Of a stretch of DNA of 64,000 bases, positions 1 to 64,000 are shown piece by piece. A model generated the notes under the pieces. The model was given only the letters and a program-made list of their open reading frames with translations. It was not told where the DNA came from and did no database searches. A program made the position numbers and the translations under genes. The stretch spans positions 1 through 64,000 of the forward strand of contig CALFVD010000070.1 in assembly GCA_937928005.1 (NCBI GenBank). The letters run 5' to 3'. The stretch's first letter is position 1; the number at the start of each line of letters is the position of its first letter. This DNA comes from an uncultured Neomegalonema sp. (GTDB lineage: Bacteria; Pseudomonadota; Alphaproteobacteria; Rhodobacterales; Rhodobacteraceae).

Positions 1-41
1 CCCCTTCTTCCTCTCCTTCGCGGGGCAGGGATTTAGGGTCA

Positions 42-3000
42 TCACCCCGCAAACACGATCAACAGATCCTTCGCATCCACCTGCGTCCCCGGCCCCGCCA
101 CGATACGCGCGATTTCTCCATCGCGTTCGGCATTGATGGCGGTTTCCATCTTCATCGCCTCCAGTGACAGCAGCATATCGCCCGCCTTGACCACTTGCCC
201 CACCGTCACGGCAACCGAGGCGACTGAACCGGGCATCGGCGCGGCGACGTGCAGCTCGTTGGCCACATCCGCCTTCTCGGCCCGCCCCACCACGGCGGCG
301 GCAGAGCGGTTGGGCACCCGGATCACCCTAGGCTGGCCGTTCAGCTCGAAGAACAGCTTCACCTCGCCTTCGGGTGTTGTCTCCGACACGGCTTGTAGGC
401 GGATTTGCAGCGTCTTCCCCGGCTCCAGATCGACGCTGATTTCCTCCCCCGGCTCCATACCATACAGGAACGTCCATGTCGGCAGCACCCGCACAGGGCC
501 ATAATCCGCCCGCCGTGTCATATAATCCAGATAGACCTTTGGATACATCAGGTACGAGGATAGATCCTCGTCATCGACGGTGCGATCCACCTGCGCTTCG
601 GCCTCCGCCCGTGCCGCTTCCATATCTATCGGGTCCATTAGCGAGCCGGGCCGCACCGTAATTGGTGCTTCACCCTTCAACACCTTTGCCTGAATAACCT
701 CAGGAAAGCCGCCCGGAGGCTGGCCCAGATCACCGCGCATCAATCCGATGACCGAATCCGGGAAAGACATGTCGATATCGGGGTCTTCCACATCTGCCCG
801 TGTCAGGCCCGCCGACACCATCGACAGCGCCATGTCGCCCACAACCTTTGAGGTTGGCGTGACCTTGATAATATCCCCGAACATCGCGTTCACATCGGCA
901 TAGGTCTGCGCCACCTCATGCCAGCGTTCTTCCAGCCCCATTGAGCGGGCCTGTGCGCGTAGGTTTGTGACCTGCCCCCCCGGCATCTCGTGCAGATAGA
1001 CCTCCGAGGTCGCATTGCGCATGTCCGATTCAAACCCGGCATAAAGGCGGCGGATGCCTTCCCAGTAATCGCTGACCTCGCGGATTGCGGCGATATCCAG
1101 CCCAGTATCACGCGGCTGATGGCGTAACGCCTCGACCAATGACCCCATGCAAGGCTGCGAGGTTAGGCCGGAGAATGCATCCATCGCCGCATCCGCCGCA
1201 TCAACCCCCGCATCGCTGGCCGCAAGGATCGAGGCCGCCGTAATGCCGCTGGTGTTATGCGTGTGGAAGTGGATCGGGATCGTAATCTCGTCCTTCAATG
1301 CCTTGACCAGCGCGGTCGCAGCGGCGGGCTTGACCAGCCCCGCCATGTCCTTGATGCACAGGATATGCGCGCCCAAGGCCTCCAGTTCCTTGGCCAGCCC
1401 CACATAGTAATTCAGCGAATATTTCGCGCGGGTTGGATCGTGGATATCGCCCGTATAACAAAACGATGCCTCCAGTATCCGCCCCGTCTCCAGCACGGCA
1501 TCGCAGGCGACGCGCATATTCTCGACCCAGTTCAGCGGGTCAAAGACGCGAAAGATATCCATCCCTGCATCGGCGGATTTTTGGATAAACAACTCGACCA
1601 CATTATCGGGCAAGTTGGTATAGCCAACCCCATTTGAGGAGCGCACCAACATCTGTGTCAGCAGGTTGGGCATGTCGCGCCGCATCTCGCGCAGGCGTTG
1701 CCACGGGCATTCCTGCAAAAAGCGATAGGCCACATCAAAGGTCGCCCCACCCCAACACTCCATCGAAAAGAGGTTAGGTAGTTTTTCGGCATAAGCGGGC
1801 GCGACCCGTAGCATATCAATCGACCGCATCCGCGTGGCCAGCAGGGATTGGTGCGCATCGCGCATCGTCGTATCGGTCAGGAGCAGCTTGTCCTGCGCCA
1901 GCATCCAATCGGCAACCGCCTTCGGTCCCTGTGCCTCTAGCATCTGCTTCAGGCCATCGGGCCGCACACCGGGGGCCACCTTTGGCGCTTTGGGTGCGCG
2001 GGTATCCGCCGGGGGCATGGCCCGCCCCGCCGTCTCAGGGTTTCCATTGACGGTGATATCACCGATGAAGGTCAGCAGGCGGGTGGCCCGGTCGCGGCGG
2101 CGCTTGAAATCGAACAGCGCGGGCGTCTCGTCGATGAATTTCGTATGATAGGTATCATCGAGAAAGCTGGGGTGTTTCAGCAAGTTCTCGACAAAGGCGA
2201 TATTGGTCGCAACCCCCCGGATACGAAACTCGCGCAAGGCCCGGTCCATCCGCGCAATCGCGGCATCAGGCGTCGGCGCCCATGCCGTCACCTTCTCCAG
2301 CAAGCTGTCGTAATAGCGGGTAATGACCGCACCCGAATAGGCCGTGCCCCCGTCCAACCGGATGCCGAATCCCGTCGCCCCACGATAGGCGGTGATGCGT
2401 CCATAATCGGGGATGAAATTGTTCAACGGGTCTTCGGTCGTGATCCGGCATTGAATCGCATGGCCGTTCAACTGGATATCCGACTGACTGGCCGCGCCCG
2501 TCGCCTCCAGCATCGTCTTGCCTTCTGCGATCAGAATTTGCGCCCGCACGATATCGATCCCGGTCACTTCCTCGGTGACGGTATGCTCGACCTGCACGCG
2601 CGGATTAACTTCGATGAAGAAGAATTCGCCCGTATCCATATCCATCAGGAATTCGACCGTGCCCGCACATTCATAATTTGCATGGCGCGCAATGCGTAGG
2701 CCCAGCTCGTTGATCTCGGCGCGCTGTTCCTCGGTCAGATAGGGCGCGGGGGCGCGCTCCACGACCTTCTGGTTTCGCCGTTGAACCGAGCAATCGCGCT
2801 CATAAAGATGCATCAGCGCGCCATGGCTATCGCCCAGCACCTGCACTTCGACATGGCGAGCGCGTCGCACCAGCCTTTCCAGATACCCCTCGCCATTGCC
2901 AAACGCGGCCTCCGCCTCCCGGCGACCTTCCTTGACCTTGGCCTCTAATTCATCGGGGCCAAAGATGGGGCGCATCCCCCGCCCGCCACCGCCCCATGAC

Positions 3001-3500
3001 GCCTTGAGCATCAGCGGATAGCCGACCTCCGCCGCCATCGCCGTAATCTGCGCCATTGCGCCGGGGGCATCGGGGTCGGGCAGCACTTCGGTAGCGGGCA
3101 CGACCGGCACATCCGCCGCCATCGCCGCACGCCGCGCGGATGCCTTATCCCCCAGCATCCGCATCGTCTCGGCTTTGGGTCCGATGAAGGTGATCCCATT
3201 CGCCGTGCAGGCATCTACAAAATCAGGGTTTTCCGATAATAGGCCATAGCCGGGATGAATTGCATCCGCGCCACATTCCTTGGCCACCCGGATAATCTCA
3301 TCAATGGATAGATACGCTTCGACCGGGCCAAGCCCCTCGCCAATATGATAGGCTTCATCCGTCTTGAAGCGGTGCAGACCCAGCTTGTCCTCTTCGGCAT
3401 AGACGGCCACGGTCGCCTTGCCGAGTTCGTTCGCCGCACGGCTGATACGAATGGCAATTTCGCCCCGATTGGCAATGAGGATTTTCTTGAAACCTGACAC
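42..3500 (-). CDS. pyc: Pyruvate carboxylase
   Basis: This enzyme carboxylates pyruvate to oxaloacetate using ATP and bicarbonate, an anaplerotic step in the cytoplasm. The 1152-residue chain has the full single-chain layout. An N-terminal biotin carboxylase (begins KILIANRGEIA; glycine-rich ATP loop WGGGGRGMR) spans about residues 1-460. An HMGL-like carboxyltransferase (LLTDTTMRDAHQS) runs from about 540 to 830, followed by the PYC/OADA region. The C-terminal biotinyl domain carries EAMKME with the acceptor lysine near residue 1117. Length is normal for the family. The next intact gene upstream is on the other strand, so it appears to be transcribed alone. The identification is very secure; propionyl- and acetyl-CoA carboxylases lack this domain order. 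Confidence 0.97.
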   Translation of the reverse strand: MSGFKKILIANRGEIAIRISRAANELGKATVAVYAEEDKLGLHRFKTDEAYHIGEGLGPVEAYLSIDEIIRVAKECGADAIHPGYGLLSENPDFVDACTANGITFIGPKAETMRMLGDKASARRAAMAADVPVVPATEVLPDPDAPGAMAQITAMAAEVGYPLMLKASWGGGGRGMRPIFGPDELEAKVKEGRREAEAAFGNGEGYLERLVRRARHVEVQVLGDSHGALMHLYERDCSVQRRNQKVVERAPAPYLTEEQRAEINELGLRIARHANYECAGTVEFLMDMDTGEFFFIEVNPRVQVEHTVTEEVTGIDIVRAQILIAEGKTMLEATGAASQSDIQLNGHAIQCRITTEDPLNNFIPDYGRITAYRGATGFGIRLDGGTAYSGAVITRYYDSLLEKVTAWAPTPDAAIARMDRALREFRIRGVATNIAFVENLLKHPSFLDDTYHTKFIDETPALFDFKRRRDRATRLLTFIGDITVNGNPETAGRAMPPADTRAPKAPKVAPGVRPDGLKQMLEAQGPKAVADWMLAQDKLLLTDTTMRDAHQSLLATRMRSIDMLRVAPAYAEKLPNLFSMECWGGATFDVAYRFLQECPWQRLREMRRDMPNLLTQMLVRSSNGVGYTNLPDNVVELFIQKSADAGMDIFRVFDPLNWVENMRVACDAVLETGRILEASFCYTGDIHDPTRAKYSLNYYVGLAKELEALGAHILCIKDMAGLVKPAAATALVKALKDEITIPIHFHTHNTSGITAASILAASDAGVDAADAAMDAFSGLTSQPCMGSLVEALRHQPRDTGLDIAAIREVSDYWEGIRRLYAGFESDMRNATSEVYLHEMPGGQVTNLRAQARSMGLEERWHEVAQTYADVNAMFGDIIKVTPTSKVVGDMALSMVSAGLTRADVEDPDIDMSFPDSVIGLMRGDLGQPPGGFPEVIQAKVLKGEAPITVRPGSLMDPIDMEAARAEAEAQVDRTVDDEDLSSYLMYPKVYLDYMTRRADYGPVRVLPTWTFLYGMEPGEEISVDLEPGKTLQIRLQAVSETTPEGEVKLFFELNGQPRVIRVPNRSAAAVVGRAEKADVANELHVAAPMPGSVASVAVTVGQVVKAGDMLLSLEAMKMETAINAERDGEIARIVAGPGTQVDAKDLLIVFAG

Positions 3501-3722
3501 TGGACAGCCCCTTCACGTAGTATGTTTGGCCGCGTGATATCAGATTTTCCAACCCCGTCCCGCCTCAATTTTCAACACCCAAAAAGACCCAACCACGATC
3601 TCCCCGCTCGTGAGGCTATTGGATTCGCACATCGTATCAGCATAGGTCACAAATGCCGTGTCATTGCCGATGGTAGCCTTTCGGTAATTGCTTGAACAAT
3701 ATTGATAAAGGCTCCTTTGCGA

Positions 3723-4035
3723 TCCCTTGATTGAAAGCCTCACGACACCCGCATGAGTCTCATAGTCGGAGGCAAACCCCGCCTTCATAGCCAAGGCCAA
3801 GGGACATTTTGTCGGAGATCTTCGCATCAAGACCAAGCTCGAACCGCGACTGCGATGGATCTTCCGAGCGTAGATTAAACGGCGTTGTCCCGGCAAAGCT
3901 TGCCGTTACTTCGCGCTCATCTCCGATGAAGTCATAGGCATAAGCGGCGCGAGCGTAAGGGGTGACAGTTGTTCCGCCAACGTCAACCGTCATGCGCGCC
4001 GTGAGGCCAATGATACCTTCAAGGTATTCCATCCC
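3723..4035 (-). pseudogene. Frameshifted C-terminal fragment of an autotransporter beta-barrel
   Basis: Two overlapping minus-strand frames together spell the end of an autotransporter barrel. The first frame reads VTPYARAAYAYDF, then RFELGLDAKISDKMSLGLGY. After a frameshift near 3777-3783 the second frame continues GFASDYETHAGVVRLSIK. This matches the usual last strands of alphaproteobacterial autotransporter barrels. The passenger, most of the barrel and the normal final aromatic residue are missing, so it cannot be functional. It faces the start of a large repeat protein on the plus strand, whose NNSGTI-type repeats resemble autotransporter passengers. The two may be debris of one rearranged locus; that link is inference. 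The flanks 3501-3722 and 4036-4185 show nothing else recognisable. Confidence 0.75.
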
Positions 4036-4185
4036 CCTTCGCCTTTTGGAATTGAGGCCACATGGGTCGATATGCGAGATCAATTTATCGTGATTTGTCC
4101 CAATACGAAACAGTTACATAGTCCTCAAAATCAATAATCGCTCTGATTGTGTCTTTGTAGAGCAATACGCTTGGGGGAACAGACT

Positions 4186-7100
4186 ATGACTATCTACGCT
4201 AGGCCTTCTGAAACATCACAGCAAACCGGGCAGCGTTCTCGTTCTTTTGCGCAATTTTTCGGGCGCGGATTTGCCGGTTTCAAAGGCAGAGGTGCCCAAA
4301 AATCCTCGCAAGAGCAACCGCGAAGCGATCAGAAGGCCGAGAGTCGTAGTCAGAAACTCAGCGTTAACAATCGACAGGATAGCCGTCAGGGTATTGCCAA
4401 TGTTACAATCCCAGATGGAGAGAACCGGGCACGCACCAGTCGGGTGGATGGCCAACAGTTTAATCTGGGGCGTGGTGCATCAACGGCGGTGGATGGCGCG
4501 CCCGTTCTTACCGCCTCAAACAACCGTGTCGCCTTTAACAATCAGGGCAGTGCCTCCACAACCGGCGCAACAAACACCATTCAGCTTGATGGTAATAACG
4601 GTCAGGTCAACAACGGGCGTGGCGCTCAGATAGCAGCTGAAGGAACTGGTGTCGCAATCTCTGGCCAGAACAACGATGTGAATAATCGAGGCTCGATATC
4701 TGGTGACGTCAATGCTGTGAATTTCGTCAATGGTGGGCAGTCTTCCGGCAACGTGAATAACAGCGGCACCATCAGCAGCGATAGTCGCGGTGTGAACATT
4801 GGCGGCGATGGCATTAACGTCAATAATAGTGGCAGCATCGTCGGCACTGGTGATCAGCGCAATGGCACCGTTTATACAGACGCCACATCGAACAACACCC
4901 AAATCAATAATGGCCGTAACGCGGTGATCGATGCGGGCGCGGGTAATAGTGGCGCTGGGGTTGTGTTTGAGAATGGCGATACGCCTGGCGCAGCGATCAA
5001 TAGCACGCTCAACAATCAAGGCACCATTGCTGGGCGCGGCCAAGCCGCCGCCGATGTGGGGCTGGCCGGAGACGGCGTACGGATTTTCTCGCCCGTTGAT
5101 GGTACGTCCTTCAATGGGAATATCAATAACAGCGGCTCGATTACGTCCGAAAGCAATGTTGGCCCGACCGCCGGATTTCGCGTGGCGGACGGCGTGGCCT
5201 TTAATGGCCAAGTCAACAACAACCGCAGCGGTACGATCTCTGGCGCGAATAACGGTGTGTATTTTGGCGAGGGCGCACATGATGCGCAGGTCAATAACTC
5301 CGGTACGATCTCCAGCGACAGCCGTGCCGTCAATATCGATGGCACAGGGGTTCAGCTTCGCAATAGCGGCACGATTCTCGGCACAGGCGATCAGCGGAAT
5401 GGCACCGTCTATTCCGACTCCACCGCCGATAATTTCTCGGTCGATAACAACCGCAGCGGCGTGATCGACGCGGGCAAGGGTAATGCAGGCGCCGGTGTTG
5501 CACTGCAAACCGGTAGTGAAGCGGGCGATGTCGTGAATGCCGATCTGCGCAATAGCGGCTCAATCACCGGGCGGGGCCAAGCGCCTGCAACGGAGGGAAC
5601 CGCCGGGGATGGCGTGCGGATCTTTGCGGGTGCCGAAGGGGGCACGACCTTCCAAGGTGATGTGACCAATAGCGGCTCGATTACGTCCGAAAGCAATGTC
5701 GGCCCGACCGCCGGATTTCGTGTGGCGGATGGTGTCGGTTTCGATGGTACGCTCACCAACAACCGCAGCGGTACGATCTCTGGCGCGAATAACGGCGTGT
5801 ATTTTGGCGAGGGCGCACATGATGCGCAGGTCAACAACTCCGGCACAATCTCCAGCGACAGCCGCGCCGTCAATATCGATGGCACAGGGGTCGATGTCGT
5901 CAACTCGGGCCGCATTATCGGCACGGGTGATCAGCGGAATGGGACGGTCTACGCGGATAATACTGCCGATGATTTTTCCGTCACCAACACACGTACTGGT
6001 CGCATCGACGCGGGCAGAGGTAATAACGGATCGGGCGTATCGCTGCAATCCGGTGATGTCGATGGTGATGTGGTCAGCGGCTCTATCCGCAATGATGGCA
6101 AGATCAAAGGGCGTGGCGATGCCGCCGAAGGCAACACGGTCGGTGATGGCGTGCGTCTGTTCAGCGACCAAGCGAATGTTACCGTTCAAGGCAATATCGA
6201 AAACACAGGGCGCATCATCGCCTCCCGCGATTCCAATGAAGCGGCGGGGGTCAGCATTGAGAGCGGCATTGCGCTTGACGGCCAGATCATCAACCGGGGC
6301 ACCATCCGGGCAAATGAAACGGCTATTGATGCGACCGATGCGGGTGGCAGCGTGAATGTCGTCAATGCCGGGCGCATCAAGGGAGATGTCAATCTTTCGG
6401 CTGGTGATGATGTGTTCAATGGTGCCCAGGGCCGCACCAACGGCGTCATCCGGGGTGGTGAAGGCAACGATACGATTATCGGTGGACGCGGTATCGATAC
6501 CGCTGCCTATGATGACATCGACGTTTCCGTCACTGTCGATCTTGAGGCAGGCACAGCAACCCGTGAAACCGGGTTCTCACTGTCGTCGGAAAACCAACCT
6601 CTCACGTCGCTCACCACGGATCAGACGCCAGCCCAATTGGTCGATGAAGCCGCTGCGGGTAACTTCTACTACAATGTCCACACGACGGAGTTTAACGGCG
6701 GCGAAATCCGCGGACAGCTCATCCCCGTGTCGGATTTGACAGACCTGCATGGCGTTAGAACATTGACACTAAACGCAAATCTTGATGCCGCGCAGGAGCC
6801 TGGCCCACTATCGACCTCTGCCGCGACTGGCCAAGGCAGCGTTATCATCACCCAGAATGGCGATATCGTGCTCTATAACTCAACGCTCCATATTCAGGGC
6901 ATTGAGAGTTCGGAGCTTATGCCCGTGGCGGGTGTCAGTGCTATTCACCTGCATAATGCACCGGCGGGTCAGAACGGCCCTGTCATTACCGACATTGTTC
7001 AGGATGCAGGCGGTGATATCAACGGAGCGGCACAATCTGCATCGGCTGATACCGGAGATGGCGATGTCTTCAACGAAGTAATCGAAGTCGATTATCTCGA

Positions 7101-7191
7101 AAGCATCGAGCGTATTATCGGTTCGGATGATGGCGTGACTTTCGTGGGCGGTAGAACGCCAGCTGACAATGGCGGCCACCCACAATATTAG
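4186..7191 (+). CDS. Large repeat surface protein with CHRD and one RTX-like motif
   Basis: This 1001-residue acidic protein is likely secreted. Residues 1-60 are basic and glutamine-rich with no Sec signal peptide. From about 90 to 750 it is built of short Asn/Gly/Ser beta-helix motifs of the type NNSGTISSDSRAVNI, arranged in units of about 180 residues. Near 760 is one RTX-like motif (GGEGNDTIIGGRGIDTA). A CHRD-type region follows: NFYYNVHTTEFNGGEIRGQL, then a second start, LDAAQEPGPLSTS ... AIHLHNAPAGQNGPVI. The ATG at 4186 is chosen for its GGGGGA ribosome site; the frame stays open 13 codons further upstream. Absence of a signal peptide plus the RTX motif suggests type I secretion, but no exporter gene is nearby. 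The normal long RTX tail is missing and the chain stops abruptly. Function is unknown; adhesion or matrix binding is a guess. Confidence 0.8.
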   Translation: MTIYARPSETSQQTGQRSRSFAQFFGRGFAGFKGRGAQKSSQEQPRSDQKAESRSQKLSVNNRQDSRQGIANVTIPDGENRARTSRVDGQQFNLGRGASTAVDGAPVLTASNNRVAFNNQGSASTTGATNTIQLDGNNGQVNNGRGAQIAAEGTGVAISGQNNDVNNRGSISGDVNAVNFVNGGQSSGNVNNSGTISSDSRGVNIGGDGINVNNSGSIVGTGDQRNGTVYTDATSNNTQINNGRNAVIDAGAGNSGAGVVFENGDTPGAAINSTLNNQGTIAGRGQAAADVGLAGDGVRIFSPVDGTSFNGNINNSGSITSESNVGPTAGFRVADGVAFNGQVNNNRSGTISGANNGVYFGEGAHDAQVNNSGTISSDSRAVNIDGTGVQLRNSGTILGTGDQRNGTVYSDSTADNFSVDNNRSGVIDAGKGNAGAGVALQTGSEAGDVVNADLRNSGSITGRGQAPATEGTAGDGVRIFAGAEGGTTFQGDVTNSGSITSESNVGPTAGFRVADGVGFDGTLTNNRSGTISGANNGVYFGEGAHDAQVNNSGTISSDSRAVNIDGTGVDVVNSGRIIGTGDQRNGTVYADNTADDFSVTNTRTGRIDAGRGNNGSGVSLQSGDVDGDVVSGSIRNDGKIKGRGDAAEGNTVGDGVRLFSDQANVTVQGNIENTGRIIASRDSNEAAGVSIESGIALDGQIINRGTIRANETAIDATDAGGSVNVVNAGRIKGDVNLSAGDDVFNGAQGRTNGVIRGGEGNDTIIGGRGIDTAAYDDIDVSVTVDLEAGTATRETGFSLSSENQPLTSLTTDQTPAQLVDEAAAGNFYYNVHTTEFNGGEIRGQLIPVSDLTDLHGVRTLTLNANLDAAQEPGPLSTSAATGQGSVIITQNGDIVLYNSTLHIQGIESSELMPVAGVSAIHLHNAPAGQNGPVITDIVQDAGGDINGAAQSASADTGDGDVFNEVIEVDYLESIERIIGSDDGVTFVGGRTPADNGGHPQY
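4750..6240 (+). repeat. Tandem intragenic repeat, about 540-bp period
   Basis: Within the preceding gene the segment beginning near 4750 recurs near 5290 and 5830. The landmark GATCAGCG(C/G) occurs at 4852, 5389 and 5929, a period of 537-540 bp. Stretches 5221-5340 and 5761-5880 differ at only a handful of positions, mostly synonymous. The first unit is clearly more diverged. This indicates recent duplication, or gene conversion, of the last two units, and a site where copy number could vary by slippage or recombination. Confidence 0.85.
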
Positions 7192-7322
7192 TGGATCGAC
7201 CGAGACATTTGAGTTGCTTGCTCAAAGATTGTCTGTCTTACGTGAGCCGCTCAAATGTCGAGATAAGTTGATCCACCAAACCAAAATCTAGTGGGTTCGT
7301 TTCGTTAGAAACAATCCACTAG
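7189..7322. mobile_element. 134-bp TA-flanked palindromic element, copy B1
   Basis: The ends read TAGTGGAT and ATCCACTA, a terminal inverted repeat inside a possible TA target duplication. Inside, ACCGAGACATTTGAG pairs with CTCAAATGTC, and a second hairpin is formed by CTAGTGGGTT with AATCCACTAG. A second copy of exactly the same length lies at 36401-36534. The arms are nearly identical in both copies but the central 38 nt differ. The element sits exactly on the stop codon of the repeat-protein gene. Joining the flanks without the element still gives TAG, so the insertion did not create the stop. A TA duplication would fit mobilisation by an IS630/Tc1-mariner transposase, which is inference. 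Confidence 0.75.
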
Positions 7323-7347
7323 GGAACCTTGAAAGATATATGAGCTA

Positions 7348-7375
7348 TGCATCTCCGGCGTGGGCTGGGGATGCA
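7348..7375 (+). terminator. Possible weak transcription terminator
   Basis: TGCATCTCC and GGGGATGCA form a 9-bp stem with one G-U pair and a 10-nt loop, followed by GTGTTTTCG. It lies about 160 nt after the repeat-protein stop codon, beyond the B1 element. The T run is short, so termination is uncertain. Confidence 0.3.
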
Positions 7376-7454
7376 GTGTTTTCGATACTGATCCAAATAC
7401 AGTGAAACGCGATCAGGTTAAGCCGTAGGGTTTCAAGAAAGGCATGCTCTAAAA

Positions 7455-7545
7455 AGCGAATTGCGATTATCCTGAATCATCAAGCGCCATATTTTGCGCG
7501 GCTCTTGGCGTGAAATATGGCTCAGGTTTATCGCAAATGGCTATA
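7455..7545. repeat. Nested palindromic intergenic repeat, copy A1
   Basis: This 91-bp imperfect palindrome has an outer stem (AGCGAATTGCGAT with ATCGCAAATGGCT) and an inner stem (GCGCCATATTTTGCG with CGTGAAATATGGC). It is the same family as copies at 32239, 32751, 42330 and 45531. The rest of the gap, 7323-7454 and 7546-7785, shows only the weak hairpin listed separately and no convincing gene. Confidence 0.8.
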
Positions 7546-7785
7546 AGTGCGCGTCGCTCTAACATTCAGGATGCTCTATCGCGATTTGAGTATGTGTTGA
7601 ATCAGGTTTCCCTTGTCCAATGTATCGGCCCCATATGACAGGAAGTCCCGCATCTGCGAAGAGTCATTTCATGCCGCATTGCCTTGGGGGCAGCATGAGT
7701 TCTTCTTCAAACGATTGCCATGTTCCCACTTTCGATTCATCTGCGTTTCTCTACAGTCGATGCATCATCATCTGGGAGCGCACCC

Positions 7786-8373
7786 ATGTCCCTTGAGACT
7801 CTTTATATCGCTCTAGCCAATGTTCTCGATGGCCCGCAGGAGATTGAGTGTGCCGGTCGTGCCGCTCTTCTCGAAGCGGCCACCGTCGCTAGGGCGACCG
7901 CGCCTCCGATCCCTCTGCCTGATCCGTTTCAAGCGGTGATGGCCGCACCGGATGCCCATCCTGCCTGCGCCCTCGTCGCCATGGAGTCCTTTGCATGGGT
8001 GCCGCCCCAGACCTCGACCGACCCGGCTTATATCGCCCACAGCGCGCCCAAGGTGCATGTCGAGTTAGTTGGCCCAAGCGGTCTGGCGAAGTCCGATACC
8101 ATCCGCCTTGGCCTCTACGGCATGATGCCGAAGGCCGATTACGGCATCCGTACCCATCCGGCGGAGGAGACCTTTGTAATGATGGCGGGTGAAGCTTACT
8201 GGAAGCGCGGCGACGCCCCATATGCGCCCCTTCGGTCTGGCGAACGCTCTTACCATCCAACGATGCTGCCCCACGCCACCCGCACGGGGGCAAAGGCATT
8301 CCTTTCCCTCTACGTCTGGCACGGCGATATCGGAACCGAGAATTACGTCTACGCGGGCATCCCGGAAGGCTGA
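7786..8373 (+). CDS. Cupin protein resembling DMSP lyases (DddQ/DddK/DddL group)
   Basis: The 195-residue protein has a C-terminal cupin barrel like that of dimethylsulfoniopropionate lyases, which release dimethyl sulfide and acrylate. Visible motifs are RTHPAEETF at residues 122-130, GEAYWKRGDAPY at about 135-146, PHATRT with H163, and LYVWHGD. Family members use HxHxxxE plus a distal His as metal ligands and a nearby Tyr in catalysis. Here the first His is Arg122 and the position of the catalytic Tyr is Phe130; H124, E128 and H163 are kept. Activity on DMSP is therefore doubtful. The ATG at 7786 is preceded by GGGAGC; an in-frame ATG at 7720 has no such site. The gene is convergent with recG. 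Confidence 0.6.
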   Translation: MSLETLYIALANVLDGPQEIECAGRAALLEAATVARATAPPIPLPDPFQAVMAAPDAHPACALVAMESFAWVPPQTSTDPAYIAHSAPKVHVELVGPSGLAKSDTIRLGLYGMMPKADYGIRTHPAEETFVMMAGEAYWKRGDAPYAPLRSGERSYHPTMLPHATRTGAKAFLSLYVWHGDIGTENYVYAGIPEG

Positions 8374-8410
8374 GGCCGAAGATTTCGCCAACCTTCCCTT
8401 GAGAAAGAGC

Positions 8411-10501
<2,091 letters not shown>

Positions 10502-10816
10502 TTAGAACGATGGCCGAACCGGCGAAACCCTATTCCCGCGTTAAGGTCATGCCGACATCACATGACACAAATGATTTTCAGTGAAAGTGCGTTTACCACC
10601 TACAATAAAGCCTCAGAAACATTGGGGTTTCTAGGAAGCATAGGCCGCGCACGTTATCTGCAAAAGCTGAGTGTCGTGTACTACCATCGTCCTATTCATA
10701 AGGATTATGGGTGCATAAGCACATGACGTATCGTATTTTTATAGATGCCATTATGTGGCGAGGCTTGACGCATCGGCGCGGCCAGCCGATACCTCTCGAC
10801 AATCCGTGAGGACATT
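10502..10816. other. Divergent intergenic region between recG and proA
   Basis: This 315-bp gap should contain the promoters of both flanking genes, but I cannot place one with confidence. A 54-codon open frame runs from 10562 to 10726 on the plus strand. It lacks a clear ribosome binding site and has no recognisable motif, so I do not call it a gene. No palindromic repeat of the other families is present. Confidence 0.5.
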
Positions 10817-12091
10817 ATGACTGAGAATACGCCTGTTGATATTACCGCGCTGATGCACGCCATCGGCAATGATGCACGTGATGCCGCTGCCGTGCTGGCC
10901 TCCGCCCCAGCGCAGACCAAGACCCACGCGCTGACTGCCGCTGCCGTGGCCCTACGCGATACCGTCCCGGTAATCCTTGAAGCGAACGCGCGTGATCTGG
11001 ACTATGGTCGAGACAAGGGCTTGAGCGATGCCATGATGGATCGTCTTGTCCTAAATCCAGAGCGCATCGAGGCCATTGCGGCGGGGTTGGAAGCGGTTGC
11101 CGCGTCGCCCGATCCGGTTGGCGAGGTCATTGCGGAATGGGACCGGCCCAGCGGCTTGCATATCCGCCGCGTGCGCACACCCCTCGGCGTCATCGGCGTG
11201 ATCTACGAAAGCCGCCCCAACGTCACGGCGGATGCGGGGGCATTGTGCCTCAAATCCGGCAATGCCGCCATCCTGCGCGGCGGGTCCGAGAGCTTTCATT
11301 CGGCCACCGCCATCCATGCTGCCCTCTTGACTGGGTTGCGCGAAGCGGGCCTACCTGAAGCGGCGATCCAACTCGTCCCAACCCGTGACCGTGCCGCTGT
11401 CTCCCTGTTGCTTGGCGGATTAAACGGCACCGTGGATGTCATCGTCCCGCGTGGCGGGCGTGGCCTCGTGGAGCGGGTGCAGAAGGATGCCCGCGTGCCG
11501 GTCTTTGCTCATCTGGAGGGCATCTGCCACCTCTATATCGACGGTGCCGCCGACCGCGACATGGCCGTGAACCTCGCCGTCAACGCCAAGATGCGCCGCA
11601 CCGGAATCTGCGGGGCCGCCGAATGCCTGCTCTTCGACCGCGCCGCGCCGGATGCCGTACAGCCCGTCATCGCCGCCCTGATCGCGTCGGGCTGCGAAGT
11701 GCGCGGCGATGCCGATATTCAAGCGGCGGCACAGGGCGTTGTTTCGGCGGACGCCACTGATTTCGGGCGCGAATTCCTCGACACGGTCATTGCCGCAAAG
11801 ATGGTCGATGGTGTCGCCGGGGCCATCGTCCATATCCGCGAATTCGGCTCCAGCCACACCGAATGTATCGTTACCGAAGATGACGGCGCAGCCGCCGAGT
11901 TCTTCGCTCGCGTCGATAGCGCGATCCTGATGCGCAATACCTCCACCCAGTTCGCCGATGGTGGCGAGTTCGGCATGGGCGCGGAAATCGGCATCGCCAC
12001 CGGCAAAATGCACGCGCGTGGGCCGATAGGGGCGGAGCAACTGACCAGCTTTAAATACCTTGTGGAATCGAAGGGGGCGGTGCGGGCCTAA
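10817..12091 (+). CDS. proA: Gamma-glutamyl phosphate reductase
   Basis: ProA reduces gamma-glutamyl phosphate to glutamate semialdehyde with NADPH, the second step of proline synthesis. The 424-residue chain has the ALDH-like fold. It shows [18 protein letters not shown] near residue 120, GGSESFHS, and the catalytic cysteine in RTGICGAAE at about position 265. C-terminal [26 protein letters not shown] is the usual family end. The usual partner proB is not in this window. The gene 4 bp downstream (VOC protein) is probably co-transcribed. Confidence 0.97.
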
Positions 12092-12095
12092 TCCG

Positions 12096-12872
12096 ATGCA
12101 ATCCGACCGAAAGATCACCCGTCATCATCTGCGTGCTCGTGATGCTGATGCTGCATCGGCCTTTTATGGCGATTTGCTCGGAATGCGCGATTTTGGCGCC
12201 GAAGCGGGCGCGCGTCTCTTCGGATACGATCCCGCGCAATGCCTGTTGGCCCTGCACCCCGGCGCGACGCAACCATACGAGCCGATAGCGAACGATTTCT
12301 ACTGGAAGATCGGCATTACCCTCGCCAATCTCGATGCGGCGGTTCGGTATCTACGCGACCGGGGGCATCCGGTGCGTGATCCCGTACAGTTCCGCGATAT
12401 CGGCTACATGACGCATCTGAGCGACCCTGATGGCCTATCCATCGAGCTGTTGCAGCATGGGTTCGAGGGGCGCGAAAAACCAGCGCCGGACGGCCATCCC
12501 ATCGGCGCGCAGGCCACCATCGCCCATATCACGTTGAGGGTATCGGATATCGATAAAGCCCAGCGATATCTGGCGGATCATCTGGATATGCGGCTGATGT
12601 CGGTCCAGCCGGTCGCGCCATATGGGTTCTGTCTCTACTTCTACACGTGGAGCGATGATACGCTGCCCAATCCTGATCTTGATGCCGTAGAAAACCGCGA
12701 ATGGCTATGGTCGCGGCCCTATGCGCTTGTCGAGTTGCAACACCTTACCGATCCTACGGTGCGGATACGAATGCGACGGGACGCATCACGCCCCGATTTC
12801 ATGGGCCTTTCATATGCGCAAGGTGCGGAAGCGGTTTTCTTGTCGGTCGATGATCTCGAACGCCTGACCTGA
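12096..12872 (+). CDS. Two-domain VOC-family protein, ring-cleavage dioxygenase-like
   Basis: This 258-residue protein has two vicinal-oxygen-chelate modules. The first starts ITRHHLRARDADAASAFYGDLLGM and ends GYMTHLSDPDGLSIELLQH; the second starts ATIAHITLRVSDIDKAQRYLADHLDM. The pattern resembles CatE-type extradiol dioxygenases and glyoxalase-like proteins that bind a metal through His/Glu residues. The second module's C-terminal half is less typical. The ATG at 12096 lies 4 bp after proA and is preferred to upstream codons inside proA. The substrate cannot be told from sequence, and proline metabolism does not suggest one. Confidence 0.75.
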   Translation: MQSDRKITRHHLRARDADAASAFYGDLLGMRDFGAEAGARLFGYDPAQCLLALHPGATQPYEPIANDFYWKIGITLANLDAAVRYLRDRGHPVRDPVQFRDIGYMTHLSDPDGLSIELLQHGFEGREKPAPDGHPIGAQATIAHITLRVSDIDKAQRYLADHLDMRLMSVQPVAPYGFCLYFYTWSDDTLPNPDLDAVENREWLWSRPYALVELQHLTDPTVRIRMRRDASRPDFMGLSYAQGAEAVFLSVDDLERLT

Positions 12873-12908
12873 GCGCATATCCGTATGGTTCCAATCCGCA
12901 GAAGCAGA

Positions 12909-14183
12909 TCACCGTAGCAGCACCGGATCGAGGCCCGATCCGAAGATATGGGTGTCGATATCGAGGGCATCTTCGCGTCGAATGTGCGGTTCCGCTCCCC
13001 ATGTGTCGATCTCGTAGACGGCCAGATACCAGCGTGCGGGCATTGCCCCACATGGCCCCGCCTTCGGTGCAGCGACGAAGGCGATGATCCGAAACAAGCC
13101 AGACGGAACGCTATTTTGACCTGCCAAGGGGCGTAAAATATCAAGGCGATGCGCCGTATTCCCCGGATCAGATAGCGTGTATCCAGCGACGTCGATCCGT
13201 TCGGGCCGGGTCACGGCCACCGCGCTGCCCGCGACGGGAATACGCCGATGCGTATATCCCGCATTGCCCAGCAGACTTTCCAGATAGGCGAGCCGCTCCT
13301 CTGTACCGGCGATTCCCCGCGCAGCAAAGATATCGTCATCGAGCGGATGCAACACACTCGGATCGGGCAGCGCCCCGCCGAAATCCAGCCACCGCACACA
13401 AGACGGATCGGCCAATGCTTCGCGCACCGGGCGATACACCCGCCCCGGTTTCGGGTCCGGCGGCATCGCTAGCGCCGCACCCGTATCGGCAAACGGCCCC
13501 AGCACCAGCCCTGCCACATCGCAGCGAACGGGCACGAGCGACAGCCGCACGGAGTCACCATCATCGACGGGCACCTGCCGCGTCCGGGCGGGAATGGCAA
13601 CACTCCTTACGGTCGCGGGCGTCCTGACGACCCGCCGTTGGATCGTGCGCGTTGTTGCAGGAACCCTCTGCGATGCAGGGCAGGTGCGTTTCGCCGTCAG
13701 CACGCGGATCGAAATCGTTGCGGTCCTGCCCGGAACAGCAATGCGCCTGACGCTCGCGGGTGTATCAACCACCCTTGTGCGATGACCGCCCGTGACGGCA
13801 CCGGGATAGGATAGTCGCAGTGCCGCTCCATTATGGATGCGCCATTCGGGCTGTTTATCTGGGGTGAAGCCATAGTTTTTCACCATCTTGTAGGTCGCAG
13901 GGATAACCTGAAGCGACTCCGACGTCTCTTCTACCACCACTGTCTGCTGAACTGTCTTCATCTCGTCGCCACGGCAATGGGCGGGTTGGATCACGATGGT
14001 TTCAGAAACCGTCTGGTAGGTCGCCGGAACGATCTCCAGCCGTTCGCTCGCTGCCTCCACCACGACCGTCTTCGTCGCCCCGGCCTTCCATGCCGAAGTC
14101 TGCTCGAGCGCAAGGCACTCCCCGCCCATCGCGCGCGCCTCGCCCGCGCACAGCACCAGCGACAGAAGGAAAATCCGTTTCAT
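12909..14183 (-). CDS. Secreted protein with PATY/PAT repeats, function unknown
   Basis: This 424-residue protein starts with a clear signal peptide (MKRIFLLSLVLCAGEARA). Residues 30-210 contain imperfect repeats such as ERLEIVPATYQTVSETIVI, ESLQVIPATYKMVKN, RVVDTPASVRRIAVPGRT, RVPATTRTIQRRVVRTPAT and VRSVAIPARTRQVPV. Similar repeats occur in exported alphaproteobacterial proteins linked to peptidoglycan-binding modules. The C-terminal half has no motif I recognise. It begins 11 bp after sdaA ends and runs the same way, so it may be in that transcript, though a serine-related role is not implied. A periplasmic or cell-surface location is likely. Confidence 0.7.
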   Translation of the reverse strand: MKRIFLLSLVLCAGEARAMGGECLALEQTSAWKAGATKTVVVEAASERLEIVPATYQTVSETIVIQPAHCRGDEMKTVQQTVVVEETSESLQVIPATYKMVKNYGFTPDKQPEWRIHNGAALRLSYPGAVTGGHRTRVVDTPASVRRIAVPGRTATISIRVLTAKRTCPASQRVPATTRTIQRRVVRTPATVRSVAIPARTRQVPVDDGDSVRLSLVPVRCDVAGLVLGPFADTGAALAMPPDPKPGRVYRPVREALADPSCVRWLDFGGALPDPSVLHPLDDDIFAARGIAGTEERLAYLESLLGNAGYTHRRIPVAGSAVAVTRPERIDVAGYTLSDPGNTAHRLDILRPLAGQNSVPSGLFRIIAFVAAPKAGPCGAMPARWYLAVYEIDTWGAEPHIRREDALDIDTHIFGSGLDPVLLR

Positions 14184-14193
14184 GCCACCGATA

Positions 14194-15585
14194 TCAACAC
14201 GCGGGCAGGGTTGCGGCCAAGCCCCCTTTCGAGGTTTCCTTGTACTTGTCGCTTAGGTCGATGCCCGTTTGCCGCATCGTCTCGACGCAGGCATCGAGGG
14301 AGACGAAATGCACCCCATCTCCGCGTAGGGCCAGCGAGGAGGCGGTCACGGCCTTCACCGCGCCGAACCCGTTGCGCTCGATGCAGGGCACCTGCACCAA
14401 GCCCCCCACGGGGTCGCAGGTCATGCCAAGGTGATGCTCCAGCGCGATCTCGGCGGCGTTCTCGATCTGCATGTTCGTGCCGCCGCGCACCGCCGTCAGA
14501 CCGGCGGCGGCCATCGCGCTCGCGCTGCCCACTTCGCCCTGACAGCCAACCTCCGCCCCCGAAATTGAGGCATTGTGCTTGATCAGCCCCCCCACGGCGG
14601 CGGCGGTCAGCAGGAATTCGCGCACCCCTTCGCGCGTCGCCCCCGGATGATGGTCGAAATACCAGCGTAGCACCGCCGGGATCACCCCCGCCGCGCCATT
14701 GGTCGGGGCCGTCACGACCTTGCCCCCGGCGGCGTTCTCCTCGTTCACCGCCATGGCATAGAGCGACAGCCATTCGTTGATTGCATACGGATCGGCGAAA
14801 TTCGTCCCATGCTCGCGTAGGAGTGCCTCGCGGATGCCCCGTGCCCGGCGGCGCACTTGTAGGCCACCGGGCAGGATGCCGTCCATTTTCAGCCCCCGCT
14901 CCATGCAGCCTTTCATCGCATCCCAGATCGCATCCATTCCTGCGTCGAGCGCCTCTTGGTCGCGTAGGGTCAATTCGTTCGCCCGTTTCATCTCGGCGAT
15001 GGTAAGCCCATGCTCATCGCCCAATGCCAGCATCTCGGCGGCATTGCCGAAGGGATAGGGCACGCCCAATTCGCGGCGCATCTCGCCCAAGCCCCCTTCA
15101 TGCGCCTGTTCCAGCTCAGTCGCATCGACCACAAAGCCGCCGCCAACCGAGTAATAGGTGCGCCCGATTAACCGCTCGCCATGGGCGTCCAGCGCCCAGA
15201 ACTGCAAGCCGTTTGCATGGCCGGGCAGGGGCGGGCCGTAATCGAACACCAGATCGTTCTCAGGATCGAACGCAATGTCCGGCAATCCGTCATGCATCAA
15301 GACATGCGCCTCGCGCAGCCGCGCCTCCATCGCCTCCGCTGCATCGGGGTCCAGCGTATCGGGCGCACAGCCCAGCAGCCCCAGCATCACCGCCCGGTCG
15401 GTTGCATGGCCTTTGCCGGTAAACGCCAATGACCCATGCAGCGAACACCGCACCCGTGCCACATCATCCCCGTCCCGCTCGCGCAGGATATCGAGGAACA
15501 ATCCGGCGGCGGTCATCGGCCCCATCGTATGGGAGGATGACGGCCCGATGCCGATCTTGAAGATGTCGAAGACGCTAAGAAACAT
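14194..15585 (-). CDS. sdaA: L-serine ammonia-lyase (single-chain, iron-sulfur type)
   Basis: This enzyme deaminates L-serine to pyruvate and ammonia with an oxygen-sensitive iron-sulfur cluster. The 463-residue length matches the single-chain E. coli SdaA/SdaB type. The start [20 protein letters not shown] carries the SSSHT serine loop. The middle has [15 protein letters not shown] and [14 protein letters not shown], and the end has [16 protein letters not shown] with cluster cysteines. serB, serA and serC are all within about 10 kb, so synthesis and breakdown of serine are encoded close together, although not in one operon. Confidence 0.96.
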
Positions 15586-15693
15586 GGGGCCACTCCGGGG
15601 GATACGATGGCCGCATCATAGCGTTCTGTGCGCCTTACTGCGTGATCAAACGCCGGTTCACGGTCGAAAAGCGGCGTTTGCCCCTCTTTCCAT

Positions 15694-15831
15694 TGTCATA
15701 CCCTGCGCAGGCGGAGTATCCATTGCCAAACCGCCGCCGAAGGAAATGGAAGAAAGCCGGTTTCGTCACTTTCTCTCTTCCCTGATCCCGGACGTACGGA
15801 TGATTGGATTCCCGCCAATGTGGGAATGACA
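15694..15831. repeat. 138-bp element with GTCAT...ATGAC inverted ends
   Basis: The left arm GTCATACCCTGCG...GGCGGAGTATCCA is an imperfect inverted copy of the right arm ending GGGAATGAC. The right arm contains ATTCCCGCCAATGTGGGAAT at 15808-15827, an ATTCCC-N8-GGGAAT palindrome like the Neisseria dRS3 repeat. Such palindromes are common intergenic repeats in proteobacteria. It lies between the divergent sdaA and quinone oxidoreductase genes. Confidence 0.6.
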
Positions 15832-15858
15832 TCGAGAGAAGTCAGAGGGGAACACACC

Positions 15859-16845
15859 ATGCCGACCATGATGCGCTGTATCGAGATACCCGAACCCGGC
15901 GGCCCCGAGGCGCTCATTCTCGGCCAGCGTGCCCGCCCTGAACCCGGCGAGGGTGAGGTGTTGATTGAGGTCGCGGCGGCGGGGGTCAATCGCCCCGATG
16001 CCATGCAGCGCGCGGGCAACTATCCCCCGCCCCCCGGCGCTTCTGACATTCCGGGGCTGGAAGTATCGGGCACTATTGCTGCGCTGGGCGAGGGCGTTAC
16101 GCGATACCAGATTGGCGAGAAAGTCTGCGCCCTTCTGTCGGGCGGCGGCTATGCCGAATACGCCGTGGCGCATGAGCTTTGCACGCTCCCCATCCCCGAT
16201 GGCCTGACAATGGAGGAAGCGGCGGCGGTGCCCGAAACCTTCTTCACCGTCTGGACCAATGTGTTCGAGCGGTCTGATCTTTCCGAAGGCTCAACTTTCC
16301 TCGTCCATGGCGGCACCAGCGGCATCGGCACCACCGCCATTCAGCTCGCGAAAGCCTTTGGCGCGCGCGTCTTCGCCACCGCAGGCTCCGACGAGAAATG
16401 CCGCGCCGCAGAGGCATTGGGCGCAGAAAAATGCATCAACTATCGCGATGCCGATTTTGTTGAGATCATCAAGGAAGCCACGGGCGGCAAGGGTATTGAT
16501 GTGACGCTCGATATGGTTGGCGGCGATTATGTCGCCCGCAATATGAAGCTCGCCGCGAAACACGGGCGCATCATCAACATCGCCTTCCAAAAGGGTGCGA
16601 AGGTCGAGATCAATATGCTGCCCATCATGCTCAAACGCCTGACCCTGACCGGCTCTACCCTGCGCATTCGTACGCCAGAAGAAAAAGGTGAAATCGCGCA
16701 GGCTCTCCTGCGCTACGTCTGGCCCATGATTGCGCGAGGCGAGGTAAAGCCCATTATGGACCGCAGCTTCGCACTGGAAAACGCAGCCGATAGCCACTCG
16801 GCTCTGGACGCCGATCACATTGGTAAGATCGTCCTGACGATGTAG
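15859..16845 (+). CDS. NAD(P)H quinone oxidoreductase, PIG3/zeta-crystallin type
   Basis: This 328-residue zinc-free medium-chain dehydrogenase probably reduces quinones or other electrophiles with NADPH. The N-terminal GroES-like fold begins MMRCIEIPEPGGPEAL and includes AAAGVNRPDAMQRAGNYPPPPGAS, the usual PIG3 signature. The Rossmann motif is VHGGTSGIGTTAIQLAKAFGA near residue 145. A family-typical LTGSTLRIRTPEEKGEIAQAL follows. The ATG at 15859 is preceded by GAGGGG. It is divergent from sdaA and stands 90 bp before serB. Confidence 0.9.
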   Translation: MPTMMRCIEIPEPGGPEALILGQRARPEPGEGEVLIEVAAAGVNRPDAMQRAGNYPPPPGASDIPGLEVSGTIAALGEGVTRYQIGEKVCALLSGGGYAEYAVAHELCTLPIPDGLTMEEAAAVPETFFTVWTNVFERSDLSEGSTFLVHGGTSGIGTTAIQLAKAFGARVFATAGSDEKCRAAEALGAEKCINYRDADFVEIIKEATGGKGIDVTLDMVGGDYVARNMKLAAKHGRIINIAFQKGAKVEINMLPIMLKRLTLTGSTLRIRTPEEKGEIAQALLRYVWPMIARGEVKPIMDRSFALENAADSHSALDADHIGKIVLTM

Positions 16846-16935
16846 CGGAGCGAATACTGCACGTATAAAGCCGTTTTCGGCAGCATAGGGTTCGGCTATC
16901 ACCGCCTCACGAGTGAGAGACGATAGGAGAATTCC

Positions 16936-17835
16936 ATGCCCCAACTTGTCGTAATGGTCGGCGCGCCCTTGCCAGGTGGTGTCGAGGATGTGGCGGCGAC
17001 GGTGGTGGGGGCTTATGGTCTATCGCCAGTTGACGGTCGCGTCTTGTCGCCGGATCGAGCGATGGAGATCACTCTCGATGGGATTGGGGATGCGGCGGCG
17101 ATTGCCGAGACGTTGCGCGAGGCATTGCCAGAGATCGACGTGGCCGTGATGGATGAGGCGAATCGACGGCGGCGCGTCTTGATTGCGGATATGGACGCGA
17201 CGATGGTGGTCGGCGAGACGATCGACGAATTGGCCGCCGCGCTGGGTAAGGAAGCGCAGGTCTCTGCCATTACCGAGCGCGCAATGCGCGGCGAGATCGA
17301 TTTTGAGGCTGCATTGGACGAGCGAGTCGCGATGCTGGCGGGGCTGGATGCAAGCGCAATCGACCGGGTGGCCGAGGGGCTGACCTATTCAGCGGGGGCG
17401 GGCGCGCTGGTGCGCACGATGGCGGCGCATGGTGCGCGCTGCGTGCTGGTATCGGGCGGCTTCGACCGGGTGACGGGCGTGGTGCGCGAGGCGCTGGGCT
17501 TCCATGCTGACCGGGCCAACCATCTGGAGGTGGGTAGTGACGGTCGGCTGACAGGGCGCGCGCGTAAACCTGTGGTGGATTCGGCCACCAAGCTGGCCAT
17601 GCTGCGCGAGACGGCCATGGCGGCGGGGGTCACGCTGGCCGAGTGTATGGCCATCGGTGACGGGGCGAATGACCTACCGATGGTCGCGGCGGCGGGCTTC
17701 GGCGTCGCCTACCGCGCCAAGCCGACCTTGCGTGAGGCGACACCCTACCGGATCGACCATACTGACCTGCGCACGGCGCTGTATTTTCAGGGGTATGAAG
17801 ACGAGGAGATCGTAGCCTTAGCCAGCCAAAGGTAG
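16936..17835 (+). CDS. serB: Phosphoserine phosphatase
   Basis: SerB removes phosphate from O-phospho-L-serine, the last step of serine synthesis. The 299-residue protein has an N-terminal ACT-like region (about 1-75) and a C-terminal HAD domain. The HAD nucleophile motif is DMDATMVVGET at 85-95; most SerB proteins read DMDSTM, so the Ala is a mild variant. Later motifs are LVSGGFDRVTG and AIGDGANDLPMVAAAGFGVAYRAKP. The gene ends in an 18-bp convergent overlap with ubiA. Confidence 0.95.
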   Translation: MPQLVVMVGAPLPGGVEDVAATVVGAYGLSPVDGRVLSPDRAMEITLDGIGDAAAIAETLREALPEIDVAVMDEANRRRRVLIADMDATMVVGETIDELAAALGKEAQVSAITERAMRGEIDFEAALDERVAMLAGLDASAIDRVAEGLTYSAGAGALVRTMAAHGARCVLVSGGFDRVTGVVREALGFHADRANHLEVGSDGRLTGRARKPVVDSATKLAMLRETAMAAGVTLAECMAIGDGANDLPMVAAAGFGVAYRAKPTLREATPYRIDHTDLRTALYFQGYEDEEIVALASQR

Positions 17836-18741
17836 CAGATGGGCAATGCAAATCCCTGACACCAAATGCAGCCCCGCATCGCGGTTCGACCGGAACAACC
17901 GCAGGCAGACATCGCCGTCGTCATGGTCCAGCGTCTTTATCTGCCAAGCCAGATGCCCTGCGAAGGGCAGCACGGCCCACCAGCCGATTCCTGCGCTGGC
18001 CATCGCCACCCCGGCTAGTACGACCGCACCCGCATAGAATCCAGCAATCCATTCGCGGGTGCGCGCGCCGAACCTGAGCGCAGTGGATTTGACGCCGATC
18101 AGCGCATCGTCTTCCTTATCCTGACAGGCGTAGATCGTGTCATAGCCGATGGTCCAACAGATGCCCGCGACATAGAGCCAAACGGCGGGCCAACCAAGCG
18201 AGCCAGTCTGCGCCGCCCATCCCACCAATGCCCCCCAGTTGAAGGCAAAGCCTAGAAAAAGCTGCGGCCAATAGGTGATGCGCTTCATAAACGGATAGAT
18301 GCCAACGAACACGAGCGACCCGAAGGCCACTGTAATCGCCGTCATATTCATCGTGAGCAACACGGCCAGCCCGATGAGGCACAGGCCCAGCATACAGGCC
18401 ACCGCCTGCTTCACGCTGATCGCACCGGAGGGGATGGGCCGCGAGCGCGTCCGCTCGACTTTGGCGTCGATGTCGCGGTCCACGATATCGTTGAGGCAGC
18501 ACCCCGCCCCGCGCATCGCCATCGCCCCGATCCAGAATGCGACCGCCAGCCACAGATCACCCCAATCGAACCCGCGCGTCACCCCCGCCAGCAACAGCGC
18601 CCACCAGCAAGGCAACAGCAGCAGCCACCAGCCAATGGGCCGGTCGGCGCGCATCATGCGCAGATAGGGCCGCCATGCCTCTGGCGCGCGGGTATCGACC
18701 CATCCTCCCCGGACGGCATCGGCGACGGTGGTGTTGGTCAT
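17818..18741 (-). CDS. ubiA: 4-hydroxybenzoate polyprenyltransferase
   Basis: UbiA attaches the polyprenyl tail to 4-hydroxybenzoate in ubiquinone synthesis, in the inner membrane. The 307-residue protein has about eight hydrophobic segments. The first Asp-rich motif is NDIVDRDID at 84-92 and is followed by RTRSRPIPSGAIS. The second is YDTIYACQDKEDD. Both bind the magnesium-diphosphate of the prenyl donor. The 3' end overlaps the serB stop region on the opposite strand by 18 bp. Confidence 0.95.
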   Translation of the reverse strand: MTNTTVADAVRGGWVDTRAPEAWRPYLRMMRADRPIGWWLLLLPCWWALLLAGVTRGFDWGDLWLAVAFWIGAMAMRGAGCCLNDIVDRDIDAKVERTRSRPIPSGAISVKQAVACMLGLCLIGLAVLLTMNMTAITVAFGSLVFVGIYPFMKRITYWPQLFLGFAFNWGALVGWAAQTGSLGWPAVWLYVAGICWTIGYDTIYACQDKEDDALIGVKSTALRFGARTREWIAGFYAGAVVLAGVAMASAGIGWWAVLPFAGHLAWQIKTLDHDDGDVCLRLFRSNRDAGLHLVSGICIAHLLPLAG

Positions 18742-18851
18742 GGCGTTCTCCCTATCTCGCTTTTGCTACCACGGTGACAGCAAAGCGGAAAGGTGGCGAA
18801 AATGCGCAGGAAGCACCTGACAAACGCTTCGTACCGCGCCATAACGCTAAC

Positions 18852-19595
18852 ATGAACGAAACGGCACCGAAAATACGGCTTCATGTCGAGACGGCCTTGG
18901 CCGAGGGCGTAGAGATACCGCTCGACCGGGGGCAATCGAATTATCTGATCAACGTCATGCGGCTTGAAGCTGGGGCGATACTGGCCTTGTTTGATGGGAG
19001 CAATGGCGAGTGGCGCGCGGAACTAACCAATGCGCATCGCAAGGGCGCGACTCTGACAGTACGCGACCGGCTTCGCGTGCAGGAGCCATTGCCCGACCTG
19101 CATCTCCTCTTCGCGCCGATCAAGAAAGCGCGTACTGACTTCATCGTCGAGAAAGCCTGTGAAATGGGCTGCGCGCGGGTGCGCCCCGTCATCACACGCT
19201 ATACGCAGTCAGAGCGCCTGAAACTAGACCGATTGCGTGCGCATATGGTCGAGGCGGCAGAGCAATGTGGCGGGGTCAATGTGCCCGATCTCGATGCTGC
19301 GCGGCCCTTGCTGGAGGTTTTGGCGGAGTGGGGGGAAGGGCGCGTGTTGATCTTCTGCGACGAGGCGCGCACAGCCCCGCCCATGCTTGACGCACTGGCG
19401 GATGTGGCGCGCGGTGCCCCCGCCGCCCTGCTGATTGGTCCCGAAGGTGGCTTTGCACCAGAGGAGGCGGAACGACTCCACGCGCATCCCGCAACTCTCC
19501 CCGTTAGCCTTGGTCCCCGGATCTTACGCGCTGATACCGCCGCTGTGGCCGCGCTGGCGCTGGCGCAGGTAGCCCTCGGAGACTGGAGCGCATGA
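18852..19595 (+). CDS. rsmE: 16S rRNA (uracil-1498-N3)-methyltransferase
   Basis: RsmE methylates U1498 of 16S rRNA using SAM. The 247-residue protein has a PUA-like N-terminus (HYLINVMRLE-like element QSNYLINVMRLEAG) and a SPOUT knot at the C-terminus. The latter shows LLIGPEGGFAPEEAERL and SLGPRILRADTAAVAALA. The start at 18852 gives MNETAPKIRLHVE, the normal family N-terminus; the open frame upstream is intergenic sequence. Its stop overlaps the next gene's ATG by 4 bp, so it begins a three-gene run with the two downstream genes. Confidence 0.95.
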   Translation: MNETAPKIRLHVETALAEGVEIPLDRGQSNYLINVMRLEAGAILALFDGSNGEWRAELTNAHRKGATLTVRDRLRVQEPLPDLHLLFAPIKKARTDFIVEKACEMGCARVRPVITRYTQSERLKLDRLRAHMVEAAEQCGGVNVPDLDAARPLLEVLAEWGEGRVLIFCDEARTAPPMLDALADVARGAPAALLIGPEGGFAPEEAERLHAHPATLPVSLGPRILRADTAAVAALALAQVALGDWSA

Positions 19596-20542
19596 AGCAG
19601 GTTGCGAAAGCGCGCGAGACGTGGAGTGGGCTGAACCGCTTCCCCTATTTCCGCGCCCTCGTGAAGCAGGCGGGGGTTGCGCTCTGGGCTTTCGGGGTTG
19701 TCTGGGCCGTAGCGTGGGGTATGGGCACGGGCATATCAGTGCTGGCCATTCTATTGATCCATATCCTAATTTCCGCCTATTTGACGACCGAGCCGGAGGC
19801 CACCCCCGAACCCGACAGCGAGGCGGCGGCGCTGGCTGAGTTTGCGGAAACGCCATTAGGGGCGTTGATGAATACGTCCCGTGAACAGCTTGCCACCGCC
19901 CGTCGGGGGATTGGGCGCGATGCGGTGATGTATCGCCCCCTCGACCGGTTGGTGCGGGCGACCCGCAAGGTCGAGAAGCGGCTGGCCCTCGACCCCGCTG
20001 CGCGGCCCGCCTTGAATCGTGTCATCCTGCGCGAATTGCCCCTCGTCGCCTCAACCGCCAAACAATATGTGGCCATGCAGGGCAAGGAGGCGGTGGATGC
20101 CGCGCGCCTGACCACGACCGAGGGCATCCTGCGCGATGCCGCCGAGCGGATCGAGGCGCTGGCCACTGCCGAGCCGGGACCGGAAGGCGCGGTGATCGGC
20201 TTGGCGCGGCTCGATGCCGATGCGGAAGTGCTGGCCGATTATATGGCGACCGATCTGGGGGCCGCGCGGGGGCGGGCCGAGGTGCTGCGCATTGCTCATC
20301 GGTTGGAGAAAGCCGCGCCCAGCATGGTGCCCGAACTCGAATACAAGCTCCGCGCCGTCGCCGACTTGTTACAGACCCACGCCGACGACCCCGCCGCCCA
20401 CGCACTCATCGACGAGCGGGGCGCGCAGGTGGCCGAAATCGCCGAGGTCGCGGATATGGATGCCGGGGGCCGCGCGGCCCTACGCATAGCCCTTGAAGAT
20501 TGGCGCAATGCCTTGAACGATTTGACGAAGGAAGCGCCATGA
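19592..20542 (+). CDS. Two-helix membrane protein, XpaC-like
   Basis: This 316-residue protein has two hydrophobic helices near residues 28-65 (ALWAFGVVWAVAWGMG and ISVLAILLIHILISAYL). A long charged, helical cytoplasmic region follows. The region with RPALNRVILRELPLVASTAKQYV resembles the XpaC family (5-bromo-4-chloroindolyl phosphate hydrolysis proteins), whose true role is unclear. It overlaps rsmE and rmuC by 4 bp on each side (ATGA), so all three genes are likely translated from one mRNA. A link to DNA repair through rmuC is only positional. Confidence 0.65.
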   Translation: MKQVAKARETWSGLNRFPYFRALVKQAGVALWAFGVVWAVAWGMGTGISVLAILLIHILISAYLTTEPEATPEPDSEAAALAEFAETPLGALMNTSREQLATARRGIGRDAVMYRPLDRLVRATRKVEKRLALDPAARPALNRVILRELPLVASTAKQYVAMQGKEAVDAARLTTTEGILRDAAERIEALATAEPGPEGAVIGLARLDADAEVLADYMATDLGAARGRAEVLRIAHRLEKAAPSMVPELEYKLRAVADLLQTHADDPAAHALIDERGAQVAEIAEVADMDAGGRAALRIALEDWRNALNDLTKEAP

Positions 20543-21930
20543 CGACAACTGATCCTTCCCTGACGATGTTATTTGCGATTATCGCCGTGCTGGCGCTGGG
20601 GTTCGCGATCTGGGTCTATTTACGCGCGCGGTCGCTGGATACGGCCATCGCCGGGATGCGCGAAAGGCTGTCAGAGGCCGGAACACGGGCGGCGTTGCTT
20701 GAGGCCGAACGCGACACGCTGACCGGGCGACAGGCGCAGTTAGAGGGCGATCTGGTGCAGGCGGCGCGCGAGCGCACGGATAATGCGGCAAGAATTGCCC
20801 AACTCGAAACCTTGGCCCGCGAGCAGGCCAAGGCGGCGGAAGAACGGCTCGCCTATGCCAATGAGACCCGTGCGCAGATGACCAAGCAACTCGCCGAAGC
20901 CCGCGAACAGATGGACAGCCATTTCAACGCCCTCGCCGGAAAAGTCATCCGCCAACACGGCGAGGATTTCCGCAAGACGGCGACCGAACAACTAGGCTCT
21001 ATCGTTGCGCCGCTCAAAACCGATATCGGCAAGTTCCAGACCGAAATCCGCTCCGCGCATCAGGGCGCGCTGGCCGAACGTGCGGCGCTCAAGGAACAGC
21101 TTGGCACTTTGACTCAGCGTAGTGAAGCCGTCTCGAAAGAAGCGGAAAGCCTGACGAAAGCCCTGCGCGGCGATACCAAAAAGCAGGGAAACTGGGGAGA
21201 AATGGTCCTCGAGCGCCTGCTCCAGACTTCGGGGTTGGAGGAAGGGCGTGAATACCGGACCCAAGGCTCCTACACTAATGAGGCTGGACGCCGAGTGATA
21301 CCCGATGTCGTCGTCTCCTTGCCGGGTGCAAAGGATTTGGTTGTGGATTCCAAGGTGTCGCTGGTCGCCTACGAACGGGCGGTCAATACCGAGGATGAGG
21401 TGGTCTACAAGGCAGCAATCGTAGACCATGTCAATTCTCTGCGCAGCCATATCAAGGGTCTGAGCGCCAAGGAATACGCCGCCGTCACCGAGGGAAGTGC
21501 TGATTACGTCATTATGTTCGTTCCCATCGAGGGCGCGCTATCCGAAGCCTTGCGCGCACAGCCAGACCTGACGGAATACGCCCTGAATCAGCAGGTGATG
21601 ATTGCCACGCCGACCACCCTGATGATGGCGCTGCGCACGGTAAAAACGGTGTGGGATGTGGAGCGGCGCAACTCTAATGCCGAGAAAATCGCCAAGCGCG
21701 CCGGGGCCATCTACGACAAGGTTGTCGGCTTTACGCAGGACATGGAGAAAGTCGGGAAACAGCTCGATTCCGCCCGTGATGCCCATTCAGCGGCCCTCAA
21801 CAAACTGACCGAGGGGCGCGGGAATGTTCTGCGACAGGTGGAAGAACTCAAGACCTTAGGTGCAAAAACCGTAAAATCCATGCCTCCCTCAATGGGGATC
21901 GAGGGAGGGGATGCGGACTTGCTGCAATAG
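20539..21930 (+). CDS. rmuC: DNA recombination protein RmuC homolog
   Basis: RmuC limits recombination at inverted repeats and is thought to be a membrane-anchored nuclease-like factor. The 463-residue chain starts with one transmembrane helix (residues 8-29). A coiled coil rich in Glu/Ala/Arg runs from about 35 to 200. The conserved RmuC core follows: GNWGEMVLERLLQTSGLEEGREY, then PDVVVSLPGAKDLVVDSKVSL and FVPIEGALSEAL. The ATG at 20539 overlaps the preceding stop. It is convergent with serA, leaving only 9 bp between the stops. Confidence 0.93.
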   Translation: MTTTDPSLTMLFAIIAVLALGFAIWVYLRARSLDTAIAGMRERLSEAGTRAALLEAERDTLTGRQAQLEGDLVQAARERTDNAARIAQLETLAREQAKAAEERLAYANETRAQMTKQLAEAREQMDSHFNALAGKVIRQHGEDFRKTATEQLGSIVAPLKTDIGKFQTEIRSAHQGALAERAALKEQLGTLTQRSEAVSKEAESLTKALRGDTKKQGNWGEMVLERLLQTSGLEEGREYRTQGSYTNEAGRRVIPDVVVSLPGAKDLVVDSKVSLVAYERAVNTEDEVVYKAAIVDHVNSLRSHIKGLSAKEYAAVTEGSADYVIMFVPIEGALSEALRAQPDLTEYALNQQVMIATPTTLMMALRTVKTVWDVERRNSNAEKIAKRAGAIYDKVVGFTQDMEKVGKQLDSARDAHSAALNKLTEGRGNVLRQVEELKTLGAKTVKSMPPSMGIEGGDADLLQ

Positions 21931-21939
21931 GGCGTGAAT

Positions 21940-23526
21940 CTACTCGAATTTCAATGGAATCGCGCGTTCGATATATTGCAAGCCCTTCAACTCCGCGATC
22001 ACGCTTTCCGGCACCGGCGCATCCAGCCCGACAATGGCCACCGCGTCCTTGCCTGCATCTGCGCGGCCAAGGTGGAAGGTGGCGATATTGATCCCTTCCT
22101 TGGCGAACAGCGACCCGACCGACCCGATTAAGCCCGGCTGATCCTGATTGGTGACGTAGATCATGTCGCCCCTTAGATCCGTCTCGACCGAAATCCCTTT
22201 GACATCGACCATACGGGGCAGCTTGCCACCCACCAGCGTACCCTTGACCGAGCGGGTCTGTGATTTTGTCTCAACCTCAATGCTGATGAGCGTTTGATAA
22301 TCGCTGCGTGTCTCGGCTTTGGTGGAGGCGACGGTAATCTCGCGTTCCTTCGCGACCTCCAGTGCATTGACCATATTGATGCTATCGAGCTTGGTCCCCA
22401 GCACCGCTTGCACGGCGGTTTGTACCAGCGGCGGATGCGGCAGGGCGGCGGCTTCGCCCTCGAATGTGATGCGAATTGCCGTAATCGCATCCTCCGTCAC
22501 CTGCCCGGCAAACGAAGCCAGTTTCCGTACCAGCGCCAGATACGGCTCCAGTGTTGTCGCCTCCGATGCCGTCAGGGACGGCGCATTCAGCGCATTGGTC
22601 ACGGCCCCGTCGAGCAGGTAATCAGCCATCTGTTCGGCGACTTGCAACGCCACCTTTTCCTGCGCTTCGGTTGTTGCCGCGCCCAAATGGGGCGTTACAA
22701 CGACATTTGGATGCCCGAATAGCGGATTTTCCTTCGCCGGTTCATCGGCAAACACATCGAATGCCGCCCCGGCCACATGGCCCGAATCCAGCGCCGCCCG
22801 CAATGCGCCTTCATCCACGATCCCGCCGCGCGCACAGTTGATGAGGAATATGCCCTTCTTCATTTTGTTGATTGCGGTGGCGTCAATCAACCCGGCGGTA
22901 TCCTTGGTTTTAGGCACATGGATCGTCATAAAATCGGCCTGCGCCAACAACTCGTCGAGTGTCACTTTGGTGATACCCATCCGCTCGGCCCGTTCTTCAG
23001 ATAGGAACGGATCATAAGCCACGACCCGCATTTTCAGCCCCAGCGCGCGCCATACGACAATGGTGCCGATATTACCGACGCCGATAATGCCCAGCGTCTT
23101 GCCGGTGATCTCGGTGCCCATGAATTTCGATTTTTCCCACTTGCCTTGATGGGTTGAGGCATTAGCCAGCGGAATCTGCCGCGCAACCGCAAACATCATC
23201 GCGATGGCGTGTTCGGCGGTGGTGATGGCGTTGCCGAAGGGCGTATTCATCACGATGATGCCCTTTTGGGTGGCTTTGGGCACATCGACATTATCAACGC
23301 CGATACCCGCGCGCCCAATTACCTTCAGGTTCGTCGCAGCATCGAGGATTTCGGCGGTCGCCTTGGTCGCGGAGCGAACGCATAGGCCGTCATACTGGCC
23401 AATGACGCCTTTCAGCTCTTCGGGGGTCAGTTTGGGGGTTACATCGACATCAATGCCTCGTGCGCGAAAGATATCGGCGGCTTTCGATGACATGGCGTCG
23501 GAAATCAGCACTTTGGGTGCGGTCAT
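21940..23526 (-). CDS. serA: D-3-phosphoglycerate dehydrogenase
   Basis: SerA oxidises 3-phosphoglycerate to 3-phosphohydroxypyruvate, the first committed step of serine synthesis. The 528-residue length is that of the long form with an extra domain and a C-terminal ACT domain. The NAD-binding motif is GKTLGIIGVGNIGTIV, and the catalytic region includes NCARGGIVDEGAL and TPHLGAATTEAQEKVA. The ACT domain is near 455-528 (MIYVTNQDQPGLIGSVGSLF) and probably senses serine. The start at 23526 gives MTAPKVLISDAMS; the upstream in-frame extension is REP-like intergenic sequence. It lies 98 bp after serC in the same direction. Confidence 0.96.
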   Translation of the reverse strand: MTAPKVLISDAMSSKAADIFRARGIDVDVTPKLTPEELKGVIGQYDGLCVRSATKATAEILDAATNLKVIGRAGIGVDNVDVPKATQKGIIVMNTPFGNAITTAEHAIAMMFAVARQIPLANASTHQGKWEKSKFMGTEITGKTLGIIGVGNIGTIVVWRALGLKMRVVAYDPFLSEERAERMGITKVTLDELLAQADFMTIHVPKTKDTAGLIDATAINKMKKGIFLINCARGGIVDEGALRAALDSGHVAGAAFDVFADEPAKENPLFGHPNVVVTPHLGAATTEAQEKVALQVAEQMADYLLDGAVTNALNAPSLTASEATTLEPYLALVRKLASFAGQVTEDAITAIRITFEGEAAALPHPPLVQTAVQAVLGTKLDSINMVNALEVAKEREITVASTKAETRSDYQTLISIEVETKSQTRSVKGTLVGGKLPRMVDVKGISVETDLRGDMIYVTNQDQPGLIGSVGSLFAKEGINIATFHLGRADAGKDAVAIVGLDAPVPESVIAELKGLQYIERAIPLKFE

Positions 23527-23549
23527 TTTTTGTTTCCTGAGAATGGATT

Positions 23550-23623
23550 GCTGCCCCGGACTCGATCCGGGGCCTCCTTGAATGGAGTACGGTATTGAGG
23601 GAGGCTCCGGATCAAGTCCGGGG
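23550..23623. repeat. Inverted pair of REP-like palindromes between serC and serA
   Basis: CCCCGGACTCGATCCGGGG is followed about 45 bp later by CTCCGGATCAAGTCCGGGG, an inverted near-copy, each palindromic in itself. The pair resembles REP/BIME units common in alphaproteobacteria. It falls between two genes that should be co-transcribed, so it may stabilise or partly separate the serC and serA messages. Confidence 0.7.
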
Positions 23624-23624
23624 T

Positions 23625-24809
23625 TTACGCAGCCTTCGCCGCATACTCCCCCTTCACTGCCGCAAAGGCCCAGTCGAGCCACGGTGTCAGCGCCTCGATA
23701 TCAGACGCTTCGACCGTGCCGCCGCCCCAGATGCGGAAGGAGGGCGGTGCAGAGCGATAGCCCTCGATATCAAAGGCCACACCCTCATCGCCAACCATCG
23801 TCAGCATCCGCTTTACGAATGCCCGTTGCGCGTCCTCGTCCAGCCCGTCAAAGACCGGATCAGTAACACGCACACAGATCGAGGTGGTCGAGCGGGTCGC
23901 CGGATCGACAGCCATAAACTCGGCCCAGTCGGTGCGCTCGATCCATGCCTGCATCACGTTGAAATTCGCCTGCGAGCGGGAAATCATCCCATCTAGCCCG
24001 CCGATTTTCTCTGCCCAGTCGAGCGCCACGAGGCAATCCTCGGTCGCCAGCAGCGAAGGCGTGTTCAGCGTTGCGCCCTCAAAAATCGCCTCATTCAGCC
24101 CGTCACCCTTGCGAATACGGTAGATTTTCGGAATGGCGCGATCCGGCTTGAAGCTCTCGATCCGCTCAACGGCGCGGGGACCAAGTGCCAGCATCCCATG
24201 CGCCGCCTCGCCGCCCAGCACCTTCTGCCAAGACCATGTCACGACATCGACCTTGTCCCATGGGATATTCATCGCGAAAGCCGCCGATGTCGCATCCGCG
24301 ATCACCAATCCCTTGCGATTCGCCGGGATCATATCGCCGCTGGGCATCCGCACGCCGGAGGTGGTGCCGTTCCACGTCAGCACGACGTCATGGTCAAAAT
24401 TCACGGTGGTCAAATCGGGCAGGTCGCCGAAATCTGCCTTGATCGTCCGCGCATTTAGTTTCAATTCGGAAGTCGCATCAACGGCCCAGTCCTTGCCGAA
24501 GGCTTCCCAGACCAGCACATCGACCGGGCGCGGGCCGAGCAGATTCCACATCGCGCATTCCACTGCGCCAGTATCGGACCCGGCCACGATGCCCAAACGC
24601 CAGTCATCGGGCATCCTCAGCATTTCTTTCGAGCGATCTATCACGAATTTTAGTTTTGCTTTTCCATCCGCCGAGCGATGCGAGCGGCCAAGGGCGGCTC
24701 CAGCAAGGTGGTTAGTCGTCCAGCCCTCGAATTTACGAGTAGGGCCAGGAGAAAAGCGCGCGTCATTAGGGCGCGAGACGGGCTTACCCGTCGCGTTCGT
24801 CGTCGTCAT
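23625..24809 (-). CDS. serC: Phosphoserine aminotransferase
   Basis: SerC transfers an amino group from glutamate to phosphohydroxypyruvate, giving phosphoserine, with PLP. The 394-residue protein is the alphaproteobacterial type: DARFSPGPTRKFEGW near the start, GSDTGAVECAMWNLLGPR, and VLTWNGTTSGVR. The lysine that binds PLP is in VVTWSWQKVLGGEAAHGML. The start at 24809 follows GAGGTTGGAACC; the longer frame runs into the leader RNA. The likely order of expression is serC then serA under the leader motif described at 24818. Confidence 0.95.
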   Translation of the reverse strand: MTTTNATGKPVSRPNDARFSPGPTRKFEGWTTNHLAGAALGRSHRSADGKAKLKFVIDRSKEMLRMPDDWRLGIVAGSDTGAVECAMWNLLGPRPVDVLVWEAFGKDWAVDATSELKLNARTIKADFGDLPDLTTVNFDHDVVLTWNGTTSGVRMPSGDMIPANRKGLVIADATSAAFAMNIPWDKVDVVTWSWQKVLGGEAAHGMLALGPRAVERIESFKPDRAIPKIYRIRKGDGLNEAIFEGATLNTPSLLATEDCLVALDWAEKIGGLDGMISRSQANFNVMQAWIERTDWAEFMAVDPATRSTTSICVRVTDPVFDGLDEDAQRAFVKRMLTMVGDEGVAFDIEGYRSAPPSFRIWGGGTVEASDIEALTPWLDWAFAAVKGEYAAKAA

Positions 24810-24817
24810 GGTTCCAA

Positions 24818-24860
24818 CCTCTAGTCGGGTAGTGCGTTGCTGCACCAAGCGAGGCGACGG
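24818..24860 (-). promoter_or_regulatory. serC leader RNA motif
   Basis: Directly upstream of serC the transcript can form a stem between CCTC (24854-24851) and GAGG (24821-24818). It encloses an inner hairpin of GGTGC with GCAC(TA)CC, with ACCCGACTAGAGG at the 3' side. GAGG is the serC ribosome site, so the outer stem would mask it. Position and shape match the serC RNA motif reported upstream of serC in alphaproteobacteria; its ligand, if any, is not known to me. Confidence 0.7.
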
Positions 24861-24903
24861 ATAAGCCATGCACGACTAATTGTCTATGAAATACGACATA
24901 TTT

Positions 24904-25353
24904 TTATCGGCTTGATTGGTCATTCATCGCGATCTGTGGTCCTTCGCCCGTTGTTTTCGTGGCGATCCAATCGATCAGAAGGCCCGCTATCGCGCCATCG
25001 ACAACGAACCATAATGGGGAACGAAACAATCCATCCTCGCCAAAAAACCCGACCATCATCAGCGCGAGGTCGTCATACATCAGAAAGACCAGCAATAGGT
25101 TGAGCCATCCCCCCAAAAACAACCCTCTGAACCACCACGGCATTGGCAAACGCAACAACGGATGCCAGTCGAAAACGCCGAACAGGCCGATCATCGCACC
25201 CATGGTGGTGTACCAGAATAACAATCCCCACCGGAACATCGCGCCGGATTCGGGCGCAAATACCGGCATGGCTGCGAAGGCAATGATGCCGAACACAAAG
25301 CCCAGCCCCTTTGCCACAGCGATTCGTGTCATCAGCGACTTTTTCTCGAACAT
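24904..25353 (-). CDS. Small integral membrane protein, function unknown
   Basis: This 149-residue protein has about four hydrophobic segments: GLGFVFGIIAFAAMPVF, WGLLFWYTTMGAMIGLFGVF, GLFLGGWLNLLLVFLMY and a C-terminal GAIAGLLIDWIA. The ATG at 25353 is preceded by GGGAGAAGAAG, so the in-frame extension of 18 codons is rejected. A short charged tail follows the last helix. No family can be named with confidence. It precedes serC in the same direction, but a gap of about 95 bp holding the serC leader separates them. Confidence 0.65.
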   Translation of the reverse strand: MFEKKSLMTRIAVAKGLGFVFGIIAFAAMPVFAPESGAMFRWGLLFWYTTMGAMIGLFGVFDWHPLLRLPMPWWFRGLFLGGWLNLLLVFLMYDDLALMMVGFFGEDGLFRSPLWFVVDGAIAGLLIDWIATKTTGEGPQIAMNDQSSR

Positions 25354-25547
25354 CTTCTTCTCCCTGCATGGAGGATAGAAACGAATGCATCGAACCCTAT
25401 AATCCATATCTCGTGTATGGGGCGGTGACTATGATCTCCATCAATCCTGTCTAGGGAAATTGCCCTTGGTCTGCGCAACTGGCCTATGGCAGGGTCCGCC
25501 CCGATTTGATCCCTCTTGACCACAGATCGAATGACGAGGAGAAACCC

Positions 25548-25997
25548 ATGACTTTTCGTTCCATCTTGGCCGCGCTCGCGCTGTCATCCCTTGCGGTCCT
25601 GCCGCTCATCAAACCAGCCGAGGCCACCATGGACTACCTTGCCGAAAACGCGAAAAAGGACGGCGTCACCGTCACCGATTCTGGCCTGCAATACGAGGTC
25701 ATCACCGAGGGTACGGGCGCATCCCCTGCCGCCACCGATACGGTCGAGGTCCATTACGAGGGCACGCTGACCGACGGCACGAAATTCGACAGTTCCTATG
25801 ACCGGGGCACCACCATCGAATTCCCCCTCAATGGCGTGATTCCCGGTTGGACCGAGGGTGTTCAGTTGATGAAGGAAGGCGGTAAGAACCGCTTCGTCAT
25901 TCCGTCCGACCTCGCTTACGGTCCGCGCGGCATTCCGGGCGTTATCCCCGGCGGCGCAACGCTTGTCTTCATCGTCGAACTCGTCAAGGTCAAGTGA
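25548..25997 (+). CDS. Periplasmic FKBP-type peptidyl-prolyl isomerase
   Basis: This 149-residue protein catalyses cis-trans isomerisation of prolyl bonds during protein folding. Residues 1-27 form a Sec signal peptide ([21 protein letters not shown]). The FKBP domain follows, with [56 protein letters not shown] and [11 protein letters not shown]. The last residues IVELVKVK complete the fold. The start is set by GAGGAGAAACCC before 25548. Its stop overlaps the start of the next gene. Confidence 0.93.
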
Positions 25998-26500
25998 TGA
26001 GCGAGCGCCCTGCAGATAAAGCCTTCATCGTAAGTTGGGATCAGCTTCACCGCGATGCCCGCGCGCTGGCTTGGCGGCTGGACGGGCAGGGCGCGGGGCC
26101 GGACGGCGCATGGAAGGCCGTCGTCGCCATCACGCGCGGGGGCATGACCCCCGCCTGCATCGTTGCGCGCGAGTTAAACGTGCGCACGGTCGATACCATC
26201 TCGATAAAATCTTACTCGCATCAGGCGCAGGGCGAGGCCGAGGTATTGAAATCGCCTGATGCGGCGATCATGGGTGATGGCGAGAATATCCTGATCGTCG
26301 ATGATCTGGTCGATTCGGGCCGCACGCTTGAAATCGTGCGTAGCCTCTACCCCAAGGCCCATCTCGCCACGGTCTACGCCAAGCCCAAGGGCAAGCCGTT
26401 GGTGCAAAGCTATATCACCGAAGTCTCGCAGGATACGTGGATCTACTTCCCGTGGGACTTGGAGTTGCAATACGCCAAACCCCTACGCGGCGACGAGTGA
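25997..26500 (+). CDS. gpt: Xanthine-guanine phosphoribosyltransferase
   Basis: Gpt salvages guanine, xanthine and hypoxanthine to their nucleotides using PRPP. The 167-residue protein has [15 protein letters not shown] near the N-terminus and [18 protein letters not shown]. The PRPP loop is [15 protein letters not shown]. The C-terminal [10 protein letters not shown] is typical of the alphaproteobacterial Gpt group. The ATG at 25997 overlaps the FKBP stop (TGATG); an in-frame GTG lies just before it. Co-transcription with the isomerase looks likely. Confidence 0.95.
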
Positions 26501-26504
26501 CGTG

Positions 26505-26879
26505 ATGGATAAGGCGCTTTTCGCGGGGCAAGCCCTGCGCGTTGCGCGCACTGCAATCATCGGTTTCGGTGGTGTTGCACAGGCGCAGTGCAGCTATCTT
26601 TTATCGGAAGAATCTATCGGAGAGGGGGAAAATTCTTCTATCCTGACGGTCTTTCCCGGTATCCACGATACGCTGGGCGATGCTTGGCCGCCCCGCCTGA
26701 CTGATCCCTTGCTTATCGAAGCCGTCGATGTGGCTTTGATCTTGTTCATCGACGAAAGTATTTCCTCGATTCAGCTTGTGCCGGGGCGAAAGGGCGGGGG
26801 ATACATCGTTGAAACGTCGCAGAGCAGCTACTCCTTTCGTGATGTATGGCTTGAACCGGCAGACGTATTCAGCATGTAA
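26505..26879 (+). CDS. Hypothetical exported protein
   Basis: This 124-residue frame starts 5 bp after gpt. Residues 10-25 (LRVARTAIIGFGGVAQAQC) look like a short signal sequence with an AQA-like cleavage site. The remainder is mixed, with FPGIHDTLGDAWPPRL and an end DVWLEPADVFSM. I recognise no family. Close spacing to gpt supports translation, but base composition is less biased than in neighbouring genes, so it could be recent or spurious. A GTG one codon earlier (26502) is an alternative start. Confidence 0.45.
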   Translation: MDKALFAGQALRVARTAIIGFGGVAQAQCSYLLSEESIGEGENSSILTVFPGIHDTLGDAWPPRLTDPLLIEAVDVALILFIDESISSIQLVPGRKGGGYIVETSQSSYSFRDVWLEPADVFSM

Positions 26880-26982
26880 AAGATGCAAATACTGAGTAAG
26901 CAACTTTTGAACAGTTGTGCCTTGGGTTGCATTGAAGCAACTTCGGCAATTCTATTGTTGTTCCATACAGATCGAATATATC

Positions 26983-27900
26983 GTGCGCCAGTTACCTCCT
27001 CTACAAGCCTTGCGCGCGTTTGAAGCAGTTGCTCGCCATGCATCTTTTAACAAAGCATCGCATGAACTGAACGCTTCGCTAGATGCGATCCAGCATCAGG
27101 TTCGTGTTTTGGAAGAACATCTGGGTCTTCTGCTCCTGCGCCGCTTTGGCGACCGCGTAGAGTTGACCCAGCAAGGTGAGCATCTGTTACCGATTACCCG
27201 GCTTTCTTTCGATGGTATCGCGCGGCAGGTTGATGAAATCAGGGGCAAACGCCCGTCGCTCATTGTCCATTGCTCAACGAGTCTCGCTCTTCGCTGGTTA
27301 ATCCGGCGTCTTGGCGAGATGGAGGCTTCCTGCCCGGAAATCACGGTCAGCCTTGCCTGCGGATTATCCTTTCCGCCTGAATATAACAGCCAGTTCGACA
27401 TTGATATTGTCTATGGGATGGATGGCCCGCCGGAAGACGAATCTACAGTTTTGCTTCTCGAAGAATGGATGATCCCACTTTGCTCTCCGTCGCTATTGCA
27501 ATCGGCAACGATTGCTCCGGCGGATATTGTGAAACATCGGTTGCTTATCAATGCTCCTGACAAGCGCGATTGGAAGCGGTGGGCGGCTTTCGCGAATGTC
27601 GATGCTATCCGTATGGAGGATGCGTTGGGTCATGGCATGGTTTTCGACGCCGATTCTTCGGCGATAGAGACGGCCATCGCGGGGCAGGGCATCATCCTCG
27701 CCAATCTCAACTACGTGCAATCTGATCTCGAAAGCGGCGCTCTCGTTCCCGCCACGACGGTCAGGCCGTTCAAACTCGGCGCACATTATATTCTTCTCGG
27801 CGAGACGCCGTCGATGGCGGCAAAGACCTTCACGCGCTGGATTACGAAGCGTGCAGCGGAAACGGCCAGCGAGATTAGAAACGCCTATTCCCTAACGTGA
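26983..27900 (+). CDS. LysR-family transcriptional regulator, GcvA-like
   Basis: This 305-residue DNA-binding regulator has an N-terminal winged helix-turn-helix: RQLPPLQALRAFEAVARHASFNKASHEL, then DAIQHQVRVLEEHLGLLLLRR. A LysR effector-binding domain follows from about residue 90. The PPLQALRAFEA start is typical of the GcvA subgroup. GTG at 26983 matches the family's usual N-terminus; an ATG at 26917 would add 22 untypical residues. LysR proteins often control a neighbour, but the flanking genes give no clear target. Confidence 0.85.
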   Translation: MRQLPPLQALRAFEAVARHASFNKASHELNASLDAIQHQVRVLEEHLGLLLLRRFGDRVELTQQGEHLLPITRLSFDGIARQVDEIRGKRPSLIVHCSTSLALRWLIRRLGEMEASCPEITVSLACGLSFPPEYNSQFDIDIVYGMDGPPEDESTVLLLEEWMIPLCSPSLLQSATIAPADIVKHRLLINAPDKRDWKRWAAFANVDAIRMEDALGHGMVFDADSSAIETAIAGQGIILANLNYVQSDLESGALVPATTVRPFKLGAHYILLGETPSMAAKTFTRWITKRAAETASEIRNAYSLT

Positions 27901-27930
27901 GAAGGTCCGTTTCGACGTAGCGTCATGCAA

Positions 27931-27997
27931 TTTCTCTTTCTACAGAAATAACTGTTGACATTAGGGTGCGATTCTGTAATTTCTGTCTCAACAGAAA
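27931..27997 (+). promoter_or_regulatory. Promoter with ATTTCTGT/ACAGAAAT operators before the GbsR/MarR gene
   Basis: TTGACA at 27955-27960 and TAATTT at 27977-27982, 16 nt apart, form a likely sigma-70 promoter. The -10 region overlaps a perfect inverted repeat, TTTCTGT-ctca-ACAGAAA (27980-27997). A related pair, ATTTCT...AGAAAT, lies at about 27930-27949. The arrangement suggests self-repression by the regulator encoded just downstream. A weaker copy lies before the next gene at 28574-28593. Confidence 0.6.
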
Positions 27998-28010
27998 CAG
28001 GAGAAATCGT

Positions 28011-28547
28011 ATGGTCCTCAGTGAACCCGAGAAAGCCTTCGTCCTGCATTGGGGCGAAATGGGGTCGCGCTGGGGGGTCAATCGCTCGGTGGCGCAAATC
28101 CATGCACTGCTGCATCTAGCGGGCAAGCCGCTGACGGCGGAGGAACTCGCCGGAACTCTCTCCATTGCCCGCTCGAATGTCTCCACCAGCCTCAAGGAAC
28201 TTATGAGTTGGCGGCTGATCGAAACCACCAGTGTCCTTGGCGACCGTCGCGATCATTTCGTCGCCGTCACCGATGGTCTGGAGATGGCCAAGCGTATCGT
28301 AGAGGGGCGCCGCCAGCGGGAATTCTTGCCAACACTCTCGGCTCTTGATGGCATGGTGCAGGATGCAAAAGCCGACAAAGCCACCCCTCGCCAATCCGCC
28401 GAACGTATGGAATCGACACTCCAACTGATGCAACAGGCCGATGACTGGTATCGCGAGATGGCGGGTCTGTCGCCAAAGGTCCAATCTGGCCTCCTGCGCA
28501 TGGGCGCGCGCATCGCAAAACTGCTGCCGGGAGGCACAAAGGACTGA
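28011..28547 (+). CDS. GbsR/MarR-family transcriptional regulator
   Basis: This 178-residue protein has a winged helix region: GVNRSVAQIHALLHLAGKPLTAEELAGTLSIARSNVSTSLKELMSWRLIETTS, followed by a wing at GDRRDHFVA. The arrangement matches the GbsR branch of MarR proteins, which in other bacteria control osmolyte uptake or transport genes. The ATG at 28011 follows AGGAGA. Two small membrane-protein genes lie directly downstream. An operator-like repeat stands before this gene and a weaker one before the first membrane-protein gene, so those genes are its likely targets. Confidence 0.85.
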   Translation: MVLSEPEKAFVLHWGEMGSRWGVNRSVAQIHALLHLAGKPLTAEELAGTLSIARSNVSTSLKELMSWRLIETTSVLGDRRDHFVAVTDGLEMAKRIVEGRRQREFLPTLSALDGMVQDAKADKATPRQSAERMESTLQLMQQADDWYREMAGLSPKVQSGLLRMGARIAKLLPGGTKD

Positions 28548-28573
28548 ACGCGACTTAAAAAATTTGTTCATTA

Positions 28574-28593
28574 ATTTCTCTCTATACCGAAAT
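28574..28593 (+). promoter_or_regulatory. Putative second operator of the GbsR/MarR regulator
   Basis: ATTTC and GAAAT are arranged as an inverted repeat with a 10-nt centre. It is like the sites at 27930-27997, though less complete. It lies 21 bp before the ATG of the first small membrane-protein gene. Confidence 0.4.
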
Positions 28594-28614
28594 GACTGAC
28601 TAAGGAGAACTACT

Positions 28615-28983
28615 ATGATGCTCACCCTCGTAACCCTCGCCTTCGGTTGTGCCCTCGTGCTGGCGCTATCCGCGCTCCTGCTCGAACTGGGCAAAGAGTG
28701 TCGCCGCTGTCCGATCGCTGGTCCGTCGGCGGGCGCAGCGACCCTCGGCGTAATCGGTGCTTTTAGCTCGATGGGTATTGGCGTCGTCGCTCTATTCGCC
28801 GCCTTTGCCGGTGAGTTGATGCTCGGCAGCCTACCCACCTCCCTCGTCGCGGTTGGCGGCGCGGCGGTGACGCTCGGCATCGGCTTCAGCATCGCCGCTA
28901 CCACCCTACGCGATGCCCTGACCCGTGCGCGGCGCGAGGTGCGTGAGGACGAGGCGGCTGGCCTGCACCGGGTGGCGGCATGA
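28615..28983 (+). CDS. Small membrane protein, probable GbsR/MarR target
   Basis: This 122-residue protein has about four hydrophobic segments: LVTLAFGCALVLALSALLLEL, GAATLGVIGAFSSMGIGVVALFAAFAG, and SLVAVGGAAVTLGIGFSIAATTL. A charged cytoplasmic tail (RARREVREDEAA) ends the chain. A CRRC motif lies between helices 1 and 2. AAGGAG precedes the start; the second of the two ATGs at 28618 is equally possible. It overlaps the next gene by 4 bp, so the pair is translated together. No family is recognised. Confidence 0.7.
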   Translation: MMLTLVTLAFGCALVLALSALLLELGKECRRCPIAGPSAGAATLGVIGAFSSMGIGVVALFAAFAGELMLGSLPTSLVAVGGAAVTLGIGFSIAATTLRDALTRARREVREDEAAGLHRVAA

Positions 28984-29501
28984 CCGCCCCCGATGCGCAG
29001 TGGAATGTCTGGAAGCGCGACGTGTCTATGCTTCCGGCGATCCCGGCTGTCCCGGCGGGGCGGCTCGTTCCCGCCATTCGCAAGCGGGAACCGGCGGCTG
29101 GTCCTCTTGCCCGCCCGCCCTTCGCCCCGGATGCGAGCCACATCATCCGCTTCTGGCTCGCCGGACCGCTGACGCTGTTCCTGTCCATCCCGCTGCTGGG
29201 TGCGGGCCTGTTCGGAGCGCCCGCCATGCTCCCCGGCATGGTCCTCGCGTGGCGGATGCTGCGCTCGGGTCGGGACGAATACCATGATTTCGCAAAGGGC
29301 GGCTTGAAGATTGGTATCGCCGCATTGCTCATCACGATCCCGTTTGGCCTCACCATCATTTTCGCTTTCGGCCTGCTGTTCGGCCCGCTCATGGCGGTTA
29401 TTTTCCGCGCTATCGCCGGAAGCTGGCGACCGGCAACATTGCCCATTGTTTCGCCATCCACGACCATGCCTGACCTTGCGCGCATCCCCCGCACCGCGTA
29501 A
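28980..29501 (+). CDS. Membrane protein, function unknown
   Basis: This 173-residue protein has a Pro/Arg-rich N-terminus of about 50 residues and then three or four hydrophobic segments: WLAGPLTLFLSIPLLGAGLFGAPAML, GIAALLITIPFGLTIIFAFG and LLFGPLMAVIFRAIAG. The 4-bp overlap with the preceding gene supports its reality and a shared role. It is probably under the same GbsR/MarR-type control. I cannot assign a family. Confidence 0.65.
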   Translation: MTAPDAQWNVWKRDVSMLPAIPAVPAGRLVPAIRKREPAAGPLARPPFAPDASHIIRFWLAGPLTLFLSIPLLGAGLFGAPAMLPGMVLAWRMLRSGRDEYHDFAKGGLKIGIAALLITIPFGLTIIFAFGLLFGPLMAVIFRAIAGSWRPATLPIVSPSTTMPDLARIPRTA

Positions 29502-29574
29502 GTCGCGTTGACTCCGGCGGGCGCATCCATCATCTAGCGCCCGTCCGATCCATCCGCACGCCCCCGGAGGCACC

Positions 29575-32235
29575 ATGGCCGTTGTCATTGTCGAATCCCC
29601 CGCAAAAGCCAAGACCATCGAGAAATATCTCGGCAAGGGATTTGAGGTCCACGCCTCCTATGGCCATGTCCGCGATCTGCCCTCGAAGGACGGCTCTGTC
29701 CTGCCCGATAATGATTTTGAGATGAAATGGGAGACGGGCGACGAACGCTCCCGCAAGCAACTCAAGGCCATCGCCGATGCGGTCAAGGGTACAGACAAGC
29801 TAATCCTCGCAACCGACCCCGACCGCGAAGGCGAGGCGATCTCGTGGCATCTGCTCGAAGCCTTGCGCAAACGCCGCTCCCTCAAAAAAGATGTGCCGGT
29901 TGAGCGTGTCGTCTTCAACGCCATCACCAAGACCGCCGTGCTCGACGCGATGAAGAACCCGCGCGATGTCGATATGCCGCTGGTTGAGGCGTATCTCGCT
30001 CGCCGTGCGCTCGACTATCTGGTAGGGTTCAATCTCTCCCCCGTCCTCTGGCGCAAGCTGCCCGGTGCCAGATCGGCGGGCCGCGTCCAATCCGTTGCCC
30101 TGCGTATTGTTTGCGAGCGCGAGACGGAGATCGAGCAATTCAAGCCCCGCGAATATTGGAGCGCGCGCGCCCGCTTTGCCACGCCAAAAGGCGCGGATTT
30201 TGAGGCTCGCCTGACCACGCTTGACGGCAAAAAACTCGAACGCTTCGACATAGCCAATGAAGCGGATGCGACCCGCGCCATTGCCGCCATCGATGCCCGC
30301 GATTTTGCCATCACCACCGTCGAGGCAAAGCCTGCGACCCGCAATCCTTCGCCCCCCTTTATGACCTCCACGCTACAGCAGGAGGCCAGCCGCAAGCTGG
30401 GCATGGGCGCGAAAGGCGCGATGCAGGTCGCCCAGCGTCTCTACGAACAGGGCTTTATTACCTACATGCGAACCGATGGTCTCGACATGGACCCCGATGC
30501 CGTGAAGCAGGCACGCACGACCATCGACGACCGCTACGGCAAGGATTACGTTCCCGGAAAACCGCGCGTCTATAAATCCAAAGCCAAGAACGCGCAGGAA
30601 GCGCATGAATGTATCCGCCCGACTGATTTCTCGAAGGTGCCCAAAGACACCTCTTTATCGGGCGAGGAACTGCGCCTTTATGAGCTGATCTGGAAGCGCG
30701 CGATATCTTCCCAGATGGAGAGCGCACGGCTTGAGCGCACCACGGTCGAAATCGCCAGCCCCGACAAAAAGGTCGGCTTCCGTGCCACGGGTCAGGTCGT
30801 CAAATTCGACGGCTTCCTCGCCGTCTACGAGGAAGGCAAGGACGACGCCGCCGACGAGGACAGCCGCATCCTGCCGCCCATGGCAAACGGTGACGCGCTG
30901 AAAAAAGTCGCGGGCGCGATGCAGGCCGATTTCCAGAAATCCGCCCCCGAAGATGGCGAATTGGTCGAGAAATCCGATGCCAAGACCGGCCTGACCGCCA
31001 TTCTCTCAAAGGATGAAAGCGCGCTGGCCACCCAGAGCTTCACCCAGCCGCCGCCCCGCTTTACCGAGGCGAGCCTCGTAAAACGCATGGAAGAACTGGG
31101 CATTGGCCGCCCCTCCACATACGCCTCTATCATCTCGGTTATTCAGGATCGCGGGTATGTCTCCAAAGACGGAAACCGCCTGATTGCCGACGATAAGGGG
31201 CGGCTCGTGACGGCGTTCCTCGAAGAATATTTCCCCAAATATGTCGAATATGATTTCACCGCCGATCTGGAGGAGGAACTCGACACCATATCCGCCGGGA
31301 ATGCCGATTACAAAAAACTGCTGTCCAAATTCTGGATCGAGTTTTCCAAGGCCGTCGAGGAAACCAAGGAACTGCGCACCCGTGATGTGCTCGACGCAAT
31401 CAACGACGCGATGGCCGATCACGTCTTCCCCGACCGGGGCGATGGTGCAGCACCTCGCGCTTGCCTGATCTGCGGCAAAGAAGGGCGCGATGGTGGTACG
31501 CTTTCCATCAAGACCGGCAAGTTCGGCGCGTTTATCGGGTGCTCGAATCATCCAGAATGCAAATTCACACGTCCCTTTGGTGTTTCGGCGGAGGAGGCCG
31601 AAAAACAGGCCGCGCAGGCGGTTGACGAGGTGCTGGGAACTGATCCCAAAACCGGCAAACCCGTCAACCTGCGTTCGGGTCGCTTTGGTCCCTATATTCA
31701 GCTTGGTGAGCCGGAGGTCGAGAAGGAAGCGAAGGGCAAGACGAAGGCCAAGATGACCAAACCGCCCCGTTCCTCGCTGCCCGCCGGTGTCACGCCCGAA
31801 AACATCGATCTGAAGATGGCGCTGAACCTGCTGTCCCTCCCCCGCGAGGTTGGCCTCCATCCCGAAGACAACGAGCCGATTACGGCGGCCATTGGTCCCT
31901 ATGGTGCCTATGTGAAGCACAACAAAACCTACGCGAACATGCCCGAATGGCAGGATGTGTTTGAGGTGGGCTTGAACCGCGCCGTAGATCTGATCGCCGA
32001 CAAAATCGCCAATCCCGGCAAGGGCCGGGGCCGCGCCGCCGCCAAACCGCCGCTCAAGGAGTTGGGCGAACACCCCAAGGAGGGCGGCGAGATGAAGGTG
32101 TTGGAGGGTCGTTTTGGGCCGTATGTTAAATGGGGCAAGGTCAATGCCACCATTCCAAAAGGCACAAAGCCCGAAGACGTAACCGTCGACATGGCAGTTG
32201 AGATGATTCAGAAGAAGCTAGACAAGAAAAAGTGA
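29575..32235 (+). CDS. topA: DNA topoisomerase I
   Basis: TopA relaxes negative supercoils through a transient 5'-phosphotyrosine. The 886-residue chain begins with the Toprim domain (VVIVESPAKAKTIEKYLG; acidic DPDREGEAISWHL). The catalytic tyrosine is in GFITYMRTDG at residue 297. One C4 zinc-ribbon unit (CLICGKEGRDGG ... GCSNHPECKFTRP) lies near 625-665. Lysine-rich C-terminal repeats (SGRFGPYIQLGE, GPYGAYVKHNKTYAN, EGRFGPYVKWGKV) complete it. The smf/dprA gene often found upstream is absent. A palindromic repeat begins 4 bp after the stop. Confidence 0.97.
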   Translation: MAVVIVESPAKAKTIEKYLGKGFEVHASYGHVRDLPSKDGSVLPDNDFEMKWETGDERSRKQLKAIADAVKGTDKLILATDPDREGEAISWHLLEALRKRRSLKKDVPVERVVFNAITKTAVLDAMKNPRDVDMPLVEAYLARRALDYLVGFNLSPVLWRKLPGARSAGRVQSVALRIVCERETEIEQFKPREYWSARARFATPKGADFEARLTTLDGKKLERFDIANEADATRAIAAIDARDFAITTVEAKPATRNPSPPFMTSTLQQEASRKLGMGAKGAMQVAQRLYEQGFITYMRTDGLDMDPDAVKQARTTIDDRYGKDYVPGKPRVYKSKAKNAQEAHECIRPTDFSKVPKDTSLSGEELRLYELIWKRAISSQMESARLERTTVEIASPDKKVGFRATGQVVKFDGFLAVYEEGKDDAADEDSRILPPMANGDALKKVAGAMQADFQKSAPEDGELVEKSDAKTGLTAILSKDESALATQSFTQPPPRFTEASLVKRMEELGIGRPSTYASIISVIQDRGYVSKDGNRLIADDKGRLVTAFLEEYFPKYVEYDFTADLEEELDTISAGNADYKKLLSKFWIEFSKAVEETKELRTRDVLDAINDAMADHVFPDRGDGAAPRACLICGKEGRDGGTLSIKTGKFGAFIGCSNHPECKFTRPFGVSAEEAEKQAAQAVDEVLGTDPKTGKPVNLRSGRFGPYIQLGEPEVEKEAKGKTKAKMTKPPRSSLPAGVTPENIDLKMALNLLSLPREVGLHPEDNEPITAAIGPYGAYVKHNKTYANMPEWQDVFEVGLNRAVDLIADKIANPGKGRGRAAAKPPLKELGEHPKEGGEMKVLEGRFGPYVKWGKVNATIPKGTKPEDVTVDMAVEMIQKKLDKKK

Positions 32236-32238
32236 TTG

Positions 32239-32319
32239 CGCGAATTGCGATGCTCCTGAATCGCAAAGCGCCTTGTTTTGCGCGGCATATGGCTCAGATT
32301 TATCACCAACGGCGATAGA
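32239..32319. repeat. Nested palindromic intergenic repeat, copy A2 (degenerate)
   Basis: This copy begins CGCGAATTGCGAT and keeps CTGAATCGCAAAGCGCC...TTTTGCGCGGC and ATATGGCTCAG. It has lost about 13 bp of the second inner arm compared with A1 and A4, so the inner stem is incomplete. It lies directly after the topA stop codon and could act in 3'-end processing there. Confidence 0.7.
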
Positions 32320-32387
32320 GTGGCTTTCGGCAATCCTTAAACTTTATCTTTTATCACTTCAGCGATTGAATTTCGCGGAGTGGACCC

Positions 32388-32750
32388 ATGATGGAAAAAA
32401 GACTCACGGTTGCATTTTGGGCCGCATTGCTCGGTATAGCAGCATGGCAATCGCCAAATTGGTGGCAATCGGCAACTGACCCCCGTGTTGATAATGATCC
32501 TGTGCCGCCCATCGCCTCAGCGCCTGCCCAGCCAACGGGGCAGCTAGGCCCGCGCCGTACGAAACCTGCCGGATCGAACATGCCCTACAAAATCGACCTG
32601 CGCGATGCAAAGCAAGTCGCCGAGTTCTTCCCTAGCCCCGAAGCGGCGGAAGAGGGGGCGACTTTGTCTGCGAATGCGCCCGGTAATGCGGGGCCATTCG
32701 ATGCTGATGGCATGCTCATCATGCCCATTGATCTGGGGCAGCAGCATTAA
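32388..32750 (+). CDS. Hypothetical membrane-anchored or exported protein
   Basis: This 120-residue protein has one hydrophobic stretch at residues 6-19 (LTVAFWAALLGIAAW). A Pro/Gln-rich linker and a segment KIDLRDAKQVAEFFPSPEAAEEG follow. A GGAG site lies about 10 bp before the first of two ATGs. The gene is enclosed by two A-family palindromes, one ending 68 bp upstream and one starting right after its stop. No family is recognised, and no partner is evident from the context. Confidence 0.5.
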   Translation: MMEKRLTVAFWAALLGIAAWQSPNWWQSATDPRVDNDPVPPIASAPAQPTGQLGPRRTKPAGSNMPYKIDLRDAKQVAEFFPSPEAAEEGATLSANAPGNAGPFDADGMLIMPIDLGQQH

Positions 32751-32848
32751 AGCGAATTGCGATTACCCTGAATCACCAAGCGCCATGTTTCGCGCGGCTT
32801 GCAGCGCGAAACATTGATCATAATTATCGCAAGCCGCTGAAATAGCTA
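32751..32848. repeat. Nested palindromic intergenic repeat, copy A3
   Basis: It begins AGCGAATTGCGATTACCCTG and has a strong inner stem, GCCATGTTTCGCG with CGCGAAACATTG. The outer arm is TTATCGCAAGCCGCT. It starts at the base after the stop codon of the preceding small gene. The inner arms keep pairing although the sequence differs from A1 (ATGTTTCGCG instead of ATATTTTGCG), which is compensatory change. Confidence 0.75.
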
Positions 32849-32905
32849 ACAATATTCATTTTAGAAAAGACGTATACGGATTAAATGCCCGCAATACAGC
32901 CTTTT

Positions 32906-33553
32906 CTACCCTCCCCCAAATTTCGGTTCCGCCAGTGCAATCAGGGCCAATTCGTGACAATCGGCGAGGATATCGTCGATTTCGCGTTTTCCATGTGACT
33001 GGAATCCCGGAGGTCGCCCCGGTCGCATGGGCCGGATTGGTCTTTCCTGCCGCGCATAGCGCCCGGCCAACCGTCGTGCCTGCTTCTGGATATCGGCGAG
33101 CGCATGGAGCAACGCTTCCAGCCGCCGCCGCAACCGCGCCGTCGACATTCTATCATCGGGTGATGGTGGTGTGCGGCGAGAGGGTTTTTCATCCAACCCG
33201 TCAAAGAATCGCACATTCGGCCCATGACCGGGCGTCCTACGCCGTTTTGGGTTGATGCTTCTGCGTGGATCGAACAGCGCGAAACACGGCACACGCCCGC
33301 CCGCATTCGATCCTTTCGCAATTGGTGCAGACGGTGCCGACCGCCGCGCCCTTGGCGTCACGACCAAATCCCGTGCAGCAACCGCAATCAACCGCCGTAC
33401 CGCCGCTTCGGCGGGTCGCAGCACAGCAAACAACCCTGCAAGAACTACGCGCGTGACCGTTTCACTGTCACCCAACCGCACCGTAATCGCCGCCAGCACC
33501 CGCAACAGCGCGCGCTTCTGAACATCAATGCAGAGGGGCCAGTCGTAGGAAAT
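32906..33553 (-). CDS. Conserved alphaproteobacterial hypothetical protein, likely ATT start
   Basis: This arginine-rich protein ends with a pattern I recall from several alphaproteobacterial hypotheticals: RRRLEALLHALADIQKQARRLAGRYARQ, then MRPGRPPGFQ and EIDDILADCHELALIALAEP. Its function is unknown. The best ribosome site, AAGGAG at 33562-33567, stands 8 nt before an ATT codon at 33553-33551. No ATG, GTG or TTG follows until a TTG at 33505, and a TGA closes the frame upstream. Starting at ATT gives 215 residues; starting at TTG gives 199. It is convergent with topA and follows mnmA-strand orientation. Confidence 0.65.
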   Translation of the reverse strand: MSYDWPLCIDVQKRALLRVLAAITVRLGDSETVTRVVLAGLFAVLRPAEAAVRRLIAVAARDLVVTPRARRSAPSAPIAKGSNAGGRVPCFALFDPRRSINPKRRRTPGHGPNVRFFDGLDEKPSRRTPPSPDDRMSTARLRRRLEALLHALADIQKQARRLAGRYARQERPIRPMRPGRPPGFQSHGKREIDDILADCHELALIALAEPKFGGG

Positions 33554-33638
33554 GGGGGATGCTCCTTGAAAAACAAATCAAGAACATTTATCCGCATCAA
33601 AACCCAAATGTCAACCGTGCGCTACTTCCATGGCATCA

Positions 33639-34790
33639 TCACCCTCGCCCCGTGATCCACCCACCACCAAGCACGCGCGATCCTTCCGCCGCGTAGAACA
33701 CACAGGCCTGTCCCGGCGCGACGCCGTTTTCCGGCTCGCTCAGATACGCCACCGCATTCCCCTTCGCCCCCGGCACCACCCGTGCGGGCGTCGGCGGGCG
33801 GGTCGAGCGCACTTTGACGGCCACGTCCCAGCCTTCCGCCGGACAATCGCCAAAATCCCCATCACCCAGCCAGTTAATCTGATGCAGCCGCACCTCGCTT
33901 GTGCCCAGCGCCTCGCGTGGTCCAACGATGACCTGCCGCTTATCCGCATCCAGCTTCACCACATAAAGCGGATCACCACCCGAAATCCCAAGGCCGCGCC
34001 GCTGTCCAATCGTATAGTTCAGCACGCCCGAATGTTCGGCCAGCACCCGCCCGTCCAGATGCACCACATCCCCCGGTTGTGAGGCACCGGGCCGCAGTTT
34101 CTCGATCACATCCGTATAGCGCCCTTCCGGCACGAAGCAGATATCCTGACTATCCGGCTTATCCGCCACCGCCAGCCCATATTTGCTGGCCAGCGCCCGC
34201 GTCGCCGCCTTATCGGGTAGCCCGCCCAGCGGAAAGCGCAGATAATCAAGCTGTTCGCGCGTCGTTGTGAACAAGAAATAGCTTTGATCCTTGGCCGCAT
34301 CCGCCGCACGGTGCAGTTCTGGCCCGTTCGGTCCTTCCATCCGGCGGATATAATGCCCGGTCGCCAGACAATCGGCATCCAGATCACGCGCCAGATCCAT
34401 GAGGTCGCGAAATTTCACCCGCTCGTTGCATCGGATACAGGGAATCGGTGTCGCTCCGGCCAGATAGGCATCGGCGAATTCATCCATCACTGCTTCGCGG
34501 AATAGATTCTCGTAATCCAGCACATAATGTGGAAACCCCATCAATGCTGCGACCCGGCGCGCATCGTGAATATCGGCCCCTGCGCAGCACGCCCCTTTTT
34601 TTGCGAGCGCGGCCCCGTGATCGTAAAGCTGCATCGTCAACCCGATCACGTCGAATCCGTCTTCTTTCATCATCGCCGCGACGACGGAGGAGTCCACCCC
34701 GCCAGACATGGCAACGGCCACCCGCGTATTGGCGGGCGGTTTAGCAAAGCCAAGGCTATCGGGCGCGGTGGGGGCAATATTGTCCTGCAT
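33639..34790 (-). CDS. mnmA: tRNA-specific 2-thiouridylase
   Basis: MnmA adds sulfur to uridine-34 of Lys, Glu and Gln tRNAs, using ATP and a persulfide relay. The chain from 34790 has 383 residues. The PP-loop is [17 protein letters not shown], residues about 25-41. Catalytic cysteines lie in [11 protein letters not shown] and [32 protein letters not shown] and the C-terminal beta-barrel ([18 protein letters not shown]) are as expected. The start at 34790 ([14 protein letters not shown]) is chosen over an in-frame start at 34844. The gene is divergent from sciP. Confidence 0.95.
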
Positions 34791-34882
34791 GGCAGGGATA
34801 TCGCCCCTCCCTCGTCCCTCGTCAAGCGGGGCGCGCATAAACAAGGTGCCATAGGGTAACGTTGGCTTCTGGCACCCGCTTT

Positions 34883-34922
34883 GAATCGGTTAAAGGAAAT
34901 GGTTACTGAGAGAATCGGTTAA
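34883..34922 (+). promoter_or_regulatory. Two GAATCGGTTAA direct repeats upstream of sciP
   Basis: GAATCGGTTAA occurs at 34883-34893 and again at 34912-34922, 29 bp apart. Each contains GANTC, the CcrM methylation site used by GcrA-type regulation in alphaproteobacteria, and TTAA, a CtrA half-site. They lie 84-124 bp before the sciP start in the divergent mnmA-sciP gap. A role in cell-cycle control of sciP is inference from known CtrA/GcrA circuits. Confidence 0.5.
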
Positions 34923-35005
34923 CATGTTTAAAACGCTGGCTTTTTCCGATTTGTTAGAAAGTCTCGGCTACAGTGACCCCTACGATAGACACACCGGGTA
35001 GGGCG

Positions 35006-35290
35006 ATGACCGATACGATCCCAGTAAGACCACGCTCCGTAATAGGGCCGGACGGTCAGCGCCTCACGCGCCATGACCTGCCCCCCGCAGATACGAAGCG
35101 GTGGGTGATCCGGCGCAAGGCCGAGGTCGTTGCCGCTGTGCGCGGCGACCTGCTCTCGCTTGATGAAGCCTGCGAATATTATAATCTCTCCGCAGAAGAA
35201 TTCGAGTGTTGGCGCAAGACCATCGACCGCCATGGTATTCAGGGTTTACGCACAACCCGCATCAAGAAATACCGGCCCCATCAGCTATGA
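35006..35290 (+). CDS. sciP: SciP, CtrA-associated transcription regulator (DUF1153)
   Basis: SciP binds DNA and represses CtrA-activated promoters in the alphaproteobacterial cell cycle. The 94-residue protein matches the DUF1153 pattern along its length: GPDGQRLTRHDLPPADTKRWVIRRKAEVVAAV, then LLSLDEACEYYNLSAEEFECWRKTIDRHGIQGLRTTRIK. This contains the helix-turn-helix. The ATG at 35006 follows GGTAGGGCG. Neighbouring mnmA, divergent, is a familiar arrangement. Its stop overlaps the next start (ATGA), so a degenerate GTPase-like protein is translated from the same mRNA. Confidence 0.93.
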   Translation: MTDTIPVRPRSVIGPDGQRLTRHDLPPADTKRWVIRRKAEVVAAVRGDLLSLDEACEYYNLSAEEFECWRKTIDRHGIQGLRTTRIKKYRPHQL

Positions 35291-36153
35291 TGGGGCTGCT
35301 GAAGCGCAAGGAACCGATCATTGCCTACGGGGATGAGGTCGAGGCACCGGCGCTGACAGGGGCCGTACGCACGCGCCGCCGTGCGCCCACGGGTGATTTG
35401 ACCCGTAGCATTCGCAAAGATCAGTCTAAAGGCTCGCTTGACCGTATTCGCCGCTCATTGGCGCTGTCGCCTGCGACATTTGAGGCGATTTCCGTTGAGC
35501 TTCTGTCCCATGGGGGACCACTACTCGGCACCGATGTCATTGAGGCGGCTATGCGCGCCCTCTATGATTACGAGCCGCTCGGCGCGATGATGTCCCGGCC
35601 GATTATCCTTGTAGGCGGCGAGAAATGCGCGCGGATGCGCACGGCGCTCGCCTTATCGCAGAAAATTCAACGAACCGGTCGATGCGTCGCGCTCTATTCG
35701 CTGCTGGAGGGTGCTTACGACGAGCCACAGGCGACATATCGAGGGGGGCTTGATATCTTGCATCTGGGCAGCACTGATAGCTGTATAGATGCCGTGCGTG
35801 TCAAAGACCCCGCCGATCTCGCCATCGTCGATGCCTCTTGCCTTACCTTAGGGCAAGAGGGCGCAAAGTCTCTCGCCATGCTCTCGATGAGCATCGGTGC
35901 CGAGGTCGTCTTTGTCCATGACGAGGTGACGCCTCTGCCCGCTGCGGAGTTCTTATCCGGTATCGAGCGCGTAATCATGACGGGGCGGCCCGGACCACAA
36001 CGTTTCGGCGCGCTTCTCGATGCGGCCCGTACGCATCATTGGGCTTTTGCGGGGCAATGCACGCCCCATGGAATCTTTTATCCCATAACCCCCGCAATGA
36101 TCGCTGACCGCTTCGCGCTCGCAGTACATCACAATGAAGCGCATTCAGGTTAA
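35287..36153 (+). CDS. Degenerate SRP/FlhF-like GTPase-fold protein
   Basis: This 288-residue protein follows the order of an SRP-type GTPase domain but lacks its nucleotide motifs. RPIILVGGEKCARMRTALAL (104-123) sits where GPxGxGKTTT is expected, without the invariant GK(T/S). DLAIVDAS (177-184) aligns with the DTAG strand, and RVIMTGRPGPQRFGALLDAA (228-247) with TKLDE. The C-terminal ITPAMIADRFAL matches family ends such as LTPxxLAxRL. FlhF drives flagellar placement and SRP GTPases target proteins to the membrane. With no P-loop this copy probably cannot hydrolyse GTP and may act as a partner or scaffold. Overlap with sciP suggests a cell-cycle or flagellar link. Confidence 0.6.
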   Translation: MMGLLKRKEPIIAYGDEVEAPALTGAVRTRRRAPTGDLTRSIRKDQSKGSLDRIRRSLALSPATFEAISVELLSHGGPLLGTDVIEAAMRALYDYEPLGAMMSRPIILVGGEKCARMRTALALSQKIQRTGRCVALYSLLEGAYDEPQATYRGGLDILHLGSTDSCIDAVRVKDPADLAIVDASCLTLGQEGAKSLAMLSMSIGAEVVFVHDEVTPLPAAEFLSGIERVIMTGRPGPQRFGALLDAARTHHWAFAGQCTPHGIFYPITPAMIADRFALAVHHNEAHSG

Positions 36154-36167
36154 GCCATAGAGCGCCC

Positions 36168-36190
36168 AGCATTGCGCAAATTGCTATAAG
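36168..36190. repeat. Solo outer-arm form of the A-family palindrome, A7
   Basis: AGCATTGCGCAAATTGCTAT joins the two outer arms of the A family directly, without the inner hairpin. A similar solo form is at 45919-45939. It lies 15 bp after the degenerate GTPase-like gene. Confidence 0.5.
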
Positions 36191-36400
36191 GCACCTCTGA
36201 AAACCTATGCACTGAAATCCTGAATTTATCTAGCAAAATCAGTGCAAGAAAATCCCCTCATATGAGTTTCCAAAGATGCCTTATAGAGTGTCTGTTCTTT
36301 GGGAATAGCATAATCGGCGTCTTTACAGAGACGATTGTATCATACCTCGCTCAAATAGCGAACCTTGTTGAAAACAAAGATTTATTTGCTCAGGCAGTGC

Positions 36401-36534
36401 TAGTGGATAGACCGAGACATTTGAGTCCCAGTTCTGGAAAACAGACGTTTGATGTACGCTACTCAAATGTCGAGATAAGTTTATCCACCAAACCAAAATC
36501 TAGTGGGTTCGTTTCGTTGGAAACAATCCACTAG
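36401..36534. mobile_element. 134-bp TA-flanked palindromic element, copy B2
   Basis: This copy starts TAGTGGATAGACCGAGACAT and ends GAAACAATCCACTAG. Arms and the second hairpin match B1 at all but a few bases. The central 38 nt (about 36426-36463) show no similarity to those of B1. Flanking TA dinucleotides fit a target duplication. No coding capacity. Confidence 0.75.
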
Positions 36535-36683
36535 CCGCTGGAATTAACCTCAGACTCGTCGAATTTGCGCTCTACCCCCGAAAAATTCAACGAGCAGGCG
36601 ATCTGAGTTTTGATTCTAGATCACTGGGCCGCGCACTAAATTTTTCCGCGAAATACCACTTCAAAGGTTTCTCCAACACGTCT

Positions 36684-36831
36684 TCTAGAGATGGCGTTGT
36701 TGCATAGAATATTGCTTTAGAATCAAAACACTATTCCAAAACCAAATGGAAAATCGCGGTATTGGATGCCGCAAATTATGCTACTGCATTGATAATGATG
36801 AAAAAATCCATGTAGCAACGCCTCTAGAGAT
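36684..36831. mobile_element. 130-bp MITE with 9-bp target duplication
   Basis: The element spans 36693-36822 and is flanked by perfect direct repeats TCTAGAGAT at 36684-36692 and 36823-36831. Its ends, GGCGTTGTTGCATAGAAT and the complement of the right end GGCGTTGCTACATGGATT, match at 14 of 18 positions. A 9-bp duplication and a GGC(G/T)TTGTTG-type end resemble the IS903 group of the IS5 family. It encodes nothing, so it is a non-autonomous derivative. The exact duplication is strong evidence of transposition. Confidence 0.8.
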
Positions 36832-36990
36832 AGTTAACCTACTAGAATTTATTCATTTTCTCGATTTGGCACAATAATGATTGCAAGCCTAACGTAATGC
36901 TGCTTATATTCACGGTCTGATAGAAAGTGTTAGAAGTAAAGTTTTTGAGTTATTCGTAGTTGGGTGTTTCGTATGAGTACACATGAGCGA

Positions 36991-54593: not shown

Positions 54594-55394
54594 TTATCCC
54601 ACCGGCGGATCGACATGCCGCGCCGCCGACCGTGCCACCGCCGCGCGCGCATCCCCCACAATATCGCCCCGGCTCTCGAAGGGGGAGCGCAGCGTATCAA
54701 AGTCGATCTCGCCCAACCGCGCCGCCATCTTCCGCACACAATCGGCGGGTAGCGGTACGTTGTTTGGATAGGACCACATAAACGCCACATGCGCGCGATC
54801 CGATGTCACCAGCACCGTATCCCCGGTGAAGAGTTCGCGCCGCTCCACCCAATGCAGCACGCTCGACCCCGCGAAATGCCCGCCGATGCGGTGCAGATCG
54901 ACCCCCGGCAGCACCGCGCGCGTCTCGCCTGTCCACCGCTCGATATGCGGATCATCCTCCGCGATCCATTTGGCATCATCGGCATGGGCCAGCACCGGGC
55001 AATCAAAGACCCGCCCCCAGCGCGCCATTGCCGAATAGGTATGCGGATGCGAAACCGCCACCGCCGCCAGCCCGCCCAGCGCCTCGATCACCGCGATGGT
55101 CGCTGCGTCCAGCAATGTGATGCAATCCCACAGCACATTCCCGCCGGGCGTGCGGATCAAAAATGCCCGTTGCCCAATCCCCACCTGCGGCACGGTGCGG
55201 ATGCTCATCAGGTCAGGCGCGACTTGGCGGATTACGTTATCATGTCCCGCCACCAGCGCATCGGGCGCCATCCATGCCTGTCCGCTTGCGGGCACGAACT
55301 GTCGGGGATCGTCGCAGATGGGGCATCGTTCCGGCGGCTCATTCGTCCGCGCCCGCTGTACCGCACAGGCTTTGCAGATATACCGGGGCATCAT
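54594..55394 (-). CDS. MBL-fold hydrolase with N-terminal zinc-ribbon motif
   Basis: This 266-residue protein starts YICKACAVQ ... RCPICDD, a rubredoxin-like set of four cysteines (7, 10, 24, 27). A metallo-beta-lactamase fold follows. Metal motifs are AVSHPHTYSAM, GGHFAGSS and FTGDTVLV. The first motif lacks the Asp of HxHxDH, as in a known subgroup with HPHYYxxM, so one metal may be absent. The two adjacent ATGs at 55394 and 55391 follow GAGGAT; the longer frame is antisense of the dehydrogenase. The substrate is unknown. Convergent with the binding-protein-like gene by 2 bp. Confidence 0.75.
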   Translation of the reverse strand: MMPRYICKACAVQRARTNEPPERCPICDDPRQFVPASGQAWMAPDALVAGHDNVIRQVAPDLMSIRTVPQVGIGQRAFLIRTPGGNVLWDCITLLDAATIAVIEALGGLAAVAVSHPHTYSAMARWGRVFDCPVLAHADDAKWIAEDDPHIERWTGETRAVLPGVDLHRIGGHFAGSSVLHWVERRELFTGDTVLVTSDRAHVAFMWSYPNNVPLPADCVRKMAARLGEIDFDTLRSPFESRGDIVGDARAAVARSAARHVDPPVG

Positions 55395-55457
55395 ATCCTC
55401 AGTTCCGTGCGTTGATCTGGTAAGGGTAACGCGAAACCCGAAACGAGGAAAACCGCC

Positions 55458-56381
55458 ATGCGCATCATCATTACCGAGTTCATGGACGAGGCGGCCCTCG
55501 CTGGTTTTCCGCCCGCTGCCGATATCACCTACGACCCCATGCTGGTCGAGGATCGTCCGCGTCTCCTGTCCCTTCTTGCCGATGCCGATGCCTTGATTGT
55601 ACGCAATCTTACGCAGGTCGATATGGCCCTCTTGGATGCTGCTCCGGCTCTGCGCGTGGTTGGGCGCTTGGGCGTGGGGCTGGATAATATCGACATGGAG
55701 GCTTGCGCGGCGCGGGGCGTGACCGTCCATCCGGCGACCGGGGCGAATACGCTTGCGGTGGCCGAATATGTTATCGCCAGCGCCATGATGCTGCGCCGGG
55801 GCGCGTACCGGGCCAATGCTGCGATGCTGGCGGGCGACTGGCCACGCGGTGCGCTGATGGGCCATGAACTCAGCGGCGCAACAATGGGCCTTGTCGGATA
55901 CGGTGCTATTGCTCGCGCCGTGGCCAGCCGCGCCCGTGATCTGGGAATGGGCATCGCCGCTTTCGATCCACATCTCCCTGTTGATGACCCGGCATGGCAG
56001 GGCGCTGACTGCCTCGACTGGCCCGACCTCCTTGCCCGTGCCGATATCCTCAGCCTGCATGTTCCCCTGACCGAAGCGACCCGCCACCTGATCGACGCCC
56101 CCGCGCTTGCCGCCATGAAATCCGGCGCGATCCTCATCAACACTGCGCGCGGGGGCGTGGTAAATGAATCCGCTCTTGCTGATGCCCTGCGCCGGGGCCA
56201 TTTGGGCGGCGCGGCCCTTGATGTTTTTGAGAACGAACCCCTGACGGCCCAAGCCGCACAGATATTCACCGATCTCCCGACCCTCCTGTTGACCCCGCAT
56301 ATCGCCGGGGTCACGAAGGAAGCCAATATCCGCGTCAGCGCCCTTACCGTCGCCCGCGTCCGCGCAACATTGGAGGGGTGA
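55458..56381 (+). CDS. slcC: D-2-hydroxyacid dehydrogenase, probable (S)-sulfolactate dehydrogenase
   Basis: This 307-residue NAD-dependent dehydrogenase has LRVVGRLGVGLDNIDMEAC, the NAD loop TMGLVGYGAIARAVASRARDLGM, catalytic Arg in NTARGGVVNESAL and the active His in LLTPHIAGVTKEANIRVSALT. The N-terminus IIITEFMDEAAL and the AN(I)RVSALT end resemble SlcC, which oxidises (S)-sulfolactate to sulfopyruvate. With a ComC-like enzyme and SuyAB in the same window this is the best guess; a general 2-hydroxyacid dehydrogenase is the alternative. It is too short to be SerA and has no ACT domain. Divergent from the MBL gene. Confidence 0.6.
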   Translation: MRIIITEFMDEAALAGFPPAADITYDPMLVEDRPRLLSLLADADALIVRNLTQVDMALLDAAPALRVVGRLGVGLDNIDMEACAARGVTVHPATGANTLAVAEYVIASAMMLRRGAYRANAAMLAGDWPRGALMGHELSGATMGLVGYGAIARAVASRARDLGMGIAAFDPHLPVDDPAWQGADCLDWPDLLARADILSLHVPLTEATRHLIDAPALAAMKSGAILINTARGGVVNESALADALRRGHLGGAALDVFENEPLTAQAAQIFTDLPTLLLTPHIAGVTKEANIRVSALTVARVRATLEG

Positions 56382-56755
56382 TCCCTGCGGCCCTTATCGC
56401 TGACTTCTACGCCGCCATTGCCAGACTTGTTTTGATGATCAATATTTCAGCGATATCAGATAGATGGACCCTTGAAGCAATCTGAGGGTGGCAGGGTGTA
56501 AAACGGTCAATATTTAATTTCGTGGGTATGATACCAGCGGAGGTAATTGCCGACCTTTTCAGGCGCTGCCCCGGATCTTCGCCCGGGGCAGCGGTGAAAA
56601 GTGTCGTCGATCTCAGCCCTTGGGATGATTGGACAAAGCGTCGATAAAATCGAAATCCGACCTGAAGCGCAATCAGATGTATGAATCCGATAGAGTCCAA
56701 CCTGGGCATGACGCGCGAGTTGGACAGAACGATAAATAATCGCCACCCCTGAGTA
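56382..56755. other. Convergent intergenic region with a long hairpin
   Basis: This 374-bp gap between the slcC-like gene and mrpG contains one striking hairpin at 56555-56601 and no credible gene. An open frame on the minus strand across 56407-56832 overlaps mrpG and has no ribosome site. Confidence 0.6.
56555..56601. repeat. Near-perfect long hairpin, REP-like
   Basis: CTTTTCA and TGAAAAG form a 7-bp outer stem and CGCTGCCCCGG with CCGGGGCAGCG an 11-bp inner stem around the loop ATCTTCGC. The T tract is on the 5' side in both directions, opposite to a normal terminator. The inner part resembles the REP-like units between serC and serA. Confidence 0.65.
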
Positions 56756-57118
56756 TTACCCCATCGGTGGCTCATCATAAACCGCCCAGCCCCTTTCGGC
56801 ATCTGTCCCCGGCAGGTCGTCGTTACCGACATTCCCCTGAATATACACTTTAGCGATAAAGTTGGCGGTAATCGGTGCTGTCACTAACAACATCAAGACG
56901 ATGAGGATTTCGCGGTAGGAAAATACCCCTTCGATCAGCAGGAAATACAGCATCGACGCGATCAATACGCCGCCAACCCCTAACGTGGTTGCCTTGGTCG
57001 GCGCGTGCATCCGCTGCATCGTATCGCGCAAGCGGACCATGCCGAGCGAGCCAATTAGCGCAAAGATGCCGCCAATGATCAAGAACAGCGAGATGACGAA
57101 TTCTGTTATCAGCGTCAT
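56756..57118 (-). CDS. mrpG: Mrp Na+/H+ antiporter subunit G
   Basis: MrpG is a small subunit of the multi-subunit cation/proton antiporter in the inner membrane. The 120-residue protein has three hydrophobic segments, VISLFLIIGGIFALIGSLGMVRL, TLGVGGVLIASMLYFLLI and EILIVLMLLVTAPITANFIAK. RLRDTMQRMHAPTKATTLG is the family signature. It is the last gene of the operon and starts 7 bp after mrpF. Confidence 0.93.
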   Translation of the reverse strand: MTLITEFVISLFLIIGGIFALIGSLGMVRLRDTMQRMHAPTKATTLGVGGVLIASMLYFLLIEGVFSYREILIVLMLLVTAPITANFIAKVYIQGNVGNDDLPGTDAERGWAVYDEPPMG

Positions 57119-57125
57119 GGCATCC

Positions 57126-57395
57126 TCATTCGATAATGTCGCCGCGCAGGATAAACCGGCAATAGGCCACCGTCGAAACGAAACCGACCAGCGCGATCAG
57201 CAACGCCGCCTCGAAATAAACATGGCTGCCCCTCCAGATACCGTAGAGCAGGATCATCGCGATCACGTTGATAACCATCGTATCAAGCGCAAGGATGCGA
57301 TCCGCCGGGTCTGGCCCGACGATAATGCGCCATAGCGTGACCAGCAGGCCGATGGCAAAGCTGGCAAAGGCAAAGACGAGCGCGGCGGTCATCAT
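57126..57395 (-). CDS. mrpF: Mrp Na+/H+ antiporter subunit F
   Basis: This 89-residue subunit has three helices and the typical segment WRIIVGPDPADRILALDTMVINVIAMILLYGI. Two adjacent ATGs (57395 and 57392) lie at the mrpE stop; the first overlaps it. A longer upstream frame lies within mrpE and is not used. Small subunits such as MrpF are needed for assembly of the whole complex. Confidence 0.93.
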   Translation of the reverse strand: MMTAALVFAFASFAIGLLVTLWRIIVGPDPADRILALDTMVINVIAMILLYGIWRGSHVYFEAALLIALVGFVSTVAYCRFILRGDIIE

Positions 57396-57886
57396 GGGAA
57401 GATCTCCTTCAACCGGCTTTCGTAGCGCGATTTGATCTCGTCGCGCACGGCGTCCGGGTCGTCGGTATGTAGGCAATGTACGAGGATACTACGCGCATCC
57501 GCCGACAGCATCGCCGAAATTGTGCCGGGGGTCATCGTGATCGTCCCCGCCAGCACCGTAATCGCTTCGGCGGAAGTCAGGTCGAGCGGGACATTGATCC
57601 AGTGCGAGTGCACATCTTCGGGTTTCTTGAATAGAATGATCTTCGCCACGTCGATATTGGCCAGCACGATATCCCAGATCACCATCAACACATAGGCGGC
57701 CAGCTTAAATGGGCTGCGCAGCTTTGGCCGTCCGGGCCAATACGGCGCGGTAATGATCGGCAGGACGATGCCTAGAAAACCGCCAAGTAGGAAATGCCCG
57801 ACCGTGACAGCATTGACCAAGGCAAACCAGATCAGCAGCAGCGTCAAGCTCAACATTGGATGTGGGAACAGGCGGGCCAACATCAT
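57392..57886 (-). CDS. mrpE: Mrp Na+/H+ antiporter subunit E
   Basis: The 164-residue subunit has two or three N-terminal membrane segments (MLSLTLLLIWFALVNAVTVGHFLLGGFLGIVLP) and a cytoplasmic C-terminus. LTSAEAITVLAGTITMTPGTISAMLSADARSILVHCLH is the conserved MrpE stretch. It overlaps mrpD by 4 bp upstream and mrpF downstream, which indicates translational coupling. Confidence 0.94.
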   Translation of the reverse strand: MMLARLFPHPMLSLTLLLIWFALVNAVTVGHFLLGGFLGIVLPIITAPYWPGRPKLRSPFKLAAYVLMVIWDIVLANIDVAKIILFKKPEDVHSHWINVPLDLTSAEAITVLAGTITMTPGTISAMLSADARSILVHCLHTDDPDAVRDEIKSRYESRLKEIFP

Positions 57887-59430
57887 TTTACCCCCTCCCC
57901 GGTTTCAGGGATCGTGGCGAGATAGCCATTAGGCGTGAACAACTGTGCCGCCGTATCCTCCAGATAGCCCGATACCGGATGGGCAAAGGCCGATAACATC
58001 GCCAGCATCGCAAGCGCAACGATCACAGGGGCCAATGCCAGCGTATCGGCGGGATGCGGGGGGACTTTGGGCGCAGGGCTGGCAATCTCGGCGGGGGCTT
58101 CGGTTGTGGCGGTCGATTTCCAGAACAGGCTACTGCCCGCACGCACAAAGCCAACGATGGTCAATAGCGACCCGATAAGGACCACGGCCCAACCCCACAT
58201 TGCGAATGGCATGTCGCGGATCGTCTCCAGCACCAGCAATTTGCCCAAGAACCCGCTCAAGGGTGGCATTCCGGCCATACCAATTGCGGCAGCAAAGAAC
58301 AGCACCGCAAACAGGCCATTTTGTACGATGGGCGGTGAGGCGCGCAGCACATCGCCTTCTCTGCGCCGTGTCACGACCAGATCAGCGAGCAAGAACAACG
58401 CCGCCGCCGCGAAGGTCGAATGAAGCAGATAATACAGCGCCGCCACCACCGATTCCGGCGTAAAGGCCGAAACGGCCAGCATCAGCGTCCCCATTGATCC
58501 GATCACCGAGAAAGACAGCATCGTCATCAGACGACGCGACCCCAGCACGCCGATGGCCCCAATGCCGGTTGTCACCAGTGCCCCCCAGAACAGCCACATC
58601 CCCGGCATGTCGCCCGTCGCCGCCGCATCCGGCCCGAAAGAAATCGTATAGACGCGCAGGATCGAATACGCCCCCACCTTTGTCATAATTGCGAATAGCG
58701 CGGCAACCGGCGCGGGGGCATTGGCATAGGTTCCGACCAGCCAGAACTGCACCGGAAAAATCGCCGCCTTGATGGCAAACACGATCATCAGCAGCATCGC
58801 CGCAACCCGCACAAGCGCCGCATCCTCAAGCGGAATATCGCGTAGTTTGATGGCCAGATCAGCGATATTCAACGTGCCAGTCGTCGCGTAGAGCGTACCG
58901 AGAGCAAACAGGAACAGCGTCGACCCGGCGAGGTTCATCACCACATATTGCAGTCCGGCTTTTAACCGCACCCGTCCACCGCCATGCAGCATCAGGCCAT
59001 AGGACGCGATCAGCAACACCTCAAAAAATACGAACAGGTTAAAGGCATCCCCGGTCAAGAATGCGCCGTAGATGCCCATGAGTTGAAACTGAAACAAGGC
59101 GTGGAAATGCTGGCCTTTCTTGTCCCAATCGGTTGCGATGACATGGATCAGCACGATCAGCGCCAGCACCGATGTTAGCAGCAGCATAAGCGCCGACAAC
59201 CGGTCCAGCACCAGCATAATCCCGAAAGGTGGTGCCCAATTGCCAAGGCGATACGCCTCCACACCCCCATCCGCCGCCATGATGAACAGGCCAATGGAAA
59301 TGGCCGTCAATACGATCGTTCCGGCCACCGAGAACGTGCGCGCCAGCACGATATCGAACCGCATCAGCCATGCGATCAGCGGCGCGAGCAAAGCGGGTAG
59401 GATAACGGGCGCGATGATCCAGTGATTCAT
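57883..59430 (-). CDS. mrpD: Mrp Na+/H+ antiporter subunit D
   Basis: MrpD is one of the two large subunits related to the proton-pumping NuoL/M/N subunits of complex I. The 515-residue protein has about 14 helices. Conserved elements are FQLMGIYGAFLTGDAFNLFVFFEVLLIASYGLMLHGGG, with Glu of the FEVLLIASY helix, and FAIKAAIFPVQFWLVGTYANAPAPVAALFAIMTKVGAYSI, with the key Lys. It overlaps mrpC and mrpE by 4 bp each. Confidence 0.96.
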   Translation of the reverse strand: MNHWIIAPVILPALLAPLIAWLMRFDIVLARTFSVAGTIVLTAISIGLFIMAADGGVEAYRLGNWAPPFGIMLVLDRLSALMLLLTSVLALIVLIHVIATDWDKKGQHFHALFQFQLMGIYGAFLTGDAFNLFVFFEVLLIASYGLMLHGGGRVRLKAGLQYVVMNLAGSTLFLFALGTLYATTGTLNIADLAIKLRDIPLEDAALVRVAAMLLMIVFAIKAAIFPVQFWLVGTYANAPAPVAALFAIMTKVGAYSILRVYTISFGPDAAATGDMPGMWLFWGALVTTGIGAIGVLGSRRLMTMLSFSVIGSMGTLMLAVSAFTPESVVAALYYLLHSTFAAAALFLLADLVVTRRREGDVLRASPPIVQNGLFAVLFFAAAIGMAGMPPLSGFLGKLLVLETIRDMPFAMWGWAVVLIGSLLTIVGFVRAGSSLFWKSTATTEAPAEIASPAPKVPPHPADTLALAPVIVALAMLAMLSAFAHPVSGYLEDTAAQLFTPNGYLATIPETGEGVK

Positions 59431-59813
59431 GGCGCACTCATCGGGCCGGTCGGCTCGTCTTCGTCATCATCGATATCCGGGCGTTTCAGGTCGATATTCA
59501 CCCCATCCTCCGCCGATTCCAGATACGCGCCCAGCGCGATCATCACCAGAACCGCCGTCATCCCAAACGAGATCACAATGGCCGTTAGGACCAATGCTTG
59601 TGGCAGCGGGTCAGTATAGGCGGTTTCGGCATATTTGTTCAGCACGGGCGGCAAACCCACAGCGAGACGTCCCGATGAGAACAAGAACACGTTTACCGCA
59701 TAGGACAACAACGCCAGCCCCAAAATCACCGGAAAAGTCCGTTGGCGTAGCAGCAGATATACGCCCCCTGCGGTCAGGATTCCAACCGAACTCGCAACGA
59801 TCATTTCCATCAC
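59427..59813 (-). CDS. mrpC: Mrp Na+/H+ antiporter subunit C
   Basis: MrpC is the NuoK-like small subunit. The 128-residue protein has three helices: VGILTAGGVYLLLRQRTFPVILGLALLSYAVNVFLFSSG and DPLPQALVLTAIVISFGMTAVLVMIALGAYLES. The second segment, PQALVLTAIVI, is the family signature. The acidic tail (DIDDDEDEPTGP) is a variable end. ATGA overlaps join it to mrpA and mrpD. Confidence 0.95.
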   Translation of the reverse strand: MMEMIVASSVGILTAGGVYLLLRQRTFPVILGLALLSYAVNVFLFSSGRLAVGLPPVLNKYAETAYTDPLPQALVLTAIVISFGMTAVLVMIALGAYLESAEDGVNIDLKRPDIDDDEDEPTGPMSAP

Positions 59814-62680
59814 ATGCCCTCCTGTCCGCTACGCATTCGGCGCGAGGGGTCATAATCCATTGGCCTGGGATTGACCGTCTCGCCCGCATGGCGCGCAATC
59901 CGCGACAGGCTGTAGAGTGTTAGCATCACTGCCCCCAGCACCGCGAGGAACACGCCCAGATCAAAGAGCGCGGCGGTCGCCAGCTCAAATTCCTCGATAG
60001 GCGGCAGGTTCACATAGCCAAACGCGCTCGTCAGGAAAGGGCGGCCCGCCAGCCATGCGCCCGCACCCGTCAGACCGGCGATAATGACACCCAAGCCTAT
60101 CATCGAATGGTATTCCACCGTCTGCTTCCTCTGCGCCCAAGCAAAGCCCGACGCCATATACTGCATCAATAAGGCGATGGAGACGACGAGACCGGCTACG
60201 AACCCGCCCCCCGGTTCGTTATGCCCGCGCAGGAAGATATAGACGCCGACAAGGCAGGCGATGGGGAACAGGAACCGCGTGGCGACGACCATCATAATTG
60301 GATGGCGATCCAGCGACGTATTCGGCGCAAAGGTCCAGTTGCGTAGGCGGGCCGACGCTTTGCCGCGTAGCAGCGATTCCATCAAGGCGAAGATCGTCAG
60401 GCCCGCAATCCCCAGCACGATGATCTCGCCATAGGTATCATAACCCCTGAAATCGACGAGGATGACGTTGACGACATTTGTGCCCCCGCCGCCTTTGTAG
60501 GAATTGGCGAGATGGAAATCGGAAATCACACTCACATCGCGCAGCATGAACGCATAGGCCAGCGCCGCGACCGCACCGCCCGATATCAGCGCAATCGCCC
60601 CATCGCGTAGCCTGAGCCAAGCTGGGCTTTCGCGTGGCGTTTCTTTGGGCAAGAAATAGAGCGCCAACAGCAGCAGCAGGATCGTAACCGTCTCGACCGA
60701 TATCTGCGTCAGCGCAAGATCCGGGGCGGAAAGATAGACGAACCCAGCAGAAACCATCAACCCGATAATGCTGATCACGATCAGCGCGCGGAATCGGTTA
60801 TGGTGGATCGTCACCAGATACCCCGTCGCCCCCACCAGCAGCAGCCACCCGATGGCCGCCAGTGGTGTCACGGCCAGCGGATCGCGGGTTGCAGGGGTCA
60901 TCCCGCCGCCGGACCATGCGATGTAGCCCAAGGCCACTGTACCCACCGCAAAGATCGCCAGATACCGCGTAATCGACCCGTTATGCGTGGCTTCGGCAAT
61001 GGCGCGGCACAGCCGAACGATCCGATCAAGTAGCCACTCGAAAATCACCTTCGCCTCTGGCCGGGGCACGGCATTCCATACCCATGCGAGCGGCTTGTGC
61101 AGCACCATCAAGACGATACCACCAATCACCGCGATAACCGACATCCACAGGGCGGGTGTCACGCCATGCCATATCTTGAGCGAGTAATACGGCGCCTTAC
61201 CGCCGCCATAGACCGCATCCGCCGCAACGGCGACCAACGGCCCGACCGTTGCTTTCGAGAACAACCCGATGGCAATGACCAGCACCACAAGGAACGCAGG
61301 CGCGGCCCACATGCCGAAGGACGGATCATGGGGCTTCGATGGATAATCATCGCGCACAGGGCCAAAGAACGTGTGGAAGATAAACCGGAAGCTATAGGCA
61401 ACCGATAGCAGCGCGCCCACCGTGGCCAGCACCGGCACGAAGAGCGGATTTTCCCACCATTCGGTTTGGCTGACCGCTTCCAGCATCATTTCTTTTGACA
61501 AGAATCCATTCAACAGCGGAATCCCCGCCATTGATAGCGCCGCCAAACAAGCGATGACGGTCGTAATCGGCATCAGCCTACGCAAACCACCAAGCCGCTT
61601 GATATCGCGTGTATGGGCCTCGTGATCCACAATTCCAGCGGACATGAACAGCGCGGCCTTGAAAGTCAGGTGGTTAATGATGTGGAAGACAGCGGCGACC
61701 ACGCCGAATTTCGTGCCCAGCCCTAGCAACATGGTCAACAGACCAAGATGACTGACCGTTGAGAAGGCCAGCAACGCTTTTAGATCATCCTTGAACAGCG
61801 CGATGAGCGCGCCCAGCACCATCGTAATCAACCCAGTCGTCGCGACGATGTAGAACCATTCCGGCGTCCCCGCCAATACCGGCCATAACCGCGCGAGTAA
61901 GAACACACCCGCCTTCACCATCGTCGCCGAATGCAGATAGGCCGAAACCGGCGTCGGGGCGGCCATCGCGTGCGGTAGCCAGAAGTGAAACGGGAACTGC
62001 GCCGATTTGGTGAAAGCACCGAGTAGGATCAGGATCAACGCCGGGAAGTACCATTCCGACGCACGTATCTCGTCGCCCTTGGTCAAAATGACGGTCAGGT
62101 CGTAACTGCCCGCAATATTGCCGAGGATCAGCATTCCCCCGATCAGCGCCAATCCGCCCCCGCCCGTTACGGCCAGCGCCATCCGCGCGCCCTGCCGCCC
62201 TTCAGGCAGATGCTTCCAATAGCCGATCAACAGGAAGGACGACAGGCTCGTTAACTCCCAAAAAACTAGCAAAAGCAAAACGTTATCGGAGGTAACAATC
62301 CCCAGCATCGCCCCTTGGAACAAAAGCAAATACGTGTAGAACTGCCCCATCGGATCATCGCTCGACAGGTAAAACCGCGCATAGAGGATGATAAGCAGGC
62401 CAACGCCAAGGATCATCCCGGCAAACAGAAAGCCCAGTCCATCGAGGAAGAAACTAGCCGAAAGGCCCAGCGCAGGCAGCCATTCGATCTGCGCCTGCAA
62501 CACTTCACCCCGGAACACCGCCGGAGCCATCGTCATCAGCATCGCGAAGGCCAGTAGCGTCGCCACGCCCGTCATCAACGCGCAAGCATCGCGCCCCGCC
62601 CGGATCATCAGCGCCGGAAATAACGCCCCGATGAACGGAACGAGCGCCAGTATCGGTAGCAAAGCACCGCTATCCATCAT
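59810..62680 (-). CDS. mrpA: Mrp Na+/H+ antiporter fused subunits A and B
   Basis: This protein carries MrpA and MrpB on one chain of 956 residues, as in many alphaproteobacteria (PhaAB type). The MrpA half is NuoL-like: FWELTSLSSFLLIGYW, FTKSAQFPFHFWLPHAMAAPTPVSAYLHSATMVKAGVFLLARL and HLTFKAALFMSAGIVDHEAHTRD. The MrpB part begins near residue 780 (HPIMMVVATRFLFPIACLVGVYIFLRGHNEPGGGFVAGLV). Two adjacent ATGs at 62680 and 62677 follow AGAGGCAGG. It is the first gene of the mrpAB-C-D-E-F-G operon. The complex exports Na+ and supports pH and salt tolerance. Confidence 0.95.
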   Translation of the reverse strand: MMDSGALLPILALVPFIGALFPALMIRAGRDACALMTGVATLLAFAMLMTMAPAVFRGEVLQAQIEWLPALGLSASFFLDGLGFLFAGMILGVGLLIILYARFYLSSDDPMGQFYTYLLLFQGAMLGIVTSDNVLLLLVFWELTSLSSFLLIGYWKHLPEGRQGARMALAVTGGGGLALIGGMLILGNIAGSYDLTVILTKGDEIRASEWYFPALILILLGAFTKSAQFPFHFWLPHAMAAPTPVSAYLHSATMVKAGVFLLARLWPVLAGTPEWFYIVATTGLITMVLGALIALFKDDLKALLAFSTVSHLGLLTMLLGLGTKFGVVAAVFHIINHLTFKAALFMSAGIVDHEAHTRDIKRLGGLRRLMPITTVIACLAALSMAGIPLLNGFLSKEMMLEAVSQTEWWENPLFVPVLATVGALLSVAYSFRFIFHTFFGPVRDDYPSKPHDPSFGMWAAPAFLVVLVIAIGLFSKATVGPLVAVAADAVYGGGKAPYYSLKIWHGVTPALWMSVIAVIGGIVLMVLHKPLAWVWNAVPRPEAKVIFEWLLDRIVRLCRAIAEATHNGSITRYLAIFAVGTVALGYIAWSGGGMTPATRDPLAVTPLAAIGWLLLVGATGYLVTIHHNRFRALIVISIIGLMVSAGFVYLSAPDLALTQISVETVTILLLLLALYFLPKETPRESPAWLRLRDGAIALISGGAVAALAYAFMLRDVSVISDFHLANSYKGGGGTNVVNVILVDFRGYDTYGEIIVLGIAGLTIFALMESLLRGKASARLRNWTFAPNTSLDRHPIMMVVATRFLFPIACLVGVYIFLRGHNEPGGGFVAGLVVSIALLMQYMASGFAWAQRKQTVEYHSMIGLGVIIAGLTGAGAWLAGRPFLTSAFGYVNLPPIEEFELATAALFDLGVFLAVLGAVMLTLYSLSRIARHAGETVNPRPMDYDPSRRMRSGQEGM

Positions 62681-62873
62681 CCTGCCTCTTGATCCCGCCA
62701 CGTAACCGCCGATTCGTAACCATCAGCGGCACTAAAATGGTGAGATATCAGATTGCGGGCCTAGGGAAAGGGGGTCAATTCGATTTCAGAACCCCCAATG
62801 CTCAGAAAATCATAGGATTGAGAAGCAAGCTCATTCAGCAAAATGATTGACGCGCTATCGCAATAGCAGACTT

Positions 62874-63662
62874 TTATCGCCCCTCGAAGACGGCTTTGCG
62901 CTTTTCGTTAAAGGCCGCGACGCCTTCACGCCGGTCGGCGGTGGGGACGGTGCGGTTATATGCCTCAATCTCGAAGGCAAGACCATCGCGCAGCGACATG
63001 CCCATCCCCCGCCCGATGGATTGCTTGACCTGCCGCACGGCAATGGGCGCATTGGTGGCGATGCGCTCGGCAGTATCGAGGGCGGCACCAATCAGTTCGG
63101 CCTGCGGATAGACAGCGTTAAGCAACCCCCATTCCATCGCCTCAGCAGCACTGAAAGGGCGGCAGGTCAGCATCAATTCCTTCGTCCGCCGCTCACCCAT
63201 CGCGCGGGGCAAGGTCTGCGTACCCCCCGCGCCGGGGATGATGCCCAGCGATGCCTCGGTCATGGCGAAGCGGGCGGTATCGGCGGCGTAGATAAAATCC
63301 ATCGTCGCGGCGATTTCGCATCCCCCACCATAGGCCGCGCCATTAACCGCGCCAATGATCGGCACCGGACAATCGAGCAGCGCCCGCACCATCCGTTCAT
63401 AGACCAAATGCTGCGCACCCCATGCCGCATCGGTCATACCATTGCGTTCCTTGAGGTCGCCCCCGGCGCAAAAGGCGCGCTCTCCCTGTCCTGTCACCAC
63501 GATGCAGCGTGCCTCCCCCGGATCGAGCGCCACCTCCTCGAACACATTGATCATATCGCGCCCAAGCTGCGTATTCAGTGCATTCGCGACCTCTGGCCGG
63601 TTGAGCGTTACACGCAGGACATGGGGGCGCGGGGTGTCGAGTATCAGGGTTTCGTAATCCAT
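62874..63662 (-). CDS. Enoyl-CoA hydratase/isomerase (crotonase) family protein
   Basis: This 262-residue crotonase-fold enzyme acts on a CoA thioester. Oxyanion-hole elements are QGERAFCAGGDLKERNG and NGAAYGGGCEIAATMD, and TEASLGIIPGAGGTQTLPRAMG follows. The Glu of GGCE and the Glu of MTEASLG fall where the hydratase acids lie. Whether it is a hydratase or isomerase is not decidable. The start at 63662 follows GAGGCGCAG. It is divergent from a CoA transferase gene, a combination typical of acyl-CoA catabolism. Confidence 0.9.
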   Translation of the reverse strand: MDYETLILDTPRPHVLRVTLNRPEVANALNTQLGRDMINVFEEVALDPGEARCIVVTGQGERAFCAGGDLKERNGMTDAAWGAQHLVYERMVRALLDCPVPIIGAVNGAAYGGGCEIAATMDFIYAADTARFAMTEASLGIIPGAGGTQTLPRAMGERRTKELMLTCRPFSAAEAMEWGLLNAVYPQAELIGAALDTAERIATNAPIAVRQVKQSIGRGMGMSLRDGLAFEIEAYNRTVPTADRREGVAAFNEKRKAVFEGR

Positions 63663-63738
63663 CTGCGCCTCACCGCCGATATTGCCAATGCCCGCATGGT
63701 GTTCCATTCAGGGGAGAAGGCCAAGGGGTGATGCGCAT

Positions 63739-64000
63739 ATGGGATTGAACCGAGAACTGGATGGCATCTTCATCGTCTCGCTGGAGCAGGCGGTGGCCGC
63801 GCCCTATTGCGGGATGTTGCTGGCGGATGCAGGCGCGCGGGTGGTTAAAGTCGAACGCGCGGCGGGCGATTTTGCGCGGGGGTATGACCGGGGGGCAGAC
63901 GGGCAATCGACGATCTTCGCATGGTTGAACCACGGCAAGGAATCGGTGTGCATCGACCTTGATGATGCGGGTGACGAGGCGTTGTTGCGCGCGATGCTAA
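63739..64000 (+). CDS. CaiB/BaiF-family CoA transferase, N-terminal part
   Basis: The frame starts MGLNRELDGIFIVSLEQAV and runs off the window. AAPYCGMLLADAGARVVKVERA and AWLNHGKESVCIDL match the N-terminus of family III CoA transferases, which move CoA between carboxylic acids. The first 87 residues are present; the catalytic aspartate lies further in and cannot be checked. AAGGGG lies upstream. Divergent from the crotonase gene, so the two may share an acyl-CoA pathway. Confidence 0.85.
   Translation, partial: MGLNRELDGIFIVSLEQAVAAPYCGMLLADAGARVVKVERAAGDFARGYDRGADGQSTIFAWLNHGKESVCIDLDDAGDEALLRAML

Follow-up and report, generated by a model that had tools for sequence, protein, structure and literature searches.

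The gene studied here occupies positions 7786-8373 on the forward strand of the window, by which we mean the whole 64,000-nucleotide stretch of contig CALFVD010000070.1 from an uncultured Neomegalonema sp. that was analyzed. It encodes a protein of 195 amino acids, as supported by its translation, a match to the Pfam family PF16867 and a predicted structural model. The start at ATG 7786 is backed by a Shine-Dalgarno-like GGGAG (7774-7778, forward strand) 7 nt upstream and by relatives whose proteins start at this residue too; a longer reading frame from ATG 7720 is also open. Upstream lies the gene for a CHRD-domain protein (4147-7188), whose long, repetitive product is rich in Asn, Ser and Gly and has its CHRD matches in the C-terminal part. 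Downstream is the converging recG gene, followed by an aldehyde-dehydrogenase-family gene, which on reading appears to be proA, and by glyoxalase-like and serine dehydratase genes. Another gene of the window (12912-14183, reverse strand) encodes a 424-amino-acid protein with no Pfam match at 1e-5. Genes of sulfonium or betaine ("onium") metabolism were not found near the window cupin.

The motif region of the protein reads R122-T-H124-P-A-E-E128-T-F130, with H163 further on, exactly the residues named in the original prediction, which had been made from the sequence. The respective codons are 8149-8151 (CGT, R122), 8155-8157 (H124), 8167-8169 (E128), 8173-8175 (TTT, F130) and 8272-8274 (H163), all on the forward strand. 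In a sequence alignment with the DMSP lyase DddQ (4la2, residue numbering as given in PMC4437653), these five residues correspond to H123, H125, E129, Y131 and H163. Thus, among the lyase hallmarks, the second His, the Glu and the distal His, which align with metal ligands of DddQ, are kept, while R122 stands where the HxHxxxE motif has its first His and F130 at the place of the catalytic Tyr, two residues after the Glu, so that both residues are missing as predicted.

The description of the protein as a DMSP-lyase-like cupin is borne out by both family and fold. It matches Pfam PF16867 (DMSP_lyase) with 55.8 bits (cut-off 27), and the Pfam scan found no DNA-binding or signalling domain. NCBIfam, a library that may lack models for such cupins, gave no match for the window cupin, five His-type relatives and one relative with Arg at the first motif His. 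The nearest solved proteins by sequence are the DddQs 5cu1 (1.5e-10), 4b29 and 4la2, and a profile built from 30 members of the clade described below sharpened the 5cu1 match to 2e-16. AlphaFold2, run on 54 window and locus sequences, gave a model of the window cupin with pLDDT 96.7 and pTM 0.92, predicted to have the DddQ-like fold of N-terminal helices and a cupin barrel. The best VIA-align match of this model is DddQ 4la2 (Z 19.5, rmsd 2.9, 182 aligned residues), followed by the other DddQs and then by DddY (Z 13.4), RemF (12.7) and DddK (12.3); the Foldseek result is in agreement.

The consequences of the two replacements can be judged from the characterized lyases. According to the available text of PMC4437653, Tyr120, His123, His125, Glu129, Tyr131 and His163 of DddQ all belong to the active site and are essential; the zinc ligands are H125, E129, H163 and Y131, and H123 is essential for activity. 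In DddW, the H81A, H83A, E87A and H121A variants are each inactive with loss of iron; H81, the proposed metal ligand at the first motif His, is such that H81A abolishes all activity, and the variants hold tenfold less iron. The same text discusses His or water as an alternative base for DddW. In the available text of PMC10686828, the Mn ligands of DddK are H56, H58, E62 and H96, and Tyr64 is the base; when Ala or Phe takes the place of Tyr64 or Tyr122, DMSOP lyase activity disappears or falls by over 90%. Residues W110 and F108 of DddK hold the cationic group (PMC10686828), and from their spacing W178 and Y176 of the window cupin would be the equivalents. The earlier statement that the Tyr is needed in DddK and DddQ agrees with these texts; the claim that the first His is a ligand holds for DddK H56 and the proposed role of DddW H81 but not for the zinc structure of DddQ, which names other ligands. 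Since the window cupin lacks two residues that DddQ, DddK and DddW need, its clade most likely performs chemistry other than that of the DMSP lyases.

A first scan of the named genomes with the single window protein retrieved no relative; an alignment query of the same genomes afterwards yielded 48 loci. Profile and pattern searches produced 128 distinct relatives, and the 105 whose profile match starts at position 60 or before were aligned. The tree was built from 104 rows with columns 122 and 130 removed (L063_56 was dropped for its length); it rests on few columns and has many weak forks. Arg is present at position 122 in 54 of the 104 rows, with two changes of Arg state on the tree. The window cupin falls into a clade of 48 rows (SH-aLRT 100), mostly marine alphaproteobacterial proteins, in which Arg122 is found throughout. 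H124 and E128 are conserved in 48/48 rows and H163 in 47/47; W71, Y111, Y119, F172, W178, Y187 and Y189 are invariant as well, Y111, F172 and Y189 in this clade only. We define as R-type those members of the 48-row clade that have the motif Y-G-(I/L/M)-R-(T/S)-H-(P/A)-A-(E/D)-E and a His at 163; the window cupin has this motif, H163 and clade placement.

Part of the Arg invariance among the named genomes comes from the search itself, because one of the two search patterns requires this residue. A profile search without this requirement recovered Arg in all 15 rows read of the 16 with E < 1e-45 (five of the 15 being profile seeds, and the sixteenth, G616:C42, standing outside the count), which argues that the Arg of the window cupin is not due to chance. 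When 390 genomes of the order were searched at E 1e-40, no further R-type member emerged, the two genomes with hits both being known already. In eight close pairs within the clade, dN/dS is 0.06-0.20; the window gene has no close pair, and its dS values to L006 and L054 are saturated. Thus the Arg is fixed in, and diagnostic of, a subfamily that evolves under purifying selection rather than being a loss peculiar to the window protein, and the reading of the window gene as a lone degenerate copy was dropped once the conserved clade emerged. The sequence comparisons, the signs of selection and the predicted model show that the gene encodes a folded PF16867 cupin belonging to a conserved R-type side-branch. 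Judged by sequence, the R-type proteins are a new variant branch among the DMSP lyase and lyase-like cupins; a literature search of titles and abstract openings, which did not reach the family paper of Lei et al. 2018, found no named Arg-type branch. Two R-type copies, L084 (HIMB11) and L063, each contain one in-frame TAG, at codons 139 and 87, respectively, and are either pseudogenes or sequencing errors. Paired PF16867-like cupin genes lie side by side within the loci L106, L024/L053 and L020.

Column 130, the place of the catalytic Tyr, behaves quite differently in the two parts of the tree. In the 48-row clade it holds Tyr in 27 rows and Phe in 21, and in all 54 Arg rows 29 Tyr, 24 Phe and one Met, versus 48 Tyr, one Phe and one His in the 50 remaining rows. 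Examples are L056 of isolate EhC02, a Tyr130 member, and L071, a Phe130 member. A residue other than Tyr is therefore present in 25/54 Arg rows and in 2/50 others (Fisher p = 3.6e-7, the tree being ignored). Counted approximately on the tree, there are at least nine changes between Tyr and non-Tyr in the Arg part (tree length 23.9) against two in the rest (52.2), with a binomial p of 8.4e-4. Among the 48 rows found by pattern 1, in which this column is unbiased, there are 26 Tyr and 22 Phe. No alignment column stands out across the clade as a compensating Tyr accompanying Phe130: the best two candidates, columns 37 and 114, gain Tyr in 5/21 and 4/21 Phe rows, and Y119 (equivalent to DddQ Y120), Y187 and Y189 are present in Tyr130 and Phe130 members alike. 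The active site thus has no convincing substitute for the Tyr, and the original reading stands on this point. Once the first His has become Arg, Tyr and Phe interchange at position 130, so the Tyr hydroxyl is dispensable; of all the observations, this interchange speaks most strongly against the elimination mechanism of DddQ and DddK operating in the clade.

The genomic context of the relatives points to sulfonium or betaine catabolism. Upstream genes of at least 110 amino acids are present at 40 of the 48 named loci, and at five of these (L062, L065, L067, L071 and L090) the gene is mttB, directly upstream on the same strand (for instance, the L065 product matches PF06253 with 701 bits). Four of the five share the order mttB-cupin-aminotransferase; since their MttB proteins are 91-95% identical (the cupins 61-67%, four pairs computed), they were counted as one arrangement. 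For the aminotransferase, the best match is BhcA (588.6 bits, below the cut-off of 650). The second arrangement, L090, has a more distant MttB (72-78%) and a FAD/GcvT demethylase-like gene downstream of the cupin. The mttB link, which was noticed post hoc, rests on these two arrangements; nine carrier genomes checked have 2-10 MTTB matches each (the window's genome has six), and by a rough estimate about 0.1 upstream mttB genes would be expected among 40 loci, so that even one is already unusual. In the Paracoccaceae MAG locus L085, a dddP gene (6653-7993; NF043017, 897.5 bits, cut-off 600) ends 8 bp before the R-type cupin gene (8001-8582), and the two may act on DMSP together. In L094, a gene of the homocysteine S-methyltransferase family is directly upstream of the cupin, so that mttB, dddP or S-methyltransferase genes take this place in 7/40 loci. 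A choline-dehydrogenase-like gene converges from downstream in L069 and L072, and in L082 the cupin gene is flanked by enoyl-CoA hydratase and zinc alcohol dehydrogenase genes. Onium neighbors are absent from most of the 48 loci, many of which have unrelated neighbors; the cupin gene often stands alone, and some copies adjoin EamA transporter genes.

A His-type sister clade (L009 type, with an HNHDADETY-like motif) was considered as a candidate DddL. This assignment, judged on gene neighbors rather than on comparison with DddL sequences, was rejected: in L043, L045 and L046, genes near the cupin look by eye like serA, serC or cysteine synthase, which would belong to serine/cysteine biosynthesis. 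This clade is possibly a lyase-like branch of its own with ties to serine metabolism.

At other sites, the window's genome already has known routes for DMSP, since it carries DddP (603.6 bits, cut-off 600) and DmdA (539.7 bits, cut-off 410). The same genome has two further PF16867 cupins, both His-type. One of them, on contig C38 (L048:809-5482), adjoins a FAD/GcvT demethylase-like gene and mttB, a further cupin-mttB association; the other, on contig C118 (L049:3148-7765), follows a choline-sulfatase gene (691 bits) of the same strand after 9 bp and has a BKACE gene nearby. According to the available text of PMC12478193, the corrinoid methyltransferases MtgBCD of marine Alphaproteobacteria act as glycine betaine demethylases, and mtgC is found in SAR116 and other groups; a word search of that text found no mention of a cupin. 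The named-genome search detected R-type cupins likewise in SAR116 and other mtgC-bearing groups. No link between the homarine pathway and R-type cupins was found in the literature search, which covered one paper collection.

With middling confidence, we suggest that the window cupin does not work as a DMSP lyase by the known mechanism but is an enzyme whose substrate is a betaine, a sulfonium carboxylate or a compound formed directly from one of them. The original idea of a new activity is retained in that another activity is the best reading; the changes themselves are shared with the clade (Arg in 48/48 rows, Phe130 in 21/48) and are not peculiar to the window protein. The protein ligands left by the sequence are predicted to be H124, E128 and H163, and through them the barrel would bind one divalent metal in a site of the 2-His-1-carboxylate class, 2-His-1-Glu instead of 3-His-1-Glu, leaving more open sites on the metal than in DddK. 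Judged from the alignment, R122 would occupy the vacated ligand place and reach into the pocket, where it may bind the negative end or carboxylate of the substrate or serve as an acid/base that moves protons; for cupin dioxygenases, such proton shuttling by an Arg has been reported (PMC11264262). The invariant W71, Y119, W139 and W178 could hold the substrate, which would be small and probably cationic (onium). Whatever the reaction, be it elimination, oxidation or hydrolysis, it would proceed without Tyr as the base, unlike in DddQ and DddK, since Tyr and Phe interchange freely at 130. A bolder version, which we consider rather unlikely, makes the R-type an undescribed marine osmolyte enzyme, a naturally His-stripped 2-His-1-Glu cupin that works with MttB and folate-linked demethylases and cleaves or oxidizes a sulfonium carboxylate or a betaine. 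In this version Arg122 would stand in for the fourth ligand as well as for the Tyr base, and glyoxylate would be one product, passed to the adjacent BhcA-like aminotransferase.

The dddP gene beside one relative would fit equally with a protein that acts on DMSP itself. If three ligands are enough and Arg122 or a metal-bound water removes the alpha proton instead of Tyr, the R-type proteins could still be DMSP or DMSOP lyases, as the predicted DddQ-like fold, the retained Y119 and W178, the presence of DddP and DmdA in the host and the alternative bases discussed for DddW (PMC4437653) would allow. We consider this unlikely, because H81A inactivated DddW and its variants had tenfold less iron (PMC4437653), substitutions of Tyr64 cost DddK over 90% of its activity (PMC10686828), and the Tyr is retained in 48/50 rows of His-type relatives. 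A similarly low probability is given to a metal-dependent cupin acting on a non-onium substrate (sugar acid, keto acid or aromatic), for which the neighbors would be misleading; unrelated genes at many loci and the Z scores of 11-13 for RemF, KdgF and hydroxynitrile lyase cupins speak for it, but onium-related genes directly upstream in 7/40 loci and the lead of DddQ by about 5 Z units over the next folds do not.

The original prediction had also offered a binding protein as the alternative, and a non-catalytic protein that binds or senses onium compounds with a retained barrel and pocket would explain the loss of one ligand and the catalytic Tyr, as well as the copies that stand alone or adjoin EamA genes. 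This reading is disfavored and seems quite improbable to us, as the invariance of H124, E128 and H163 goes beyond what a binding fold needs and the protein has no DNA-binding or signalling domain. Decay of a DMSP lyase copy, to which the two altered catalytic positions and the in-frame TAG of L063 and L084 might be ascribed, is highly improbable in view of the conserved Arg, the low dN/dS, the full-length reading frame in the window and the confidently predicted fold.

An enzyme with chemistry other than DMSP lysis would matter beyond this locus. DMSP-lyase-like genes serve to estimate the ocean production of the climate gas DMS, and if the marine R-type clade is not a DMSP lyase, such gene-based counts can be inflated, the window member scoring twice the Pfam cut-off; an Arg at the first motif His is a simple residue rule that would separate the clade. 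The clade also lends itself as a natural experiment on the residue requirements of the cupin elimination mechanism, and it may supply a step still missing from the turnover of betaines or sulfonium compounds.

Among known systems, the closest are the DddQs of Ruegeria lacuscaerulensis (4la2), R. pomeroyi (5cu1) and Roseovarius nubinhibens (4b29), which resemble the window cupin in fold (Z 18.4-19.5) and length, in the ligands equivalent to H125, E129 and H163, and in the equivalents of Y120 and W178, but differ in having only 21-23% identity in the structural alignment and in the changes of H123 to Arg and Y131 to Phe. DddK of Pelagibacter (6a53) shares the core barrel (Z 12.3 over 121 residues) and the equivalents of H58, E62 and H96, whereas its ligand H56 is replaced by Arg and its Y64 by Phe, and DddK, at about 126 residues, is shorter and consists of a single barrel. 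DddW, DddL, DddY and DddU belong to the same broad cupin DMSP-lyase group; DddY is similar in fold (Z 13.4), DddW requires H81, a position occupied by Arg in the window cupin, and DddL, DddW and DddU were compared without direct alignment. As for TM1459, we take H52 to be the first motif His, removed in the engineered H52A/H58E protein, and H58 to be the third ligand place, where that protein has Glu. By its title, this protein (8hjx) has a 2-His-1-Glu layout, but it is a designed copper protein with an unrelated function. The DMSP lyase-like (DLL) cupins are reportedly PF16867 relatives without a shown role as DMSP lyases. Going by the title of Lei et al. 2018 alone, they provide the nearest label for the R-type clade.
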